A DNA stretch of 62,449 bases from a virus: the IMG/VR virus record IMGVR_UViG_3300030107_001678, positions 1 to 62,449 of that record, one strand, 5' to 3'. Under the pieces are notes generated by a model. The model worked only from the letters and a program-made list of their open reading frames with translations, had not been told where the DNA came from and did not search any database. Shown here piece by piece: positions 1 through 62,449 of the stretch (the first letter of the stretch is position 1; each line of letters begins with the position of its first letter). The position numbers and the translations under genes were made by a program.

Positions 1-628
1 GCTTTACGTCTTTATCGTCTGTCCAACGATTTACTCTTGCAACAACATCTATTGTACCATCGCCTTTATATGTATCATTGTGCAATGCAATAAAAGCGTT
101 CATATCACTAGCACCATCAATAGCATCACATATCGCTTTATGGTCGGTTCTTATTGATGCCATATATGTAACCACATCTGAAGGGATTGCAGTATCAGCA
201 GTAACTTTGCGTTGTATTAACCAATCAAAATCTTTAAGCAATCCATTAGCATCTGCTGTAGCTTTTCTTTTAGCTACAGTTTTTAAACCATAAACAATCA
301 TTTGATTGCCGTCTGCATCTTTTACTTTGTTACCATCTTCATCTACTGCATCTTCATCAACTAATTTTTTGTCGGCTGCTTTTTCTCCTATTGTTCTCAC
401 AACACTATTCTTATCGCCTGCTATAGCAAATTCTTCATCTTTTTCTATGTAATAAGCACTATTAAGAGATGTACCACTTGTCGTTATTGGTAATATTCCA
501 ATAGCTTTTCTTTCGGCATCTGTCCAAGCACTAAATAATGCTCTAGGGTGTCGAACATCATCTATTACCATTTCTTTTGGACTAGATATTATTTCTTCTA
601 TTTTATTACTTTTTACTAACGCCCACAT
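1..628 (-). CDS. DUF4376-like tail-associated protein, copy A (cut by left edge)
   Basis: The frame is open from an ATG at 628 to the left edge without a stop, so the C-terminus lies outside the window. The start has a clear AGGAG seven bases upstream and follows the fibre stop at 639 by ten bases. It begins MWALVKSNKIEE, and later segments such as IGEKAADKKL and FIALHNDTYKGDGT match the gene at 60574-61197 (MWARIESNKIVE, FIALHTDTYKADGT), so the two are paralogues. The last visible residues, VVARVNRWTDDKDVK, run past the point where copy B ends. The resemblance to the DUF4376 family of small phage tail/fibre-associated proteins is from memory and moderate. Its place directly after a fibre gene suggests a fibre chaperone or tail accessory role (inference). 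Confidence 0.75.
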   Translation of the reverse strand, partial: MWALVKSNKIEEIISSPKEMVIDDVRHPRALFSAWTDAERKAIGILPITTSGTSLNSAYYIEKDEEFAIAGDKNSVVRTIGEKAADKKLVDEDAVDEDGNKVKDADGNQMIVYGLKTVAKRKATADANGLLKDFDWLIQRKVTADTAIPSDVVTYMASIRTDHKAICDAIDGASDMNAFIALHNDTYKGDGTIDVVARVNRWTDDKDVK

Positions 629-638
629 TGTTTTTCTC

Positions 639-3098
639 CTATCTTGCTGTTGCGTATTTAAATGGGTTATGTGCCATTGCTAAGTATATATAAGTTGCTC
701 CACTTGCATTCCAGTTTACTGCATCTCCACCTCTGGCTAACTTAAATCCATTTGAAAGAAAGTCGTTATAATCTGTACCATCTGTATATGCATCTTCTGC
801 CGCTGTACTATTTGGTACTAGCATATGGTATGCAGGATTATATGTATCTCTTGCATTATCTTCTATTCTCCAGTTATTTGAAGTTAATTTTTTCACCATA
901 ATCCATGCAGGTTTAAATCCTGTATAGACAAATGTACCATCAGAACCATCACCATTGCCAACGTATGATCCAGATTTAATATATCCTTCACAATTTGCAA
1001 AAACATAAGCAATCAAATCATTACCATTTTCATTTAAACCATCTGTATAATTTGTACTAAATACTGTTGAAGTAGGAGCAGACATTGAGCCATTTCCAGA
1101 TTTATCAGTTGATGCTCCTGTACTATTTAAATTCATTCCATAATTCCAATTAGTTTGCCCATCTGAAAATACCCACCAGTTTCCAGTTTTTTCTAAAGAT
1201 TTTGTAATAAATAGTGAAGGTGCTGTAGATAAACCATGTCCTACAGTTTCTACTCCAGATGAAGATAAACCTCCAGTATATTTAACTATAGAAAAACAAC
1301 CTGAAGGATCAACTTGAACAGTAGAATTTATATCTCCTTGAGTATTTGTAGATGTTGTTCCACCATTTGCTCTCCATGACCATGAAGCATAAGTATTACC
1401 AGATTGGTTATAATAAGTACCCATAGTATAACCAGTAGAACCAAATGCTGTTAATCCAGAAGATGTAGCTTCTGCATCAGTTTCATTTGAAATTAATATT
1501 TTAGTAGTTCCTCTTGTGCTATCCCACAAACCATTACTTTGACCACCATCTCGTCTTTTTACCCATACCAAGTCTGGTTGGAATCCAGTTGTAAAACTTC
1601 CTCCATTATTTCCAGAGTATGCTAAAGCAGTAAATGTTTTCTGTGGATAATTGTCATCAGTTTGTGCAGGATCAACTTCATCTGCTACTGGTTGATTACC
1701 AGAACATATTGCTAAAAATCCTGAAGGTACAGAATACTTAAAGTTACCATAACCTGTTCCATCACTATTTCCACCTGCTGTAACATTTCCAGCAAAAGTA
1801 CCATCTTGTCCAAAATTAAGAATTGTACTACATGGACCACTTCCTCCTGTATAACCCATATAACAAAAGAACTCTTCATCAAGACTAGATATATCTATAG
1901 TTCCTTGTCCAGCACCATTTTTATAAAACTGTAAAGTATCAGCAGTTCTATCAACAGCTATACTTATAATATCACCTTCAGCCCAAGTTGCACCATAAGA
2001 CGATCTAGTGCCTTTTAATATACTATTTCCATTAAGATTATAATAAACAAGTCCTAAATCATTTTGTTCTTGATTAATAGTAAGGTCAGTATTTGCAGGC
2101 ATAACTCCTATATACACTCCATGATCTGTAGCTATATCGTCAACATCAACTTCCCAATACCATTTACCAGTTACTGGAACTTGCCAATTAGTCATAATTC
2201 CATTATCATCTGAAGTTAATGTAGCTTTTAAATTACCTTCTGCAAGAGCTAAACCACTAGGTGGTTTTAATAAAGGATTGTATGTAGGAAAATTACCACC
2301 ATTAGAACTAGAGTTGAAGGTAGGACTATCTAGCATTTGATCGTGTGCTGCTGTTGATTCATAAGGAGTAAAATCATTATTATTACCAGAAGAATCATTA
2401 CCTAAATCAGAACTTGATTCAAATTTAAGATAATGTCCTGTGGTACCAAATGTTAATCCACTTGGATCTTTAGGAATCCACACACCATTTTTAGTTTCAC
2501 CAAAATCTCCAACAGCTTGAGCAGTTCCATCTATTAATACAATTTCAGCTAAATAACTATATAAAGTATAATTATTACCTGAATCATCACCATATCGTAT
2601 CGTATTAGCACCACACAAAACATTAGTTTGAGAAGCATCTGCTGGATAAGTTTCTGTATCAAATGCTGTTACTCTTTCACCATTTACATAAAGTTGTGCT
2701 CTATTACCTTGTGTTCCATTAGTAAAATCAAGAATACCTACTATATGATACCAAGCAGAAGCATCACGAAATACTTGTGTTGTTTCTAATTCAAATTTCA
2801 TAGCACCACCAACTTCACCTTGAAATTCTAATGTATCATCAGCTAAAAAAGTCATACGAACATAATTATTACCATCTGCATAAGCATGTAATATATATTG
2901 GTAAGCACCTATTTTATTTCTTTTAACCCAAAATGAAATACTAGAAGTTGTAGTAGAACCAGCAGATGATCTGCTTCTATCTAAATCTTGCACACCAGCA
3001 AATCTCATACTATTAGCTATTTGATGGCTATAGAAATCAGTACTTGCACTTGCTGCTGCTGCTGCAGCTCCCATTAAATTATTTTGAAATACACCCAT
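639..3098 (-). CDS. Tail fibre with LamG-like and SPRY-like domains, copy A
   Basis: 819-residue virion protein. After an alanine-rich start (GAAAAAASAS), residues about 50-200 look like a concanavalin/LamG jelly roll (SISFWVKR, WYHIVGILDF, AQLYVNGERV). About 290-430 look like a SPRY-type sandwich (KWYWEVDVDD, GVYIGVMP, FYKNGAGQGTIDIS). The C-terminal half repeats a module seen twice: GFQPDLVWVKRR or GFKPAWIMVKK, GLSTAPSLFITK, ANCEGYIKSGSYVGNG. It ends NPFKYATAR, exactly like the gene at 61207-62449. These are carbohydrate-binding folds, so host-surface recognition is the likely role. Its ATG overlaps the stop of the upstream repeat fibre by one base, which suggests translational coupling. 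Domain names rest on pattern reading, not a search. Confidence 0.8.
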   Translation of the reverse strand: MGVFQNNLMGAAAAAASASTDFYSHQIANSMRFAGVQDLDRSRSSAGSTTTSSISFWVKRNKIGAYQYILHAYADGNNYVRMTFLADDTLEFQGEVGGAMKFELETTQVFRDASAWYHIVGILDFTNGTQGNRAQLYVNGERVTAFDTETYPADASQTNVLCGANTIRYGDDSGNNYTLYSYLAEIVLIDGTAQAVGDFGETKNGVWIPKDPSGLTFGTTGHYLKFESSSDLGNDSSGNNNDFTPYESTAAHDQMLDSPTFNSSSNGGNFPTYNPLLKPPSGLALAEGNLKATLTSDDNGIMTNWQVPVTGKWYWEVDVDDIATDHGVYIGVMPANTDLTINQEQNDLGLVYYNLNGNSILKGTRSSYGATWAEGDIISIAVDRTADTLQFYKNGAGQGTIDISSLDEEFFCYMGYTGGSGPCSTILNFGQDGTFAGNVTAGGNSDGTGYGNFKYSVPSGFLAICSGNQPVADEVDPAQTDDNYPQKTFTALAYSGNNGGSFTTGFQPDLVWVKRRDGGQSNGLWDSTRGTTKILISNETDAEATSSGLTAFGSTGYTMGTYYNQSGNTYASWSWRANGGTTSTNTQGDINSTVQVDPSGCFSIVKYTGGLSSSGVETVGHGLSTAPSLFITKSLEKTGNWWVFSDGQTNWNYGMNLNSTGASTDKSGNGSMSAPTSTVFSTNYTDGLNENGNDLIAYVFANCEGYIKSGSYVGNGDGSDGTFVYTGFKPAWIMVKKLTSNNWRIEDNARDTYNPAYHMLVPNSTAAEDAYTDGTDYNDFLSNGFKLARGGDAVNWNASGATYIYLAMAHNPFKYATAR

Positions 3099-5557
3099 TA
3101 TGCATACGCCTGTGAAATTATCATTTGAATATCTCCACCTACTCCATCACTTGAAGCAGATACTACTATATAATCTAATCTATCTACAGCACCATTAGCT
3201 GTTGACATGGTTGGATCTGTACCACCTATAAACTTAAAGTCTGCGTGATAAGCCATTGTACCACTACCACCTTGTTGAGTTAAGAAAATACTACCTGTTT
3301 GTCCTGATCTACAACCAATAGGTTGTGCTAAAGTATGAGCTGCAGTAACTGATGTTCTAAAGTTTTGACATGCACCAAAGTTTAATGATACAGAAGTTAC
3401 ACCATTAATAGCTGTTGCACATACAACTGCTGCTGCACTTTTTGTTAATTGTAATTGTCCTTCTAAACTTGTATTACCTGATACTCTTACAGTACCTAAG
3501 AATCCTGAATTACCTGCTATTGTTGTAGTACTACCTACTTTTAATGTTCCTGTAAGTGTTGTATTACCAGCTACTGTTAAAGTACTAGCAAGATGTACAG
3601 CTCCTCCAACAGATAGTGTACCTCCAACACTTGCATTACCTGCTACAGTTGCAGTACCACCTACAGCTAAATTACCTACAAGTACTGTATTACCTGATAC
3701 ACAAACATCATCATCAAACTCTGCCTTACCTACACCAGTAAATGTACCACCTACACCTAAATTACCTGTCATAGTAGTATTACCTGCTATAGTTACAGTA
3801 GATGCAAAAGTTGCTGCACCTCCTACTTTAAGAGTTCCAGTTAGTGTTGTATTTCCTGCAACTGTCAAAGTCGAAGCAAGATGTGTTGCTCCTCCTACAC
3901 TTAATGTACCTCCTACAGATGCATTACCTGCTATTGTAGCTGTACCACCAACTGCAAGATTTCCTACAAGAATACTATTACCTGATACACATACATCATC
4001 ATCAAACTCTGCTTTACCTCCAACTACAAGAGTACTTGCCATACTTACTGCATCTTGTAAATGAGTTTCTCCAGCTACTGTTGCAGTACTAGCAAATGTA
4101 GCAGCTCCTCCAACTTTAAGAGTACCTGTCATAGTAGTATTACCTGCAACTGTTAATGTTGAAGCTAGATGTGTAGCTCCTCCTACACTAAGAGTACCAC
4201 CTACTGAAGCATTTCCTGCAACTGTAGCTGTACCTCCTACTGCCAAGTTTCCTACTAATACTGTATTTCCAGAAACACATACATCATCATCAAATTCAGC
4301 TTTTCCTACAGCAGTAAATGTACCACCAACTCCTAAGTTAGCAGTTAATGTTGTATTACCTACAATAGTTGCAGTACCTCCTACATAAAGAGTACCTCCT
4401 ATTGTAGCATTATTAACTGATATATTTCCTGATATACCTCCTGCAGGTACATTTGTTAAATTAGCACCATCTCCATAAAAAGCACTAGCACAAACTCTAG
4501 CATTAGGAGCTTGGACATTAGTTCCACCTATTGTTACTGTACCACCTATAGATACATTACTAGCTATTGTGGCTGTACCTCCAATATTTACATTACCTGA
4601 TACAGAAACATCATCTTCAAATTCAGCTTTACCTGTTATATTTGAAGTACCTCCAATAGATACATTACTTGCTACTGTTAATGTACTAGCTAAATTTACA
4701 GCACCTCCTACACCAAGTGTACCTGTTAAAGTTGTATTACCTGCAACTGTTAGTGTAGATGCTAGATTAACAGCTCCACCTACATTAAGTGTTCCTGTCA
4801 TAGTTGTATTACCTGCAACAGTTAATGTAGATGCTAAATGTGTAGCACCACCAACTGATAATGTACCACCTACTGAAGCATTACCTGCTACTGTGGCTGT
4901 GCCACCAATATTTAAATTTCCAGAAACAGATACATCATCTTCAAATTCTGCTTTACCAGTTATATTAGATGTACCACCTATAGAAACATTACTTGCAACA
5001 GTTAATGTACTTGCCAGATTAACAGCTCCACCAACTCCAAGAGTTCCTGTTAATGTTGTATTACCTGCTACAGTTAAAGTACTTGCAAGATGTGTAGCAC
5101 CTCCTACTGATAAAGTTCCACCTATAGTAGTATTACCTGATACTCTAACAGTTCCTAAGAATCCTGCAGCTCCTGATACTGTAGCTGTACTTAAAAGATT
5201 TACAGCTCCTCCTACAGATAAAGCTCCACCAATAGTTGCATCATTTGTAACTCTTAATGTAGATACAGATACATCTCCTGATGCAGGAACATTAGTTAAA
5301 TTAGAACCATCTCCATAGAAAGCTGATGCACATACTTTACTACCTACTAAAAGATTACCAGATACTGAAGCATCTTCTGATACTCCAAAGTTACCTGCAA
5401 CTTGTATTACACTTGTAGATATTTGTAATGCTGAATTAGTACCATCACCTGTTTGCACTTGTGTTAAATCACCTGTAACACCAGTATTAGTACTTACAGC
5501 CATTTTTAATAGCTGCTTATAACTTTGTGATATTTGTTTTCCTGTAAGTTTTGTCAT
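3098..5557 (-). CDS. Repeat-rich tail fibre
   Basis: About 820 residues. Residues roughly 80-690 are degenerate repeats of 10-20 residues built on phrases such as GGTLSVGGATHLASTLT, VAGNTTLTGTL, KAEFDDDVCVSGN and SNVSIGGT. This Gly/Thr/Val/Asn-rich pattern fits a trimeric beta-helical shaft. The motif VCASAFYGDGSNLTNVP occurs twice. The last 110 residues (SLNFGACQNF, GSIFLTQQGGSG, LDYIVVSAS) resemble the C-terminus of the protein at 59301-60224. I chose the ATG at 5557 because it forms an ATGA overlap with the upstream stop and has GGTGG upstream; an in-frame ATG at 5572 is the alternative. The next gene downstream is the LamG-like fibre, so the pair may form one fibre assembly (inference). 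Confidence 0.8.
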   Translation of the reverse strand: MTKLTGKQISQSYKQLLKMAVSTNTGVTGDLTQVQTGDGTNSALQISTSVIQVAGNFGVSEDASVSGNLLVGSKVCASAFYGDGSNLTNVPASGDVSVSTLRVTNDATIGGALSVGGAVNLLSTATVSGAAGFLGTVRVSGNTTIGGTLSVGGATHLASTLTVAGNTTLTGTLGVGGAVNLASTLTVASNVSIGGTSNITGKAEFEDDVSVSGNLNIGGTATVAGNASVGGTLSVGGATHLASTLTVAGNTTMTGTLNVGGAVNLASTLTVAGNTTLTGTLGVGGAVNLASTLTVASNVSIGGTSNITGKAEFEDDVSVSGNVNIGGTATIASNVSIGGTVTIGGTNVQAPNARVCASAFYGDGANLTNVPAGGISGNISVNNATIGGTLYVGGTATIVGNTTLTANLGVGGTFTAVGKAEFDDDVCVSGNTVLVGNLAVGGTATVAGNASVGGTLSVGGATHLASTLTVAGNTTMTGTLKVGGAATFASTATVAGETHLQDAVSMASTLVVGGKAEFDDDVCVSGNSILVGNLAVGGTATIAGNASVGGTLSVGGATHLASTLTVAGNTTLTGTLKVGGAATFASTVTIAGNTTMTGNLGVGGTFTGVGKAEFDDDVCVSGNTVLVGNLAVGGTATVAGNASVGGTLSVGGAVHLASTLTVAGNTTLTGTLKVGSTTTIAGNSGFLGTVRVSGNTSLEGQLQLTKSAAAVVCATAINGVTSVSLNFGACQNFRTSVTAAHTLAQPIGCRSGQTGSIFLTQQGGSGTMAYHADFKFIGGTDPTMSTANGAVDRLDYIVVSASSDGVGGDIQMIISQAYA

Positions 5558-5829
5558 ATTGTTTGCCACCATTTATCTTCATCTTCCCAATTTACAGCAA
5601 CATTCTGCCATTCAAGGTTTCTGCCACCTATATCAGGTCGAGGATTTCTAATTGTTACATCATCTCTTACATCTGGTACTTTATTTTGAGGATGATTCTT
5701 AAAGTCATATGCACCATCCCAACATTCAGGACAAGTAACCATATTATAACTATTTAATTTCATTACTCTATGTGCATATACAAAACCACATGTATCACAC
5801 ATAGCTAAAGCATTTTTATTGGAAGCCAT
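5554..5829 (-). CDS. Small zinc-ribbon-like protein
   Basis: 91 residues with two CxxC knuckles, MCDTCGF near residue 11 and TCPECWDG near residue 33, the arrangement of a small zinc ribbon. The rest is polar and tryptophan-rich at the end (NWEDEDKWWQTI). It lies between the adaptor-like gene and the repeat fibre, sharing one base with the upstream stop and four with the downstream start. That puts it in the same transcript and suggests a virion or assembly role. The function is unknown; zinc binding is inferred from cysteine spacing only. Confidence 0.75.
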   Translation of the reverse strand: MASNKNALAMCDTCGFVYAHRVMKLNSYNMVTCPECWDGAYDFKNHPQNKVPDVRDDVTIRNPRPDIGGRNLEWQNVAVNWEDEDKWWQTI

Positions 5830-6509
5830 TAAACATATCCTATTTTAGGTTTAAAATAGATACTAGCCCTTTCTCGATCTTCCTCCATTGCTCTCATTAA
5901 TTTTTCTTCATAATTCATTTTTAACATTTGTATTCTATCAACAGGAATACCAGGTCTTTTCATAGCCATATAATAAGATAATCCACAAGTTAAAGCTGGT
6001 AAAAATCTTACTGGTACATCTGCGTTTTGATCTGCAGATTTATTTACATCTTCTAATTGTCTAATACCTTCTACTTTTAAAACACCTGTAGAATTATCTG
6101 GAACAGGATAAAGATGTATTGTAGGATTATCTACATTACGTTTAATACTATATTGAGAAGGTCTACCTGTTTGTGATTTATTTGGAATAACATTATATTC
6201 TTCAAAAGATATTCTTTCTAATGCTAAATCAGAACTACTTGTATTTGCTGCATAAGTAACTTCTAATGCATCTGTAACTGAATCAGCTAATGCATATGTT
6301 GTTGTACTTGATGCTACAGTAACAGCAGTTGTAAATGTAGTCCATAATAAAACACCTCTATTCTGCCAGTCATTTAACATTAAATTAATAGAACGTCTAG
6401 CAGATTTAGGAGTATGTCCAAGTGTTTCTTCGCCACCAATCATTTCAGTAGCTTCTTGAATTACTTCATCAATATCTAAATTAAAATTATATGTACCTGA
6501 TCTAGCCAT
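5829..6509 (-). CDS. Head-tail adaptor / tail-tube-like protein
   Basis: 226 residues. The N-terminal helical part (IDEVIQEATEMIGGEE, ARRSINLMLNDWQNRGVLLW) resembles the helical bundle of podovirus gp4/gp6-type adaptors that dock on the portal. The middle is beta-rich (TTYALADSVTDALEV, PTIHLYPVPDN). It ends in a helical segment with FLPALTCGLSYYMAMKRP and a charged tail. A second protein of the same general plan is at 8616-9296. The position downstream of capsid and adaptor genes supports a connector role at the head-tail junction. The adaptor call is from fold-like pattern and synteny, not a search. Confidence 0.65.
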   Translation of the reverse strand: MARSGTYNFNLDIDEVIQEATEMIGGEETLGHTPKSARRSINLMLNDWQNRGVLLWTTFTTAVTVASSTTTYALADSVTDALEVTYAANTSSSDLALERISFEEYNVIPNKSQTGRPSQYSIKRNVDNPTIHLYPVPDNSTGVLKVEGIRQLEDVNKSADQNADVPVRFLPALTCGLSYYMAMKRPGIPVDRIQMLKMNYEEKLMRAMEEDRERASIYFKPKIGYV

Positions 6510-6946
6510 TATTTTTTAACTAAACTCCCTCCAAAATATAATCCAATTATTGCTGACATTAAATGTGTATCAAGTGGTGTAATAATAACACCATTAAATA
6601 CTTTGTCCATAACAACTTCTTTCTTATCTATTAAGAACCAAAAACCAGGTTCAAACTCTGTCCATGTAAGAACAACATTTACATCAGTAAATACTGGAAC
6701 TAACTTTGGAAATGCAATAATAAAAAATACTGCTGTTAATGCAATAATTCTTCGTGTCCATTGGAATCCTTTATTATCATACTCTCTTGCTTTGTTAATT
6801 TCATCCATTTGAAACTTACCTCTAGCAAGAAGCATCTTTTGTTGATTAGCTCTTTCTTTTGCTTTCTGTCCCCAGATAGTCATCATACCACCTAGTAAAC
6901 TAGAACCCAGCATTGTCAACATTTCAACAGGTAAACCAGCTAACAT
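6509..6946 (-). CDS. Membrane protein, holin-like candidate
   Basis: 145 residues with a hydrophobic N-terminus (LPVEMLTMLGSSLLGGMMTI), a charged coiled stretch (QKAKERANQQKMLLARGKF), a strong membrane segment near 68-85 (IIALTAVFFIIAFPKLVPVF) and a C-terminal hydrophobic segment (HLMSAIIGLYFGGSLV). The ATG follows an AGGAG seven to eight bases upstream. It lies directly behind another small two-helix membrane protein (6957-7127), a common arrangement for phage lysis or ejection membrane proteins. Holin function is inference; a virion membrane-channel protein is an alternative. Confidence 0.6.
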   Translation of the reverse strand: MLAGLPVEMLTMLGSSLLGGMMTIWGQKAKERANQQKMLLARGKFQMDEINKAREYDNKGFQWTRRIIALTAVFFIIAFPKLVPVFTDVNVVLTWTEFEPGFWFLIDKKEVVMDKVFNGVIITPLDTHLMSAIIGLYFGGSLVKK

Positions 6947-6956
6947 AAATTAACTC

Positions 6957-7127
6957 CTATTTTTTCTTTTCACTCATCCAAAATCCTGCAGCACCTGCAA
7001 TACCACAACCTATTAGACATAGCATTTGCCATGTAGAATTAGGAACTATAATACCACACATAGCTAATATAGCTGCTATTCCAGAATATGATGATGGTTC
7101 TTTTAGTCTTGCTTTTATTTTATCCAT
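6957..7127 (-). CDS. 56-residue membrane protein, holin-like
   Basis: The ATG at 7127 follows AGGAG by eight bases; the stop is TAG at 6957-6959. The peptide has a basic start (MDKIKARLKEP), two hydrophobic segments (SGIAAILAMCGIIVP and WQMLCLIGCGIAGAAGFW) joined by a short turn, and a lysine-rich end (MSEKKK). Size, two helices and charged tail match class II holins. It is translated just before another membrane protein. The sequence supports a membrane protein; the lysis role is inference. Confidence 0.65.
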   Translation of the reverse strand: MDKIKARLKEPSSYSGIAAILAMCGIIVPNSTWQMLCLIGCGIAGAAGFWMSEKKK

Positions 7128-7132
7128 TTTAA

Positions 7133-7387
7133 TTACTCCTTATTTTTAAAATATTTATTACCTTCTAGATTTCGTAAATGTGTATTAGGTGAGAAAGAAG
7201 TTTTTGCTGCAGATGGGTTTAAAAGCTTATATAATTTTGCTACAAAATTTTGTCCACTATTATCTATTTTACCCCCTCCAGATCTTTTCTTTACTTTATA
7301 CATATTTTCCTCCTTTTTAAATTTTTTATAAACTTCTGGTTCATTAATAGCTAAATAAGTTTTTTGTTTTTTAGATTTAAAAGGCAC
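7133..7387 (-). CDS. Small basic phage protein with a duplicated internal motif
   Basis: 84 residues, strongly basic at the start (MPFKSKKQKTYLAINEPEVY), a start style common to small phage proteins of unknown function. It carries a SGGGKID segment of the double-glycine type seen in many neighbours. The C-terminus TSFSPNTHLRNLEGNKYF closely matches residues near 800 of the 1412-residue protein at 47114-51352 (TSLSANTHLRNMEGN). This suggests a piece copied by recombination. It overlaps the upstream LysM gene by one base. Function unknown. Confidence 0.65.
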   Translation of the reverse strand: MPFKSKKQKTYLAINEPEVYKKFKKEENMYKVKKRSGGGKIDNSGQNFVAKLYKLLNPSAAKTSFSPNTHLRNLEGNKYFKNKE

Positions 7388-8127
7388 TATTTATATCCTT
7401 TACCATAGCCACGTAGTGCAGCTCCTACTCCTCTAGGTGTTCCTATTTGTCCACCATATTTTTTATTAACAACTTTATCTTTAGATATGTCTGCCATTTC
7501 AGATTTAGTCATACCTTGATAAACAGATTTTCTATCTTTAACTTTTTTAGGTATTTTTATTTTTTGTCCAGGTTTTATTTTATTAAGATCTTTTATTTCA
7601 GGATTTGCTTCTTTTACAGCTTTTAAAGTTGTACCATGATCCCTAGCTATTTCTGAAAGAGTATCTCCTTTTTTAACTGTATATTTACTATCTTTATCTT
7701 TACCTAATAATAAAGTAGCTAAAATAGTACCAGTACCACCATACACACCTACTTTTGTACCTACTCTACGAATATCTCTTTTAAAAACTTTATTTGCTAT
7801 ATCTGCCCATTTTTTATCACTCATGGATTTTCGCATACGACCATATACAGGTGTTCCTTTTTTACTTAATCTTCCTTTTCGTGGTTTTACACCTCCTTGA
7901 ACAGAACTAACTCTTCTACCATAACCAGGTAAAGTTTTAATTTGTCCTTTTTCAACCATATTACTTATAAGTTTTTCTGCTATAACCATACGATCAGAAG
8001 ATTTTTTTGTTTTATTAGCAGGAAGTTTTCGCAAATCTCGTATAATATTCTTAATCCACTCTTTAGCTCCTCCTGATTCTTTAATTGGGTTTATTATTTC
8101 TTTAGCAATATCTGTTTTCTTGCCCAT
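7387..8127 (-). CDS. LysM-domain protein
   Basis: 246 residues. Residues about 149-193 form one LysM domain: YTVKKGDTLSEIARDHGTTL, then NPEIKDLNKIKPGQKIKIPK. LysM binds N-acetylglucosamine of peptidoglycan, so the protein may sit in the virion and contact the cell wall during DNA entry. The N-terminal 120 residues are very basic, with a glycine-rich weakly hydrophobic segment (VGVYGGTGTILATLLLG) before the LysM. The tail has a KYGGQIGTPRG motif of the double-glycine type found elsewhere in the late arm. No catalytic domain is visible, so it is a binder, not an endolysin. Confidence 0.8.
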   Translation of the reverse strand: MGKKTDIAKEIINPIKESGGAKEWIKNIIRDLRKLPANKTKKSSDRMVIAEKLISNMVEKGQIKTLPGYGRRVSSVQGGVKPRKGRLSKKGTPVYGRMRKSMSDKKWADIANKVFKRDIRRVGTKVGVYGGTGTILATLLLGKDKDSKYTVKKGDTLSEIARDHGTTLKAVKEANPEIKDLNKIKPGQKIKIPKKVKDRKSVYQGMTKSEMADISKDKVVNKKYGGQIGTPRGVGAALRGYGKGYK

Positions 8128-8331
8128 TTATTTTACTCCTATATTAGGCACTTCATTTAAGTTAGTAGAAAAAGATTCTCCTTCAGAATACTTTTCATCT
8201 GTTACAGCTTCTATAGGACCACCATGAACTTGAGGTCCTTTACGAGCAGCTCCAAAACCTTGACCAGTTGGTTTCCCATTTATCTCTTCAAGTTTTGCAG
8301 GTCTTTGCAGTATTGTATGTGGTCCTAACAT
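8128..8331 (-). CDS. Small protein of unknown function
   Basis: 67 residues (MLGPHTILQRPAKLEEIN...), rich in Gly, Pro and charged residues, with no membrane segment or recognisable domain. It sits one base from the LysM gene and overlaps the tiny upstream ORF at 8325-8411 by seven bases, so it belongs to the same translated string. An AAAGGA-type ribosome site lies about ten bases upstream. It is possibly a minor virion component by position. Confidence 0.55.
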   Translation of the reverse strand: MLGPHTILQRPAKLEEINGKPTGQGFGAARKGPQVHGGPIEAVTDEKYSEGESFSTNLNEVPNIGVK

Positions 8332-8411
8332 TTTATTTTTTTCCTTTTCTTTTTTTTGTTTTTATTTTTTGATTTAGTTATTTGTTGTCTAATACTAGCT
8401 CTATTTACCAT
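8325..8411 (-). CDS. 28-residue highly basic peptide
   Basis: ATG at 8411, TAG at 8325-8327. It begins MVNRASIRQQITKSK and continues as an almost pure Lys/Arg/Asn run. It overlaps the upstream gene by eleven bases and the downstream start by seven, filling what would otherwise be a 70-base gap. A weak purine-rich site (GGGAAAAG) precedes it. The overlaps on both sides argue for a real gene, but the A-rich composition could produce it by chance. Confidence 0.4.
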   Translation of the reverse strand: MVNRASIRQQITKSKNKNKKKKRKKIKC

Positions 8412-8616
8412 ATCTAGCTTTTCCCCAACCTCTAGGTTTTTTCTTAGTTTTTTTTCTTTTTCTTTTATTTTTTATTTGTCCACCTGTTTTATTTGGTTTT
8501 AAATTTTTTGTTTTAAATAATTCAAGTTGCATCATTTCTTTATCAATAATATCTATTATATTCCCATCTTCGTCTAAAACTAAAATTTGGTCTTCATTAT
8601 CATTATCGTTAGCCAT
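8401..8616 (-). CDS. Small bipolar-charge protein
   Basis: 71 residues with an acidic N-terminal half (MANDNDNEDQILVLDEDGNI) and a very basic C-terminal half (KNKRKRKKTKKKPRGWGKAR), joined by a TGGQIKN double-glycine segment. No known domain. It shares one base with the adaptor gene upstream. The basic tail could contact nucleic acid or the acidic scaffold (inference). Confidence 0.55.
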   Translation of the reverse strand: MANDNDNEDQILVLDEDGNIIDIIDKEMMQLELFKTKNLKPNKTGGQIKNKRKRKKTKKKPRGWGKARYGK

Positions 8617-9296
8617 TAGTTAGCACCTTGTAAAACTGGATTAGGACCACCAGCAGGACTCGCTGGACTTTCCATATCATCCTGTCTAGTACGTCTAGCT
8701 TGATTACGTAAACCATCTATGGAATTTTTATACTTACCTTCCCAAGCAGCAAGTGTATTAAAATCTTTTATAAAATAATTAGCTTCAATCATACATGCTG
8801 AAAATAAAGCATTATAACAAAACTCACTAAAGTAATTAGAAGTTGTTGCACTTGTACCTGTTGCACTTGATAAAGCTAATGGTCTTTTTGTATATTGAAT
8901 TTCTCCTGTTAATGTTGATGCAGGAGTAGGTACTATATAAATTGATGTATTATTTTTTCGTGCATAATATCTAGGAGTACCAGTAGATGCACTTGCATAT
9001 CCCCAAAAATCTATAGCATATTCATAAGACCTTTGTAGTAAAGGAGTTATATTAGATGAAACACTTGTTTTAAAATTTACATTACGTATAACTAATGCTC
9101 CAGCAGGTAAACTTACTACTGGATCTGAAGCTGTAAATGTAAATGAAGAATAATAATCAAGACCTGCATCATCTAATTCTTTTGTTAAACGATCTTCAGC
9201 TTTTTCAATTATATAAGGAATATGATCTGAAAACTCTGTTGAATTATTCTCTATTGTATTTATAATGTCATCTTTAAGATAAGAATAAGCTGGCAT
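8616..9296 (-). CDS. Head-tail adaptor protein
   Basis: 226 residues. A helical start (YLKDDIINTIENNSTEF, IPYIIEKAEDRLTKELD) precedes a beta-rich core (FTFTASDPVVSLPAGALVIR, TPRYYARKNNTSIYIVPTPA, GEIQYTKRP) and a C-terminal helical part with FCYNALFSACMIEANYFIKD and AAWEGKYKNSIDGLRNQARR. This order (N-terminal helix pair, sandwich, helix returning with an E/K-rich segment) is typical of adaptor proteins that join the portal dodecamer in podoviruses. It is the second adaptor-type protein in the arm (see 5829-6509). Its place just after the capsid genes supports the call. Confidence 0.7.
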   Translation of the reverse strand: MPAYSYLKDDIINTIENNSTEFSDHIPYIIEKAEDRLTKELDDAGLDYYSSFTFTASDPVVSLPAGALVIRNVNFKTSVSSNITPLLQRSYEYAIDFWGYASASTGTPRYYARKNNTSIYIVPTPASTLTGEIQYTKRPLALSSATGTSATTSNYFSEFCYNALFSACMIEANYFIKDFNTLAAWEGKYKNSIDGLRNQARRTRQDDMESPASPAGGPNPVLQGAN

Positions 9297-9300
9297 GTAA

Positions 9301-9570
9301 TTATCCTAATAATAAAGTTACGCCACCATTAGCACCTGGAGCTGAACAACATACTGTTGCATCACACCTAATACCCATTTCTCCTATATAAATATCTGCT
9401 TGTCCACTTGCAGGAACTTGAAATTTTATTTTACTTCCACCACTATCAGAAATATCAAAAGTTCCATTAACTGTAGAATATACATGAATACCTAGAATAC
9501 GAGAAGTATTAGATGTTGTAACAATAACACCAGTACCTGCTAAAAATTTTGATGTAATATTTGTTGCCAT
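9301..9570 (-). CDS. Small beta-rich virion protein candidate
   Basis: 89 residues, almost entirely short hydrophobic/polar alternation (GTGVIVTTSNTSRILGIHVY, GSKIKFQVPASGQADIYIGE) with three cysteines (RCDATVCCSAPG). The pattern and size suggest a single beta-barrel such as a head decoration or stabilising protein. It lies between the capsid gene and the adaptor, separated from the capsid gene by a hairpin at 9592-9619. Function inferred from position and composition only. Confidence 0.6.
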   Translation of the reverse strand: MATNITSKFLAGTGVIVTTSNTSRILGIHVYSTVNGTFDISDSGGSKIKFQVPASGQADIYIGEMGIRCDATVCCSAPGANGGVTLLLG

Positions 9571-9591
9571 ATTTTTTCCTTTATATAGTTA

Positions 9592-9619
9592 GAGGGAGAA
9601 TAATTTCTTACTCTCCCTC
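9592..9619 (-). terminator. Hairpin after the major capsid gene
   Basis: Eight-base perfect inverted repeat (GAGGGAGA at 9592-9599 with TCTCCCTC at 9612-9619), loop of 12, in the gap between the capsid stop (9629) and the next start (9570). GC-rich arms stand out in this AT-rich genome. No clean U-run follows, so it may be a partial terminator or an RNA-stabilising 3' end that keeps capsid mRNA abundant. Confidence 0.45.
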
Positions 9620-9628
9620 ATATACTAA

Positions 9629-10537
9629 TTAAGCACCAGCATTACCATACCAGCCACGCCAATCTGAAACACCAAAAGAATATCTTTCACGTGCTTTAAA
9701 TCTTAAGTTGCCAGTATCGAAGTCTGGTTCCATTTTAGTTTGTAAAGGTGTTCTTGTAAACATCTTAGTACCATTAGGTACATCAGTTTTAATGAACCAA
9801 GCATTGGTATCAGTAAAACGTCTATTTACGAAGAAGCCATCTGGAAATACTCCCAAGTGTCTTACAGCGTTGATGTCATTATTAGCACTACCAGGTGTAC
9901 CTGGAGTATTTAATAATTGATCTGCTGTAAATAGTAAATCAACAGGAACATGTAAAGATACTGCAGAAGCACCAATTAAGATACCTCTATCATCTTTTGT
10001 TTTCTGTATTTGAATTACTGCACTTTCTAAAGTACCTTCAGCTATTGCTGCAGCAGTTGCTCTATTGTCTTGAGTTCCATCAGCAATAGTTGGGTGAGAA
10101 GCACTAAAGAATGCTACACCATCACCAATAGCAGAAGCTCCAGCAGTAAAGCCATTATTAAAGACTTTAGCAGCTTTTACTTGCTTGGTGTTTGCCATTG
10201 CTCTTGCAAGACCTTTTGCACGTAACTTAGCGAAAGTATCGTAGAGGTTATCCTCCATAGCTTCCTCTGTTACTGCAAAAGCTAGAGCTACTGTTTCGTT
10301 ATCATAACGAGCTGTATATGATTCTTGTGCGTCATCATAACTTACAGCAGCACCTTCTGTTTTATCTGGAGCAGTACCAAAACCTGTAAATAGAACTTCT
10401 TCCTCGAATGCTCGATCAGAATTTTCTATTTCAAATAATGGTTTGTGCTCATCATTAACTTCGCCATACTCTGTTCCAAAGACTGCGTTCAATCCAGGAA
10501 GGAGTTCTTTGGCGATACTTGATCTATTTATAGCCAT
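9629..10537 (-). CDS. Major capsid protein
   Basis: 302 residues with the character of an HK97-fold capsid protein related to the Mu gpT-type group: an N-terminal SSIAKELLPGLNAVFGTEYG, then FTGFGTAPDKTEGAAVSYDD, the long helix-like segment AFAVTEEAMEDNLYDTFAKL, and a C-terminal block LQTKMEPDFDTGNLRFKARE followed by YSFGVSDWRGWYG. The size is right for a podovirus capsid without a cleaved delta domain. It lies behind the scaffold and two small head genes. Codon use is more GC-rich than its neighbours, as expected for a highly expressed gene. The hairpin downstream may stabilise its mRNA. Confidence 0.88.
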   Translation of the reverse strand: MAINRSSIAKELLPGLNAVFGTEYGEVNDEHKPLFEIENSDRAFEEEVLFTGFGTAPDKTEGAAVSYDDAQESYTARYDNETVALAFAVTEEAMEDNLYDTFAKLRAKGLARAMANTKQVKAAKVFNNGFTAGASAIGDGVAFFSASHPTIADGTQDNRATAAAIAEGTLESAVIQIQKTKDDRGILIGASAVSLHVPVDLLFTADQLLNTPGTPGSANNDINAVRHLGVFPDGFFVNRRFTDTNAWFIKTDVPNGTKMFTRTPLQTKMEPDFDTGNLRFKARERYSFGVSDWRGWYGNAGA

Positions 10538-10551
10538 TTTCTATTTCCTTT

Positions 10552-11166
10552 CTATGCTGAAGATGCAGTCGCTGTAACGTAGCGATCTCTATGCATGTTT
10601 AGCCATACTTCCACAATAGGATAAGCATCTGAATCAGCTTCTCCATCATCTTGCTTCTTACCTATGACTCTTAGTTGTTGTTCAGATTCTGCTCCACTCG
10701 CTGCTAACATATAGTAGCTTGACTGACCAGTTGTGGTATCACCAGAACTTGCAGTTGAACTTACAGTTACATTATAGTTTTTAACAACCATTAGTTCGTT
10801 TGCAGACAAAGACAGACTACATTGGATGTAATATGTCTGATTTGGATCAGTTATGATAAAGAACTTAACATCTGAATATCCATTCGCAGAGGTTCCTGTA
10901 CCCCAATACCTACTAAACTTTTGCTCTCCATTATACACATATGAGCAGCCAGCAAAAATCCCAGAGGGTTTTAGCGTACCAGCCACATGTGGTTGAATAG
11001 TAGCAAGATTAGCACCAGGTAAAACTACAGGATCGCCAGTAAAAATATTATTATTACAAGCACCACCTGAAGTAGGTGAGAAAATCTGCGTAAAGGAACC
11101 AGTATTATAAGCTCCATCTTTTTTGCGAGCAGGAACAAAACCACGAAATGCCTTAGTTGTTGACAT
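10552..11166 (-). CDS. Head protein of unknown role
   Basis: 204 residues, rich in Ser/Thr/Gly and beta-strand patterns (VVLPGANLATIQPHVAGTL, VKFFIITDPNQTYYIQCSLS, ELMVVKNYNVTVSS), ending in YPIVEVWLNMHRDRYVTA. It sits immediately before the capsid gene, with 14 bases between, and shows the same GC-richer codon use, which suggests strong expression. A decoration or minor capsid role is likely by synteny; I do not recognise the family. Confidence 0.65.
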   Translation of the reverse strand: MSTTKAFRGFVPARKKDGAYNTGSFTQIFSPTSGGACNNNIFTGDPVVLPGANLATIQPHVAGTLKPSGIFAGCSYVYNGEQKFSRYWGTGTSANGYSDVKFFIITDPNQTYYIQCSLSLSANELMVVKNYNVTVSSTASSGDTTTGQSSYYMLAASGAESEQQLRVIGKKQDDGEADSDAYPIVEVWLNMHRDRYVTATASSA

Positions 11167-11189
11167 GTTTTGTCTCCTTTTCTAAAGGA

Positions 11190-11681
11190 CTATTCCTGAA
11201 ATCTAGGTGTTCGCCCTTTTATTGTTTGTGTTTTACTTGTATTAGAAATAGGCATTCTAGAATTATTACCTCTCATTAGTTGTGAATTAACTGCATCCAT
11301 TAACTGATCAGATTTTTTTCTATAGTGCTCACTTCTAGCTTTGTAGATTCTAGTAGGAATTTTTCCTAACGCAATATCTCCACGACAGATTGCTCCAGCA
11401 TATCTACCTTCATCCCTAACGACAGATGTTGCTCCAAGTTCAGGAACTTCGTCTTTTGAAACAAACTCCCATCCTTCTTGCAATTTCTTACCTATATATT
11501 TATAATCTTCTTGACCTTTAAGAGTTATTCTTAACCATCCAAGAGTCATACCTTCGTTGGCGAAACGAGTTGTAATTGCTTCAGGAATATGAAGAGCATC
11601 TTGCTCCTCAAAAGTATATTCATTTGTTTCTCTATCTAAGTTCTCACGAGCTTCAGAACTACGTGTATTTGTTCGTGTCAT
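11190..11681 (-). CDS. Virion assembly protein of unknown function
   Basis: 163 residues from the ATG at 11681, which has GGAGGATAAAGTT just upstream; an in-frame start at 11723 would overlap the scaffold gene and lacks such a site. The protein is charged: DRETNEYTFEEQDALHIPE, GWLRITLKGQEDYKYIGKKL, then a basic part (RIYKARSEHYRKKSDQLMDA). It lies between the scaffold and head genes. Possibly a head completion or scaffold-interacting protein (inference); family not recognised. Confidence 0.65.
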   Translation of the reverse strand: MTRTNTRSSEARENLDRETNEYTFEEQDALHIPEAITTRFANEGMTLGWLRITLKGQEDYKYIGKKLQEGWEFVSKDEVPELGATSVVRDEGRYAGAICRGDIALGKIPTRIYKARSEHYRKKSDQLMDAVNSQLMRGNNSRMPISNTSKTQTIKGRTPRFQE

Positions 11682-11685
11682 AACT

Positions 11686-12663
11686 TTATCCTCCACGCTG
11701 CATATTAATTGTAGTATACTCACCTTCAGCTTTATCAGCTTTCAGTTTTTCTTCTGCATACTTTTCAAGTGGTACATTCCATTTATTAGCTAAACGAATA
11801 TCTTCTTTAGATAGTTTAACTTTTTTATTGGAACCTGGAGAGCTGCGAGATGCTCCAGCTACTACTTGAGCAGGAGGTGACGTTTTCTCCTGCTGACGAA
11901 CTTCCTCGTTGGTTGTTGAAAACTTATGAGGAAATGTTCTTTTTATCCTATTATCTACTTCCTGATAAAATTCAGGATCTGTAGGACTAAATCCTTCTTC
12001 TTTTAATTCTGCATCTATTGCTAGTGCAGCAGCAGTCATTACTCTATCATTACCAAACCACTCATTTTGAGATGCCCAGTCTTGAGCTTTAGGATCAGGT
12101 GTAGGTTGAGGTTGATATTGTGGTTGTTGTTGTCCTATACCTTGTTGGTTTTCTTGTGGCTGCTGTTGTTGAAACTGTTGTTTTGTTATTTGTACTGCTT
12201 TTAAATCAGTTTGAGCATCATTAAGCATTTCTTGAGCTTGTAAAACTTTTTGAGAATCACCTTCTTCGTGAGCAGTTTTATATGCATTACGTGCTAACTC
12301 TAATTTATCAGTTAATTGTTTTTCAGAAGCATCTAAGTTTACTCCTCTAGCACTTGTAAATTGTTGATGAACTTGATTTAGTTGTTGTGATAATTGTTCA
12401 TTTTGTCGTATAACTTGAGCAAGTTGTTCATCACGTTCTTTACGTTGTTTAACTAACTGACGTATTCTTTTTTGTGCTCCTTTAGTTTGAACACCTTCAA
12501 GCTCTGGAGGTGTTTCTTCTGTAGGAGATTCTGCTACTACTTCTTCTTTTGGAGGTGGAGCTTCTTCTTTTTGTTCTCCTTCTACCTCATATTCTACTTT
12601 TTCTTCTGTTGTTTCTTCTGGAACAACTTCATTCCATTCTTCTTTTTTTTCGTCTTCAGACAT
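11686..12663 (-). CDS. Scaffolding protein
   Basis: 325 residues with the composition of a phage scaffold. There is a highly acidic Glu/Pro N-terminus (residues 1-60), a long Gln-rich coiled coil (about 65-180: RIRQLVKQRKERDEQLAQVI, NEQLSQQLNQVHQQ), a Gln/Pro linker, and a basic C-terminal part (SNKKVKLSKEDIRLANKWNV) suited to binding the capsid shell. It stands first after a strong promoter (12715-12743) and just upstream of the capsid genes, the standard position. Confidence 0.8.
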   Translation of the reverse strand: MSEDEKKEEWNEVVPEETTEEKVEYEVEGEQKEEAPPPKEEVVAESPTEETPPELEGVQTKGAQKRIRQLVKQRKERDEQLAQVIRQNEQLSQQLNQVHQQFTSARGVNLDASEKQLTDKLELARNAYKTAHEEGDSQKVLQAQEMLNDAQTDLKAVQITKQQFQQQQPQENQQGIGQQQPQYQPQPTPDPKAQDWASQNEWFGNDRVMTAAALAIDAELKEEGFSPTDPEFYQEVDNRIKRTFPHKFSTTNEEVRQQEKTSPPAQVVAGASRSSPGSNKKVKLSKEDIRLANKWNVPLEKYAEEKLKADKAEGEYTTINMQRGG

Positions 12664-12714
12664 AGTTCTTCCTTTCGTTGTTTACGAGACATACGACTTA
12701 CGTATATACCTTAT

Positions 12715-12743
12715 ATTATACTACAAAAAAACAGTTTGTGCAA
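12715..12743 (-). promoter_or_regulatory. Sigma-70 promoter for the scaffold-capsid operon
   Basis: On the minus strand: TTGCAC (12738-12743), a 17-base spacer, and TATAAT (12715-12720). It points into the scaffold, head and capsid genes and lies in the 83-base gap after the GroES-like gene, giving the capsid genes their own strong host-type promoter. Confidence 0.7.
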
Positions 12744-12746
12744 GTC

Positions 12747-13172
12747 TTATGCACTACCTGCATGTAAATTAAAGGTTGGATCTAGATCTTTTGGATGTTC
12801 CACACGCATAATAATTTGATCATCAAATAATAATATAAGACGAATACCCTTATATTTTATCTTTTGACCTGAGTGTTTTCCATAACAAACATAATCACCT
12901 TTTTTACACCATTCACCTTTAGGAAATTTATCTTTATCTTGATAAGCTAAATCTCCTAGAGCTACCACACGACCTACTGTAGTAAGATAGGACATGTCTT
13001 CCTTTGTTGAATCAGGTAATAGTATACCACCTTTTGTCTTTTCTTTAATTGAGACAGGTCTTACGAGTACATGAAAACCTGGAAGTTCAGGTAGAATATT
13101 TGGATCACTTTTTTCTTCTTCTGAAATCCACATATCATTCTTAATAGTCTTAGCTAATGATACCTGTTGCAT
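12747..13172 (-). CDS. groES: GroES-like co-chaperonin
   Basis: 141 residues. Residues about 29-120 are a Cpn10 domain: LPGFHVLVRPV, the mobile-loop region KTKGGILLPDSTKE (compare GGIVL in GroES), TVGRVVALGD, KKGDYVCYGKHSGQKIKYKG and a final strand ILLFDDQIIMRV. It caps the host GroEL ring during folding. T4 gp31 is the classical phage case, needed to fold the capsid protein. Here the gene sits directly upstream of the scaffold/capsid operon, so capsid folding is the likely purpose. It has an extra N-terminal segment of about 28 residues and a short C-terminal extension compared with bacterial GroES (about 97 residues). Confidence 0.85.
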   Translation of the reverse strand: MQQVSLAKTIKNDMWISEEEKSDPNILPELPGFHVLVRPVSIKEKTKGGILLPDSTKEDMSYLTTVGRVVALGDLAYQDKDKFPKGEWCKKGDYVCYGKHSGQKIKYKGIRLILLFDDQIIMRVEHPKDLDPTFNLHAGSA

Positions 13173-13369
13173 TAGTCTTCCTCTTCATCTGAATAGATAC
13201 GTTTTTTAACAATATCTGTTAGTTTATTTCTGGACCATTCAATTCCATAAATGTGTCCAACCATTTGTCTGTAATGAGGAAAATCATCTGATTGTCCATC
13301 ACAAACACCAGTTCTTAATTTATTGAGTTCGTTATTAAATTCTTTAACGACCTCATCCCATATTTCCAT
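13172..13369 (-). CDS. Small acidic protein of unknown function
   Basis: 65 residues, helical and charged (MEIWDEVVKEFNNELNKLR, FPHYRQMVGHIYGIEWSRN), ending EEED. It overlaps the GroES-like start by one base, and its ATG lies four bases after the PqqA-like stop. I recognise no domain. The context places it in the portal-to-GroES gene string. Confidence 0.6.
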   Translation of the reverse strand: MEIWDEVVKEFNNELNKLRTGVCDGQSDDFPHYRQMVGHIYGIEWSRNKLTDIVKKRIYSDEEED

Positions 13370-13373
13370 TTAA

Positions 13374-13448
13374 TTAGATTTCTGCACAAGCGTAGCAGTT
13401 AATTTCTAATCCAACAGATACTTCTCTTAGTATAGGTTTAGTCCACAT
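13374..13448 (-). CDS. pqqA: PqqA-like peptide (PQQ precursor family)
   Basis: 24-residue ORF: ATG at 13448, TAA at 13374-13376. It starts MWTKP, then VGLEINCY, and ends ACAEI. PqqA is the ribosomal precursor of pyrroloquinoline quinone; PqqE, a radical-SAM enzyme, joins the Glu and Tyr of an ExxxY motif. Here E15 and Y19 have exactly that spacing, in the GxExxxY context. The MWTKP start is that of the common PqqA, and the VGxE...Y...AEI end is close to the Methylobacterium-type PqqA as I remember it. An AGGAA lies about eight bases upstream, and the ATG overlaps the previous stop (TAATG), so it is translationally coupled. No pqqB-E is in the window, so processing would rely on the host. Alternatively it is an unprocessed modulator or a chance match; the number of matching positions makes chance unlikely. 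Confidence 0.72.
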   Translation of the reverse strand: MWTKPILREVSVGLEINCYACAEI

Positions 13449-13654
13449 TATCTTTTTCCTTTAGTTGGTGAAGGATACTTCCAAGAAGAATCTTCACGTT
13501 GATTTAACACACCTTGTTTAGGTTTACTTCCAAAGTCAGCTTGTGACATTTTAGTAGAATCTCCATACAATCCACCATCTTTATTAGGTACATGCATAGG
13601 TTTACCATCAGTAATACCTTTATCAACAGGATATGCTTTATTCCCTATTGGCAT
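13448..13654 (-). CDS. Small protein of unknown function
   Basis: 68 residues, Gly/Lys/Pro-rich and probably poorly structured (MPIGNKAYPVDKGITDG, SSWKYPSPTKGKR). Its start lies 17 bases inside the end of the portal gene, and its stop overlaps the PqqA-like start, so it belongs to the portal string. No domain recognised. Confidence 0.6.
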   Translation of the reverse strand: MPIGNKAYPVDKGITDGKPMHVPNKDGGLYGDSTKMSQADFGSKPKQGVLNQREDSSWKYPSPTKGKR

Positions 13655-16196
13655 TTGTTTCTCCTTTTGTTTCTTCTTTTATTAGATCTGTCATAACATC
13701 CATAAGTTTAAAACTTCGTTGTCTATCATCTAGATCTTCCATTAATGAAACTTTCTCTAGAGCATTCATACGAATTTTTTCTAGATCAATTTCAGCTTTC
13801 TGGTCAGCAATAGCTGTTTTAGTTAGATTATCAAGAGCTTTCATAGTTTCTTTACTTGCTCTATCAAGATCAGCTTTTTCCTTTTTCAGTATTGAATCTT
13901 GACCAGCTTTACCAGATTCCACCATTAATTTAGCTTCCTCTAATTCCAATTTCTGTGCATCTAATGCAGAGTCTGCAGAATACTTAGCAGCAGTTTGTTG
14001 TAGTTTTTGTTTTTCTAATTCGACTTTAGCTTGTTCTAAAGCTACCATTTGTTGTTCAGGTGATTGTACTTGACCTGCTGCCATATTTGCATTTAATACT
14101 TGTTGAGCTGCACTTGCCATAGCTGCTTCTGCAACTTTAGGATCTTTTTGTTGTTCAGGTGGCATTTGTTCCATTGCCATTCTTGCCATACCATTCATTT
14201 GTTCTTGGTATTTCATTACAGAATGTTCTTGTATATTTGCTTCTAGTATTGGTTTTAACCTAGCCATTATAGGATTAGCACCATTCTGTGGATCTTGTAA
14301 GTATGCCATTTTTGTTTGTATATGAGCATCATGGTTTTGTCCTGCAAATGCTGCAATAGGTATACCTTTTGTTGCAGCCATTATATCAGATACAGGGTCC
14401 ATTTGTTGTGGTTCTTTTTTAGGTGGTAACACTTCTTCTAAATTAGGCATATTAGCAGAATTTAATATTGTTCTATTTAATGCTTCAAGATTAAACATAC
14501 CAGGAGGTGATTGTTGTGCCATTTGTAATGCCATTTGTGCAATCATCATTCTATGGGCATTTGATGGAATGTTAGGATCTGAGACAGGGATAACATCCAC
14601 TCTTCCATCAAAGTCTTGTTTAAGAATGTTTTTTTCAGCAAAAGGAACTTCATATGGATATTCTGAAGGTAAGTAATCATAATTGATTCTTGCAAGTATT
14701 TTAAATTCATCTCTTTGAGATTTGTGTAATCTCTTATGGATAGCAGAGAAGAACTTACTTGATGCTTCTAGTAATGCCATAGTCGTTCCAACAGGTCCAT
14801 AAGATGCAGCATCAGAAACTATTTGTTCTGTACTATCTGCAAACTTTTGTCCTGCTGCAGTTACAAAGCCAAGCATTTGAAAAAGAGTTGAGGAAGGTTC
14901 TTTATAGGGGAGAGAGATAATCGCCTTGTTCAAATCTTGTCCTGTTGCTTCAACTTCTTTAAACTCACCTGGACTTATTGGTTCATTATCACCAACAATC
15001 CTTACGCCTTTTGCTTTAAATCCTCCTGGTAAGTTTGCGAATTGACCTGCATCCACTAAACTTCTCATAGCTGCTGTAGCAGTCATAGTTAAGTTTCCTA
15101 AAAAGTGCATGAGACCAAATCCATAGAAACCAAATCCTGGAACGAATCTATAATGTACAAAGTGCGAGACTTTTTCTTGGTTCGTATCGTTCTTCTTATA
15201 GTTTCTACGAATACTTAAAATTTGTTGTGATTGCTCTTCAACTGTAACAATATAAGGAAGAGCATAGTCTTCTTCTATTTCTAAATAACAATGCTGTTCA
15301 AGTAATGTATATTGAGGATCATTATTTTCTGTAGGTGATAATCCTAATATAGTATCCATTTTAGAAGAGAATGATGTAGGTTGTGGGTTTGTTGCATCTG
15401 GTAATTCTACATCATTATATATTCCTGATCGTATATCTTTAGCAAGATCAACAGGACTTCTATATATAACATGTGTATATCTATCTGCTTTTTTTAGATT
15501 AGATGCATAGTAAGACACATAGAATTGATCAATAGGAACAAATTCAGATACTGGTCTTTTTAATGTTGCATCATAATAAACTTTTTTAAATGCTGATCCT
15601 ATTAAGGGAAGGTGAAACAACATTCTTTCAAACTCATCAAAATATTCAGGCATCTGTTCTGTTGTTTGATAGTTCATAAACTCTTGTACACGATTAGCTT
15701 GATCTTCTCTTTCAGGAGTAGACTTACCTAATATATGTGCTTTAACTGGACCTGATGGTGGAAATAATTCTTGTATAGCTTTTGATTGAAACTTAACAGC
15801 AGATTCTATTAACATAGGATGTACTGCTGTACATGCACCCTCAAATGGTTCTGATGAATCTTGTATCTTTAATCCTAATAAATCAAATCCTCTTTCAAAC
15901 ATGGACTCCCATTCTTGACGAGAATCTCTATCTGATGTAAAACAATCAATAACTTCATTTGCTATATTAGCTAATTGTTCTTCTTCTAATGTATCAACTA
16001 AATTACCATACCATTCTTGTATAGATTCTTCAGCTCCCATTTCTGGTGATGTACCTTCAAGATCAACAATAACACCACCATCTGTATCCATTTCAAATGT
16101 TGGTTGTCCTATTGGTGCTTCTTCTGGTGTAGGTAAATTCACTATGTTTGATACTTCTTCTGGTATAGTATCAAATGGATTTCTTTCTGTTGCCAT
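13638..16196 (-). CDS. Portal protein
   Basis: 852 residues, large as in P22-type portals. An acidic start leads to a core with FTSDRDSRQEWESMFERGFD, AVHPMLIESAVKFQSKAIQE, LFHLPLIGSAFKKVYYD and VPIDQFYVSYYASNLKKADR, all typical of portals that thread DNA through a dodecameric ring. The last 230 residues form a long Gln/Glu/Lys-rich coiled coil (KVELEKQKLQQTAAKYS), like the barrel helix of P22 portal. It is placed after the terminase and the tagged cassette and before scaffold and capsid. Its ATG overlaps the ART-like stop by one base. Confidence 0.82.
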   Translation of the reverse strand: MATERNPFDTIPEEVSNIVNLPTPEEAPIGQPTFEMDTDGGVIVDLEGTSPEMGAEESIQEWYGNLVDTLEEEQLANIANEVIDCFTSDRDSRQEWESMFERGFDLLGLKIQDSSEPFEGACTAVHPMLIESAVKFQSKAIQELFPPSGPVKAHILGKSTPEREDQANRVQEFMNYQTTEQMPEYFDEFERMLFHLPLIGSAFKKVYYDATLKRPVSEFVPIDQFYVSYYASNLKKADRYTHVIYRSPVDLAKDIRSGIYNDVELPDATNPQPTSFSSKMDTILGLSPTENNDPQYTLLEQHCYLEIEEDYALPYIVTVEEQSQQILSIRRNYKKNDTNQEKVSHFVHYRFVPGFGFYGFGLMHFLGNLTMTATAAMRSLVDAGQFANLPGGFKAKGVRIVGDNEPISPGEFKEVEATGQDLNKAIISLPYKEPSSTLFQMLGFVTAAGQKFADSTEQIVSDAASYGPVGTTMALLEASSKFFSAIHKRLHKSQRDEFKILARINYDYLPSEYPYEVPFAEKNILKQDFDGRVDVIPVSDPNIPSNAHRMMIAQMALQMAQQSPPGMFNLEALNRTILNSANMPNLEEVLPPKKEPQQMDPVSDIMAATKGIPIAAFAGQNHDAHIQTKMAYLQDPQNGANPIMARLKPILEANIQEHSVMKYQEQMNGMARMAMEQMPPEQQKDPKVAEAAMASAAQQVLNANMAAGQVQSPEQQMVALEQAKVELEKQKLQQTAAKYSADSALDAQKLELEEAKLMVESGKAGQDSILKKEKADLDRASKETMKALDNLTKTAIADQKAEIDLEKIRMNALEKVSLMEDLDDRQRSFKLMDVMTDLIKEETKGETNANRE

Positions 16197-17119
16197 TATA
16201 TAAACCTCGCTTCTCTCTTATATGGATCACGCATGATCATACCCCCTTTATATTTTTCGTGTAGATATTTTAACATATCACTTCCACCTTTAGTATCTAA
16301 AAACATTCCTATATTTGTATTACCTGCTTCTCTAATTGTAAAACCATCATATCCATGTCTTTTTAATATAGGATGTAAATCTTCATTTTCTACATAACTT
16401 CCTGATCCTTTACCAAACCATTTATTTTTTCTAAAAGATTCTATAAATTGTTTTGGATTTAATTGATCTACAGCATCATCAACATTATAAGAATTAAATA
16501 ATCTATTTGATCTCATTAACCATTCTTTAAAATTATTATCTTTCATAAGTTCATTAAATTGTTTATCATTTGTAGGATCAAATATCTTAGCATTCTCTTT
16601 AATTCGTAATGGATATACTCGTGAACCTTGGTCTTTTCCTTCCATTAGTGTATGTCGTGTTACATGAAAATTTGCTTCTTCAGGATTTCTTGTTACAAAT
16701 AAAACATTATCTGGAGTTTTAAATATATCTTCATCATATTTTTTAGCTGTGCCATGATATACTTTTAATTCTTTTCCTTGAGGAATAGTTGGATAGTCAT
16801 CTGTATCTAAATCTCTTAATAAGTCTTTTTCTTTTTTAGGAATAACACGATTTATAAGATTACTTGTTCCTTGTTTTATATACTTAGATCCTGGAACCCA
16901 TATACCTAATAAACCTGTTAATGCTTGTGGTATACCCCATAAGTTTCCTTGCATAGTTTGTTGTACACCTTGTTGATATTCTTTTATATCATGGGCTGGA
17001 GATATAATATCTGCTGCTAATAATCCCATGTTCTGTAAATCTTCACGAGTTATAGGTTTTGTAGGTACTACTTCATTTGGACCTATACCATACTTTAAAG
17101 AACGTAATCCATTAGCCAT
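16196..17119 (-). CDS. ADP-ribosyltransferase-like protein with shared terminal tags
   Basis: 307 residues. Residues about 118-275 look like an ADP-ribosyltransferase fold of the type found in phage polyvalent proteins: KVYHGTAKKYDEDIF (conserved H122 after the first strand), VLFVTRNPEEANFHV, VYPLRIKENAKIFD, then GYDGFTIREAGNTNIGMF. Such enzymes move ADP-ribose from NAD+ to host targets; T4 Alt is packaged in the head and injected. The first 40 residues (MANGLRSLKYGIG, LQNMGLLAADI) match the start of the next upstream gene, and the end (YKGGMIMRDPYKREARFI) matches the ends of both upstream genes. It lies beside the portal, so packaging as cargo is plausible. The catalytic triad cannot be assigned with certainty by eye. 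Confidence 0.6.
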   Translation of the reverse strand: MANGLRSLKYGIGPNEVVPTKPITREDLQNMGLLAADIISPAHDIKEYQQGVQQTMQGNLWGIPQALTGLLGIWVPGSKYIKQGTSNLINRVIPKKEKDLLRDLDTDDYPTIPQGKELKVYHGTAKKYDEDIFKTPDNVLFVTRNPEEANFHVTRHTLMEGKDQGSRVYPLRIKENAKIFDPTNDKQFNELMKDNNFKEWLMRSNRLFNSYNVDDAVDQLNPKQFIESFRKNKWFGKGSGSYVENEDLHPILKRHGYDGFTIREAGNTNIGMFLDTKGGSDMLKYLHEKYKGGMIMRDPYKREARFI

Positions 17120-17979
17120 TATATAGCCCTTTGTGCGTTATAATTTTTATTAGGATCTCTCATTACTCTACCACCTATAGCTTTATCTATATTAATATCT
17201 GGATTAGGTATAAAACCTTTTTTAGAATAACTTCCTTTATCTTTAGGAAACATTTTAGCTTCATCTGTTAATCCTAATTTTCTCCAAAAATTAATAGCAT
17301 TTTTTTGTATATCTGTAATTTCTAATCCTTTTGGATTTTCTGATAAATAAGATAATGCTTTTACAATTTTTTTTCCTAAACCTGATTTTCTTGCTTCAGG
17401 AACTATTTCAATATTTACTAAACCTTTAATCGTATCTTCTTTTCCTTGTATTAAAGATACAGTACCTACTGGTTTTTCTTTATTTGGTAAAAAAATATTA
17501 TATTTATGTCTTGCATCTATTGCTTTTATACCACCAGCTCTATCAACACCCATATCTATTAAAGCAAATGCATTATCTCGATCATATATATTTTTTTGAT
17601 CAAGTCCATAAAAATGCTCTTTATTTATTATAGGTTTCTTAGTAACTGCTTTAGCAGCTAACTTAGCTAATTGACTTGCACCTATTACTGCTGCTCCTAG
17701 AGGTGCACCAGCTCCTGTACCCATCATTATAGCACCTGTACCTGTACCAATATCTCCTGCAGTACTAATACCTTTTAATAATGCATCCATGTATCTTTTA
17801 TTTATTAGATCCTGATAGATAGTAGGTTCTATACTTGATAGTCCAGTTTCTCTTGCTATATCAGAACCTGGAAGCATTTGTGCTGAAAGTAATCCTATGT
17901 TCTTCAAATCCTGTTCTGTAAGATTTGAAGTTGTTTGATCACCTATACCATATTTAAGTGAACGTAAACCATCAGCCAT
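17119..17979 (-). CDS. GNAT acetyltransferase-like protein with shared terminal tags
   Basis: 286 residues. The N-terminus (MADGLRSLKYGIG, LKNIGLLSAQM) repeats that of the ART-like neighbour. Residues 65-110 are Gly/Ala-rich and weakly hydrophobic (GTGAGAPLGAAVIGASQLAK). About 120-240 is GNAT-like: KPVGTVSLIQG, then NIEIVPEARKSGLGKKIVKA, holding the R-x-x-G-x-G acetyl-CoA signature, and ITDIQKNAINFWRKLGL, as in GNAT motif B. The C-terminus (AIGGRVMRDPNKNYNAQRAI) is the tag shared with both flanking genes. GNATs acetylate proteins or small molecules; the target is unknown. Stop and start overlap as TAATG with the next gene, so the cassette is co-translated. Confidence 0.65.
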   Translation of the reverse strand: MADGLRSLKYGIGDQTTSNLTEQDLKNIGLLSAQMLPGSDIARETGLSSIEPTIYQDLINKRYMDALLKGISTAGDIGTGTGAIMMGTGAGAPLGAAVIGASQLAKLAAKAVTKKPIINKEHFYGLDQKNIYDRDNAFALIDMGVDRAGGIKAIDARHKYNIFLPNKEKPVGTVSLIQGKEDTIKGLVNIEIVPEARKSGLGKKIVKALSYLSENPKGLEITDIQKNAINFWRKLGLTDEAKMFPKDKGSYSKKGFIPNPDINIDKAIGGRVMRDPNKNYNAQRAI

Positions 17980-19607
17980 TATATAAACCTTTGTGTATTA
18001 TAACTTTTATAAGGATCTTGTGAAACTCTTCCTTTTATTTCTCTACGTACACCATATCCTCTTGGAGAAGTTTCTAAAGGTAGTTCTGCATCTCCAACTT
18101 CTTTTGTATAGAATGCTGCACCTAAAGGACTATACTTTAATCTTTTTCCTATTCCTAGTAAATCTTGTCCTAAATTTCTTATAGGTTTTTCTTTAGCTTT
18201 AGGTTTTACTTCTTTAACTTCTTTAGCTTTTTCAGCTCTTACTTTATCTGATTCTATTGAAGTACTAGAAGATTTAACAGTTTTAAATTGTTTTAAAACA
18301 TCTGCCATTTTTTTTGTAAAACTACCAGGTTTTCCTTCTCTAGTAATAAATTTATCTTTTACATAATCTTTAGCAATATCTTTTCCTGCACTTAATATTT
18401 CTTCTTTAACAGTATTTAAAATATCTTTACTATATATAGGTTCTATTTCTTTTTGACCATAACTATCACTATAAGTACCAGATAATCCTCTGTCAAATAC
18501 TGTATATGTATTACTTTCTAAAAGAGATTTAATTCTATTTTTTTCATTTGTTATATATTGTTCAGCTCCTAGTTCTGCTAGGTCTTCTTTCATTTTTGCA
18601 GAAAGATTAGGATCTCGTATTGATTGTGTTATAGCACCATGTGAACCATCTATAGAGCTATAATTATATTTTTGCCTAGATTGAATAAAAGTATCATTTA
18701 ATATAGCTTGTTTTACTCTTTCTTTTTCTTCAATAGAATTTATAATATTATATTCATTTTCTAAATCTTCAAATTTTTTTATATTTTCAAATGCATCATC
18801 TATTAAATATTCTTCTCTTGCATTATTTAAAACTGTATCATCTGATTCGTAATCAGGATCTTCAGATAATTGTCCATATCCAAAAGATACATCATCTATA
18901 AAATCATACTCTTCATTCTTTACTTGTTGTATAGCAAAATTAAAAGGAAGTTTTTTATTACTTGCTATAGTTCTTATTTCATTTTGTTCATTATCTAATT
19001 TTAATAATTCTAATATAGCTTTTTTTTGTGCCTTATTTTCATTATTATTTAAAATATCTAATTTTATTTCTAAACGCCTAGTTATATCATCTAATTGTTG
19101 TTTAAGTATATCTTTTTTAATAACTAGATCTCCACCAGGTGTAAGAAAATTAGTTATTTCGTTACCTTGTTTATCTACTCTATATGTATAACTTATAGGA
19201 ATTTTACTTGGATCTGTTATTTTTGAATATTCTGTAAGTCTATTTTTATGTTCTGCTAATTTTTTTATATCTTCATACAGATTTTCAACAGTACCTTGAT
19301 ATGTATTTTCTGTAAGACCACCAATTTCAAATTTTTTTTCTCTAGATAAGTTGTCTAATACCTTATTTTTTAAAGATTCTATTTTATAATATCGTTTTAT
19401 TAATTCTTTTGTTATAGGAATTTTTTTAAGTATTGAACTACCTTTTGAAATATTTCCTACAGCAGATAGACCACTATCTAATAAAGGTCCTGTAGCTATT
19501 TCTGTTGCTATACCTGTTAAACCTTTTCCAAAATCTCTACGAGATAAATCTGTACCAATACCTTTAGTTATTAAAGCAGGTAAACCTTTTTTATCGTCTG
19601 AAGGCAT
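17979..19607 (-). CDS. Coiled-coil protein with shared C-terminal tag
   Basis: 542 residues from the ATG at 19607, chosen because GAAGGAG lies eight bases upstream; an in-frame start at 19634 has none. The first 40 residues (LITKGIGTDLSRRDFGKGL) are followed by a long highly charged Lys/Glu/Asn-rich helical body (ILKQQLDDITRRLEIKLDIL, EYNIINSIEEKERVKQAIL). The C-terminus IKGRVSQDPYKSYNTQRFI carries the same tag as the GNAT and ART-like genes. The rest has no recognisable catalytic domain. Position between terminase and portal and the shared tag suggest a virion cargo or internal protein (inference). Confidence 0.65.
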   Translation of the reverse strand: MPSDDKKGLPALITKGIGTDLSRRDFGKGLTGIATEIATGPLLDSGLSAVGNISKGSSILKKIPITKELIKRYYKIESLKNKVLDNLSREKKFEIGGLTENTYQGTVENLYEDIKKLAEHKNRLTEYSKITDPSKIPISYTYRVDKQGNEITNFLTPGGDLVIKKDILKQQLDDITRRLEIKLDILNNNENKAQKKAILELLKLDNEQNEIRTIASNKKLPFNFAIQQVKNEEYDFIDDVSFGYGQLSEDPDYESDDTVLNNAREEYLIDDAFENIKKFEDLENEYNIINSIEEKERVKQAILNDTFIQSRQKYNYSSIDGSHGAITQSIRDPNLSAKMKEDLAELGAEQYITNEKNRIKSLLESNTYTVFDRGLSGTYSDSYGQKEIEPIYSKDILNTVKEEILSAGKDIAKDYVKDKFITREGKPGSFTKKMADVLKQFKTVKSSSTSIESDKVRAEKAKEVKEVKPKAKEKPIRNLGQDLLGIGKRLKYSPLGAAFYTKEVGDAELPLETSPRGYGVRREIKGRVSQDPYKSYNTQRFI

Positions 19608-19662
19608 ATAATACTCCTTCAAACAATATAGCAAATACTATAATTGACATAAAAAATAACAT
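19591..19662 (-). CDS. 23-residue single-helix membrane peptide
   Basis: ATG at 19662, TAA at 19591-19593, with AGGGGAAA just upstream. The peptide begins MLFFMSIIVFAILFEGVLY and ends AFRR: one membrane helix with a basic end. It lies between the terminase stop and the tagged cassette and overlaps the next start. Short and hydrophobic ORFs arise easily in AT-rich DNA, so confidence is modest. Confidence 0.4.
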   Translation of the reverse strand: MLFFMSIIVFAILFEGVLYAFRR

Positions 19663-19693
19663 GAATTTCCCCTATATACTATCTATTATACCA

Positions 19694-21235
19694 CTAAGTT
19701 CTCCAGTATGCAACCTTTTTCTTTCTAGGTTCATCTTCCCACTCAGGATCTTCAGGATGCGACAAGTGCCACGACTCTTTCATATAATGTATTGCCATAG
19801 TCATAGCATCAACTTGGTCATCATGTGCAGCATTAGGAAACCTTAACATTTCTTCTAATAAGTCTTCTGACCATTTTTTATTTTGTGGTATCCATACACG
19901 ACCTGATTCCATCATAGGAGATGCTGCATATACTCTGGATACCTTATCTTTATCTGGTAAATATTCTAATACAGGCACACCAGATCTACGCATATCTTGT
20001 ATTAATGATTGTCCTGATGCTTTCTTTTCTATCATACAAACATCAGGTTTATGCTCATGGTATAATAATTGAGCCATACGTCTTAATTCTGGATATTCAA
20101 ATCTTCCTTTTATATTTCCTAATAAAATTAAATTTGATTGATACGATTCATATCCTTCTTCATCCTGATCATACATGGAGAATATACCCCATGTCTGAAT
20201 AACACTATAATCTGCTGTAGTTTTTGTAGAGAATGCTGTATCATATGTTTGTATTATAAAATCACATGTAGGTGGTTCTGCATATTCCCACCAACGTATC
20301 CATTTCTTTTTTATTAATCCCCCTTCATCTGGTGTGGGATCTTGCATATACAAAGCATTCCAGTATCGTGCACCATTTGACGCTTTAATTTCTGATTCAT
20401 CTACTTTTAATATGTTATCTGGCTTCCATTCAGGAAAATAACTAGAACCTACAGGTAAATCTAATAATTCTGATGCTTCTTCATCAAGCCATGCTGGAAT
20501 ACGTACAACATCCCAAGGAGTTACAGCATAATCTCCTACATTTTCTTGTTGTTTTAATAACCATCCACAGAGATCATCATAATGATACCTTGTATTAATA
20601 ATTAATATGGAACCATTAGGCATAATACGTGTTCTTAGTCCTGCTGGATACCATTCCTTAACGTATCTTCTACCTGCTTCAGAGTATGAGTCTTCTTCTG
20701 ACATGACATCATCAAGGATCGCAATGTGTGCACCTCTTCCTGCAATCTGGGATCGTACTCCTGCAGCATAGTAGGTTCCTCCAATATTTGTTTTCCATTT
20801 TCCTGCTGCTCGTACATCTGTACGTAAGGACACTCCTTTGAAAATATCCTGAAATGTTTCTTCATTAACAATATCTCTGACAGAACGACCAAAATCGCTT
20901 GATAACTGGTCACTATGGGAAACAGTAAGTATTTCATGTTCTGGATTCCTTCCAATATACCATGCAGGAAACAATTTAGAACAGATAACAGACTTAGAAG
21001 ACCTGGGTGGTAGAAAAACCATAAGTCTTTTTATCTCTCCAGCTTCTAATTGTCTTAGTTTTTCACTAATAACCTCTATATGTCTACCCATTTTCCAATC
21101 AGAAACAAGTTTTGGAGCCATTTGGCGAACAAATGTCAAGAAATCTACCTTAGATTCCTGTTGAACTTTTGTACTTAATAGATTATTAAGAGTTAAAAGA
21201 GGTGATATGTCTATAGAGTTCTCTATAGTTTCCAA
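19694..21235 (-). CDS. terL: Terminase large subunit
   Basis: 513 residues, the packaging motor. The ATPase part has an unusual Walker A (LPPRSSKSVICSKLFP, about 75-90), as in many phage terminases, an adenine-binding FGRSVRDIVNEE and a Walker B (HIAILDDVMSEED). The C-terminal RNase H-like nuclease shows the three acidic positions: QTYDTAFSTKTTADYSV, DVCMIEKKASGQ and AAHDDQVDAMTMAIH. It starts with TTG (21233-21235) behind AAGGA; no ATG is available nearby. It heads the minus arm behind the promoter at 21350-21378. The small subunit is not adjacent but at 43502-43918 on the other strand. Confidence 0.93.
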   Translation of the reverse strand: METIENSIDISPLLTLNNLLSTKVQQESKVDFLTFVRQMAPKLVSDWKMGRHIEVISEKLRQLEAGEIKRLMVFLPPRSSKSVICSKLFPAWYIGRNPEHEILTVSHSDQLSSDFGRSVRDIVNEETFQDIFKGVSLRTDVRAAGKWKTNIGGTYYAAGVRSQIAGRGAHIAILDDVMSEEDSYSEAGRRYVKEWYPAGLRTRIMPNGSILIINTRYHYDDLCGWLLKQQENVGDYAVTPWDVVRIPAWLDEEASELLDLPVGSSYFPEWKPDNILKVDESEIKASNGARYWNALYMQDPTPDEGGLIKKKWIRWWEYAEPPTCDFIIQTYDTAFSTKTTADYSVIQTWGIFSMYDQDEEGYESYQSNLILLGNIKGRFEYPELRRMAQLLYHEHKPDVCMIEKKASGQSLIQDMRRSGVPVLEYLPDKDKVSRVYAASPMMESGRVWIPQNKKWSEDLLEEMLRFPNAAHDDQVDAMTMAIHYMKESWHLSHPEDPEWEDEPRKKKVAYWRT

Positions 21236-21349
21236 TATTATAATCCTTGTTGTATATTATTATATATTTAATAAGAAAAAAACAAAAAACAAAATGAAAA
21301 ACAAAATATAATATACTTGTGGTTTTTAAATCTTTATATATTATATATA

Positions 21350-21378
21350 ATTATACACTACTCCCCACTTAAAGTCAA
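21350..21378 (-). promoter_or_regulatory. Sigma-70 promoter for the terminase arm
   Basis: Minus strand: TTGACT (21373-21378), a 17-base spacer and TATAAT (21350-21355), about 115 bases upstream of the terminase start. The spacer contains the only GC-rich run nearby (GTGGGGAG). Confidence 0.7.
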
Positions 21379-21495
21379 GTCTTTTTTTTATTTTTAGTTA
21401 TTAACCCTAGTTTTTAGGTAAATATGTGGGGGTATCATATATATATAATACACACGTGCGAATTTTTTGGGGTGGGGTGGTGCAATTCCTTTTAT

Positions 21496-21514
21496 AATAA
21501 TGCGAATCATTCTC
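21496..21514. promoter_or_regulatory. Fur-box-like sequence
   Basis: Read on the minus strand the 19-mer is GAGAATGATTCGCATTATT, matching the classic 19-base Fur box at 14 positions by my count. It lies about 120 bases upstream of the terminase-arm promoter. Background AT-richness raises the chance of a random match. Confidence 0.3.
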
Positions 21515-21886
21515 AATAGATACCTTATTAAAAAGAATCTTTTAAAATTTACTATAATATAGGTAAATCTTTTATAATTTGTTTATTACTCTATAAATTA
21601 TAATCGTAAACAAGTGTATTATGCCTATATATCTCTTAAAAACCTTATAAAACAAGGTATTTGCTACAATCTAATAATAATTATTAGTTATTATTATTAA
21701 TACTATTGATTATTATTAATAGTTATTATGATTATTCAATATAGTGTTTAATAGCATTTTAAGCGTTGCTAATAGCGTTTAGTAATTTAATGTATATTAG
21801 TACATTAAACTAGTTTATGTTAATTGTGGGTTATTATAGAGCTATTTAAAGGTATTTTAATATCTATATCTTTATAATATAGGTAT

Positions 21887-21924
21887 AAAAAAAGAACTAC
21901 TAAAATTAATTAATAGTTCTTTTT
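21887..21924 (-). terminator. Rho-independent-type terminator after the 66-residue gene
   Basis: Inverted repeat AAAAAGAACTA / TAGTTCTTTTT with a loop of about 14 bases. On the minus strand it is followed by a T run, just past the stop at 21947. The stem is AT-rich and so weak, but it is correctly placed. Confidence 0.55.
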
Positions 21925-21946
21925 ATTTAGGGATGTTTTATTTTAA

Positions 21947-22147
21947 TTATCTATTTAATAAATAACTATGTAATTCACTTAAATTGATTTGATTAAATGG
22001 AATATTAAATTTCCTAGAGATTTCATTCATTAAAGTGATAGAATGAAAACCATTTTTAATATACTTCTCATTATTAGGAAAATGAGAACCAGTTTTAAAA
22101 GATTGATTTATATAACTATCTATATATTTTTTAATTTCATTATTCAT
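21947..22147 (-). CDS. Small protein of unknown function
   Basis: 66 residues, polar with several aromatic positions (IKKYIDSYINQSFKTGSHF, LMNEISRKFNIPFNQINLSE). AAAGGA stands about 11 bases before the ATG. It ends 20 bases before the terminator at 21887-21924 and is last in the short minus-strand string that starts at the Gp88-like gene. Function unknown; probably early. Confidence 0.6.
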   Translation of the reverse strand: MNNEIKKYIDSYINQSFKTGSHFPNNEKYIKNGFHSITLMNEISRKFNIPFNQINLSELHSYLLNR

Positions 22148-22167
22148 TATTTTTTTATTCCTTTATT

Positions 22168-22446
22168 TTAATTTTCATAAGCCATTAAAGTTCCTGCATC
22201 GTGTGGCTCACCATACCATCCTGCATTAGTAAGTATTTTTTCTAATTTAGGGTGAATGTCATAGCCAAACTCTTCATAATAATCAAATATGCGTAAATCG
22301 TCAGAGGCATAATCCTCACTACCTTTAAACCATATGCCTACTACTTCAGTATCATCATAAAATTCACTTGCTTTTATTGGTTTAGCTTCAGGCATTAGTT
22401 TATTAATCCTTTTTATTAAAGCATTTTCAGTTAATTTTTTGTTCAT
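22168..22446 (-). CDS. Small acidic protein of unknown function
   Basis: 92 residues, acidic and aromatic (VVGIWFKGSEDYASDDLRIF, DYYEEFGYDIHPKLEKILT, GWYGEPHDAGTLMAYEN). A good AAAGGA ribosome site and its own promoter (22488-22517) precede it. Small acidic early phage proteins often bind and inhibit host proteins; that is only a general possibility here. Confidence 0.65.
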   Translation of the reverse strand: MNKKLTENALIKRINKLMPEAKPIKASEFYDDTEVVGIWFKGSEDYASDDLRIFDYYEEFGYDIHPKLEKILTNAGWYGEPHDAGTLMAYEN

Positions 22447-22487
22447 GTTTTGTTTCCTTTATACTGTTTATTATTAATATTAATTAT

Positions 22488-22517
22488 GTTATAGCATTTT
22501 AAAAAATATTAATGCAA
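22488..22517 (-). promoter_or_regulatory. Sigma-70-like promoter
   Basis: Minus strand TTGCAT (22512-22517), spacer of 18, TATAAC (22488-22493), 42 bases upstream of the start at 22446. Confidence 0.55.
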
Positions 22518-22523
22518 GTTATT

Positions 22524-23174
22524 TTATATATTTTTATCCAATCTACCATTTATTTTAACAGCTTCCACAATCGTATTTATATTATTAAACTCATAACATT
22601 TAAAACAATCCTTGCATTTTTGCCCAGTACAATTCTGCTTATTTATGAATTTATCATGTGATACATTATTAAAAGTTTTATTGAAATACTTAGGAATATT
22701 ATTTTTATCTATAATATTATTTATTTTTGGATTGCTATAAACTAATATTAAATTAGATGGTTTTTTATTATTATCAAAATACTTTTTAATTATATCTTTT
22801 CTTTTTGACCATAAAGCAAAATTTGTTCTTTTATATTTATTACAAATTAATACGATATTATGTAAATGCATTTCATTAATTAATTCACCATGTGCATTAA
22901 TTCTTATATATAATTCATTAATAAAGGGAATTTGATTGTTTTTTAATTCTTTTTTACTTAATAAATCAGAATTACGTTGCAAACAATTTTGCATATTTTT
23001 TCTATATGTATTTAACATACTATGGGAATAACAAAACTTACAAATTATATTATCAGATTTTGTTTTATTCATTTTTAAACAAAAATTATTTGTTACTGTA
23101 TTAGTAGAAATTGCTTTTAAACTTTCAAGCTTTCCAGTCATTTTTGAAATATGTATTAAATCGTTTTTATTCAT
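22524..23174 (-). CDS. Gp88-like cysteine-rich protein
   Basis: 216 residues. It resembles the phage Gp88 family, named from mycobacteriophages. The N-terminus has KMTGKLESLKAISTNTVTN and FCLKMNKTKSDNIICKFCYS; a middle block has INAHGELINEMHLHNIVLIC; then FALWSKRKDIIKKYF, LILVYSNPKIN and a C-terminal cysteine cluster NCTGQKCKDCFKCYE. The cysteines in two separated groups could hold zinc or an iron-sulfur cluster. The family's reaction is not known to me. It is first in a minus-strand string behind the promoter at 23210-23237, next to the palindrome array, so it is probably an early gene. Confidence 0.65.
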   Translation of the reverse strand: MNKNDLIHISKMTGKLESLKAISTNTVTNNFCLKMNKTKSDNIICKFCYSHSMLNTYRKNMQNCLQRNSDLLSKKELKNNQIPFINELYIRINAHGELINEMHLHNIVLICNKYKRTNFALWSKRKDIIKKYFDNNKKPSNLILVYSNPKINNIIDKNNIPKYFNKTFNNVSHDKFINKQNCTGQKCKDCFKCYEFNNINTIVEAVKINGRLDKNI

Positions 23175-23209
23175 TTTTTAAAACCTCTATAAAATTAAAC
23201 ATACTATTT

Positions 23210-23237
23210 AATATAATTATAAAATTTTAATTGTCAA
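23210..23237 (-). promoter_or_regulatory. Sigma-70 promoter for the Gp88-like string
   Basis: Minus strand TTGACA (23232-23237), spacer of 16, TATATT (23210-23215). The first palindromic repeat (23248-23264) begins 11 bases upstream of the -35 box, which suggests direct regulation. Confidence 0.6.
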
Positions 23238-23239
23238 TT

Positions 23240-23431
23240 GTTATAAATGCATAGCTGTTATGCAATAATTAGTTATGTTATAAATGCATAGCTGTTATGC
23301 AATAATTAGATATGTCTTTTATGCATAACTAAGTATGTAATAATTAGTTATGTTATAAATGCATAACTAGCTATGCACATGACTAGCTATGCAAAAATAT
23401 ACTAGCTAATAAACATATAACTAGCTATGCA
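23240..23431. repeat. Array of palindromic repeats between divergent arms
   Basis: Copies of a dyad with half-sites TGCATA...TATGCA: 23248-23264 and 23285-23301 (both TGCATAGCTGTTATGCA), 23322-23338 (degenerate), 23360-23377 (TGCATAACTAGCTATGCA), and half-matching CTAGCTATGCA at 23381-23393 and 23417-23431. The first two lie in exact direct repeats of 33 bases at 37-base spacing (23240, 23277). A 37-base period is not a whole number of helical turns. No CRISPR-like spacers are present. Likely operator sites for a dimeric regulator, or origin iterons. Confidence 0.75.
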
Positions 23432-23554
23432 AAAAATGCATATCTATTTTACAGGCGTTTTTAAGCTCGTCAGTAAACGATAGCACCTTTAAGCTACGAT
23501 AGTATACAAGCAAGACGTTATCAAAATATAAGTTTTTCCTATAACAAGTATAAG

Positions 23555-23582
23555 TTGAAATTATATTTAATTGTGTTATGGT
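23555..23582 (+). promoter_or_regulatory. Possible rightward promoter
   Basis: TTGAAA (23555-23560), spacer of 16, TATGGT (23577-23582), 33 bases before the start at 23616. It is weaker than the other promoters listed but is the best candidate for the first plus-strand gene. Confidence 0.4.
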
Positions 23583-23615
23583 AAATTATGTTTAACAAAA
23601 ACGAGGATAACGAAA

Positions 23616-23891
23616 ATGAATAAATATCAAACAATAACACGACACTTAGTGTCAGATAATACAGAAGCTTTTAATAAAAATTTATATAAATTACCATTCT
23701 TTAATATATACTTTTTAAAAGCAATTAAAACTGAAAATAATTTAAAATTTACTTTACCTAATACTAATAATTATGTAAGTAAAAATTATGGTTTTAAACA
23801 AATTGTTGACATTCCAAAAACTCTATGGAAAAAATTAGAGAAAAATAATAAAAGATATGTTAATGATAATTCAAGAATAGAGAAAGTATAA
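23616..23891 (+). CDS. Small basic early protein
   Basis: 91 residues from the ATG at 23616 (GAGGATAACGAAA upstream); an earlier in-frame start at 23571 lacks a ribosome site. Asn/Lys-rich (NKYQTITRHLVSDNTEAF, IPKTLWKKLEKNNKRY). No known domain. It is the first gene of the plus arm beside the palindrome array, a typical place for a regulator or host-takeover protein, but no helix-turn-helix is obvious. Confidence 0.6.
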   Translation: MNKYQTITRHLVSDNTEAFNKNLYKLPFFNIYFLKAIKTENNLKFTLPNTNNYVSKNYGFKQIVDIPKTLWKKLEKNNKRYVNDNSRIEKV

Positions 23892-23897
23892 TAATAG

Positions 23898-23926
23898 TTG
23901 ACAAGTTTGTTAGTATCTTGTATAAA
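23898..23926 (+). promoter_or_regulatory. Strong sigma-70 promoter
   Basis: TTGACA (23898-23903), 17-base spacer, TATAAA (23921-23926), followed by AAGGAG and the ATG at 23965. One mismatch to the two consensus hexamers. Confidence 0.75.
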
Positions 23927-23964
23927 AAAACTAACATATATAAAATAATAAAGGAGAATGTATA

Positions 23965-24183
23965 ATGGCACAAGTAAAATATCTTATGATGCAAGATGAG
24001 GAGCATTGGTGCGAAGATGTATATGATATACTAAAACAAGGGCATGAGGATTTTTATTTCTTTGCATCTGAAGTTATGGATAATCTTATACATCCAAACC
24101 CAAACTTAACTGAACAAGAAGTTATGGAAGAACTGGAATGGGTATGGGAAGAACATACTATCAATCATGCTGACGCATATTAA
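23965..24183 (+). CDS. Small acidic protein
   Basis: 72 residues, strongly acidic (MQDEEHWCEDVYDILKQGHE, QEVMEELEWVWEEHTIN), with a perfect AAGGAG ribosome site and its own strong promoter. Its composition is like the many other small acidic proteins that follow; such clusters are typical early host-interaction genes. Family not recognised. Confidence 0.7.
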   Translation: MAQVKYLMMQDEEHWCEDVYDILKQGHEDFYFFASEVMDNLIHPNPNLTEQEVMEELEWVWEEHTINHADAY

Positions 24184-24193
24184 GGAGAATAAA

Positions 24194-24406
24194 ATGATAA
24201 CACTTATGAAAATAGTTGGAAGTTTTGCTTTGTTTCATTCAATAGCAAGTATATTTTTTCTTATGTATTTTAAATATCCTATTGATTTATTTATGTTTTT
24301 TATATTTGCTTTTGAATTTGCAATAGGAATATTATTATTTATAGGAATTAAAATATTAAGAGATGAGTATTACCATAAAAATTACCAATCTGGTAATAAA
24401 AAATAA
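24194..24406 (+). CDS. Small two-helix membrane protein
   Basis: 70 residues from the ATG at 24194 (AAGGAGAATAAA upstream); the in-frame start at 24167 would overlap the previous gene and lacks such a site. Two strong membrane segments: IVGSFALFHSIASIFFLMYF and LFMFFIFAFEFAIGILLFIG, with a charged Lys/Tyr tail. An inner-membrane protein of unknown role, in the early region. Confidence 0.65.
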   Translation: MITLMKIVGSFALFHSIASIFFLMYFKYPIDLFMFFIFAFEFAIGILLFIGIKILRDEYYHKNYQSGNKK

Positions 24407-24409
24407 TAC

Positions 24410-24437
24410 TTGACATAAAAATTTACATGAGTATAAT
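24410..24437 (+). promoter_or_regulatory. Consensus sigma-70 promoter
   Basis: TTGACA (24410-24415), 16-base spacer, TATAAT (24432-24437), with the next gene's AAGGAG and ATG (24463) 26 bases on. Both hexamers are perfect. Confidence 0.75.
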
Positions 24438-24462
24438 AGAAATAAATTAAGGAGAAAAATAA

Positions 24463-24639
24463 ATGACTAAAGAACAAATACTAGATAAACTATATCAAGC
24501 AAGAGACTATGCATCTAATGCTTTGAATGTTGCACAACAAGCAAGTGAATTGGCATCAGAAGCAGAAACACAAGCAGTAGAAACATATGATAATCTATGT
24601 GATGCTATTAACATGGTAGAGGAATTAAAAGATGAGTGA
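24463..24639 (+). CDS. 58-residue acidic coiled-coil protein
   Basis: ATG at 24463 behind AAGGAG; TGA at 24637-24639. The sequence is one amphipathic helix rich in Ala/Glu (NALNVAQQASELASEAETQA), ending EELKDE. It overlaps the next start by eight bases. First gene behind a perfect promoter, so strongly expressed. Function unknown. Confidence 0.65.
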   Translation: MTKEQILDKLYQARDYASNALNVAQQASELASEAETQAVETYDNLCDAINMVEELKDE

Positions 24640-24826
24640 TAAACAATTAGCTGAAAAACATTTTGGTATGTTGTATGACAACTGGATTGATGATGAACTA
24701 AAACACTATGAAGAATACTATAGGGTGGAAGATGCAGATTTAATAACAACATCTAGATTAGAAGAACATAATTACAAAGACTTGAGAGTACTAAAAGATT
24801 TTTTTGAGGAGAATCATTATGCCTAA
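24632..24826 (+). CDS. Small acidic protein
   Basis: 64 residues (MSDKQLAEKHFGMLYDNWID, KDLRVLKDFFEENHYA), acidic and aromatic-rich, overlapping both neighbours by eight bases. No separate promoter; coupled to the previous gene. Function unknown. Confidence 0.6.
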   Translation: MSDKQLAEKHFGMLYDNWIDDELKHYEEYYRVEDADLITTSRLEEHNYKDLRVLKDFFEENHYA

Positions 24827-25004
24827 TTATACTATAATAACATACGCAACATTAAATACTGAATATAAAATAAAAGCAAAGGATGAAGATGAAGCTTTTG
24901 AAAAATATTATTCTGGAGAATGGTATGAGTCTGGAGAGTTAGATGTTCATGATGAACAAATAGATACAATAGCAGTAGATGAGGAGATGAGTGATGAGGA
25001 ATAA
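24819..25004 (+). CDS. Small acidic protein, paralogue of 25982-26158
   Basis: 61 residues from the ATG at 24819 (GAGGAG eight bases upstream). It starts MPNYTIITYATLNTEYKIKA and continues with GELDVHDEQIDTIAV. The gene at 25982-26158 has the same plan (MNNYSIITVATVTTEYIVKA, DYHDEQVDDIAI), so the two are duplicates. It may be a small beta-strand protein with an acidic end. Function unknown. Confidence 0.65.
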   Translation: MPNYTIITYATLNTEYKIKAKDEDEAFEKYYSGEWYESGELDVHDEQIDTIAVDEEMSDEE

Positions 25005-25152
25005 AAAGACTTGGGTATATTTGTATGGAGATGAGTGTTCTGAAATATGGCAACACTTTGGATTTACTAATCCAGATAAAGATGATAGAATCAAATTAAA
25101 GTTTATTGAATTTCAATCAGTAGACTCTCAAATGGAGATGAGTGATGATTAG
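24994..25152 (+). CDS. 52-residue small protein
   Basis: ATG at 24994 behind GAGGAG, overlapping the previous stop; TAG at 25150-25152. It begins MRNKKTWVYLYGDECSEIW and ends MEMSDD. Polar and aromatic, no domain. Overlap with both neighbours and the good ribosome site support it as real. Confidence 0.55.
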   Translation: MRNKKTWVYLYGDECSEIWQHFGFTNPDKDDRIKLKFIEFQSVDSQMEMSDD

Positions 25153-25435
25153 TAGAGGATATAGAATAACAGAGTTTAGAGATAAATGGAAAACTATTTA
25201 TAGTAAAACATTTTTCAATAAGTATATACCTATTCATGAAGATGTATGGGTAGATGATAAAGAGTTTATAAAAGCTATGAAGAAACCAGATGGTGAAAGA
25301 TACATATGGACAATAGGAGAAGAAGATGGTAATTACTATGTGCATAGTGGGTATCATTGGGTTAATAGATTAGGTTTTATAATAACTAAAAATAAATGGG
25401 AGCATGACATGAATATACAAGTGTTAGGATATTAA
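25145..25435 (+). CDS. Small protein of unknown function
   Basis: 96 residues from the ATG at 25145. It is rich in Trp/Tyr/Lys (DKWKTIYSKTFFNKYIPIHE, ERYIWTIGEEDGNYYVHSG, HWVNRLGFIITKNKWEHD), with strand-like alternation suggesting a small beta domain. It overlaps the previous gene by eight bases. The phrase ITKNKW recurs as VIKNKW in the next gene. Function unknown. Confidence 0.6.
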   Translation: MISRGYRITEFRDKWKTIYSKTFFNKYIPIHEDVWVDDKEFIKAMKKPDGERYIWTIGEEDGNYYVHSGYHWVNRLGFIITKNKWEHDMNIQVLGY

Positions 25436-25436
25436 A

Positions 25437-25565
25437 ATGAGTAATTTTGATAGCTATAAACTTAAAGATAAAACAAAACATGGTCTTATAGATAAAATAA
25501 TTTTACATGATAGTAATGTTTATTTTGTAATTAAAAATAAATGGTTTTTATTAGATGAATTATAA
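25437..25565 (+). CDS. 42-residue small protein
   Basis: ATG at 25437 one base after the previous stop, with AGGA eight bases upstream; TAA at 25563-25565. It begins MSNFDSYKLKDKTKHGLID and ends KNKWFLLDEL. It fills a 130-base gap that otherwise has no gene. Function unknown. Confidence 0.55.
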   Translation: MSNFDSYKLKDKTKHGLIDKIILHDSNVYFVIKNKWFLLDEL

Positions 25566-25577
25566 AGGAGAATGATA

Positions 25578-25772
25578 ATGACTAAAATAAAATATAAAAA
25601 GTATGCAGATGTAAACACATCAGTTGAGAGCATGGCTCTTGATGCATACAAAGTAAGTAATATAAAACAAATACCATTGGCAGAGTTACAAGATTTTGCT
25701 AATGAATTAGAAGAAGGATTTACAGATTTAGATAACCAACAATATAGTGAAGGAGAAAAATATGAAAGTTGA
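25578..25772 (+). CDS. Small acidic helical protein
   Basis: 64 residues. Of two in-frame ATGs (25572, 25578) the second has the better spacing from AAGGAG. Sequence is helical and acidic (SVESMALDAYKVSNIKQIPL, ELQDFANELEEGFTDLDNQ). Overlaps the next gene by 11 bases. Function unknown. Confidence 0.6.
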   Translation: MTKIKYKKYADVNTSVESMALDAYKVSNIKQIPLAELQDFANELEEGFTDLDNQQYSEGEKYES

Positions 25773-25989
25773 TAAAGTTGTAGACATAATACACGCAATA
25801 GATGACAAGAAAGTTCCCTCTGATATAATAGATATTCTTGATGTATCGCATTGGTCAGAAGGATTAGAAGATTACATAGATGTAGGTGATATGGATATAT
25901 ATCATCTGTTAAGAACTTTTAATATATTGTTGCGTGATAGAGAGAAACTTACTAAAGTAATAAAAGCATTGGAGATTGATAATGAATAA
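25762..25989 (+). CDS. Small acidic helical protein
   Basis: 75 residues from the ATG at 25762 (GAAGGAG upstream; an earlier in-frame start at 25747 has none). Acidic helices (VVDIIHAIDDKKVPSDIIDI, GLEDYIDVGDMDIYHLL), ending LEIDNE. Overlaps the next start by eight bases. Function unknown. Confidence 0.6.
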   Translation: MKVDKVVDIIHAIDDKKVPSDIIDILDVSHWSEGLEDYIDVGDMDIYHLLRTFNILLRDREKLTKVIKALEIDNE

Positions 25990-26158
25990 CTACAGTATAA
26001 TAACAGTAGCAACAGTAACTACTGAATATATAGTAAAAGCAAAGAATAAAAAAGAAGCAGAAGAAAACTTCTGGGATGGTGAATATACAGAAGAAGGTAT
26101 ATTAGATTATCATGACGAACAAGTAGATGACATAGCAATATATGAGGAGAATGTATAG
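25982..26158 (+). CDS. Small acidic protein, paralogue of 24819-25004
   Basis: 58 residues (MNNYSIITVATVTTEYIVKA, YHDEQVDDIAIYEENV). It shares strand pattern and the DEQ[IV]D motif with the gene at 24819, about 1.1 kb upstream, indicating duplication within the small-gene cluster. The GGAGATTGATA upstream acts as ribosome site. Function unknown. Confidence 0.65.
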   Translation: MNNYSIITVATVTTEYIVKAKNKKEAEENFWDGEYTEEGILDYHDEQVDDIAIYEENV

Positions 26159-26160
26159 TG

Positions 26161-26316
26161 ATGAAAACTTGTGAAAATTGTAAAGTTAATAAAGGTGAAG
26201 AAGAAGATATGACATATAAATTTGTTCCTATATTATTGTGTGATGATTGCTACACAGGAATACGATATTGGATTGCAGATGAATTAGATATTCATGTACA
26301 AGGAGTAGACATATGA
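26161..26316 (+). CDS. 51-residue zinc-knuckle-like protein
   Basis: ATG at 26161, TGA at 26314-26316. It starts MKTCENCKVNKGEEEDM and later has LLCDDCYTGIRYW: two CxxC pairs about 25 residues apart, as in a small zinc ribbon. GAGGAG lies about 12 bases upstream, and the stop overlaps the next start as ATGA. Such short zinc proteins may bind host RNA polymerase or DNA; not shown here. Confidence 0.6.
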   Translation: MKTCENCKVNKGEEEDMTYKFVPILLCDDCYTGIRYWIADELDIHVQGVDI

Positions 26317-26492
26317 AAATGACTAAAGAAGAATTAGAAAGTTTATATGTGAGTGAACTTACATTTGAAACTGAAGATAAAAATGGAAAGGTAAGATATT
26401 GGAGAACCACATATAAGTTTGACCATTCGTTTATATGTGATGCTATTGAGGAAAATGACTTGGAAGAAATAAAAGAGAAAGAAGGAGATTAA
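26313..26492 (+). CDS. 59-residue acidic protein
   Basis: ATG at 26313 in an ATGA overlap, behind AAGGAG; TAA at 26490-26492. It begins MKMTKEELESLYVSELTFE and ends EEIKEKEGD. Acidic, no domain. The position in an unbroken string with good ribosome sites supports it. Confidence 0.6.
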   Translation: MKMTKEELESLYVSELTFETEDKNGKVRYWRTTYKFDHSFICDAIEENDLEEIKEKEGD

Positions 26493-26493
26493 A

Positions 26494-26721
26494 ATGATAT
26501 TAGTTTATTATAAAATAAAAGATGGAGACTATGAATATACAGAGTTCTCATGGTTTTCAGAAGGCACACATAAAGATTGGCAACAACACGTTATAAAAGA
26601 TAAGTGGTTAATTGAAGAAGTTTATCCTCAAGATGAGAGACATATACGAGTAGATTATGTTAGAGATATAACACCAAAAGATTTAAAAGTATTAACGAAA
26701 TATGAAATAGTTTTTAATTAA
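26494..26721 (+). CDS. Small acidic aromatic protein
   Basis: 75 residues (MILVYYKIKDGDYEYTEFSW, DWQQHVIKDKWLIEEVYPQ, YVRDITPKDLKVLTKYEIV), with a GAAGGAG site. Beta-strand-like start. It ends the second string of small genes; a new promoter follows at once. Function unknown. Confidence 0.65.
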   Translation: MILVYYKIKDGDYEYTEFSWFSEGTHKDWQQHVIKDKWLIEEVYPQDERHIRVDYVRDITPKDLKVLTKYEIVFN

Positions 26722-26722
26722 C

Positions 26723-26751
26723 TTGACATTTAAAATAAAATAGTGTATGTT
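26723..26751 (+). promoter_or_regulatory. Sigma-70 promoter giving a nearly leaderless transcript
   Basis: TTGACA (26723-26728), 17-base spacer, TATGTT (26746-26751). The ATG of the next gene is at 26757, only five bases beyond the -10 box, so the transcript should begin at or next to the start codon with no ribosome site. Confidence 0.65.
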
Positions 26752-26756
26752 ATATT

Positions 26757-26963
26757 ATGAAAAAAAATAATTATATTATAGCTCTCTTATCTACAGATAA
26801 AGATATAATGTTAGAGCCATTGGCTACATTTAGTGGAGACACTATGTATTTTAAAACAGAAAGAGATGCCAAAGATTATGTTGACAAACTACTAGATAGA
26901 AATGGTCTTGGAGATATTGAAGCATTTGAAATGGAAGCATTAAAAATTATAAGAGTACAATAG
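26757..26963 (+). CDS. Small protein from a probable leaderless mRNA
   Basis: 68 residues (MKKNNYIIALLSTDKDIMLE, YFKTERDAKDYVDKLLDRN, FEMEALKIIRVQ). No ribosome site is possible between the promoter and the ATG. The fold looks like strand-helix-strand. A downstream AGGAG serves the next gene. Function unknown. Confidence 0.6.
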   Translation: MKKNNYIIALLSTDKDIMLEPLATFSGDTMYFKTERDAKDYVDKLLDRNGLGDIEAFEMEALKIIRVQ

Positions 26964-26973
26964 GAGAAAGTAA

Positions 26974-27258
26974 ATACATAAATCACAAATACATAAAGAT
27001 GTTTTAAAGTTAAAGAAAAATGCTACGTTTAATGCAGAAGATGTGTTGGCTTGGTTAAAATATAATCAAGAATTACTACCTGCATTACGAAAACAAGCAC
27101 GAAAGACACCTAGAATAGAAGGTGCTAAAGCAAGACTAGCAGATGTTCAAGGGTATATAAAAATGCTTACAAGATACTTGAGACATGGTGATTGGTGTAG
27201 TAATTTTTATGGTAAAGACCAAGAGTTTAAAACAAAATGGAAGGTAATTAAAAAATGA
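26974..27258 (+). CDS. Small basic protein with AUA as probable start codon
   Basis: The frame opens after a TAA at 26971-26973. AGGAG (26962-26966) is followed after seven bases by ATA (26974-26976), with no ATG in frame near the N-terminus; the next starts are GTG at 27040 and TTG at 27043 without ribosome sites. From ATA the product is 94 residues: a basic head (HKSQIHKDVLKLKKN), then AEDVLAWLKYNQELLPALRK and EGAKARLADVQGYIKMLTRY. It ends in an ATGA overlap with the SleB-like gene. Either AUA is used, or this is an ATG-to-ATA mutation or base error. Confidence 0.6.
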   Translation: MHKSQIHKDVLKLKKNATFNAEDVLAWLKYNQELLPALRKQARKTPRIEGAKARLADVQGYIKMLTRYLRHGDWCSNFYGKDQEFKTKWKVIKK

Positions 27259-27749
27259 GGTATGTAATAGGAAGTATTTATTTTTTTATAGCTATACTTA
27301 TGTTATATAGTTGGTCAATAAATGCAATAGCTGATGATGGAAGAGATTGTTTAGCTGAAGCAGTCTATTATGAAGCAAGGTCAGAAAGTTTTGAAGGTAA
27401 GTTAGCAGTAGCTAATGTAATATTAGAAAGATTAAGAAGAGAAGATTTTCCAAATACTATTTGCAAAGTTGTGCATGATGGTGTATATTGGAAAAATAAT
27501 ATAGTAAGAAACAAATGTGCTTTTTCTTATTATTGTGATGGAAAACATGAACGTATGTTAAATATAAAAGCTAAAGCAGACGCATATACAATAGCTGACT
27601 TTGCTTTGAATGGTGTAGAATTACACGATACTTTAGGTGCTACACATTATCATGCAGTTTATGTACATCCCAAGTGGGCAGATGAATTTTATTTCATTAC
27701 TAAAATAGGAAAACATTTATTTTATTTAAAGGATTATAATGAAAATTAA
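27255..27749 (+). CDS. Cell-wall hydrolase, SleB/CwlJ type
   Basis: 164 residues. The N-terminal 25 residues form a signal or anchor helix (YVIGSIYFFIAILMLYSWSI). The rest is a Hydrolase_2 (SleB) domain: CLAEAVYYEARSESFEGKLA, holding the catalytic glutamate region, VANVILERLRREDFPNTICK, NKCAFSYYCDG and ATHYHAVYVHPKWADEF. These enzymes cut peptidoglycan glycan strands. With its export signal it could be a SAR-type endolysin that needs no holin to cross the membrane. It is encoded in the plus arm among early genes, not with the structural genes, which is unusual for lysis. Confidence 0.82.
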   Translation: MRYVIGSIYFFIAILMLYSWSINAIADDGRDCLAEAVYYEARSESFEGKLAVANVILERLRREDFPNTICKVVHDGVYWKNNIVRNKCAFSYYCDGKHERMLNIKAKADAYTIADFALNGVELHDTLGATHYHAVYVHPKWADEFYFITKIGKHLFYLKDYNEN

Positions 27750-27870
27750 TTTTGTATATAAAAATGAATATGTGAGAAAGAAAACTGCGATTGGTCGTTC
27801 TAATTTAAGTAGACCATTAAATAAACATAAGCGAAGACAATGGAAAAAATATAGAGGACAAGGAAAATGA
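27739..27870 (+). CDS. 43-residue very basic protein
   Basis: ATG at 27739 overlapping the previous stop; TGA at 27868-27870. It begins MKINFVYKNEYVRKKTAIG and continues SRPLNKHKRRQWKKYRGQGK. The KYRGQGK-type end is familiar from small basic proteins of marine podoviruses (memory). It may bind nucleic acid. It overlaps the next start as ATGA. Confidence 0.6.
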   Translation: MKINFVYKNEYVRKKTAIGRSNLSRPLNKHKRRQWKKYRGQGK

Positions 27871-28091
27871 GAACTAGATTTAATGAGATAGAATTGTTAC
27901 GTAAAAATATAAAAGATTTACAAGGACAATTACAAAATGCTTACATAAGAATAAAAGAATTAACAGAAGCATTACATGAAGAAAGAAAAAGAGCAGGGCA
28001 TCAAAACCAATACACAACAGAATTTGGATGGGCTGAACCATCAGAAAATCCAGATGCAACACATATAGAGGAGAAAAAAGATGACAAATAG
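27867..28091 (+). CDS. Coiled-coil protein
   Basis: 74 residues. About 5-45 is a clear amphipathic coil (FNEIELLRKNIKDLQGQLQN, IRIKELTEALHEERKRAG); the end is acidic and disordered (NPDATHIEEKKDDK). ATGA overlap with the basic gene upstream. Probably a small oligomer; function unknown. Confidence 0.6.
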   Translation: MRTRFNEIELLRKNIKDLQGQLQNAYIRIKELTEALHEERKRAGHQNQYTTEFGWAEPSENPDATHIEEKKDDK

Positions 28092-28446
28092 TTTTATCCA
28101 ATGGATAGAAAACGAAGCTAAAGCATATGAAAGGAGAAATAATATGGCTAAAGCAAAAACACCTAAAGCAGAGATGACTTTAGATGAAAAACAAAAGAAA
28201 GCATTACTTGACATTTTTAATGCAGGTAATAGTTTTGCAAATAGTTATAGAGAGTCAGGCATTAAGTATATAACTGCCTGGGAAATAGAACAACTATTAG
28301 ATTTAATAGATGACATGAAAGATTTATATGGCATATCACCTAGAAAATCTGATGAGCCAGACATGCATGGGGATATTTATCCTTGGCATTGGGCAGATCA
28401 TGTATGGTCTGATGATCCTCAAGCATGGAAGAGGAAAGATGATTGA
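28081..28446 (+). CDS. Small protein of unknown function
   Basis: 121 residues from the ATG at 28081 (GAGGAG upstream). A second in-frame ATG at 28144 also has AAGGAG, so two forms are possible. Helical N-terminus, then KALLDIFNAGNSFANSYRES, ITAWEIEQLLDLIDDMKDLY and a Trp/His-rich acidic end (YPWHWADHVWSDDPQAWK). It precedes the primase-helicase by one gene, so a replication accessory is possible; family not recognised. Confidence 0.6.
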   Translation: MTNSFIQWIENEAKAYERRNNMAKAKTPKAEMTLDEKQKKALLDIFNAGNSFANSYRESGIKYITAWEIEQLLDLIDDMKDLYGISPRKSDEPDMHGDIYPWHWADHVWSDDPQAWKRKDD

Positions 28447-28624
28447 AGATCTAAAGAGAGAGCAAAGTCAAGTTTATCGTGAGTTTCTAAAAGAATATCT
28501 ATCAGAAGGATATGATTTAGAAGAAGCAAAAGAGTTAGCTAAACAAGATACAATGGAAGTTATGCAAGATAAGCTTGACTTTGTAGAAGAATTGTGGGAT
28601 AATTCATTTGATAATTTGGATTAG
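28439..28624 (+). CDS. Small acidic helical protein
   Basis: 61 residues from the ATG at 28439 (GAGGAAAG upstream, eight-base overlap with the previous gene); an in-frame start at 28328 lies far inside that gene. Acidic helix (LKREQSQVYREFLKEYLSEG, EAKELAKQDTMEVMQDKLDF). Directly upstream of the primase-helicase. Function unknown. Confidence 0.6.
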   Translation: MIEDLKREQSQVYREFLKEYLSEGYDLEEAKELAKQDTMEVMQDKLDFVEELWDNSFDNLD

Positions 28625-28627
28625 AGC

Positions 28628-30268
28628 ATGGATAAAAAATGGTTAGATAGGGGAGCTTGTCCTGAATGTGGATCAAGTGATGGTAATGTAAAACATTCAG
28701 AAGGATATAGCTATTGCTTTGTTTGTAACACGAGGTTTGGAGAGAATATGAAAACAGAAACAGTAATTCCTATGAAGAGGGAGAGTAATATAAAAACTAT
28801 AGGTACTTTAGGTGCGTTGAGTGAACGTAGTATATCAAAAGAAACTGCACAAAAATATAATACTGATGTTAAAGTTAATGGCAACATGAATACACATCAC
28901 ATCTATAAATATTTTGATGAGGGTGGAAATAATATAGGAAATAAAGTACGTAATGTTTCTACTAAAGATATGTGGGTTGAAGGAAGTATGACTGAAGCAT
29001 TATTGTTTGGTCAGAATATCTTTGCTCCTAATGGTAAGTATATTACAATTACTGAAGGTGAAGTAGATGCTATGTCTGCTTATGAATTACTTGGTAGTAA
29101 GTGGGCATGTGTTTCTATTAAGACAGGAGCAGGATCAGCATTACGTGATTGTAAAAAAGCATTTGAATACCTAGATAGTTTTCAGAATATTGTTATATCT
29201 TTTGATATGGACAAGCAAGGAAGAGAAGCAAGTGAAAAGGTTGCACAATTATTTTCACCTAACAAGTGTAAGATTATGCACATGGAATATAAAGATGCGA
29301 ATGAATACTTAAAGATAAGTAAACGTGAGGAGTTTTCAAGAGCATGGTGGAATGCACAACCTTATACTCCTGCAGGTATAGTTAATCTAAAAGATTTGAA
29401 GTCTACTATATTTGAAGAAGAGTATTGTGAGACTTGTTTATATCCTTGGAATAAACTGAATGATAAGACCTATGGTATGAGGACAGGTGAGTTGATTACC
29501 TTTACAAGTGGTGCAGGTATGGGTAAGTCTTCTATTATGAGAGAGTTAATGTATCATATGTTAAAGAATACAAATGATAATGTAGGCATACTTGCATTAG
29601 AAGAGAGTACAAAAAATACTGCATTTAATATCATGTCTGTTGAAGCTAATGCTAGACTATATATTAATGAGATACGTAAGAAGTATAGCCAAGATGAATT
29701 AGATACATGGTTTGATAATACTATGGGTACTGGTAGATTCTTTGCCTTCGATCACTTTGGTTCTATTTCTAATGACGAGATACTTTCACGAGTACGATTC
29801 ATGGCACAAGCATTGGATTGTAAATGGATATTTCTTGACCACTTATCCATCCTTGTATCAGGACAAGATGATGGAGATGAAAGAAAATCTATTGATGTTC
29901 TAATGACAAAGCTACGTTCTCTGGTAGAGCAGACAGGTGTAGGATTGTTATTGGTATCACATCTACGTAGACCTGCAGGTGATACTGGACATGAGAATGG
30001 AAGAGAGGTAACTCTGTCTCACTTGAGAGGTAGTGCGTCTATTGCACATCTATCTGATAGTGTGATTGCTTTAGAAAGAAATCAGCAAGATGAAGATGAT
30101 GTTATTTCTAATACCACAACCATACGAATATTAAAGAATAGATATACAGGTGAGACAGGTATAGCTACACATCTCTTTTATGATAAAGATACTGGTCGTA
30201 TGAAAGAGATTGACAATCCTTACGAAGTAAGTGATAATAACTCTGATGATGAGGAAATACCTTTCTAA
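28628..30268 (+). CDS. Primase-helicase, T7 gp4 type
   Basis: 546 residues in T7 gp4 order. A zinc-binding head (C11, C14, C30, C33 in CPECGSSD and YCFVCNTRFG) is followed by a TOPRIM primase core (ITEGEVDAMSAYELLG near 140, then VISFDMDKQGREA) and a RecA-like DnaB helicase: Walker A TSGAGMGKSS near 295, LALEESTKNTAFN, Walker B WIFLDHLSILVSG, LLLVSHLRRP, and LRGSASIAHLSDSVIALERN. It unwinds the fork and lays primers for the DNA polymerase two genes downstream. The tail (DNNSDDEEIPF) is acidic with a terminal Phe, as in T7 gp4, where it contacts the polymerase. Confidence 0.92.
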   Translation: MDKKWLDRGACPECGSSDGNVKHSEGYSYCFVCNTRFGENMKTETVIPMKRESNIKTIGTLGALSERSISKETAQKYNTDVKVNGNMNTHHIYKYFDEGGNNIGNKVRNVSTKDMWVEGSMTEALLFGQNIFAPNGKYITITEGEVDAMSAYELLGSKWACVSIKTGAGSALRDCKKAFEYLDSFQNIVISFDMDKQGREASEKVAQLFSPNKCKIMHMEYKDANEYLKISKREEFSRAWWNAQPYTPAGIVNLKDLKSTIFEEEYCETCLYPWNKLNDKTYGMRTGELITFTSGAGMGKSSIMRELMYHMLKNTNDNVGILALEESTKNTAFNIMSVEANARLYINEIRKKYSQDELDTWFDNTMGTGRFFAFDHFGSISNDEILSRVRFMAQALDCKWIFLDHLSILVSGQDDGDERKSIDVLMTKLRSLVEQTGVGLLLVSHLRRPAGDTGHENGREVTLSHLRGSASIAHLSDSVIALERNQQDEDDVISNTTTIRILKNRYTGETGIATHLFYDKDTGRMKEIDNPYEVSDNNSDDEEIPF

Positions 30269-30531
30269 TGAAATGTTGGCATTGCAATACAGAATTAATA
30301 TGGGGTGGAGACTATGATATTTCAGAAGAGGATAGTGAATATTGTGTAGAAACAAATTTATCTTGTCCTCAATGTGATTCTTTTGTTATGGTTTATCTTC
30401 CTAAAGATAAGATGTGGAAACATGTATGTCCTGTTGAAGAAACAGAAATGGAAATTGGTAAAAGCGAAGAGTGTAATTGGTGTGGTGCAACAGAAGATTG
30501 TGATTGGAAAGACAATGAGAGCAGTAGTTGA
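30268..30531 (+). CDS. Zinc-ribbon protein
   Basis: 87 residues with three CxxC pairs: MKCWHCNTE, SCPQCDSF and ECNWCGATEDC. Two could form one zinc ribbon. Acidic overall. It lies between primase-helicase and DNA polymerase, sharing one base with the former and overlapping the latter by 17 bases. A replication accessory or transcription modulator is possible; not recognised further. Confidence 0.7.
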   Translation: MKCWHCNTELIWGGDYDISEEDSEYCVETNLSCPQCDSFVMVYLPKDKMWKHVCPVEETEMEIGKSEECNWCGATEDCDWKDNESSS

Positions 30532-32149
30532 TATAGAAACAGATAGTTTAAATCCTACCAAAGTGCATTGTGTTGTGGCTAAAGATGTAGATACAGGTAA
30601 GGTTTATCCTTTTTCTCCTGATATGATACATGGGTTTAGAGATTGGTCACATGGAGTAGATAAATTTATTATGCATAATGGTTTATCTTTTGATGCACCT
30701 ATTCTTAATAAGTTATTAAATACAAATATAAAATCTAGTCAGGTTATAGATACGTTAATACTATCTCAATTATTTAATCCTACTAGAGACAATGGGCATA
30801 GTCTGGAAGCATGGGGAAATAGATTAGCTATGCCTAAAGGAGATGTTGATTCTTTTGAAGTGTACACACCAGACATGTTAGAGTATTGTAAACAAGATGT
30901 CCATATAACACATAAGTTATTCCATGTTTTACAGAACGAGGGCAGAAATTTTTCTAAGTCTTCTATATATCTTGAGCATCAAGTGCGTTTAATTATAGAT
31001 CAACAAGAGAGAAATGGTTTCTATTTAGATATGCAGAAAGCTATGAGTTTATATAATAAATTAAGAGATGAAGCAAATGAATTAGAAAGATGGGCAGTAA
31101 CTACCTTTGATCCTACAGTTGTTGAGTTGAAAACAAAAACAAAATACATACCATTTAATATAGGATCAAGACAACAGATTGCAGAAAGATTAATGGAACT
31201 AGGTTGGAAACCTAATCAACATACAGATAAAGGCAATATAATTATTAACGAAGCTGTATTAGATACTATAGATATGCCTGAAGCAAAAAAGTTTTCACGA
31301 TTTTTTCTTTTACAAAAACGTATAGCACAAATTAAGTCATGGATAGAAGCATGTGATGATACAGATGGTAGAGTACATGGTAGAGTTATGACTCTTAAAA
31401 CTATTACTGGTCGTATGTCTCACCATTCTCCTAACATGGCACAGATACCTGCAGTTCGTTCTCCTTATGGAAAAGAGTGTAGGGATTGTTGGACAGTTGA
31501 TAATCCTTATACTCATTCCATAGTAGGAACTGATGCAAGTGGATTAGAGTTAAGATGTTTAGCACATCTAATGAATGATACTACATTTACAGATATACTA
31601 TTGACTGGAGATATACATACACACAATATGCAAATGGCAGGATTAACTAACAGAGATCAGGCAAAGACATTTATATATGCATTTATGTATGGTGCAGGTG
31701 CATCTAAGATAGGACAGATCGTAGGTGCAGGTGCTAAAGAAGGACAGATATTAATTAATAAGTTCTTATCAAGTATGCCTTCTTTAAAAAGAGTCAGAGA
31801 TTCTGTTACAAAAGCTGCAAATAAAGGTATGATTAAAGGTATTGATGGTAGACTATTACATATACGTAGTCCTCATAGTGCCTTGAATACTTTAATACAA
31901 GGTGCAGGTGCAGTAGTCTGTAAATTATGGTTAATCAATATGATTAAACGTATTAGAAGAACAGGTGTGGATGCTAAACTTGTAGCATCTATACATGATG
32001 AGTATCAGTTTGAAGTTTTAAATAAAGATATTAAAAAGTTTGGACAATTAACAAAGGATGCTATGAAAGATACAGAGATACAGTTACAAATGAAATGTCC
32101 TTTAGATAATGAATGGAAGGTAGGAAAAACATGGGCACAGACACATTAA
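30515..32149 (+). CDS. DNA polymerase I family (family A)
   Basis: 544 residues from the ATG at 30515 (GGAAAG upstream); a longer in-frame ORF from 30374 would overlap the zinc protein and its extra residues do not fit. 3'-5' exonuclease: VVDIETDSLNP (D6, E8), FIMHNGLSFDAP and YCKQDVHITHKLF. Polymerase: ITGRMSHHSPNMAQIPAVRS, motif A GTDASGLELRCLAH, the O-helix region DQAKTFIYAFMYGAGASKIG and motif C LVASIHDEYQFEV. At 544 residues it is much shorter than T7 polymerase (704), so the thumb loop for host thioredoxin is probably absent or reduced. It is the phage replicase. Confidence 0.92.
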   Translation: MRAVVDIETDSLNPTKVHCVVAKDVDTGKVYPFSPDMIHGFRDWSHGVDKFIMHNGLSFDAPILNKLLNTNIKSSQVIDTLILSQLFNPTRDNGHSLEAWGNRLAMPKGDVDSFEVYTPDMLEYCKQDVHITHKLFHVLQNEGRNFSKSSIYLEHQVRLIIDQQERNGFYLDMQKAMSLYNKLRDEANELERWAVTTFDPTVVELKTKTKYIPFNIGSRQQIAERLMELGWKPNQHTDKGNIIINEAVLDTIDMPEAKKFSRFFLLQKRIAQIKSWIEACDDTDGRVHGRVMTLKTITGRMSHHSPNMAQIPAVRSPYGKECRDCWTVDNPYTHSIVGTDASGLELRCLAHLMNDTTFTDILLTGDIHTHNMQMAGLTNRDQAKTFIYAFMYGAGASKIGQIVGAGAKEGQILINKFLSSMPSLKRVRDSVTKAANKGMIKGIDGRLLHIRSPHSALNTLIQGAGAVVCKLWLINMIKRIRRTGVDAKLVASIHDEYQFEVLNKDIKKFGQLTKDAMKDTEIQLQMKCPLDNEWKVGKTWAQTH

Positions 32150-32646
32150 ACGAACAGTTAGCACTATTTCCATACAAGAAAGAGATAGTTTATGCTTTGG
32201 AAACAGATACGAGAAAATGTAGAGACTGTAAAGAAACTTTACCATTAACTAACTTTCCAATTAAAAATATTATGAGTAATAATTTAGGAATTTTATCAAA
32301 AGTTTGTTCTAAATGTAGCAACAAAAATACTCTTGAATCATACGTAAGAAGGAAAAAAGTTAAGCTTCCTGATAAAGATTACTGTTGTCCTATATGTTTA
32401 AAGAATGAACAACAATTAAGCAACAACAAAATAGTTGTAGATATTAATACTTATGAAATTACAGATCATAAACATAAAAGAAAGACTCCATGGAGGTTCG
32501 ACCATGACCATAAAACAGGTGAGTTTAGAGGATGGTTATGCAACTCCTGTAATATTTCTTTGGGTATGTTAGGTGATAGTTTAGAATCAGCAAAAAGAAT
32601 AGTAAAATATTTGGAAGGAGACGTTAATGGAAGTTCAGGAGTTTAA
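32131..32646 (+). CDS. Endonuclease VII-like HNH nuclease
   Basis: 171 residues from the ATG at 32131 (GGAAAAAC upstream). The N-terminal zinc-like cysteines (RKCRDCKETLPLTNFP, KVCSKCSNKNT) are followed by the endonuclease VII signature: CCPICLKNEQ, ITDHKHKRKTPWRFDHDHKT and GEFRGWLCNSCNISLGMLGD. Family members cut branched DNA such as Holliday junctions, clearing replication forms before packaging; some are free-standing homing nucleases. The gene overlaps the DNA polymerase end by 19 bases, which argues for a settled role in replication. Confidence 0.85.
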   Translation: MGTDTLNEQLALFPYKKEIVYALETDTRKCRDCKETLPLTNFPIKNIMSNNLGILSKVCSKCSNKNTLESYVRRKKVKLPDKDYCCPICLKNEQQLSNNKIVVDINTYEITDHKHKRKTPWRFDHDHKTGEFRGWLCNSCNISLGMLGDSLESAKRIVKYLEGDVNGSSGV

Positions 32647-33169
32647 AGGTAGAAAAGATCACGTTGCTTATATCAAACGTGGTATAGCAGTAGAAAATTA
32701 TTTTGTTAAAGAAGCAAAGAAACGAAAGTATGATATTGTAATTGCTTCTGAAGAACAAAATATTAAAGAGCATATAGATTTAGTGTTACAAAAAAAAGGA
32801 AAGGAGTTTAGTGTTGATGTAAAAGCAATAAGGACAGGGAATAAAAGTAGAGTACCTGATGATACTTGGATTGTTGTAGAATTTTTGAATACTATGGGTA
32901 ATAAAGGTTGGCTTTATGGTAGTGCTGATTACATAGTGTTTGAAAGAATAAAAGATTTTGTATTTTGTAGTACAAAAGAATTAGTAGACTTAGCACATAA
33001 ACTTGTTGATAGAAATGATAGAGTTTTTAGTTATAAGGATGCTGAATATAAAGTTTGGGGTAGGTTATATCAGGGAAAGAAAGATCTAATATCAAGAATG
33101 GAAATGTCTAAGATATTAGAATTAAAAAATACTTTTATATGGAAAAAAACTGTTGACATTTCTGATTAG
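32627..33169 (+). CDS. PD-(D/E)XK nuclease-like protein
   Basis: 180 residues. The order E23 (GIAVENYFVKEAKKR), D53 (EHIDLVLQKKGKEF) and DVK (SVDVKAIRTG), followed by DTWIVVEFLN and GWLYGSADYIVFER, is that of a PD-(D/E)XK restriction-like fold, as in T7 endonuclease I and other resolvase-type nucleases. It overlaps the endonuclease VII-like gene by 20 bases and precedes SSB. Role in recombination or host DNA breakdown is inference. Confidence 0.65.
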   Translation: MEVQEFKGRKDHVAYIKRGIAVENYFVKEAKKRKYDIVIASEEQNIKEHIDLVLQKKGKEFSVDVKAIRTGNKSRVPDDTWIVVEFLNTMGNKGWLYGSADYIVFERIKDFVFCSTKELVDLAHKLVDRNDRVFSYKDAEYKVWGRLYQGKKDLISRMEMSKILELKNTFIWKKTVDISD

Positions 33170-33181
33170 ATGTGTCATAAT
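33153..33181 (+). promoter_or_regulatory. Sigma-70 promoter before SSB
   Basis: TTGACA (33153-33158), 17-base spacer, CATAAT (33176-33181), overlapping the end of the nuclease gene and 33 bases before the SSB start. It shares the GTGTCATAAT string with the promoter before Hsp20. Confidence 0.7.
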
Positions 33182-33213
33182 TACTTTATTAATAATAAGA
33201 AAGGAGTACACCT

Positions 33214-33699
33214 ATGAGTGTCGTTAAAGGAAATGCTTATTGGGCAAGCATAACAAGTCCAAACACTACATTTGATTCAGATGGAGTGTGGTCTATTGAC
33301 GTAGGTAATCTTGATAAAAAGAATATAGAGATTGCTAAAGCTGATGGTCTTTCTATTAAGAACAAGGGAGATGATCGTGGAGATTTTGTTACTGTTAAAA
33401 GAAAAGTAAGACGTAAAGATGGTAACATGAATAAAGCACCTGAAGTTGTGGATGCACAGAAACGCAACATGATAGGTACATTAATTGGTAATGGTTCAGA
33501 AGTCAATGTGCTCTATACCACATATGAGTGGGAATTTAAAGGTCGTTCTGGAATATCTGCTGATCTTCGTGCAGTACAGGTAACTAACTTAGTACCTTAT
33601 AATGTAGATGCTGATGCAGATGAAGCTTTTGAAGTAGTAGCTGATGGCTTTGTAAGTAATGAAGCTGATGAAGAAATACCTTTAGCAGCTACATCTTAA
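33214..33699 (+). CDS. Single-stranded DNA-binding protein, T7 gp2.5-like
   Basis: 161 residues. It starts MSVVKGNAYWASITSPNTTF, with an OB-fold-like series of strands (VWSIDVGNLDKK, RGDFVTVKRKVRR, SEVNVLYTTYEWEF, ISADLRAVQVTNLVPY) and an acidic tail (DADADEAFEVVADG, EADEEIPL). This is the plan of phage gp2.5-type SSBs, which coat single-stranded DNA and recruit polymerase and helicase through the acidic end. It has its own promoter and AAAGGAG site, so it should be abundant. Codon use is slightly GC-richer than its neighbours. Confidence 0.75.
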   Translation: MSVVKGNAYWASITSPNTTFDSDGVWSIDVGNLDKKNIEIAKADGLSIKNKGDDRGDFVTVKRKVRRKDGNMNKAPEVVDAQKRNMIGTLIGNGSEVNVLYTTYEWEFKGRSGISADLRAVQVTNLVPYNVDADADEAFEVVADGFVSNEADEEIPLAATS

Positions 33700-33713
33700 C
33701 CAACCAAGAAAGG

Positions 33714-33747
33714 ATGGAGAGGTGCTACTGAACGAGTATCTCTCCAT
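33714..33747 (+). terminator. Hairpin between SSB and exonuclease genes
   Basis: ATGGAGAG (33714-33721) pairs with CTCTCCAT (33740-33747), with a possible inner TACT/AGTA pairing. It ends eight bases before the exonuclease ATG and has no long U-run. It may end part of the SSB transcripts or hide the start of the next gene, which has no other ribosome site. Confidence 0.5.
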
Positions 33748-33755
33748 TATTTATT

Positions 33756-34619
33756 ATGAAAACAATAGATACTTTAGTGAAAGATATATATGGTTTATTT
33801 GATCCTCTTGTAGAGGTAGATTTAAATGACAAAGAAATAGATGAGCATTTAGATTCTTTTACAAGAAGTGTCAAAGAAACATTACGAATGTTTTTAAAAG
33901 AGAAACCTGTACAGAAACGTAACCTAAGACTATCTGCTATAGGTAAACCTACGAGACAGTTATGGTATGATAAACATTCTAAAGATGAACCTAAACCTTT
34001 AGAACCTAGTACAAGAATTAAGTTTTTATATGGACATTTATTAGAAGACTTATTAATATTATTCTGTAGACTAGCAGGACATACAGTAACTGATCAACAA
34101 AAACAAATTGATGTTAATGGAATAAAAGGACATCAAGATTGTATGATTGATGGTGTTCTTGTTGATTGTAAGAGTGCATCAGGTAGAAGTTTTGAAAAGT
34201 TTTCTAAAAGAACTTTATATTCTAATGATCCTTTTGGTTATATCGCACAGATCTCTGCTTATGCTGAAGGCAATGGTGTAGATGAAGCTGCTTTTCTTGC
34301 TATAGATAAACAACATGGAGACATTTGTTTGACTCCTGTTCACTCGTTGGAAATGATTAATGCTAAAGAAAGAATTGATTATCTTAAAGGAGTTATGGAA
34401 CAAGATACTCCTCCTGATAGGTGTTATGATGATTTGCCTGATGGAGTTAGTGGTAATCGTAAGCTTGGTATTAGTTGCTTGTATTGTACACATAAACGTA
34501 CTTGTTGGAGTGATGCTAATCAAGGTAAAGGATTGCGTGTGTTTCAGTATGCAAAAGGTTATAGGTTTCTTACGAATGTTGCTAAAGAACCTAACGTAGA
34601 TGAGGTTTTAGATTGGTAA
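33756..34619 (+). CDS. RecB/Cas4-like exonuclease, PD-(D/E)XK
   Basis: 287 residues. The nuclease signature is KGHQDCMIDGVLVDCKSAS (D and DxK) with an upstream LSAIGKPTRQLWYDKHS and RIKFLYGHLLEDLLI, where the E is the first acid. After the core, FGYIAQISAYAEGNGVDEAA is the Q-x-x-x-Y motif of RecB-type nucleases. Near the end, ISCLYCTHKRTCWSD and an earlier Cys could hold an iron-sulfur cluster, as in Cas4/AddB. It likely acts as the 5'-3' exonuclease of phage recombination with the SSB upstream, and degrades host DNA (inference). Confidence 0.78.
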   Translation: MKTIDTLVKDIYGLFDPLVEVDLNDKEIDEHLDSFTRSVKETLRMFLKEKPVQKRNLRLSAIGKPTRQLWYDKHSKDEPKPLEPSTRIKFLYGHLLEDLLILFCRLAGHTVTDQQKQIDVNGIKGHQDCMIDGVLVDCKSASGRSFEKFSKRTLYSNDPFGYIAQISAYAEGNGVDEAAFLAIDKQHGDICLTPVHSLEMINAKERIDYLKGVMEQDTPPDRCYDDLPDGVSGNRKLGISCLYCTHKRTCWSDANQGKGLRVFQYAKGYRFLTNVAKEPNVDEVLDW

Positions 34620-35044
34620 AAAATCATTGGGTAGATTTAAGAACAGGTAAATCTTTTGTTCCTGATCTTGAACAGTTTGGTTTTGTTTATATTATTACTA
34701 ACGTGAAGACAGAAAAAAAATATATAGGATGTAAACAATATTTAATTGGTAAGTCTAAAAGAAAATCAAGATGGCAATCTTATATAGGTTCTTCAAAATA
34801 TTTAAAGGAAGATATAAAAAAATTAGGTAAGAAAAATTTTAAGTTTGAAGTGATTGATGAATTTAAAAACAAAAGAAGTTTAAAATATTATGAGTTAGCT
34901 TATCAAGTACAACATAATGTTTTAACTTCTTGTGTTGAAGGTTCAGATAATCATAAGTATTATAATAATTATATAGGTGGTAAATTTTTTAGACCTGTAG
35001 AAAGAAAGGAGGTAAAAGATGTCAATAAAAAAGTCCATGTATGA
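34613..35044 (+). CDS. GIY-YIG endonuclease
   Basis: 143 residues. Start is TTG (34613) behind GAGG, inside the previous stop. Residues about 22-40, FGFVYIITNVKTEKKYIGCK, are the GIY-YIG motif. RWQSYIGSSKYLKEDIK (Arg, Tyr) and the Glu in YYELAYQVQ fit the later catalytic positions, and the end is basic. Free-standing GIY-YIG genes in phages are mostly homing endonucleases. It sits between exonuclease and a small gene, so it may be a mobile insertion. Confidence 0.8.
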   Translation: MVKNHWVDLRTGKSFVPDLEQFGFVYIITNVKTEKKYIGCKQYLIGKSKRKSRWQSYIGSSKYLKEDIKKLGKKNFKFEVIDEFKNKRSLKYYELAYQVQHNVLTSCVEGSDNHKYYNNYIGGKFFRPVERKEVKDVNKKVHV

Positions 35045-35249
35045 ATCAGCTTTATCTGAGTTTGAATCTCAAAGAGATAAAGCTATAGCTACTGCACGTA
35101 TATACTTGGAACATCCTGTTGGTATAGGAGAACATCCCCAAGTTATTGATGAATTTATTAAACAAATTAAATTAGCTGCTGAAAATGAAGAAGCTATTTA
35201 TATGTTGCAAAATACATTTCAAGATGAGATAAGTCCAAAAGAAGAATAA
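35019..35249 (+). CDS. Small helical protein
   Basis: 76 residues (YESALSEFESQRDKAIATAR, HPQVIDEFIKQIKLAAENEE), with a very strong AAGGAGG ribosome site. It overlaps the end of the GIY-YIG gene by 26 bases. Helical, acidic end. Function unknown. Confidence 0.65.
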   Translation: MSIKKSMYESALSEFESQRDKAIATARIYLEHPVGIGEHPQVIDEFIKQIKLAAENEEAIYMLQNTFQDEISPKEE

Positions 35250-35252
35250 TAA

Positions 35253-35594
35253 ATGGAATACGACTACTTTAGTATAACATTGGATGTGTCTGCTAATACA
35301 AAAGAACATCCTGAAAAAGTTTTATTTTTATCTGTTATACTACAAGCATTGTTAGATGCTACTAAAACAAAAAGTAAAGTTGAATCTTCTCAAACAAGTG
35401 TTGAGAGAGAGAGGGCACGTGCATGGTTTTTCTGTAGTGTTGGTGTAACGTGTGAAAATTTTGAAAATGTATGTCAGAATGCAGGACTTGATCCTTCTTA
35501 TACAAGAAGTTTTGCATATGAAGTAATTAACTCAAAGGAAATAGGATATGTCAGACAAAAAATTAAAAGAGTCTTGGATAAATCAAGAAGATAG
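35253..35594 (+). CDS. Conserved-looking small phage protein
   Basis: 113 residues. An N-terminal hydrophobic helix region (EKVLFLSVILQALLDATKTK) is followed by ERARAWFFCSVGVTCENFEN and VCQNAGLDPSYTRSFAYEVI. The latter looks like a helix-turn-helix, with a basic end RQKIKRVLDKSRR. DNA binding is possible. It overlaps the DUF3310 gene by 47 bases. It looks like a protein found in other marine podoviruses, but I cannot name it. Confidence 0.65.
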   Translation: MEYDYFSITLDVSANTKEHPEKVLFLSVILQALLDATKTKSKVESSQTSVERERARAWFFCSVGVTCENFENVCQNAGLDPSYTRSFAYEVINSKEIGYVRQKIKRVLDKSRR

Positions 35595-35934
35595 AGGGTG
35601 GTCAACAGAAAGTTATAAAAACTATATGAAGAGAAGAAATCAAGAAGAGAAAGCATTACAAAAAGGCACATATGAATATGAATATTTAACACATGATGAA
35701 ATGATTCGTGATTCTGTAAAAGCTACGAGTAAACAAATAGGTGGAAACCATTATAAAGATTGTAAGATTATGCCTATTGAATATATTGTTAAAAATAATC
35801 TTGACTTCTTAGAAGGTAATGTGGTAAAATATATAACTCGCCATAAATTAAAAGGTGGTCAAGAAGATATAGAAAAAGTAATTCATTATGCAGAATTAAT
35901 ATTAGAACTAAAGTATGGAAAGGAAAATAGATGA
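35548..35934 (+). CDS. DUF3310 protein
   Basis: 128 residues. Residues about 58-125 are a DUF3310 domain: SKQIGGNHYKDCKIMPIEYI, FLEGNVVKYITRHKLKGGQE and DIEKVIHYAELILELKYG. The family is common in phages and often lies near nucleotide-metabolism genes; a nucleotide-related role has been suggested but not proven. Here it is directly upstream of the ribonucleotide reductase with an ATGA overlap, which fits that idea. The N-terminal 55 residues are charged and unrelated. Confidence 0.8.
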   Translation: MSDKKLKESWINQEDRGWSTESYKNYMKRRNQEEKALQKGTYEYEYLTHDEMIRDSVKATSKQIGGNHYKDCKIMPIEYIVKNNLDFLEGNVVKYITRHKLKGGQEDIEKVIHYAELILELKYGKENR

Positions 35935-37856
35935 CAATAAATAATTATTTACCTACAGAATATCAATCATTTATACATATGTCTAGGTATTCAAGATGGT
36001 TAGAAGAAAAAGGTAGAAGAGAAACATGGACTGAAACTGCAGGTAGATTAATATCTTATTTTAAAAATCATATAGATACGAATTATAAAGGTGTGCTTAA
36101 AAATAAAGAATGGAATGAATTAGAAGAAGGTATATTATCTTTACAAGTTATGCCTAGCATGAGAGCTTTAATGACTGCAGGTGGAGCATTAGATAGAGAG
36201 AATGTTGCTGCTTATAATTGTTCTTATATTCCTATTGATAGTCCAAAAGCATTTGATGAAGTGTTATATATACTTATGAATGGTACAGGTGTAGGTTTTT
36301 CTGTTGAAAGACAGTATGCTGACAAGCTTCCCACTATACCTGATCAAGAGTTTGAACATACAGATGATGTTATTTCTGTTGCTGATTCTAAAGAAGGATG
36401 GGCAAGAGCATTCAGAGATCTTATTTCTTTTTTATATACTGCTCGTATACCTAAGATAAGTGTAACAAAAGTAAGACCTGCAGGTGCAAGACTTAAAACA
36501 TTTGGTGGTAGAGCTAGTGGACCACAACCTTTAGTTGATCTATTTGATTTTACTATTAGTAAGTTTACAGGTGCACGAGGTAGAAAGCTTTCCTCTATGG
36601 AGTGCCATGATATTGTATGTAAGACAGGTGAAGTTGTAGTGGTTGGTGGTGTTAGAAGATCAGCTCTTATATCTTTATCTAATCTTTCTGATCAACGTAT
36701 TCGTGGTGCTAAGATGGGTGAATGGTGGAATGATAATCCACAAAGAGCATTGGCTAATAACTCTGTTGCTTATACAGAGAAACCAGATGTAGGAATCTTT
36801 ATGAAAGAATGGTTGTCTTTATATGAAAGTAAATCAGGTGAAAGAGGTATCTTTAATAGACAATCTGCTCAAGCTAAAGCTAGTGAGAATGGTAGACGAG
36901 ATGCATCATGGGATTTTGGTACTAATCCTTGTAGTGAAATTATATTAAGACCTAATCAATTCTGTAACTTAACAGAGGTTGTGTGTCGTTCTACTGATAC
37001 ATTAAATACTCTTAAAGCAAAAGTACGATTAGCTACTATACTAGGTACAATACAATCAACCTTTACAAACTTTGGTTATCTTCGTAAAAGGTGGCAGAAT
37101 AATACAGAAGAAGAAAGACTACTAGGTGTATCTCTTACAGGCATTATGGATTGTTCTGAATTAAATAATCTTGATGGATTAAAAATTAAATTAGAAATAT
37201 TAAAACAACATGCAATAGATACAAATAAAGAACTTGCTAAAAAATTAGGCATACCTCAATCAACTGCCATTACTTGTGTGAAACCTTCAGGTACTGTTAG
37301 TCAATTAGTTGATAGTGCTAGTGGTATACATGCTAGACATAATCCTTACTACATACGAACAGTAAGAGGTGATAATAAAGATCCATTGACAGAGTTTATG
37401 AAAGCATCTGGCATTCCTAACGAACCAGATTATTTAAAACCAGAACATACAACTGTATTTTCATTTCCTATGATGGCTCCTAAAGGTTCAGTATGTCGTA
37501 AAGATATGTCTGCTCTTGAGCAATTAGAGATATGGAAATGTTATGCACAACATTGGTGCGAACATAAACCTTCTGTAACTATTAGTGTTAAGGAAGATGA
37601 GTGGATTCCTGTAGGTGCATGGTGTTGGGAAAATTTTGAGCATGTAAGTGGTATATCTTTCTTACCTTTTTCTGACCATACATATCAACAAGCACCTTAT
37701 CAAGATATAACTGAGAAAGTATATAAACAATTAGAAAAAGGTATGCCAAAAAATATTGATTGGAATAAACTTCAAGATTTTGAGAAAGAAGATAATACAA
37801 AAGGATCACAACAACTTGCATGTACTGCAGGTGTATGTGAGTTGGTAGACATATAA
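35931..37856 (+). CDS. nrdJ: Ribonucleotide reductase, class II (B12-dependent)
   Basis: 641 residues, a monomeric adenosylcobalamin-dependent reductase. Signs: YNCSYIPIDSP (first active cysteine), TGVGFSVERQYADKLP, GTNPCSEIILRPNQFCNLTE with N332, C334 and E336 as radical-site residues, TCVKPSGTVSQLVDSASGIH, and C-terminal redox cysteines in CTAGVCELVDI. It makes deoxynucleotides for phage DNA without oxygen or a separate small subunit, but needs cobalamin from the host or sea. No partner subunit is present, as expected for class II. It overlaps DUF3310 upstream and the DUF1289 frame downstream. Confidence 0.92.
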   Translation: MTINNYLPTEYQSFIHMSRYSRWLEEKGRRETWTETAGRLISYFKNHIDTNYKGVLKNKEWNELEEGILSLQVMPSMRALMTAGGALDRENVAAYNCSYIPIDSPKAFDEVLYILMNGTGVGFSVERQYADKLPTIPDQEFEHTDDVISVADSKEGWARAFRDLISFLYTARIPKISVTKVRPAGARLKTFGGRASGPQPLVDLFDFTISKFTGARGRKLSSMECHDIVCKTGEVVVVGGVRRSALISLSNLSDQRIRGAKMGEWWNDNPQRALANNSVAYTEKPDVGIFMKEWLSLYESKSGERGIFNRQSAQAKASENGRRDASWDFGTNPCSEIILRPNQFCNLTEVVCRSTDTLNTLKAKVRLATILGTIQSTFTNFGYLRKRWQNNTEEERLLGVSLTGIMDCSELNNLDGLKIKLEILKQHAIDTNKELAKKLGIPQSTAITCVKPSGTVSQLVDSASGIHARHNPYYIRTVRGDNKDPLTEFMKASGIPNEPDYLKPEHTTVFSFPMMAPKGSVCRKDMSALEQLEIWKCYAQHWCEHKPSVTISVKEDEWIPVGAWCWENFEHVSGISFLPFSDHTYQQAPYQDITEKVYKQLEKGMPKNIDWNKLQDFEKEDNTKGSQQLACTAGVCELVDI

Positions 37857-38122
37857 TTAGTTCACCTTGTGTTGGTGTATGTACACTAGAGAATGATGTT
37901 TGTATTGGTTGTTTTAGAACAAGTAAACAAATAGCTGATTGGGCATTTTATAATGATAAAGAAAGAGAAAAGATAATGAAAGAAACTAAACCTGCATTAG
38001 CTACAGCAGATGCTGCATTAATTAAAAAAGTAATAACATATTATCTTAATAATATTTTTCCAGTTGATAAAGAAGAGCAAGAAAAACTAATGAATATTTT
38101 TCATAGGTTAGGTAGACTATAA
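37853..38122 (+). CDS. DUF1289-like protein with AUA as probable start codon
   Basis: The frame reads SPCVGVCTLENDVCIGCFRT, then KQIADWAFYNDKEREKIM: the DUF1289 signature with four cysteines (CxxxC, CxxC), probably a small metal or iron-sulfur site. An extra helical tail ends at 38122. There is no ATG, GTG or TTG before the conserved part. The codon just before ISSPC is ATA at 37853, overlapping the NrdJ stop as ATATAA. With G instead of A at 37855 it would be a standard ATGA overlap, and the NrdJ stop would become TGA. So either AUA is used, the gene is silenced, or one base is wrong. Confidence 0.65.
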   Translation: MISSPCVGVCTLENDVCIGCFRTSKQIADWAFYNDKEREKIMKETKPALATADAALIKKVITYYLNNIFPVDKEEQEKLMNIFHRLGRL

Positions 38123-38130
38123 AAAAATGC

Positions 38131-38159
38131 TTGACTTTTATAGTAAAGTGTGTCATAAT
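38131..38159 (+). promoter_or_regulatory. Sigma-70 promoter before Hsp20
   Basis: TTGACT (38131-38136), 17-base spacer, CATAAT (38154-38159), with GTGTCATAAT shared with the SSB promoter. No sigma-32 consensus is seen. The gene starts 57 bases downstream of the -10 box. Confidence 0.65.
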
Positions 38160-38216
38160 ATACAATATAGAATGCCATATTGGGTTCTATAACTCGCTTA
38201 ATGAAAGGAGAAAAGC

Positions 38217-38633
38217 ATGAGTTTATTTCATAACATAAATAGATATGCTATAGGATTTGATCATTTGATGGATCATATGGTAGCTCTGCAAAATAATGAT
38301 AACTTAACAGGTAATGATTACCCACCTTATGATATTGTTAAAGCAGGAGAAGATAAATATACTATAGAATTAGCAGTTGCTGGTTTTAAAAAGGATGAAT
38401 TAATTCTTGAAGTTAAAGATCAATACTTAACTATCAAGGGTGACTCTAATAAAAGACATTCTAATGAGGAGTATCTTCATAAGAATATAGCACGAAGATC
38501 TTTTCACAAAAGATTTTCTCTAGCAGAAAATATAGAAGTTAATGATGCTAGAATGGAGGATGGTGTATTGATTGTTAGTCTGACACATAATATACCTGAA
38601 GAACAGAAACCAAAAAGCATTACTATCCAGTAG
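38217..38633 (+). CDS. Small heat-shock protein Hsp20/IbpA family
   Basis: 138 residues. The alpha-crystallin domain (about 38-130) is clear: YPPYDIVKAGEDKYTIELAV, AGFKKDELILEVKDQYLTIK, YLHKNIARRSFHKRFSLAEN and DGVLIVSLTHNIPEE, ending with the KPKSITIQ tail that docks between subunits. It holds unfolding proteins and is known from marine phages. It has its own promoter and a strong terminator (38646-38676), so it is a single-gene transcript. Confidence 0.9.
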   Translation: MSLFHNINRYAIGFDHLMDHMVALQNNDNLTGNDYPPYDIVKAGEDKYTIELAVAGFKKDELILEVKDQYLTIKGDSNKRHSNEEYLHKNIARRSFHKRFSLAENIEVNDARMEDGVLIVSLTHNIPEEQKPKSITIQ

Positions 38634-38645
38634 TAGTGTTACGTT

Positions 38646-38676
38646 AGAGGAGTACTTAGTCAAATAGTACTCCTCT
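38646..38676 (+). terminator. Strong hairpin terminator after Hsp20
   Basis: Perfect 11-base inverted repeat AGAGGAGTACT (38646-38656) with AGTACTCCTCT (38666-38676), nine-base loop, followed by TTATT. It is the strongest stem-loop I found, separating Hsp20 from the glycosyltransferase genes. Confidence 0.65.
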
Positions 38677-38693
38677 TTATTAATGGAGATACT

Positions 38694-39482
38694 ATGAGTA
38701 ATAAAAAGAAAAGTATAAATACAGTTTATATAGGATATGATCCTAGAGAATATGCTGCTTATGAAGTTTTAAAGTTTTCAATAGAACGCATTTCAATGGA
38801 ACCTGTTAGAGTTGTACCAATTAAGAAACCTATTGTAGAACGTATGGGATTGTATACTAGAAAACATGAAGTATTGCATGGTCAATCTTATGACGTAATA
38901 GATGGCAGACCTTTCTCAACTGATTTTTCTTTTACTCGTTTTTTAGTTCCTGCTCTTAATATGTATGAAGGTTATGCTTTATATATGGATTGTGATATGT
39001 ATGTACGTACAGATATTTCTGAATTATTTGAGATATGTAACAATAGATACTATCCTATATGGTGTGTTCATCATATGTATGAACCTAAAAAAGGTATGAA
39101 GATGGATGGTAAAGCACAAGAACCTTATCGTAGAAAGAACTGGTCAAGTCTTATGATGTTTAATTGTTCACATGATTATAATAAAAAACTAACAGTTAAA
39201 GATGTTAATACAAAATCAGGTAGATGGTTGCATGGTTTCGATTGGTTGCCAGATAAAGAAGCAGATATAGGTAGAATACCTGAAGAATGGAATTGGTTAG
39301 ATGGACATTCAGATGTTAAGTTAGAAGCAAAGAATGTACACTTTACAACAGGTGGTCCTTGGTTTAAAGATTGGGGTCCAAAGAGAGACCAAGATACTAA
39401 GTATGGTATCGAATGGGTTAATGATGCTAGATGGCTACAAATGAATGGCTTATTAGATGAGTCTAAGGATTATGTTATATGA
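38694..39482 (+). CDS. Glycosyltransferase, GT-A fold
   Basis: 262 residues. Start INTVYIGYDPREYAAYEVLK, then a GT8-like core with FTRFLVPALNMYEGYALYMD and CDMYVR, where the DxD-type metal site is DCD. Later WSSLMMFNCSH and NVHFTTGGPWFKDW (His near the end) fit retaining GT8-type enzymes. It would move a sugar from a nucleotide donor to an unknown acceptor. It overlaps the next gene by four bases (ATGA). Cell-surface glycan change to block superinfection, or glycosylation of phage parts, are both possible. Confidence 0.8.
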   Translation: MSNKKKSINTVYIGYDPREYAAYEVLKFSIERISMEPVRVVPIKKPIVERMGLYTRKHEVLHGQSYDVIDGRPFSTDFSFTRFLVPALNMYEGYALYMDCDMYVRTDISELFEICNNRYYPIWCVHHMYEPKKGMKMDGKAQEPYRRKNWSSLMMFNCSHDYNKKLTVKDVNTKSGRWLHGFDWLPDKEADIGRIPEEWNWLDGHSDVKLEAKNVHFTTGGPWFKDWGPKRDQDTKYGIEWVNDARWLQMNGLLDESKDYVI

Positions 39483-41827
39483 CCAAAATAAATTTTGTTA
39501 CTTCATTTAATGAAGATATTTTAAAGAATGTTGGACATCATTTTTTAAAATCAATTAGCGAACATTGGGAACCTTCTTTAAGTCTTACATGTTATACACA
39601 TGATTGTTCTTTAGAAAGTTATTCTCTTCCTAAAAATAAATCTATTTCTTATAAACAATTAAATGATATAGAAGATTATAAAACTTTTAAAGAAGCTAAC
39701 ATAGGACATGATGGTACAGAGAATGGACAGGTAGCTTATAATTGGAGACTTGATGTTATTAGATGGGCACATAAAGTATATGCTTTAACAGAATATGCTT
39801 TTGAATTAGCAGAAAAATCTAAGGATGCAGGTTGGTTAATATGGATTGATGCTGATTCTTTTGCTAAGAAAAGATTAGTACCTGATGATATACTTGCTAT
39901 GCTACCTGAAGCTTGTGATGTAGCTTATGCAGGTATCAGAACAACAGATGATAATGTACAATATCTTGATACATCTTTTATGGCTTTTAATTTAAATAAA
40001 AAACCTGCTCTTGATTTACTAGGTGATTTAAGAGGTGCTTATAATTCAGGAGAGTTAATTTCTTATAGAGAATGGCATGATGGTTTTATAATAGAAAGAC
40101 TTTTAAATATATATAAAGCACATGGTATGAAGATTATATCTCTTAATGGTATATCTGATTATGTTATGCATTTTAAAGGTGTTCAAGATATAACTATGCT
40201 ACCTGTTAGAGATAGTTCTGGTAGAAGATTATTTAATTTATCTGAAGATGATACAAGTCCAGACATTATGCCTACTAGATATAAACAAATTATAGAAATT
40301 GTAGATGAATATAAACCTAAATCTTTTGTTGAAGTAGGTACATGGAATGCAGGTCGTGCTATTGAAATGGCTATGACTGCTTTTAAACACCATGATGAAA
40401 TATTTTATAAAGGTTTTGATTTATTTGAAGATGCTACTACTGAAACAGATATAGAAGAATTTAATGTTAAAGCTCATAATACTAAATCTGCAGTAGTAAA
40501 AAGATTAAAAGCATTTAAAGATAAAATGAAAAAAGAAAAGAAAGTATTTACTTTTGAAATAGTTAAAGGCAATTCTAGAAATACACTAAAGGAACACCAA
40601 AATGTAAATGCAGATTTTGCTTTAATAGGTGGTGGCAATAGTATTAAAACAGTAGCAAGTGATTACAAACATTTAAAGCATGTTCCTATTGTTATGATTG
40701 ATCATTATTTTTTAGAAGATAAAGATGGTAATCAAACTCCTGAAGAATTTCAAGGTGCAAATAAAGTATTAGATCAAATTAAAAAAGAAAAGAATAAAAA
40801 TACTAGACAATGGGTACTACCTTCAGCAGATAAAGTTCGTGGTGGTGGTCATACACATCTAGCTATTATTTTAAATGATAAAAAATTATCTAATATTCCT
40901 AAGTCCATGTTAAATGTACCTATTGTAGTTAATCCTAGAGATTGTGTATCAAAAGATTATATACGTAATAATATAAAAGAAAACATGACTTTAATAGATG
41001 AGAATAAATGGTTAGGAAAATATCTTTATCATTCAGGTAGAGCTATTATAGTTTCAGGAGGACCTTATACAAATTATGATGAATTAAAAGCTACTATTAA
41101 AAAATATAATGGTAACGCTAAAATTGTATGTGTTAAACATTCCTATTTAAATTTATTAAAACAAGGAATACAACCTTGGGCTTGTGTTGTTCTTGATCCT
41201 AGACCTATTACAGGTACAAGTACACATGGTGTAGTAAGAAAAGATTTATTTAAAGAAGTTGATTCTAAAACTAAATTTTTTGTAGCTTCCATGACTGATC
41301 CATCTGTAACTAAATATTTAAAAGAAAGAGATGCAAATGTCTGGGGATGGCACGCATTTACAGAATCATTAAGAGATCCTGAAGAACAAAAAAAAGGTAT
41401 ACAGAATAATGCAGTTAAAGTAAATGACGAATTAGGTATACCACAAGGAGCTACTCTTATAACAGGTGGTACGTGTGCTGCTATGCGAACTATAGGTATC
41501 ATGCATACTATGGGTTTTAGAGCTTTTGATTTATTTGGTTTTGATTGTAATATGGAAGAACCTACAGATGAAATGAAGAAAGAAACTACTGGTGCTGAAG
41601 ATGAAGAACCAAGACCAAAGTATTTTCAAGTAGGTGTTAAAGATAAAAGTTACTGGACAACAGGAGAACTATTAGCTATGGCTCAAGATTGTGAAAGAAC
41701 TTTTGCTGATCAAAAAATGGAAATGGATTTTACTTTTCATGGAGAGAATACATTAGTATCTTCTTTATGGGAAATAGCTCAAGAAAATAAACAACATAAA
41801 ACTTTTGAGGAAATGTTTAATGACTGA
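39479..41827 (+). CDS. Fusion: glycosyltransferase, methyltransferase-like, MptE/DUF115-like
   Basis: 782 residues in three parts. About 1-245: a second GT-A-like domain (NFVTSFNEDILKNVGHHFLK, GWLIWIDADSFAKK with a DxD, TSFMAFNLNK, WHDGFIIERLLN). About 270-465: a Rossmann methyltransferase-like domain (KSFVEVGTWNAGRAIEMAMT, FYKGFDLFED, VNADFALIGGGNS, VPIVMIDHYFLED). About 500-780: an MptE/DUF115-like domain (GRAIIVSGGPYTNYDELKAT, IVCVKHSYLNLLKQGIQPWA, VVLDPRP, GATLITGGTCAAMRTIGIMH, DLFGFDCNME), the fold shared with Maf-type glycosyltransferases. Such a triple fusion suggests making and attaching a modified sugar. The substrate is unknown. Confidence 0.7.
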   Translation: MTKINFVTSFNEDILKNVGHHFLKSISEHWEPSLSLTCYTHDCSLESYSLPKNKSISYKQLNDIEDYKTFKEANIGHDGTENGQVAYNWRLDVIRWAHKVYALTEYAFELAEKSKDAGWLIWIDADSFAKKRLVPDDILAMLPEACDVAYAGIRTTDDNVQYLDTSFMAFNLNKKPALDLLGDLRGAYNSGELISYREWHDGFIIERLLNIYKAHGMKIISLNGISDYVMHFKGVQDITMLPVRDSSGRRLFNLSEDDTSPDIMPTRYKQIIEIVDEYKPKSFVEVGTWNAGRAIEMAMTAFKHHDEIFYKGFDLFEDATTETDIEEFNVKAHNTKSAVVKRLKAFKDKMKKEKKVFTFEIVKGNSRNTLKEHQNVNADFALIGGGNSIKTVASDYKHLKHVPIVMIDHYFLEDKDGNQTPEEFQGANKVLDQIKKEKNKNTRQWVLPSADKVRGGGHTHLAIILNDKKLSNIPKSMLNVPIVVNPRDCVSKDYIRNNIKENMTLIDENKWLGKYLYHSGRAIIVSGGPYTNYDELKATIKKYNGNAKIVCVKHSYLNLLKQGIQPWACVVLDPRPITGTSTHGVVRKDLFKEVDSKTKFFVASMTDPSVTKYLKERDANVWGWHAFTESLRDPEEQKKGIQNNAVKVNDELGIPQGATLITGGTCAAMRTIGIMHTMGFRAFDLFGFDCNMEEPTDEMKKETTGAEDEEPRPKYFQVGVKDKSYWTTGELLAMAQDCERTFADQKMEMDFTFHGENTLVSSLWEIAQENKQHKTFEEMFND

Positions 41828-42506
41828 TTATGTATTACCACGAAAACCAAAACCATCTCAAGAGTATGTAGAATTACTTGATGCTTATAAAGAAATGCAT
41901 TCTGAGTCAGGTGCATTTAAAGGTATAAGTTTAGTACCTTTTATTCTTGTTATTAAAGATCTTATAAAAGAAAATAAATGTAAAACATTATTTGATTATG
42001 GTTGTGGTAAAGGTATACCTTATCATAAAGAATATTTTAAAGCTGCTGATCCTAAAAATAAATGGAAAGAATTTGATAAACCTATACAAGATGTATGGGG
42101 AATAGATGAATTTTTTCTTTACGATCCTGCTTATCCTGACCATGATAAATTACCTAATAAAAAGTATGATATAGTTTTATGTACTGATGTTCTTGAACAT
42201 ATACCTGAAGATGATTTAGACTGGGTAATAAGAGAAATACTACATCATTCAAATAATGTAGTATTTATAAATGTGTGTGCTATGAAAGCTTTAAAAACAT
42301 TTCAAAAAGGAAAACATAAAGGAAGAAATGTTCACGTCTCTCTCTTTAGTCATAATGAATGGGTAGAAAGACTAGCAAATATATGGAAAGATTTTAAACA
42401 TTTAAAAATTTATTTAGCTACAACAGGAGATCAAGGTGAAAAAAGTTTAAAAGGAGTTTGTATTAAACGCAATACAAATAACACTAAAAAACCAAAAGTA
42501 TTATGA
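41820..42506 (+). CDS. SAM-dependent methyltransferase
   Basis: 228 residues from the ATG at 41820 (GAGGAAATG upstream, eight-base overlap with the fusion gene). The class I methyltransferase pattern is clear: TLFDYGCGKGIPYHKEYF (SAM loop), DVWGIDEFFLYDPAY, YDIVLCTDVLEHIPEDDLDW and NNVVFINVCAMKALKTF. It ends basic. It lies in one translated string with the two glycosyltransferase genes, so it probably methylates the same glycan or an associated product (inference). Confidence 0.82.
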   Translation: MTDYVLPRKPKPSQEYVELLDAYKEMHSESGAFKGISLVPFILVIKDLIKENKCKTLFDYGCGKGIPYHKEYFKAADPKNKWKEFDKPIQDVWGIDEFFLYDPAYPDHDKLPNKKYDIVLCTDVLEHIPEDDLDWVIREILHHSNNVVFINVCAMKALKTFQKGKHKGRNVHVSLFSHNEWVERLANIWKDFKHLKIYLATTGDQGEKSLKGVCIKRNTNNTKKPKVL

Positions 42507-42535
42507 ACATTTAAAGACAGAAAGGAGTAAAGAAA

Positions 42536-42676
42536 ATGTTCCCCTATAACGAAGACGAATGGCTGTGGTTATCAGCTAGAAAAACTTTACAAGGAGAGTT
42601 AAACATATGGCAAAGAAAATTAAAGAAACCAAAGACAATAAAAAAATTGCATACATTATTGCAGCGATTCTTTTAG
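42536..42676 (+). CDS. 46-residue small protein
   Basis: ATG at 42536 behind a strong AAAGGAG, TAG at 42674-42676. It begins MFPYNEDEWLWLSARKTLQG and becomes very basic. It overlaps the next gene by 70 bases in another frame; the overlapped part is the basic stretch. The good ribosome site supports translation, but the product may be only a leader peptide. Confidence 0.45.
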   Translation: MFPYNEDEWLWLSARKTLQGELNIWQRKLKKPKTIKKLHTLLQRFF

Positions 42677-42960
42677 GTATCATTATTCTTGGTTCTATTA
42701 TAAGTAAACCTACTAAAGAAGCAGAAGCTAATGAGGAAATAAGAAGTACACTTCCTGGTTGGTCTATAGGTTATAGATACTGGTATGATATGGATGAAGA
42801 TGAGAAAAGTAAACTAAGATTATTTAGTAAATATAAACAAAGAAATGGCAACACATTTAAAATAGGTTGGGATAGACAGACTGGTAAAGATTTAAATCAG
42901 TTTGAAACTAACATAGATGATGATGGAGTTGTATTTTTTGAACAGGAGTTTAAATTCTAA
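42607..42960 (+). CDS. Single-helix membrane protein
   Basis: 117 residues. Basic head (MAKKIKETKDNKK), membrane helix IAYIIAAILLGIIILGSIIS, then an acidic outer part (AEANEEIRSTLPGWSIG, RYWYDMDEDEKSKLRLF). It may be an inner-membrane-anchored accessory or spanin-like protein. Stop and next start overlap as TAATG. Family not recognised. Confidence 0.65.
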   Translation: MAKKIKETKDNKKIAYIIAAILLGIIILGSIISKPTKEAEANEEIRSTLPGWSIGYRYWYDMDEDEKSKLRLFSKYKQRNGNTFKIGWDRQTGKDLNQFETNIDDDGVVFFEQEFKF

Positions 42961-43085
42961 TGATAAAATATATAATAGCAATTGTAGTTATTGGAGTAGT
43001 TGCATATGGTGGATGGTATTACCATACTAATCCATCAGGAGATCAAGTTATAGAAGAGATAATTAAAGAAACTGGCACAGAATAA
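42960..43085 (+). CDS. 41-residue membrane peptide
   Basis: ATG at 42960 in a TAATG overlap; TAA at 43083-43085, again overlapping the next ATG. One helix near the start (IIAIVVIGVVAYGGWYY), then a polar acidic end (IEEIIKETGTE). The two coupling overlaps make it credible. Function unknown. Confidence 0.6.
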   Translation: MIKYIIAIVVIGVVAYGGWYYHTNPSGDQVIEEIIKETGTE

Positions 43086-43426
43086 TGCCAGAAGTATTTA
43101 AAGTAGCCATGCTACTTGTATGTTTTCATGGTGATTGCACACGATTTGAAAGTGCTCCTTACTCAAGAGATCTAAGTCAAGAGTTTTGTAGAAAGATGTT
43201 AGTCTATACTTTTCAAACTCAAGTTGGACCTTACTACGATAAGATTATAGACTTTGAGAAGGATTCACCTGAAGATATTAAGATAACATATGCAGGTTGT
43301 GATATTACACAACGAAGACCTGATACAGATAATGATTGGAGAATAACACCTAATGCAGATCCAGAACATATTATCCCAGATCAAAACGATCTTAGGTGGC
43401 AACAAGAAAAAGGACAAGAGCTCTAA
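43085..43426 (+). CDS. Small cysteine-containing protein
   Basis: 113 residues. The N-terminus FKVAMLLVCFHGDCTRFESA is weakly hydrophobic. Cysteines at C13, C18, C35 and C73 (VCFHGDC, EFCRKM, AGCDIT) could form disulfides if exported. Acidic Asp/Pro-rich end. In phage genomes similar proteins are of unknown role. TAATG overlap with the upstream peptide. Confidence 0.6.
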   Translation: MPEVFKVAMLLVCFHGDCTRFESAPYSRDLSQEFCRKMLVYTFQTQVGPYYDKIIDFEKDSPEDIKITYAGCDITQRRPDTDNDWRITPNADPEHIIPDQNDLRWQQEKGQEL

Positions 43427-43501
43427 TGTCTTTGTTGTTACTTTTTATTATGCTGTTATAACAGGTATAGTTGCAGGTTTATTCCATTGGATAGTTAATT
43501 A

Positions 43502-43918
43502 ATGTCACTAAACGAAAAGCAAGAACGATTTGCTCAAGCTTATATTTTACATAGGAATGCTAAAGAAGCAGCAAAAGCTGCAGGATATACAGCTAATTCA
43601 GGACAAGCTCTAGCTAATCAAGGGCATAGATTAATTCATAATGATGAAGTTAAAGAACGTATAGCAGAATTAGAAAATAATCTTGAAACAAATGTAGATG
43701 TAATATCTGAAATAGAAACACAATATACCTATGCAAAAAACAATGGGCATACAAATAGTGCTATTAAAGCATTAGAATTATTATCACGAGTAAGAGGAGC
43801 TAAGAGTGACAAAGAAATTGATATGTCACCTGAAGGTCTTGATGCTAATATAGTTGAAACATTAAAGATATTAGGTAAGAAAAAAGTTATGGAGCTTATT
43901 AAGAAATGTGGTTTTTAA
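43502..43918 (+). CDS. terS: Terminase small subunit
   Basis: 138 residues. The N-terminal helix-turn-helix region LNEKQERFAQAYILHRNAKE, AAKAAGYTANSGQALANQGH and LIHNDEVKERIAELE is the terminase_2-type DNA-binding signature; the rest is the helical oligomerisation part and a basic end (ILGKKKVMELIKKCGF). It recognises the packaging site and loads the large subunit. It is the last gene of the plus arm, more than 22 kb from terL and on the other strand. Its stop abuts the stop of the convergent gene with no base between. Confidence 0.82.
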   Translation: MSLNEKQERFAQAYILHRNAKEAAKAAGYTANSGQALANQGHRLIHNDEVKERIAELENNLETNVDVISEIETQYTYAKNNGHTNSAIKALELLSRVRGAKSDKEIDMSPEGLDANIVETLKILGKKKVMELIKKCGF

Positions 43919-44497
43919 TTATTGACCAGCTAAAGGATTATCTAAAGCTCGTTGTAGCATCTCCCTTAACTTTGTTTCTAGCTCTGATAGTTTATTATCT
44001 ATTAGTTCTATTCTTCGTTGAGCATCAGACTCGATTGCTGTCCTTTTAGAATCAAATCTATCACTTGCATGATCAATCATAGTTCTTAAATCTGTTTCAG
44101 TTTGTCTAAGAGAAGTTCTTACTTCCTGATCCATGTTACGAGAACGTCTATCAGATGCTGCAACTTGATCTTGCACTTCATTAATATCTTTTCTTAAATC
44201 TATTCTTATAGTACGTGCATCATCTTGTGCTGAACCTACTAATTCTTTTACAGTACGTAATTCTGTACTTACATTATCTTCTAAAGAAATAATTCTTTCC
44301 TCTAATACATCTAGTTTTAAAGTAAAACCAGACAAATCAGGAGCCACATACTCATTTATCTTTTCCTCCATTGCTACCCACCTAGCATAACCTTCAAAGC
44401 CAGCCCATATAGCACCAGCTAAAGTTCCTAGTAATGGGAAAATTAAAAATAATCTACCACCTTTTACTTTAATACCTTGATATTCTACTTCACTCAT
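43919..44497 (-). CDS. Membrane-anchored coiled-coil protein
   Basis: 192 residues. One membrane helix near 14-33 (GRLFLIFPLLGTLAGAIWAG) is followed by a long coiled coil (LEERIISLEDNVSTELRTVK, RIDLRKDINEVQDQVAASDR, IDNKLSELETKLREMLQR). Such proteins in phages are spanin-like or virion membrane proteins. It ends the right-hand minus arm, convergent with terS. It overlaps the exported upstream gene by eight bases. Confidence 0.65.
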   Translation of the reverse strand: MSEVEYQGIKVKGGRLFLIFPLLGTLAGAIWAGFEGYARWVAMEEKINEYVAPDLSGFTLKLDVLEERIISLEDNVSTELRTVKELVGSAQDDARTIRIDLRKDINEVQDQVAASDRRSRNMDQEVRTSLRQTETDLRTMIDHASDRFDSKRTAIESDAQRRIELIDNKLSELETKLREMLQRALDNPLAGQ

Positions 44498-46070
44498 ATT
44501 GCTGCTGAATCATCCTTTCCATTTGTAAGTTAGATCTAACAGAGATATAATCTCCTAGAGGATCAGACATTATTACATCATTATAAATTTCTTCTGCTTC
44601 GTACCATTGCATCTGTTGTATTATATCTTGTTGCTGATACTGTTGTATATCAGGACCAAGAGCTGTCACTAATGCTATGGTTGTTAGTTGTGCTACAGGA
44701 TCATATTGTGATTGTATTGTAGCAAGTATCTCGTTTGCTTTTTCTTGTTTCTTTTCTTGTTCTTTTGTAGTTTCTAATTTCTTTGGTTCTGTTTTCTGAT
44801 CCACTTCTTCTGCATCCATATCCTTACTCGCAACTTCCTTCTCTTGTGGTTCAGTCTCTTCTTTAGCTTCTTCTTTAATTTCTTCCATGTTATTGTCTTC
44901 AGAAACATCAGCGACCTCCTTTGTAGGTTCTTCGTTAGTTTCTTCTACAACTTCAACAGGTTCTTCTTTAATCTCCTCAATAACTTCAACAGTTTCTGTA
45001 ACAGTTTCTGTTTCTACTTCTACTGGTTCTTCTACTGGTTGTTCAATAGCAACCTCTTTAACTTCTTCTACTGTAGGCATAGATACTTCAACATCCATTC
45101 CTATATCTTGTATTTCCTCTACCATTTCCTGAACTTCTGTTATAACTTCTTCATATGATATAGTACCTTCATTATATTCTTCCATCATAGTACCCATTTC
45201 TATAGGTATATCTACTATCATCTCTTCCATAGGTTGTTCCATAGTAGGCATATCAAATGTCATAACCATATCAAACTCTTCCATCATCTCATCCATTTGA
45301 TATTGTTCTTCTGGTGTAGCAACGTCATATTGCTCTATTAATTCTACTGTTATTTGATCTTCCATTAATGCTGGTTGAACAATTTCTATCCATGTTTCTA
45401 CTGATGTTGTTATATGATTGTAATTAACTGTATATTCTACATTATCAAAAAAATAATTCTTTGCTCCACCTATTCTTATAAATACTTTATCTAAATCTCC
45501 TGCAAAATCATATGTTCCTGTATATGTTGTAGGTGTTTGATTATTTTGTAATGTAATTTGTCCTGTATCCCATTGCAGAATATTATTATTATATCCTTTT
45601 GTTTGAAAATATCCTGTGGTGTTTGCTTGTGAATGATGCATTTGTAATTCCCAATCTAAAGCACCACCATCTGATATATGAAATTCACTTATGTCTACGT
45701 ATTGATCAAATGTTGTATGTGAACTAGACGTTCCTTTACCACATGTACCTGTACCAAAGTATGCATTACAATTAGGCATACTTGCTGGACCAAGCCCACC
45801 CCAATCTTGATCCATGTCACCCTCGTACCTTGTGGCTACGACACCTGTATCTTTATGTAGTAAATCACCTGTTGTTTTGTGTTCAACAGTTGTAGTAGTT
45901 TCTGTTATTGTATCTATATGTCCTTCACCTAGATGTTCAGTCTCTATCTCTTGAGTAGATGTGTCACCTTCTGGCAACATTTGTGCATTAGATGAATAAC
46001 AACATAAGAAGAACAGAGAAGATACCAAGAGCACCTTCATCATTAATAATTTCTTCATCTTTAATAGCAT
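44490..46070 (-). CDS. Large exported acidic protein
   Basis: 526 residues. A signal peptide is clear (KKLLMMKVLLVSSLFFLCCY, then SSNAQ as likely cleavage site); starts at residues 1, 5 or 10 are possible. About 60-260 is a beta-rich domain (YVDISEFHISDGGALDWELQ, IRIGGAKNYFFDNVEYTVNY) like a carbohydrate-binding sandwich. About 265-450 is very Glu/Val-rich and repetitive (EEPVEVETETVTETVEVIEE). It may sit in the periplasm or outer envelope, or on the virion surface. It overlaps the upstream exported gene by 83 bases. Confidence 0.6.
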   Translation of the reverse strand: MLLKMKKLLMMKVLLVSSLFFLCCYSSNAQMLPEGDTSTQEIETEHLGEGHIDTITETTTTVEHKTTGDLLHKDTGVVATRYEGDMDQDWGGLGPASMPNCNAYFGTGTCGKGTSSSHTTFDQYVDISEFHISDGGALDWELQMHHSQANTTGYFQTKGYNNNILQWDTGQITLQNNQTPTTYTGTYDFAGDLDKVFIRIGGAKNYFFDNVEYTVNYNHITTSVETWIEIVQPALMEDQITVELIEQYDVATPEEQYQMDEMMEEFDMVMTFDMPTMEQPMEEMIVDIPIEMGTMMEEYNEGTISYEEVITEVQEMVEEIQDIGMDVEVSMPTVEEVKEVAIEQPVEEPVEVETETVTETVEVIEEIKEEPVEVVEETNEEPTKEVADVSEDNNMEEIKEEAKEETEPQEKEVASKDMDAEEVDQKTEPKKLETTKEQEKKQEKANEILATIQSQYDPVAQLTTIALVTALGPDIQQYQQQDIIQQMQWYEAEEIYNDVIMSDPLGDYISVRSNLQMERMIQQQYE

Positions 46071-46527
46071 TCTCTTTTAACCACTTCTCATAATCAGGTC
46101 TTTTTTCAGGGTTGTTTAACCATTCTTGTGCAGCTTCAATTCCTATCTTACCCATATATGGACAAGGTGTTCCTGCCATTTCCATAGCAGAAAATACTCT
46201 TTCGTCTTGACATAGCATGGATACTGCTGCAACCTTCATACCCATTCTATATAAAGCACGACTTAATTTTAATCTTTCACAATTTAAATCTCTTATAGAT
46301 GTACCACCTGCTATACCTAGTATTTGTGATTGAATAGCAGCAGATGCAGCAAAGCTACAGACATCTTGATTACTGTTCATAATAGAGGGAGCACTTGCAG
46401 TTGATGGAGTTCTATCAACGCTAGTTGTTCCACTAACAGTAGAGGTAGTAGATGTTACTGTATTCGTTTGTGCATAACTTTGTAATGTAAATAAAAATGC
46501 AAATATAAATAAAAAATATTTAACCAT
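45988..46527 (-). CDS. Exported protein of unknown function
   Basis: 179 residues from the ATG at 46527, chosen because it gives a clean signal peptide (VKYFLFIFAFLFTLQSYAQ); the longer frame from 46566 adds residues inside the upstream gene. After a Thr/Ser-rich linker comes a cysteine-bearing domain (DVCSFAASAAIQSQILGIAG, LNCERLKLSRALYRMGMKVA, AVSMLCQDERVFSAMEMAGT, PCPYMGKIG), and the end is a membrane helix (ALGIFSVLLMLLFI). Four or five cysteines suggest disulfides in the periplasm. Similar signal-plus-cysteine proteins occur in marine phages (memory). Function unknown. Confidence 0.65.
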   Translation of the reverse strand: MVKYFLFIFAFLFTLQSYAQTNTVTSTTSTVSGTTSVDRTPSTASAPSIMNSNQDVCSFAASAAIQSQILGIAGGTSIRDLNCERLKLSRALYRMGMKVAAVSMLCQDERVFSAMEMAGTPCPYMGKIGIEAAQEWLNNPEKRPDYEKWLKENAIKDEEIINDEGALGIFSVLLMLLFI

Positions 46528-46855
46528 AAGCAAAACTTTCTCCACATCCACATTGTGAGGTAGCATTAGGATTATTAATTTGTAAATAACTTCCTGCTAC
46601 ATCTTTAGTAAAATCTATAATTGTACCTAATACATACATAATAGCAGTAGGATGTATGTATAATAAACCTTTATCTAATTTAATAATCTCATCTGAATTA
46701 ACATCTTCAACTTTTGAATTAACAAATTCCCATTTATAATTAAATCCTGCACAACCACCACCTTCAATAGATAACTGTACACCTAATGCTTTGTGTTCGT
46801 CTATGGTATTTGATAAGTATTCATTAGCTTCTTTAGTAATAGATACTGGTGACAT
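46520..46855 (-). CDS. HesB/IscA-type iron-sulfur carrier
   Basis: 111 residues from the ATG at 46855 (GGAGAAACAATA upstream, TAATG overlap); a start at 46873 is less likely. The A-type carrier signature is complete: VSITKEANEYLSNTI, VQLSIEGGGCAGFNYKWEF with the first cysteine, and QCGCGESFAYG with the other two. Such proteins carry [2Fe-2S] or [4Fe-4S] clusters to target enzymes; marine phages often encode one. Here it sits among late genes encoding exported and virion proteins, not near metabolic genes. Confidence 0.88.
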   Translation of the reverse strand: MSPVSITKEANEYLSNTIDEHKALGVQLSIEGGGCAGFNYKWEFVNSKVEDVNSDEIIKLDKGLLYIHPTAIMYVLGTIIDFTKDVAGSYLQINNPNATSQCGCGESFAYG

Positions 46856-47112
46856 TATTGTTTCTCCATCCACCTATCTAGTTTTTCTTCTAGTCTATCA
46901 AATCTATCTAGTATTTTATTAACTTCACTATATACTTCTTTTTTTGTAGCATAGTTTGTAGCCATAAATTCTCTAGTCTTTGCATCAGACAATGCATGTT
47001 CTTTTAAATCTTCACGTAGTTTATTTATATCACTATTAGTACCACGTATCCACCATAGGAACGCACCTACTGCTAAAGTTAATATAGCATTCCATAACAT
47101 TATATCTTGCAT
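46855..47112 (-). CDS. Small membrane-anchored coiled-coil protein
   Basis: 85 residues: one N-terminal membrane helix (MLWNAILTLAVGAFLWWIRG), then an amphipathic coil (DINKLREDLKEHALSDAKTR, NKILDRFDRLEEKLDRWMEK). Typical size and plan of small phage lysis-associated proteins (holin or i-spanin-like), but a virion role is equally possible. One base after the large ejection-type gene and coupled to the IscA-like gene. Confidence 0.65.
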   Translation of the reverse strand: MQDIMLWNAILTLAVGAFLWWIRGTNSDINKLREDLKEHALSDAKTREFMATNYATKKEVYSEVNKILDRFDRLEEKLDRWMEKQ

Positions 47113-47113
47113 T

Positions 47114-50100
47114 TTATTTTTCCTCTTGTGTAATTTCTAATAAAGGTGTTCCATTTGCTTGTACTAATAAATTTTCAAAATATTGTAATATATCTGTAGG
47201 AATATTTTGATTTTTTTGTAAGTCATCCATTATAGAGGTTAAGGAAGGTGCATTATAAAATCCTGCAATAGTACCATCATCATTTTGTAATAGAGCTTGT
47301 CCATGAATAGGACCTATAGAAGAACTGTCACTATATATTTTTGTTCCTCCATCAGTTAATAAATCTAATATCATGCTATCGTCTCTTCCTCCTTCTCCTC
47401 CAACAAATCGTTCTACTTGTATAATTTTATCTTTAATTTTTTCATCTTTATAATATTTTAATTTTTTAAAATCTAAAAATAATTTAGCTAAATCTTTTTG
47501 TTTATTAATACTATATTCTAGTCGTTGATTAAATTCTTTTTTTATTTTTTCTACGTCATTTGGATTAGTCCAATCAATATTATAAGAATTTTTTAAAAAA
47601 TTTTTTAAATAATTATTTGCATCTCGCACATCTGCAGATTTGCTATTAGTTGCTGATATAAAAGATTTACTTAAATCTAATGTTTCATGTTTAACACCAG
47701 ATAAAGATTTAATTCTATCTGAATATTTATTACCCCATCCTTTATCAGTTACACCATATCCTTTTCTAAAAGCATCATTTATTTCTTCAGATCTTTTTGA
47801 ATCTCTTATATTTTGTACAGTTTTTATAGTTCCAGCACCAGGAATTATAACTTTTGCTAAATGAAGTATAGCTGTTAATGCCTTTTCTCCTAGTGGATCT
47901 GCTTTACCATATATAGGTCTACCTGTATCTGTTGTTCCCCTTACTACATCTAATAACTGTCCAGCTAAAAGACTTTCATCTGTAAATACTGATAAAGATT
48001 CTTCAAGTGCATTCATAACATCATTAAAATTATTAAGATTACCATTTTCAAAATCTTCTTTACCTTTCTCTGACATTAGATAAGGATAAAGTTGTTGTAC
48101 TATTTGTATAATAGGTGCATGAGGAAGAGTATATGTTAAGTTTTTATAACTTGTTTGAATACTATTTGTTTTAGGATTCCAATGGATAAAATTATCATAG
48201 TCTCTTATCTCATGTTTTTGCCAAGGTTGTGAAACAGCATCAATAGCTTCTCTATCATTTGCACTTATTTTATAACGATCATAATTATATTGTATATACT
48301 GTTGTGCACCAACTGCTGATGCTGTTGTACCTGCTATTCGTGCAGCACCTGCTCTTACTAATGCTAAATTTCCTGTTGCTGTACCTACTCTTATATCATT
48401 TAAAGCAATTCGTAATGCCTTTTGTGTAGTACGAAATACTTCATGTGTAAATGCAGGAAAAGTTCCAAAAGGTGTTCGTCTTAATTGTTTTACAGGTCTA
48501 ATTAATTTATGATATGTAGGCATAGTATCTGTAACAATTTTAATAGCATACTGATCTAATTCTTGTGCAGTCTTATTAGGAAATGCTGCTTTATATCTTG
48601 CACGTTCTTTATAAAAAGATAATATTTTAAAGACATCATCTTCAATAGAATATGCACTATTAGCTACATCTATAGTACGAGTTTTTATTTTTTCAAACCA
48701 ACCATTAGGATTTTTAACAGCTTCATCTAAAGTTCTAATAAGTTGTTGTGCTCTTACACCACTATTTATAAGACCAGTTTCTGCAAAAAATCTTAATCTA
48801 TCTAAACTTTGTGGAGTTGCTTTAGTTAAATCTTTTATAGTTGGTACAAAATTTTTAAATAAACTAGGACCTAAATTACCATTCATAGCTAGAAAAAATA
48901 TATTACCTTCCATATTTCGTAAGTGTGTATTTGCAGATAAAGATGTTGCATTAGAATTTGTTAAACCACTTGCTGTATACCACCAAGCATAAGTAGGATT
49001 AGCTTTTCCTAATTCAATTCCTTGTTGTAAATATTTTTTATATTCAGGTGTAGTAAAAATATTAACTAAAGGATTAGAATTTTTTCCTGCATTTATAAGA
49101 TAACCAGAAGCTAAGTTTGATAAATCTTCAGTAAGATTTCCTGTTGATGTTGTTTTACCTACACTAAATAAATTTGATCCATATTGAGATTCAGCTATTC
49201 CTTTTATTGTATTCATAAATTTATGTTCAGAAATAATTGCACTCATATTTCGCATAGTATTATTCCACCTAACTATAGGATTTTTTTCTTCACCTAATAT
49301 TAATCTAAAAGGTTTATCTATATCTTTTCTTTTTGTTAAAAGTTTTCCAAATTTATTTTGAGATATAGCATCAGATTGCCCAAGTTTTAACATATCTATA
49401 GCTGAAGCACGATCTTTTACATATTGATTAACATAAGTTAATAATAATCCTTCTATTTCATCAGCAGATGTATTTTTTGGTAACATTTCTTTTAACATTT
49501 TTTTTGCTTGAAGTACAGCTTGATATGCTTCTGTATCAGTAGCTCCTTTATTTACTATAGCATTTTTAACTTGACGTAACCATTCAGGTCTTGTGAATAA
49601 AGGATAATCATCTGCTATATATAATCCTAAATTTTTTTCTAAAGTTAAAGTATTACCTCTGGATAAACCAAAATTATCTAACATATATTTTGATTGTGTA
49701 TCTACCATAACACGCATTTTTATTAATTCTTTTTTAACATTTTCTGGTAATTGATCTAATGCTGCTGCTTGATTAGATTTAGCAGTTGATAAAATTTCAG
49801 TATAATATGCTTCTAAAAGTTCTTTATCATTTTTTGTAAGTTTTGTAGCAGGTTTTTTTAAAATAGTTTTTATTTCTGAAGGAGCATTAAATCCTATAAC
49901 AGGTCTTTTACCTAGAGCTGTATTAATAAGAGCTATTGTAGTATCATCTAATTTATCAAAGGGTTTACCATATGCAGTTTCTATAGCTCTAAAAAAATTT
50001 TTATCCTGATTCTTTAAAGCGATTGCAAGAGACTTAGGTGCATTATCCCATGTTACAAAAGCTCTATAAGTTTTAGGATCAAATGCTTGTTCTGCATTAA

Positions 50101-51352
50101 AATATCTTTTAAAGAATCCCCCACTTTTAGCTTTATTTGGATCACTAATTAATGTTACAGGTTCTGATAAATTTATTTTCCAATTAAATTTTCCATCAGG
50201 TTTTTTATTAACTTCTATTTCTTTTACATTAGTGTTATTTTTTGCAAGATTTTCTGGTTCTACAATACCTTCTTTTATAGCTTTACTTTTATTTATAATA
50301 TTTCTTAAACTTTGTGATGCTTTAATAGCTTTTTCTATAATAGGTTTTAATACAGGACTTGCTGTAGCTGTTGCAACATTAAATGTTGTACCCATTCCAG
50401 CAGCATCTATAATATTTTTTACAAGTCGTTGATAAGAAACATCATCATCTCGAATAGCAAGATCTTCTACATAAGGAGCAAGTTTAGGAAATTCTTCTAA
50501 ATAATTACCAAGAAAAGTTTCATCTTTACTTCCTACAATAAGATTTGATCCTATAAAAGCTGTTGTACCTCCACTTAATTTATTTATCCATTTAGGAGCT
50601 CCTTTTATTGCAGGTAATGCTTTTTGAATTTTATTAAAACTTACAAGAAAAGCAGCTAAATGTCCTAATGATTCGTCTCCTTTAGCAGGTGAAGGAGGAT
50701 CTGTTAATTGAATCCATGCATTAGATTCTAAAATAGGTTTAGTAAATTTATTATTATGTAAATATCTATTTGTAATATTATATTGATCTCGTATAGCATC
50801 TGATAAGTTAGGAGGATCTTTATGAGGTTTTGAAACGTCTGGATGTGGTAGTTTCATTGGACCTCCTGGAGTTATATAAGATAATAGTTTATTTTTATTT
50901 GCATATAAATCAAGAGGTAAATCTATAACATGTCCACCTAAATCTATTGCTCCTTCTACTGCAGATTTAACTGTCTGTTTTAAAACTGAAGGTATATAAG
51001 TACCAGGAGAATATTTATCTAACCATGTTGCTTCATTAGTATCTGAATCATCTAATAACGTAGAAGAAAATTGAGATGCATTACGTGCATTTGCAGTTAA
51101 ACCTTTATTTTTAGCTTCTTCATATAGTTTTAAAGCATTTGTATTTTCTGATATTCTACTTTTAAATTCATCAATATTATAATTATATTTATTTGCAATA
51201 GATATAATTATTGAATTTTGTTCTTCAGGAGTAACAGGTTTCCCAGAATTTTTTGTATACAGTTGCATTAGATTACTTAAATCATTATAAACCTGTCCCC
51301 AACTATTAGATTTTATATCAGGAACTCTTGTAAAAGTTTGTAAATCTGCCAT
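47114..51352 (-). CDS. Giant virion/ejection protein (polyvalent, LPD38-like)
   Basis: 1412 residues, the largest gene. It is mainly helical and charged, with Gly/Pro linkers. About 970-1000, RTPFGTFPAFTHEVFRTTQK followed by ALRIALNDIRVGTATGNLA, resembles the LPD38 domain of phage polyvalent proteins and internal ejection proteins like T7 gp16. Near 800, TSLSANTHLRNMEGN recurs at the end of the gene at 7133-7387. No lysozyme or transglycosylase motif was found by eye. Likely an internal virion protein that enters the cell with DNA. Domain name is a weak recollection; virion role is from size and position. Confidence 0.65.
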   Translation of the reverse strand: MADLQTFTRVPDIKSNSWGQVYNDLSNLMQLYTKNSGKPVTPEEQNSIIISIANKYNYNIDEFKSRISENTNALKLYEEAKNKGLTANARNASQFSSTLLDDSDTNEATWLDKYSPGTYIPSVLKQTVKSAVEGAIDLGGHVIDLPLDLYANKNKLLSYITPGGPMKLPHPDVSKPHKDPPNLSDAIRDQYNITNRYLHNNKFTKPILESNAWIQLTDPPSPAKGDESLGHLAAFLVSFNKIQKALPAIKGAPKWINKLSGGTTAFIGSNLIVGSKDETFLGNYLEEFPKLAPYVEDLAIRDDDVSYQRLVKNIIDAAGMGTTFNVATATASPVLKPIIEKAIKASQSLRNIINKSKAIKEGIVEPENLAKNNTNVKEIEVNKKPDGKFNWKINLSEPVTLISDPNKAKSGGFFKRYFNAEQAFDPKTYRAFVTWDNAPKSLAIALKNQDKNFFRAIETAYGKPFDKLDDTTIALINTALGKRPVIGFNAPSEIKTILKKPATKLTKNDKELLEAYYTEILSTAKSNQAAALDQLPENVKKELIKMRVMVDTQSKYMLDNFGLSRGNTLTLEKNLGLYIADDYPLFTRPEWLRQVKNAIVNKGATDTEAYQAVLQAKKMLKEMLPKNTSADEIEGLLLTYVNQYVKDRASAIDMLKLGQSDAISQNKFGKLLTKRKDIDKPFRLILGEEKNPIVRWNNTMRNMSAIISEHKFMNTIKGIAESQYGSNLFSVGKTTSTGNLTEDLSNLASGYLINAGKNSNPLVNIFTTPEYKKYLQQGIELGKANPTYAWWYTASGLTNSNATSLSANTHLRNMEGNIFFLAMNGNLGPSLFKNFVPTIKDLTKATPQSLDRLRFFAETGLINSGVRAQQLIRTLDEAVKNPNGWFEKIKTRTIDVANSAYSIEDDVFKILSFYKERARYKAAFPNKTAQELDQYAIKIVTDTMPTYHKLIRPVKQLRRTPFGTFPAFTHEVFRTTQKALRIALNDIRVGTATGNLALVRAGAARIAGTTASAVGAQQYIQYNYDRYKISANDREAIDAVSQPWQKHEIRDYDNFIHWNPKTNSIQTSYKNLTYTLPHAPIIQIVQQLYPYLMSEKGKEDFENGNLNNFNDVMNALEESLSVFTDESLLAGQLLDVVRGTTDTGRPIYGKADPLGEKALTAILHLAKVIIPGAGTIKTVQNIRDSKRSEEINDAFRKGYGVTDKGWGNKYSDRIKSLSGVKHETLDLSKSFISATNSKSADVRDANNYLKNFLKNSYNIDWTNPNDVEKIKKEFNQRLEYSINKQKDLAKLFLDFKKLKYYKDEKIKDKIIQVERFVGGEGGRDDSMILDLLTDGGTKIYSDSSSIGPIHGQALLQNDDGTIAGFYNAPSLTSIMDDLQKNQNIPTDILQYFENLLVQANGTPLLEITQEEK

Positions 51353-51356
51353 AATA

Positions 51357-53375
51357 TTAAACTTTAGTAGGTGTTAATAATTCTTTAAAGTCGTCATTAT
51401 TTAAAATTGGATCTATCATACCTCCATGTTTTTTTGCATTAATTGCTTGCAATCCAGTTTCTCGTGCTATATGTTGCATTAATAATAATTGGTTATTTTC
51501 TAAGTTAGCTGTATTAGTTTTATATGCATCCATATTTGGTCCACCTAATCCTAAATCTGCCATAGTAATTGTTAAAGATTTAGTATTTCCACTTTTATCT
51601 TGATACGAAATAGTAGCTGTATTCTTATCTATTAATTGTGCAAAAGCAGCAGTATATAGAGTTGATAAAGTATTAGCTTCTCCAGTAAGTTTTCCTTTAG
51701 GTTGCCATGCTCCAGTATTTTTATTTTGTTCCATATCATCACCAACAATAGATGCAGCTTGACTTATTATATCTTTTTGACTCCATGCACTTCCAAATTT
51801 ATTTATTTTACCTTCAGCAGCTTTTAATGCAGCTTGAGCTGATATATCTTGAATATCTAATCCTGCTATTGCACCTATTTGTGCTGTTAATGCTTGAACT
51901 AAATCAAGATTACCTGCTGCTTCTGCTTGTTTTAATTGTAATTTTAAATTATCAAGTTCTTTTTGTTCAGTTATATTCCTTGCTTTAATTTCTGTTCCTT
52001 TTGTTCCTACATCTGTACCTATTTTACCTAAAAGGTTAGCAATTTTCATACCAGCAGTTGTTCCTTCTGGACCTGTAACTTCTGGTGACATACCATGGTC
52101 AGACATAGCTTTAAATAATGCTTGTTCTCTATCAAATTGATCTCTAATAGCTGCTGTATTTCGCCATTCTTCTGCTGCAGATACTTGATTAGCTATTGTA
52201 TCTAAAACATTTTTTCTACCTGTACGCATTTGATCTAATTCTGTAGATAATAATCTTGTTCCTCCTGCCATTTGATCTTGCCAAGGTAAAGCTGTATCAA
52301 TATTAAAATAAGGTTGTGGTTTACTTTTTTCATATTCTTCTAAATATTTTCCTGCTTCTGTAGTTAAGGGATCGAATATTATACCACTATTAGCTCTTTT
52401 AACTAATGAAGAAATACCACCACCAGTTTTACCAGCTCCTTGATACATAGGATATGGTTGACCACCTATAGTTTTACCAGTAAATTGTCCATAAAGTTGC
52501 CCAAGTCCTCCAAGTCCAGTAATAAGTTGTTGACCTACACTAGGACCAAAAGTTGCTGGTTTACTTGGTTCAAATACTGTTTGTCCTAAAGGAGCACCTG
52601 TAACTAACGATTGATACTTACCTATTTGTTGATAAGGATATTCTCTTTCAGTTAAATATTGTTGAAATAAATTATCAATAGCAGTTTGAGATTGTTGTTG
52701 TCGAGCTTCCCCTACTAAACCAAGTCCTGATAATTCTGCAGCAGCTTGTTTATAACCTTGTGTGCCTATATTTGCTAATTGTGTTGCTGCTTGACCTGTT
52801 CTAGTACGTTCTTCAGTTAATCTATTTACAGCATCTTGATATGCTTGTGCACTTCCTTTAGCTTGAATATCAGCTAAAAGTCTTTGTTGTGTATCTGCAG
52901 CCATACCTTCAAGAATAGCTTGTCTACTTCCACCAAATGCTTGTGCTTGTACAGCTTGTTCTGCTAATTTTGGAATAACTTCTGATTCAAATTGTTTAGT
53001 AGCTTCTCTTTTTTCTATATCAGTTACTGCTTGTTGATAAGGTGACATATAAGATTCAATTTGTTCAGCAGTTATAGGAGCAGCACCAGTTCTTGTCATA
53101 GTTTGAGCTTCATCAAATACAGGAGCAGTAGATCCTACAAGACCTGCAATACCTGTAAATGCTTGCTCTTGTTCAGGTGTAAACTCTGCAAGTGTAGCTC
53201 CAGTATAAGGTTGATAACCTTCATCCATTCGTTGATTATATAATGCTTGAGCTTTACTTAATATATCTTTATAATAAGGAGCTAGTTCTTTAGGTATTTC
53301 TGAAACATTTATAGCTTGAGCAGGAACTGGAGGTGTTAATTGTTTTTCACCAAATAAAGAAGAAAATACTGCCAT
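51357..53375 (-). CDS. Large internal or tail virion protein
   Basis: 672 residues. N-terminus MAVFSSLFGEKQLTPPVPAQ; about 30-260 is a Gln/Ala-rich helical region (FTPEQEQAFTGIAGLVGSTA, QAFGGSRQAILEGMAADTQQ, ATQLANIGTQGYKQAAAELS), a style common in large structural proteins of marine podoviruses. A Gly-rich middle (GLGGLGQLYGQFTGKTIGG) leads to a helical C-terminal half. It ends with AKKHGGMIDPILNNDDF, a double-glycine motif like those in other late proteins. Probably an ejection-complex component. Confidence 0.65.
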   Translation of the reverse strand: MAVFSSLFGEKQLTPPVPAQAINVSEIPKELAPYYKDILSKAQALYNQRMDEGYQPYTGATLAEFTPEQEQAFTGIAGLVGSTAPVFDEAQTMTRTGAAPITAEQIESYMSPYQQAVTDIEKREATKQFESEVIPKLAEQAVQAQAFGGSRQAILEGMAADTQQRLLADIQAKGSAQAYQDAVNRLTEERTRTGQAATQLANIGTQGYKQAAAELSGLGLVGEARQQQSQTAIDNLFQQYLTEREYPYQQIGKYQSLVTGAPLGQTVFEPSKPATFGPSVGQQLITGLGGLGQLYGQFTGKTIGGQPYPMYQGAGKTGGGISSLVKRANSGIIFDPLTTEAGKYLEEYEKSKPQPYFNIDTALPWQDQMAGGTRLLSTELDQMRTGRKNVLDTIANQVSAAEEWRNTAAIRDQFDREQALFKAMSDHGMSPEVTGPEGTTAGMKIANLLGKIGTDVGTKGTEIKARNITEQKELDNLKLQLKQAEAAGNLDLVQALTAQIGAIAGLDIQDISAQAALKAAEGKINKFGSAWSQKDIISQAASIVGDDMEQNKNTGAWQPKGKLTGEANTLSTLYTAAFAQLIDKNTATISYQDKSGNTKSLTITMADLGLGGPNMDAYKTNTANLENNQLLLMQHIARETGLQAINAKKHGGMIDPILNNDDFKELLTPTKV

Positions 53376-53378
53376 TTT

Positions 53379-55709
53379 TTATACCCTTTCCATCATAGGT
53401 CTTAGTGCTTCAAGACCATTTATTTCATTAGGTTGTTTTATTGTACCATAAGCTTTCTTACGTACACTTTCAACAACACCATCCATTACTTTTGCACCTG
53501 CATCTGGATTACCATTACCAAGTGCAGACATAGTATAAGAATCTACAACATATTCAGTAGGAGATACTGCTAATGTTCCTACTTGTTTACCTTTATCTTT
53601 TATAGGCATATAAACATTATCTTCCATACCATGTCCTTCACCAGGAACCATACCACTAAATTCTCCACCATGTGCTTTTTCTATAGTTCCTCCTGTTTTT
53701 AAATTACTTGAACCAAAACTAACATATTTTCTTGTATCTATATTTTTAAAATAATGTTTACCAGTACCTTGATCTGTATACATATACATATAATCTGCTG
53801 GATTTAATCCATTTGATGATAGTAAACTCCAAGGAGGATCTGGTAAAACTATCATATTTCTATTTGCAACTTCTGTTGAAATATCAGGAGTATCAGGAAG
53901 ATCTTTAACTATATCAGAAAGATCATTAAAAGTTGAATCTTTTTCAGGCATTCCTCCAGTTGCTAAACTAATTAATCCTCCTTTTTTTGTATATGTTGTA
54001 GGATTAAATGTATATCGAGGTGTTAAACGAGGTCGTGCTCGTCTACCATAAGCTATATCTAATATTTCATCTTCAGTTAAATTATATTCAACACCACTAG
54101 GATCAACTACAACATATGTTTGATTAAATCCTGACTCTTCATCTGTTAATGGTCTTGTTAATTCATAATTTCTACGTCTTAATTCTTCTTCAGCTTCTCG
54201 TAATTCTTTTTCACGTTCACGATCTCCTCTATAATCAGGAGTCATTGCATCCATAGCAGCTAATTCAAGTAGTCCTGTACCTGTACCATAATCTTCTATA
54301 ATACCTCCAGTTACTGATTGAGGATCTGCTATATAATCCATTCCTTGACCTACTGTTTGACCTATTGGACTTGCTTTTAGATCTGCCCATTGTCTTTCTA
54401 ATAAGTTAGGAGGTTGATAATTTGGATCTATAGTTGGAAGTTCTGTTATTGTAGGATCAGGTGTATAACTTACAGGATTTCCTAATTTATCATAAGTAAC
54501 TGTAGAATGAGCAGGTATTCCTGCTGTTTGTGCGATTGATTTAGGATATAAATTATGTTGTCCATAACCAGCACTATCACTAAAAGTTGTTTGTGTTTCT
54601 ATTGGTATACTTTTAGAAGTTGTAGTTGTAAGTGCAGGTTCTTGAGTTGGTGCTTGCCATAAAGATCCAGTATCTCTATAATTACGTAAACCTCTAAGAC
54701 CACCTGCAGTTACACCAGACATTGCTGCAGCTTTTAAAGCATCTTTAGGTTTTGCACCAGCAACTAATGCTCCAAAACCACTACCAAGTCCTGTTGATAT
54801 ACCCATTGCCCAAGGACTCATAGAAGCAACTTGTTGAGATAAAGTTAAACCTTTAGCTAATGAACCAGGAAGAAACCAAGTAGGAGCAAATTTAGCAGCT
54901 AAATAAGGTGCTACAATAGTTGCTGCAAGAGGAGCTAATGTTCTAAAAGCTTTAGACTTAGCTACTTTTTTAATTGATTTAGCTGCTTGTTTAAATGGTT
55001 TAAAGAAACTTTTAATACCCCAAGCTTCAGGTAATCCTGTAATAGGATTATATGTAATTGTTCCAAGAGATGCTAGTCCTGCAACTTCTTCAGGATTCAT
55101 ATGAACAAGCATATTATCCCCATATCTACCAAGATCTGCTAATCCTTGAGCTGTATTAACTATTTGTCCACCACCTGCTCTTAAAATCCCACCAAGATCT
55201 CCTTGTTCTGCAATTTTTCTTCTTTCAAATTGCTCATGTTGTGCTTTATTTCCTGAAAGATCTTCTAAATCTCTTAAATAATTATTATGTCTATATGCTT
55301 CTTCAGGAGTAAAATATCCTGCATCTATTTGTTCTTTAGTAATTCTATCTAATCCACCTGTTATATTATGATCAAGCATATCTATTTGATCACTAGATCG
55401 TAATGCTGGTATTTTAGTTTGATTTCCTTCTGCATCTACACTTACATCAACAAAATATATCTTACCATTATACATAAAAGTTTCACCAACCTCTGTATTA
55501 GCTATACCATCTTCTAAAGTATTAAAACTCATTTGACCACCATTTTCTTTTCGTACAATAGGTTCTTGCGTAACTTGTGGCAATCCCATAAGTCCTTGAT
55601 TGTTTATTCCTTGTAAATATTGCATAGCTCTTAACCTTTCTAATCCTTCTTCGCTTTGTATAGCATCTTGAAAATCTTCTAATTGTTCTAATTTATTTTG
55701 TGGTGTCAT
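53379..55709 (-). CDS. Large virion protein with several double-glycine motifs
   Basis: 776 residues. It contains at least five GG-x motifs: ENGGQMSF, RAGGGQIVN, KKGGLISLATGGM, KTGGTIEKAHGGEF. A hydrophobic/Ala-Gly block near 270-340 (LAPLAATIVAPYLAAKFAP, GISTGLGSGFGALVAGAK) may cross a membrane. The C-terminal part (KQVGTLAVSPTEYVVDSYTM, SALGNGNPDAGAKVMDGV) resembles the end of other phage structural proteins of unknown role. It lies between the 672- and 406-residue proteins and is coupled to the latter by a TAATG overlap. Confidence 0.6.
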   Translation of the reverse strand: MTPQNKLEQLEDFQDAIQSEEGLERLRAMQYLQGINNQGLMGLPQVTQEPIVRKENGGQMSFNTLEDGIANTEVGETFMYNGKIYFVDVSVDAEGNQTKIPALRSSDQIDMLDHNITGGLDRITKEQIDAGYFTPEEAYRHNNYLRDLEDLSGNKAQHEQFERRKIAEQGDLGGILRAGGGQIVNTAQGLADLGRYGDNMLVHMNPEEVAGLASLGTITYNPITGLPEAWGIKSFFKPFKQAAKSIKKVAKSKAFRTLAPLAATIVAPYLAAKFAPTWFLPGSLAKGLTLSQQVASMSPWAMGISTGLGSGFGALVAGAKPKDALKAAAMSGVTAGGLRGLRNYRDTGSLWQAPTQEPALTTTTSKSIPIETQTTFSDSAGYGQHNLYPKSIAQTAGIPAHSTVTYDKLGNPVSYTPDPTITELPTIDPNYQPPNLLERQWADLKASPIGQTVGQGMDYIADPQSVTGGIIEDYGTGTGLLELAAMDAMTPDYRGDREREKELREAEEELRRRNYELTRPLTDEESGFNQTYVVVDPSGVEYNLTEDEILDIAYGRRARPRLTPRYTFNPTTYTKKGGLISLATGGMPEKDSTFNDLSDIVKDLPDTPDISTEVANRNMIVLPDPPWSLLSSNGLNPADYMYMYTDQGTGKHYFKNIDTRKYVSFGSSNLKTGGTIEKAHGGEFSGMVPGEGHGMEDNVYMPIKDKGKQVGTLAVSPTEYVVDSYTMSALGNGNPDAGAKVMDGVVESVRKKAYGTIKQPNEINGLEALRPMMERV

Positions 55710-56929
55710 TATATTGCCTTTAAACCTGGTTTTATAGGATTACCATATTGATCTGCAGGAACTCTTATAGGTTTAATTCCTCCTGGTGGTATTAACATTC
55801 CTCCTTGAAAAGGAGGTGTATATTCTACATAACCATATGGAGCATCTGGATCAACTGGTGTAGGATTTTGTTGTTCATTTACTATTTTCATTAAGCTAGG
55901 TAATCCTTGTTGTTGATTTTGAAATCCTGTGCTACCAGATAACCCTGGATATAAAACTCTATTTAATCCTTCTTGATAATTATAATAACCAGGTGTTGTA
56001 ACTGAAACTGCTACATTTTGAGCTACTTCAGGAGGAACTTCTATATTAGTAGTAGGTTGAAAAGCATTTATTCTATCTTCTGGTCTTGTATGTAATTGTG
56101 AATCAGGACCTTTAAAATATGTTTGAAAAAAATTTGCATCTGTAGGACTTAATATTATAGGCATTCCTGAATAACTACCTTTTCTAGTTTCTACTCTTTC
56201 ATCATAAGGAGTATCAAAGTAACCTTCATATGTTACATTTAATGGTCTATATCCTTCTGGTAAAGTTTGTTCAAATTGATTTTTTTGTTCTTCTCTGGTT
56301 AAAGGTTGTTCTTGATTTTGTATTGCTTCTTGTACTCCACCATAATCATCTTGAGGATTATTTGTTCCATAAACATCTTTATAAATTTCTGCAGGAGTAG
56401 TACCAGAAGGATAATTAAGACCTGTAATATTAGCTTTTATATCTTCTAAAGCTGCAGGAAAATAAGACATCCCTCTTTGTCCTAGATCAGAAAGTTCTTC
56501 AGCTACTCCTCCTCCAAATGAAAGAACATTACCTATATATTTTCCTCCTGGAATATCTGGAGTAAGTCTATTAGCTAACTCTCTACTTGCTGCAGCATGT
56601 CTAGCAAGATTTGCTTCATCTCCTTTTGTTGAATCATAAAAATCACTAGCTAATTTATTAACTTTATCAACACCAGTTATTTGTTCCAAATTTAAAATAT
56701 CACTTATATTTTTATTTTTTAAATTTTCTATAGCTTTAGGAAGTGCCATTAAACCAGATGAACCTCTTTGGGGAATAAATCTAGGTTTAGGTGTTCTTAC
56801 TCTTTGTGCTACTTCTCCTTTAGTACGTCTATTCCAATCTTCAATAGCTTTCCTACTAGCTTCACGTATCTGAGCACGCAAGCCTTCTTCAGCTAATCCT
56901 CCTTCTTGTCTATATACTTTTTTGTACAT
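55709..56929 (-). CDS. Virion protein of unknown role
   Basis: 406 residues, Pro/Gln/Asn-rich with little predicted secondary structure after about residue 130. The start MYKKVYRQEGGLAEEGLRAQ has a double-glycine motif. A helical segment follows (ADFYDSTKGDEANLARHAAA is approximate in order), and then a long polar region (NQEQPLTREEQKNQFEQTLP, GYYNYQEGLNRVLYPGLSG). It overlaps the upstream small gene by 20 bases. It probably belongs to the internal-protein group by position; not recognised. Confidence 0.55.
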   Translation of the reverse strand: MYKKVYRQEGGLAEEGLRAQIREASRKAIEDWNRRTKGEVAQRVRTPKPRFIPQRGSSGLMALPKAIENLKNKNISDILNLEQITGVDKVNKLASDFYDSTKGDEANLARHAAASRELANRLTPDIPGGKYIGNVLSFGGGVAEELSDLGQRGMSYFPAALEDIKANITGLNYPSGTTPAEIYKDVYGTNNPQDDYGGVQEAIQNQEQPLTREEQKNQFEQTLPEGYRPLNVTYEGYFDTPYDERVETRKGSYSGMPIILSPTDANFFQTYFKGPDSQLHTRPEDRINAFQPTTNIEVPPEVAQNVAVSVTTPGYYNYQEGLNRVLYPGLSGSTGFQNQQQGLPSLMKIVNEQQNPTPVDPDAPYGYVEYTPPFQGGMLIPPGGIKPIRVPADQYGNPIKPGLKAI

Positions 56930-57137
56930 TATTCTTTACATTCATATAGTTTGATTGGGGTTTTGTATTATCAGCAATAAAGTTACTATTACTATTATAC
57001 ACTATTTTTGAAGAGTCTGCTATAGGTTTAACAATTTCTTGTGAATTATACATATTAGGAGGTATAACTTCTCCTGAGTTTATATTACCTATATAAGTAC
57101 TCTCATTAATAAATTTAAAATATTCACTTTTATTCAA
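56910..57137 (-). CDS. Small protein of unknown function
   Basis: 75 residues with a TTG start at 57137, overlapping the previous stop as TTGA; another TTG at 57152 would add five residues. No ATG is available near the start. Asn/Ser/Ile-rich (FKFINESTYIGNINSGEVIP, SSKIVYNSNSNFIADNT), probably disordered. Its place within the virion gene string is the only clue. Confidence 0.5.
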   Translation of the reverse strand: MNKSEYFKFINESTYIGNINSGEVIPPNMYNSQEIVKPIADSSKIVYNSNSNFIADNTKPQSNYMNVKNNVQKSI

Positions 57138-57424
57138 TTTAAATTTTCCCAAGCTTGTGTTGCTGTTGTACTAACATATCCTTTAAACTTACCTGTAGAT
57201 GCAGAATATGCTATGTCTCCTTTATTAGGATTACCTACTAATGTTATAGTAGTAACTGTATAAATATTTGTAGCAGGTCTTGTTTCCATTTGTATATCTC
57301 TTGTATCTAATTCGTTTACTAATGCTGCACCCCATTGCTCTACTTTATTATAAACTTTTTTTGATTCTGGATTATCTTTTAATTCATAATCAAACATAGG
57401 TGGTAAATCTGGATAACGTGCCAT
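57134..57424 (-). CDS. Small virion protein
   Basis: 96 residues. Helical charged first half (PESKKVYNKVEQWGAALVNE), then a short strand-rich part (NIYTVTTITLVGNPNKGDIA, YSASTGKFKGYVSTTATQAW). The GDIAYSASTGKFKGYV phrase is typical of phage fibre or tail base proteins. Coupled by TAATG to the tail hub gene upstream. Probably tail-associated. Confidence 0.65.
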   Translation of the reverse strand: MARYPDLPPMFDYELKDNPESKKVYNKVEQWGAALVNELDTRDIQMETRPATNIYTVTTITLVGNPNKGDIAYSASTGKFKGYVSTTATQAWENLN

Positions 57425-59295
57425 TATCTTCTACCATCAGGTTGTATTGCAAGTCTAATAGATCCCCATCTCCAACTTGTTCCTGCAGCATTACACGATA
57501 CTCTTACTCTCCCCTGTCTTCCTCGTGCTCTTAAATCTATTTTTGTTGTATCTTCTGTTACTGTATGTGGTGGATTTGGTTTTTCTCTAGATGTTCCACT
57601 TTCAGGAAAGTCTTTTGTCTTAATAGAAAAACTTAATGATCCATCACTAATTGTAAAATCAGGTATAACTCTACTTAAAAACATTATATCATTACCATCT
57701 TGTATATCAAAATCTGCTGATTCAATAAAGGATGATATAGCTACACCATCTGCTGTATAAACTCCATTAGGTTCATTATTATATAAATAATTTTTATCTC
57801 CACTTATACCTGTTGTAATTGTATTTCCAAATACAGTTTTATCTGCAAAGGTTGTAAAAATACCTGAACCATATGTCCAATAGTTTTCATCAGGAGACCA
57901 TATAACATAACTATCACATTCAGTAGAATTAGTAGAAGGATATAACCAAATAATTTCTTTAAATTGTGAGTTTATTCCACAAAATATTTTATCTTTTTGA
58001 TCTACATTTAATCTATCAAATATATATCTTCTAACTGTACAAGGTAAACTTCGTACTTGTCCATCAAACATATAGAAATTATCATATCCCATCCATACTG
58101 CTCGACCATCATAATCTACTGCTGCATGTTGTGCTATTAATCCACAATTAGTTCCTAGTTGTTGTAGTCTAAATATAAAAGGTGGACCTACAAAAGTCAT
58201 AGACCATAAAGAATTATCAGTCCATATATTAATAGCATTACGAGATCTTACTCCACCTACAATTTTTGTACCATCAGCAACAACAACTTCACCAGAGGTA
58301 GAACTTACAGAAGGAACCCAATTTGTATAATCTTCTTGATCACTCCATCTAATAGTCATAGGATCATAAGTTCCTGTAGGTGATGCAGTTGTATTAAATG
58401 AATTACTTCCTAAAGCAATTAAATGTCTATCATTAGGAGATACAATAACACTATCAACAGTTGTAGGTGTTGAATTAGTAGCACCTGAAACTAATGTAGC
58501 TCTTAATGGTGTTGTTGAAGCATCTGCATCCCAATAATAAATAGATCCTTTTCTTCTATTTGCTACAACATCTTCACCCCAATTATCTAAACTCCATTGT
58601 GTTATCTCACTTGAGAAATCACTAGCACCTGCAGAAGTTGGTTGATTCCATGCTCTTGTTTCTGATGCACATACAGTTGCTTGATAAGATGCAGCACCAT
58701 ATCCTAAACCTGTAACAGCATTTGATACACCAGTTGATAATAAATAATGTATTGTTCCACCACCTGAAGATGATTGAGCAACACTTGCTGTTGCTGTTAC
58801 ATCTATTGCTAATGTATTCGCATTAATAACACTTACTGCATAGGTATTAGTACCTAATAATATATTTCCACCTATAGTTGTAGGACTTAAACTTGTAAAA
58901 AATATCCAGTCACCAGTTTGTCTACCATGAGCAGTAGCAGAAATTGTTACAACATTTGCACTTAACGCTACAGAAAAAGCATTTGCTAAAGTTGTAGATG
59001 CTGATACAGGTGTAACATCAAATATTTCATCACCATTATGCTGATACAATTTTTGAGCTGTACCAAACATAGCTCTTTTAAATTGATCATTATCTGACCA
59101 TGTTATTAAATCTCTTCCAGCTCCATTAAATGATGCAGATACTTTTGTTTCATAACCACCAATATTTTCTGGCTTACCTGCACGAAATCTAACTTTATCT
59201 ACATCATACCAAGAATTTTCTTCAGCATACTGAGTTGATTCTCGTTTGACACCAGCTTCAAAATCAAGTTTTACGAGTTTAGAACTTGTTGACAT
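57424..59295 (-). CDS. Tail hub / tail stabilisation protein, P22 gp10-like
   Basis: 623 residues, nearly all beta strands. The start KLDFEAGVKRESTQYAEENS and WYDVDKVRFRAGKPENIGGY is characteristic of podovirus tail nozzle or stabilisation proteins, followed by blade-like repeats (LYQHNGDEIFDVTPVS, NIWTDNSLWSMTFVGPPFIF, AVWMGYDNFYMFDGQVRSLP, IIWLYPSTNSTECDSYVIWS). The end has RARGRQGRVRVSCNAAGTSW. It would form the lower tail through which DNA leaves. It lies upstream of the internal-protein genes and downstream of a fibre gene. Confidence 0.75.
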   Translation of the reverse strand: MSTSSKLVKLDFEAGVKRESTQYAEENSWYDVDKVRFRAGKPENIGGYETKVSASFNGAGRDLITWSDNDQFKRAMFGTAQKLYQHNGDEIFDVTPVSASTTLANAFSVALSANVVTISATAHGRQTGDWIFFTSLSPTTIGGNILLGTNTYAVSVINANTLAIDVTATASVAQSSSGGGTIHYLLSTGVSNAVTGLGYGAASYQATVCASETRAWNQPTSAGASDFSSEITQWSLDNWGEDVVANRRKGSIYYWDADASTTPLRATLVSGATNSTPTTVDSVIVSPNDRHLIALGSNSFNTTASPTGTYDPMTIRWSDQEDYTNWVPSVSSTSGEVVVADGTKIVGGVRSRNAINIWTDNSLWSMTFVGPPFIFRLQQLGTNCGLIAQHAAVDYDGRAVWMGYDNFYMFDGQVRSLPCTVRRYIFDRLNVDQKDKIFCGINSQFKEIIWLYPSTNSTECDSYVIWSPDENYWTYGSGIFTTFADKTVFGNTITTGISGDKNYLYNNEPNGVYTADGVAISSFIESADFDIQDGNDIMFLSRVIPDFTISDGSLSFSIKTKDFPESGTSREKPNPPHTVTEDTTKIDLRARGRQGRVRVSCNAAGTSWRWGSIRLAIQPDGRR

Positions 59296-59300
59296 ATATT

Positions 59301-60224
59301 TTACCTATCAAAGTTTTTTAATAAAGCTGCATCTATTGTTGTTGCACTCCTTGCTATATAACAAAGTATATCAACATCACTTGCTCCTGTACTTAATGTA
59401 GGAACTGTTGCAGATACAAATTGCCATGCTGTATTATATCCTAAAGTTCTACTTCCTGTACCATCTTGAATAACATGTATAGTTCCACTCTGTCCTGCTG
59501 TACAATTTGCAGGAGCTTTTAATGTTCTATTACCTCCAAGAGTAACAACAAAGTTATTTCCTAATGCAAAGTTTACACTTACACATGCTGCATCAGTTAC
59601 TGTTACCATAGCACTATAAGCTCTAGCTGATGTTCCTATTTTTAAAGAACCTGCTTCATATGTTATATTACCTCTTATAGTTGTATCTGTTGTTACAGAA
59701 GTTCTAACATATCGTAAATCTGCTGCTGAAACTTCTGGTACATTAGAAGCACATACTCCTATATCTGCTGAAGCTGCTGTACCTAATCCTAATCCTTTAG
59801 CATTAGTAGGATATACAGAAGTACCATCACAAACAACTAAACCTACTGCACCAAAAGGAATATTATATCCATCTCCAGAAGCTGTTTTAATTTTAACTAT
59901 ATCAGATGCAGTTGTATTTGCTGATACAACATTATTAATTACATATGATTTAGAATTAGCAGGTATAATAAGTGATATAGTATTATTAGTACCACCTACA
60001 GAACCTTTAACTTCTAAAAAAGCTGCACGAGGTACATCACTAGCACCATTAACTGCTGATAAAGTTACAGTTGCATTTGCTCCTATTTCAACTGTTGTAT
60101 AACCTGCTATGGCATCATCAACTAAACTGATAACACCATCATTTAAAACTGTACCCCAAGAATTAGGATTATCTCCATCTCCTTGTTTTGTCAGTCTTAT
60201 TCTACTTGTGTATGTTGATGCCAT
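59301..60224 (-). CDS. Tail fibre/adhesin protein
   Basis: 307 residues. The N-terminus STYTSRIRLTKQGDGDNPNS with WGTVLNDGVISLVDDAIAGY is a widespread phage fibre start that joins the tail. The middle is strand-rich (NTISLIIPANSKSYVINNVV, IVKIKTASGDGYNIPFGAVG). The C-terminal 100 residues (CVSVNFALGNNFVVTLGGNR, SGTIHVIQDGTGSRTLGYNT) match the C-terminus of the repeat fibre at 3098-5557 (SLNFGACQNF, GSIFLTQQGG). The two fibres therefore share a tip or chaperone domain but differ in shaft. AGGAG stands six bases before the ATG. Confidence 0.75.
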   Translation of the reverse strand: MASTYTSRIRLTKQGDGDNPNSWGTVLNDGVISLVDDAIAGYTTVEIGANATVTLSAVNGASDVPRAAFLEVKGSVGGTNNTISLIIPANSKSYVINNVVSANTTASDIVKIKTASGDGYNIPFGAVGLVVCDGTSVYPTNAKGLGLGTAASADIGVCASNVPEVSAADLRYVRTSVTTDTTIRGNITYEAGSLKIGTSARAYSAMVTVTDAACVSVNFALGNNFVVTLGGNRTLKAPANCTAGQSGTIHVIQDGTGSRTLGYNTAWQFVSATVPTLSTGASDVDILCYIARSATTIDAALLKNFDR

Positions 60225-60233
60225 TATGTACTC

Positions 60234-60572
60234 CTATTGTATTGTTTCTACTTTACTATCTATATCATAGTTGGCTCCACTATGATCTGCTCCTATTAAA
60301 GCACAGGAAAATCTTTCTCCATTTGTTATTACGATTGTCCATGCTCCATTATTATTATTAACGAATAATTCTATAAGTTCATTATCACTATTTACTGCCC
60401 ACCATTTACGTGCTTCACCATGTTCTTTTTTTAAATTGCCTGTAAGTTCATCATGTGTTGCACATAATAAAGTTTTCATATAAGTTCTTGTTTGTACATC
60501 TATATCTTGAGCTTTTACATTTACTATAAAACTTAATAATCCTGCTATTATTCCTACGATAATATATTTCAT
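60234..60572 (-). CDS. Small exported protein
   Basis: 112 residues. Signal peptide KYIIVGIIAGLLSFIVNVKA with likely cleavage before QDIDVQT. The mature part has two cysteines (LLCATHDELTGNLKKEHGEA and RFSCALIGADHSG) and strands (ELIELFVNNNNGAWTIVITN). It lies between a fibre gene and the DUF4376-like gene. An exported protein here may act at the cell surface, for example in exclusion, or be carried on the particle. Function unknown. Confidence 0.65.
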   Translation of the reverse strand: MKYIIVGIIAGLLSFIVNVKAQDIDVQTRTYMKTLLCATHDELTGNLKKEHGEARKWWAVNSDNELIELFVNNNNGAWTIVITNGERFSCALIGADHSGANYDIDSKVETIQ

Positions 60573-60573
60573 A

Positions 60574-61197
60574 TTATGTTCCTAATTCTGTCCAACGATT
60601 AACTCTAGCTACTACATCTACTGTTCCATCTGCTTTATAAGTATCAGTATGTAATGCTATAAATGCATTCATATCTGCTGCATTAGTTATTGCTGTTTCT
60701 ATATCAGTTGCATCAGAACGTATTGCATTTCTCCATGTTTGTATATTAGATGGTATTGCTGTTCCTGCATCTGCTTTACGTATTATATACCAATCTGTTT
60801 GTGATAAAAATCCTTCTTGCTGTTTTTTAACTTTTTGTATAGCATTATGTTTTAATCCATAATTAATAACTTGATTACCATCTTTATCTTTTAATTTATT
60901 TCCATCTTCATCTGTTGCATCTTCATTTTCTAATTTTCTATCAGCAGCTTTAACTCCAATAGTTCTTATTACACTATTACCATCTCCTGCTATTGCATCT
61001 GAATGATTTTTTTCTATATAATAATTAGTATCAAGATGTGATCCTGAAATAACTACAGGTACAATACCTAAATCTTTACGTTGTGCATCTGTCCATATTG
61101 TAAATATTTGAGAAGAATAACGTACATTATTTAATACTATAGATTGTTTTCTATCATAGTATTCTACTATTTTATTACTTTCTATTCGTGCCCACAT
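60574..61197 (-). CDS. DUF4376-like tail-associated protein, copy B
   Basis: 207 residues, paralogue of the partial gene at 1-628. Start MWARIESNKIVEYYDRKQSI, middle GIVPVVISGSHLDTNYYIEK and SVIRTIGVKAADRKLENED, end FIALHTDTYKADGTVDVVAR. An insertion rich in Asp/Lys (DEDGNKLKDKDGNQVINYG) is also in copy A. Position directly after a LamG-like fibre is the same in both copies, so fibre and this gene travel as a unit. A fibre-assembly or tail accessory role is inferred. Confidence 0.75.
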   Translation of the reverse strand: MWARIESNKIVEYYDRKQSIVLNNVRYSSQIFTIWTDAQRKDLGIVPVVISGSHLDTNYYIEKNHSDAIAGDGNSVIRTIGVKAADRKLENEDATDEDGNKLKDKDGNQVINYGLKHNAIQKVKKQQEGFLSQTDWYIIRKADAGTAIPSNIQTWRNAIRSDATDIETAITNAADMNAFIALHTDTYKADGTVDVVARVNRWTELGT

Positions 61198-61206
61198 ATT
61201 TTATTC

Positions 61207-62449
61207 CTATCTTGCTGTTGCGTATTTAAATGGATTTTTTGCCATAGCAAAGTAGATATAATTTCCACTACCAGCATTTCCAGTTGCATTTGATGTTCTT
61301 AATTTGAACCCATTGGAAAGTATATCTATTGCTCTTGATGCTTGATTTTCTTCAGCAGCAGTTAAATCTGGATATAAAACTGCATTACCTGATGAATCTA
61401 AATTATAACCTACTCTTTTATTATCATATATTAACCAGTTATCTACTACTAATTCTTTAACTATAATCATTGCAGGTCTAAATCCAGTATAGACAAATGT
61501 ACCATCATTATCACCATTTCCAACATATGTACCTGATTTAATATAACCTTCACAATTTGCAAAACAATAAACAATTATACTTTCACCTGAACCATTATTA
61601 TTATTACCATCTACTGTAAATACAGTTGAAGTAGGCATAACTCCTCCCCAACCTTTATATGATTGATTTGTATAAAGTGCAGCATTTGAATTTAAAACTA
61701 ATGAATTACTAGCAGCATTAGAACCACCTATAGTTGCACCTCCATAATCACTAAAAAATACAGACCATTCATCAGCTTTATCATAATTTTTTAATATCAT
61801 ACAAGTTGGAGCAGAACTTAATCCATGTCCTATAGTTTCTGCATTACTCCATGAATCATTTTGTCCTTCAAATTTTACAATAGAAAAATGTCCAGATGGA
61901 TCAACTTGTACTGTAGAATTTGTTGAACCATTACTATTTGTAGATGTTGTTCCACCATTTGCTCTCCATGACCAACCAACATAAGTTCCTGTACCATTCA
62001 TACCATCTGTATAATTAGTAGGATAAGTTGTATCTGTAGCAAATGTACTACCCATATCTCCATTACTAGATTTATCTGTACTAGCAGTTGTTTCATTTGG
62101 TGCTAACATATAATTAGGACCTCTTGTTGAATCTCTTAATACATGCCTTTGTGATGTACTTCTACTTTTTGTCCATACAACATCAGGTTTAAAACCTAAT
62201 CCATGCGTTATTTGTGCAACACCACTACTACTTAAAGTGCCAGTATACAAATTAGTACCAAACAATTTCTGTGGATAATCATCATCAGTTTGTGCAGGAT
62301 CAACTTCATCTACTACTGGTTGATTACCAGAACATAATGCTAAAAATCCTGAAGGCACAGAATATTTAAAGTTACCATAACCTGTTCCATCACTATTTCC
62401 ACCTGCTGTAACATTTCCAGCAAAAGTACCATCTTGTCCAAAATTAAGA
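61207..62449 (-). CDS. LamG-like tail fibre, copy B (cut by right edge)
   Basis: The frame is open through the right edge, so the N-terminal part, including the LamG/SPRY region, is outside the window; the ATG at 62358 is internal, because the codons before it (LNFGQDGTFAGNVTAGGN) match the middle of copy A at 639-3098. The visible 414 residues match copy A from there to the identical end NPFKYATAR, with the same repeated module (GLGFKPDVVWTKSR, GLSSAPTCMILKN, ANCEGYIKSGTYVGNGD). The two copies differ much more in the middle than near the right edge, where 84 bases are identical. Confidence 0.78.
   Translation of the reverse strand, partial: LNFGQDGTFAGNVTAGGNSDGTGYGNFKYSVPSGFLALCSGNQPVVDEVDPAQTDDDYPQKLFGTNLYTGTLSSSGVAQITHGLGFKPDVVWTKSRSTSQRHVLRDSTRGPNYMLAPNETTASTDKSSNGDMGSTFATDTTYPTNYTDGMNGTGTYVGWSWRANGGTTSTNSNGSTNSTVQVDPSGHFSIVKFEGQNDSWSNAETIGHGLSSAPTCMILKNYDKADEWSVFFSDYGGATIGGSNAASNSLVLNSNAALYTNQSYKGWGGVMPTSTVFTVDGNNNNGSGESIIVYCFANCEGYIKSGTYVGNGDNDGTFVYTGFRPAMIIVKELVVDNWLIYDNKRVGYNLDSSGNAVLYPDLTAAEENQASRAIDILSNGFKLRTSNATGNAGSGNYIYFAMAKNPFKYATAR
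62366..62449. repeat. Exact 84-base repeat of 1738-1821 at the right edge
   Basis: Bases 62366-62449 are identical, in the same orientation, to 1738-1821 inside the other LamG-like fibre gene. Similarity continues with scattered mismatches to about 62260 (1640). The window ends inside the repeat, which suggests that an assembler stopped there and not a natural phage end. Confidence 0.8.

What the first reader, a model, noticed from the sequence alone, without database searches (positions are those of the whole stretch)
13374..13448. A PqqA-like peptide gene inside the capsid operon of a phage
Seen: a 24-codon ORF with TAATG coupling and a ribosome site, encoding MWTKP, then GLEINCY with E15 and Y19 in ExxxY spacing, and ending ACAEI. 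Known: PqqA is the peptide from which PQQ, the cofactor of methanol and sugar dehydrogenases, is made by PqqE/PqqD joining that Glu and Tyr. Inference: the phage may boost or hijack host PQQ production, or use the PqqE system to make a cross-linked peptide of its own. The extra cysteines C18 and C21, one on each side of Y19, are unlike the common PqqA and could change the product.
Basis: partly seen in the sequence, partly recalled or inferred. Interest (0 to 1): 0.92.

Follow-up and report, generated by a model that had tools for sequence, protein, structure and literature searches.

The report
Phage gene for PQQ-cofactor precursor peptide
A marine phage carries, in its head-gene operon, a 24-codon copy of the bacterial gene for PqqA, the peptide that the host's own enzymes turn into the redox cofactor PQQ; similar tiny genes occur in about 200 other virus sequences and, mostly unannotated, in cultured phages of methanol-eating bacteria, so it probably boosts host energy metabolism during infection.

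Summary
The window is a phage related to HTVC023P-type pelagiphages. The gene is an accessory insert between portal and GroES, with a ribosome site and purifying selection, present in 24 of 66 related contigs that cover the slot.

More than 200 IMG/VR stretches carry a solitary pqqA of two host types (alphaproteobacterial GLEINCYxC, gamma/beta GFEVTMY), in several phage lineages. So do cultured phages of OM43/LD28 methylotrophs (Venkman, P19250A, MEP301, MEP401/402, Melnitz), mostly unannotated. Tested phages lack PqqD, PqqE and PQQ dehydrogenases. Candidate low-GC marine alphaproteobacterial hosts have PqqA, PqqE and PQQ alcohol dehydrogenases.

Most likely the phage supplies the one consumable part of PQQ synthesis and host enzymes finish the cofactor. 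Phage PqqA was reported before (Lake Baikal), so the kind is not new; its breadth and presence in cultured phages appear unreported. Expression and PQQ yield are untested.

The parts
13374..13448 (-). pqqA: 24-codon gene, MWTKPILREVSVGLEINCYACAEI
   Evidence: TIGR02107 32.4 bits (cut-off 20); PF08042 31.6 bits; pN/pS 0.235 in relatives
13457..13462 (-). Shine-Dalgarno-like AAAGGA, 8 nt before the ATG
   Evidence: sequence; SD-like motif before 86 of 88 distinct viral pqqA starts
13448..13654 (-). ORF68, small conserved gene upstream; its TAA overlaps the pqqA ATG
   Evidence: 40-100% identical homologues in many relatives; no Pfam hit
13172..13369 (-). ORF65, small conserved gene downstream; far border of the pqqA slot
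   Evidence: homologues in 66 of 80 related loci; no Pfam hit
12747..13172 (-). GroES (co-chaperonin)
   Evidence: PF00166 48.3 bits; same place in HTVC023P, HTVC027P, DSL-LC04, RW
13638..16196 (-). portal (head-to-tail connector)
   Evidence: 36-42% identical to annotated connectors/portals of CRP-901, 023Pt_psg01, DSL-LC04
11686..12663 (-). scaffold-like protein, same operon (role inferred from position and composition)
   Evidence: conserved between GroES and capsid gene in relatives
9629..10537 (-). major capsid protein
   Evidence: PF25209 50 bits
19694..21235 (-). terminase large subunit
   Evidence: PF17289 63.3 bits

Best explanation
The gene is a host-derived pqqA kept by the phage as an auxiliary metabolic gene. 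By making the peptide in its own operon, the phage feeds the PqqD/PqqE, protease, PqqB and PqqC machinery already present in the host, so that PQQ output is kept up or raised while host gene expression falls. More PQQ charges host quinoprotein alcohol dehydrogenases, which pass electrons to the respiratory chain and so give energy for phage production. Shown here: PqqA identity, start signals, purifying selection, accessory distribution, absence of PqqD, PqqE and PQQ dehydrogenase from the phages tested, presence of pathway and user enzymes in candidate hosts, and a match of PqqA type and host group in cultured phages. Inferred: translation during infection, modification by host PqqE, higher PQQ, benefit to the phage.
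For: PqqA equivalog match above cut-off. E15, Y19, W2, P5, E9 and G13 invariant in 98 distinct viral genes (most of these positions were part of the search patterns there). In the portal-selected set, collected without regard to pqqA, the core is also invariant at E15, C18, Y19 and C21 with pN/pS 0.111, and the whole gene 0.235 (bootstrap 0.216-0.260). SD-like site in 86 of 88. PqqE above cut-off in 26 of 27 bacterial genomes with this PqqA, in 0 of 35 phage records; PqqD in 0 of 22; no pqqB-E in any viral locus of the first set but in 70 of 99 bacterial loci; PQQ_2 dehydrogenase domain in 0 of 33 phage records. Order of candidate hosts: PqqA 22 of 28, PqqE 24 of 28, PQQ alcohol dehydrogenase 24 of 28; its low-GC members (28-33%) match the window's 31.6%. 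Cultured phages with pqqA (Venkman, MEP301, MEP401/402, P19250A, Melnitz) all infect Methylophilales/Methylophilaceae and pass TIGR02107. Raising pqqAB raised PQQ by 29% and pqqABCDE eightfold in Acetobacter (PMC7936290).
Against: No expression, modification or PQQ data. The window's own host is inferred from peptide type and GC only; the one relative found in a genome of the candidate order (G071) is closer to HTVC027P-type pelagiphages (65-69%) and that genome showed no pqqA or pqqE. pqqA is accessory: absent from close relatives such as L005, so the benefit is conditional. That PqqA rather than an enzyme limits PQQ synthesis in these hosts is not shown; in Acetobacter the full operon did far more than pqqAB.
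Confidence: 0.8

Rival explanations
1. Maintenance rather than boost (a sub-version of the best explanation): the phage copy only replaces host pqqA messages lost during host shut-off, as cyanophage psbA replaces a fast-turnover subunit, so PQQ stays level.
For: PqqA is the consumed substrate and the phages carry no enzymes of the pathway; the window's copy sits in the head-gene operon.
Against: Nothing here separates replacement from increase; host shut-off was not tested; position varies between phages.
Confidence: 0.35
2. The phage uses host PqqD/PqqE to make a cross-linked peptide of its own (signal, inhibitor or other product) that is not turned into PQQ.
For: The peptide carries the modified Glu and Tyr, and RiPP precursors can be re-used; residue 20 varies more in phages (A, M, V, S) than in bacteria.
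Against: The leader and core are the same as in bacterial pqqABCDE operons; no phage-specific extra segment or modifying enzyme; two PqqA types occur in phages, each like bacterial PqqA.
Confidence: 0.06
3. Decoy: excess PqqA titrates PqqD/PqqE and lowers PQQ, to the host's harm.
For: PqqA binds the PqqD chaperone and PqqE (established biochemistry).
Against: The full set of PQQ-forming residues is kept under selection, which a decoy would not need; overexpressing pqqAB raised PQQ in Acetobacter.
Confidence: 0.03
4. Relic or chance ORF without function.
For: 24 codons only; absent from many relatives.
Against: Profile scores, shuffles, SD sites, pN/pS 0.235 with many silent changes, and several insertion places and phage lineages.
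Confidence: 0.01

Closest known systems
Bacterial PqqA of Alphaproteobacteria (TIGR02107, PF08042), e.g. the pqqABCDE operon in L280
   Same: Leader W..P...E..VG, core GLEINCYxCAE, length, E-xxx-Y spacing, both cysteines
   Different: Phage copy stands alone in a virion-gene operon, without pqqB-E
PqqA in Lake Baikal phage population VP_266 (PMC7678222)
   Same: A phage-borne PqqA proposed to support host PQQ
   Different: T4-like phage of Methylophilaceae that also carries methanol dehydrogenase; here a different phage lineage, an alphaproteobacterial PqqA, and no PQQ dehydrogenase in the records tested
Solitary pqqA of cultured OM43/LD28 phages (Venkman, P19250A, MEP301, MEP401/402, Melnitz)
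   Same: Single short pqqA with SD site, no other pqq gene annotated next to it
   Different: Gamma/beta-type GFEVTMY core, other phage families, other genome places; no feature annotated at it in five of these records, and only a hypothetical protein under the match in Melnitz
Cyanophage psbA (photosystem auxiliary metabolic gene)
   Different: PqqA is a precursor consumed for a cofactor, not a protein subunit; no expression evidence yet

Membership tests
PqqA (PQQ precursor peptide) | Score above curated family cut-offs | tested here: met
   TIGR02107 32.4 bits against 20; PF08042 31.6 against 21.1
PqqA (PQQ precursor peptide) | Conserved Glu and Tyr three residues apart | tested here: met
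   E15 and Y19, invariant in related phages
PqqA (PQQ precursor peptide) | Short peptide with W..P leader | tested here: met
   24 aa, W2 and P5 present and kept in the related phages
PqqA (PQQ precursor peptide) | Next to pqqB-E (usual in bacteria, not obligatory: bacteria also have solitary copies, L212) | tested here: not met
   No pqqB-E in the window or first-set viral loci
PqqA (PQQ precursor peptide) | Cross-linked by PqqE with PqqD and converted to PQQ | not testable with these tools
   needs in vitro or complementation test
Phage auxiliary metabolic gene | Host-type metabolic gene in a real phage genome, not needed for virion or replication | tested here: met
   terminase, portal and capsid in the window; pqqA present or absent at one place in relatives
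Phage auxiliary metabolic gene | Expressed and alters host metabolism in infection | not testable with these tools
   no expression data
HTVC023P-type phage | Gene order TerL-portal-small genes-GroES-scaffold-capsid with homologous proteins | tested here: met
   portal 38-42%, capsid 52%, GroES 41-45% identical in HTVC023P and HTVC027P; a separate, distant clade

The most novel reading that the evidence does not exclude
A widespread and overlooked strategy: unrelated phages of PQQ-using bacteria carry only the consumable precursor peptide of a cofactor, matched to host type, and by it control host quinoprotein respiration; in some T4-like phages pqqA is placed beside an alkane monooxygenase, so that both first steps of alkane oxidation are driven.
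Probability: 0.5. Interest if true: 0.8.

Novelty: new member of a known kind. Interest (0 to 1): 0.7.

Why it matters
PQQ enzymes oxidise methanol, other alcohols and sugars in the sea. A 75-base gene that may let phages steer that oxidation is about the cheapest metabolic gene possible. It falls below the length limit that common gene finders use by default (from my own knowledge), and GenBank records of five cultured phages have no feature at it, so surveys of phage metabolic genes have probably missed it. Because cultured phage-host pairs such as Venkman with Methylophilales H5P1 carry it, the idea can be tested directly.

Tried and rejected
Cysteines as a phage novelty: rejected, they are common in alphaproteobacterial PqqA. 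Chance ORF: rejected. Phage carries more of the pathway: not found; the single weak PqqE hit in one phage record (27.8 bits, cut-off 381) is not PqqE. A variant PqqA in relatives that lack it: a profile search and reading the slot in 15 of them showed none; the slot is closed or holds other sequence, in five a small membrane ORF. Host by infected genomes: only a more distant phage in G071 and 31-34% identical hits in three of 385 Alphaproteobacteria. 'Acinetobacter phage MD-2021a' hits: rejected as bacterial DNA, since ppk and pqqBCD lie beside the first. AEGEAN-169 as named host: the paper on that clade does not mention PQQ in its text, so no clade name is given. The search for related loci refuses a 24-aa query. 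My first motif script used a wrong spacing and found nothing. A DOI guessed for a Venkman paper led to an unrelated paper and the P19250A paper is not held.

Full report
What is there. The minus strand of 13374-13448 encodes MWTKPILREVSVGLEINCYACAEI. Its ATG overlaps the TAA of a 68-codon ORF by one base and follows AAAGGA by 8 nt. It lies between portal and GroES genes, in a run of minus-strand genes that continues to the major capsid protein. NCBIfam TIGR02107 (PqqA, an equivalog model) gives 32.4 bits against a cut-off of 20, Pfam PF08042 31.6 against 21.1. With a profile made here from 136 phage and bacterial peptides (the window's included), the window's ORF scores 58.5 bits, the next best frame in the window 8.1, and the best of 60 dinucleotide shuffles 13.1.

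The phage. The portal matches cultured phages at 30-42% identity, best HTVC023P- and HTVC027P-type pelagiphages, roseophages CRP-901/902 and DSL-LC04. HTVC023P, HTVC027P, 023Pt_psg01, DSL-LC04 and Caulobacter phage RW share the order portal, small genes, GroES, capsid, but lack pqqA in the stretches read. A paper on 80 HTVC023P-type genomes does not mention PQQ in its main text. The portal search gave 80 related IMG/VR loci. By my count, 66 of them show the interval from portal to ORF65, and 24 of these have pqqA in it. In L005, whose portal is 92% identical, ORF68 and ORF65 are directly joined; in L026, L028, L031, L046 and L053 the same slot holds a small membrane-protein-like ORF. pqqA is thus an accessory gene in a variable slot.

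Selection. In 23 distinct genes taken from the portal-selected set (window included), pN/pS is 0.235 (bootstrap 0.216-0.260): 0.42 for residues 2-12 and 0.11 for residues 13-24. These are uncorrected counts and silent sites are near saturation, so true ratios are probably lower. SD-like motifs precede 86 of 88 distinct viral starts.

How widespread. Of the 114 new loci, 51 have window-type portal, ORF65 or GroES nearby and 63 do not. Places include between terminase and portal (L087, L122, L159, L161, L179), near a small-terminase-like gene (L099, L148, L132), and in T4-like contigs beside an alkane monooxygenase (L131; PDB 8sbb and 8f6t) or with S-adenosylmethionine decarboxylase (L124). A pattern for G[LMIF]EVTMY found 98 further viral stretches, nearly all with the W..P leader; 8 of 10 sampled large ORFs from them match phage families, mostly structural. 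Some stretches may be host DNA: one (L363) has pqqB. A third pattern (INMY) gave 4.

Cultured phages. The alphaproteobacterial form has no credible match in 50,697 GenBank phage records. The gamma/beta form matches 12. Two are contigs labelled as a phage, of which the one opened is bacterial, with ppk and pqqBCD alongside. One is an uncultured podovirus. The other nine are phages of Methylophilales/Methylophilaceae: Venkman, MEP301, MEP401, MEP402, P19250A and four Melnitz isolates. Each of these except three of the four near-identical Melnitz isolates was scanned, and all pass TIGR02107 at 34-41 bits. In Venkman, MEP301, MEP401, MEP402 and P19250A no feature is annotated there. That these hosts oxidise methanol with a PQQ enzyme is established knowledge, not tested here. 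How many methylotroph phages lack pqqA was not determined, so no enrichment figure is given. The Melnitz paper mentions PQQ only as a medium component.

Hosts. The GLEINCYxC core occurs in 99 stretches of bacterial genome contigs, nearly all Alphaproteobacteria, so the cysteines are ordinary. L280 carries pqqA followed by PqqB, PqqC, PqqD and PqqE, all above cut-off, and 70 of 99 bacterial loci have pqqB-E within the fetched stretch. PqqE is above cut-off in 26 of 27 such genomes. In 28 genomes of one order that includes small marine genomes, PqqA is found in 22, PqqE in 24, PQQ alcohol dehydrogenase in 24 (19 above cut-off). Low-GC loci there are 28-33% GC, the window 31.6%, and their pqqA genes come closest to viral ones, up to 91% nucleotide identity. 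Records are labelled Pelagibacterales, Rhodospirillaceae or MarineAlpha9; I give no clade name. The window's own copy is at most 78% identical to a bacterial one, so its direct donor is not known.

What the phages lack. PqqE is above cut-off in 0 of 35 phage records, PqqD in 0 of 22 including the window, PQQ_2 in 0 of 33, and pqqB-E in none of the first-set viral loci or the window. Many records are fragments, so absence is not proof for each.

Mechanism. PqqA is consumed one for one in PQQ synthesis, by established biochemistry. A phage that supplies just this peptide would keep host enzymes fed. In Acetobacter, extra pqqAB raised PQQ by 29% and the whole operon eightfold (PMC7936290), so precursor supply can matter but need not be the main limit. 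Expression, modification and benefit are inferred. Whether PQQ is raised or only maintained cannot be told from sequence.

Prior work. Lake Baikal phage population VP_266 was reported to encode PqqA, in phages that also carry methanol dehydrogenase (PMC7678222), and viral pqqA, pqqD and pqqE are listed in reservoir sediments (PMC13188868). Phage-borne PqqA is therefore not new. The marine alphaproteobacterial form, its breadth and its presence in cultured methylotroph phages were not found in the papers searched; that search covers open-licence papers only.

Noticed in passing
L131:3003-4067 and pqqA at 4258; also L082/G062 and L093/G033: T4-like marine phage contigs carry an alkane 1-monooxygenase homologue (PDB 8sbb E 9.5e-30, 8f6t) a few hundred bases before pqqA; PQQ alcohol dehydrogenase would use its product. 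The L082 and L093 copies were matched only as PF00487.
   Followed up: partly
L212:4288, L201:3572, L218:7810: Low-GC marine alphaproteobacterial genomes have a second, solitary pqqA (in L212 between LysR and EmrB-type efflux genes) with K8, like most viral copies, whereas the operon copies mostly have R8; donor or recipient of phage genes?
   Followed up: partly
L031:7846-7945, also L026, L028, L046, L053: The pqqA slot holds instead a small ORF with one membrane-like hydrophobic stretch: a cargo slot between ORF68 and ORF65.
   Followed up: partly
CAKLQF020000010.1 (L436) and CAKLQH020000055.1: Records named Acinetobacter phage MD-2021a look like bacterial DNA (ppk, pqqB, pqqC, PqqD in the first).
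   Followed up: partly
window 35931-37856, 38217-38633, 46520-46873: Other host-type genes: ribonucleotide reductase with the B12-dependent insertion domain, Hsp20, and an A-type Fe-S carrier protein.
   Followed up: no
G071:C6 (L311, 7650 bases): A genome of the candidate host order holds a short contig with phage terminase and portal 65-69% identical to HTVC027P-type pelagiphages: possible infected cell, or contamination.
   Followed up: partly
window 3098-5572: 824-aa protein made of many near-identical repeats of the kind VGGTATVAGNxxxxGTLxVGGA, fibre-like.
   Followed up: no
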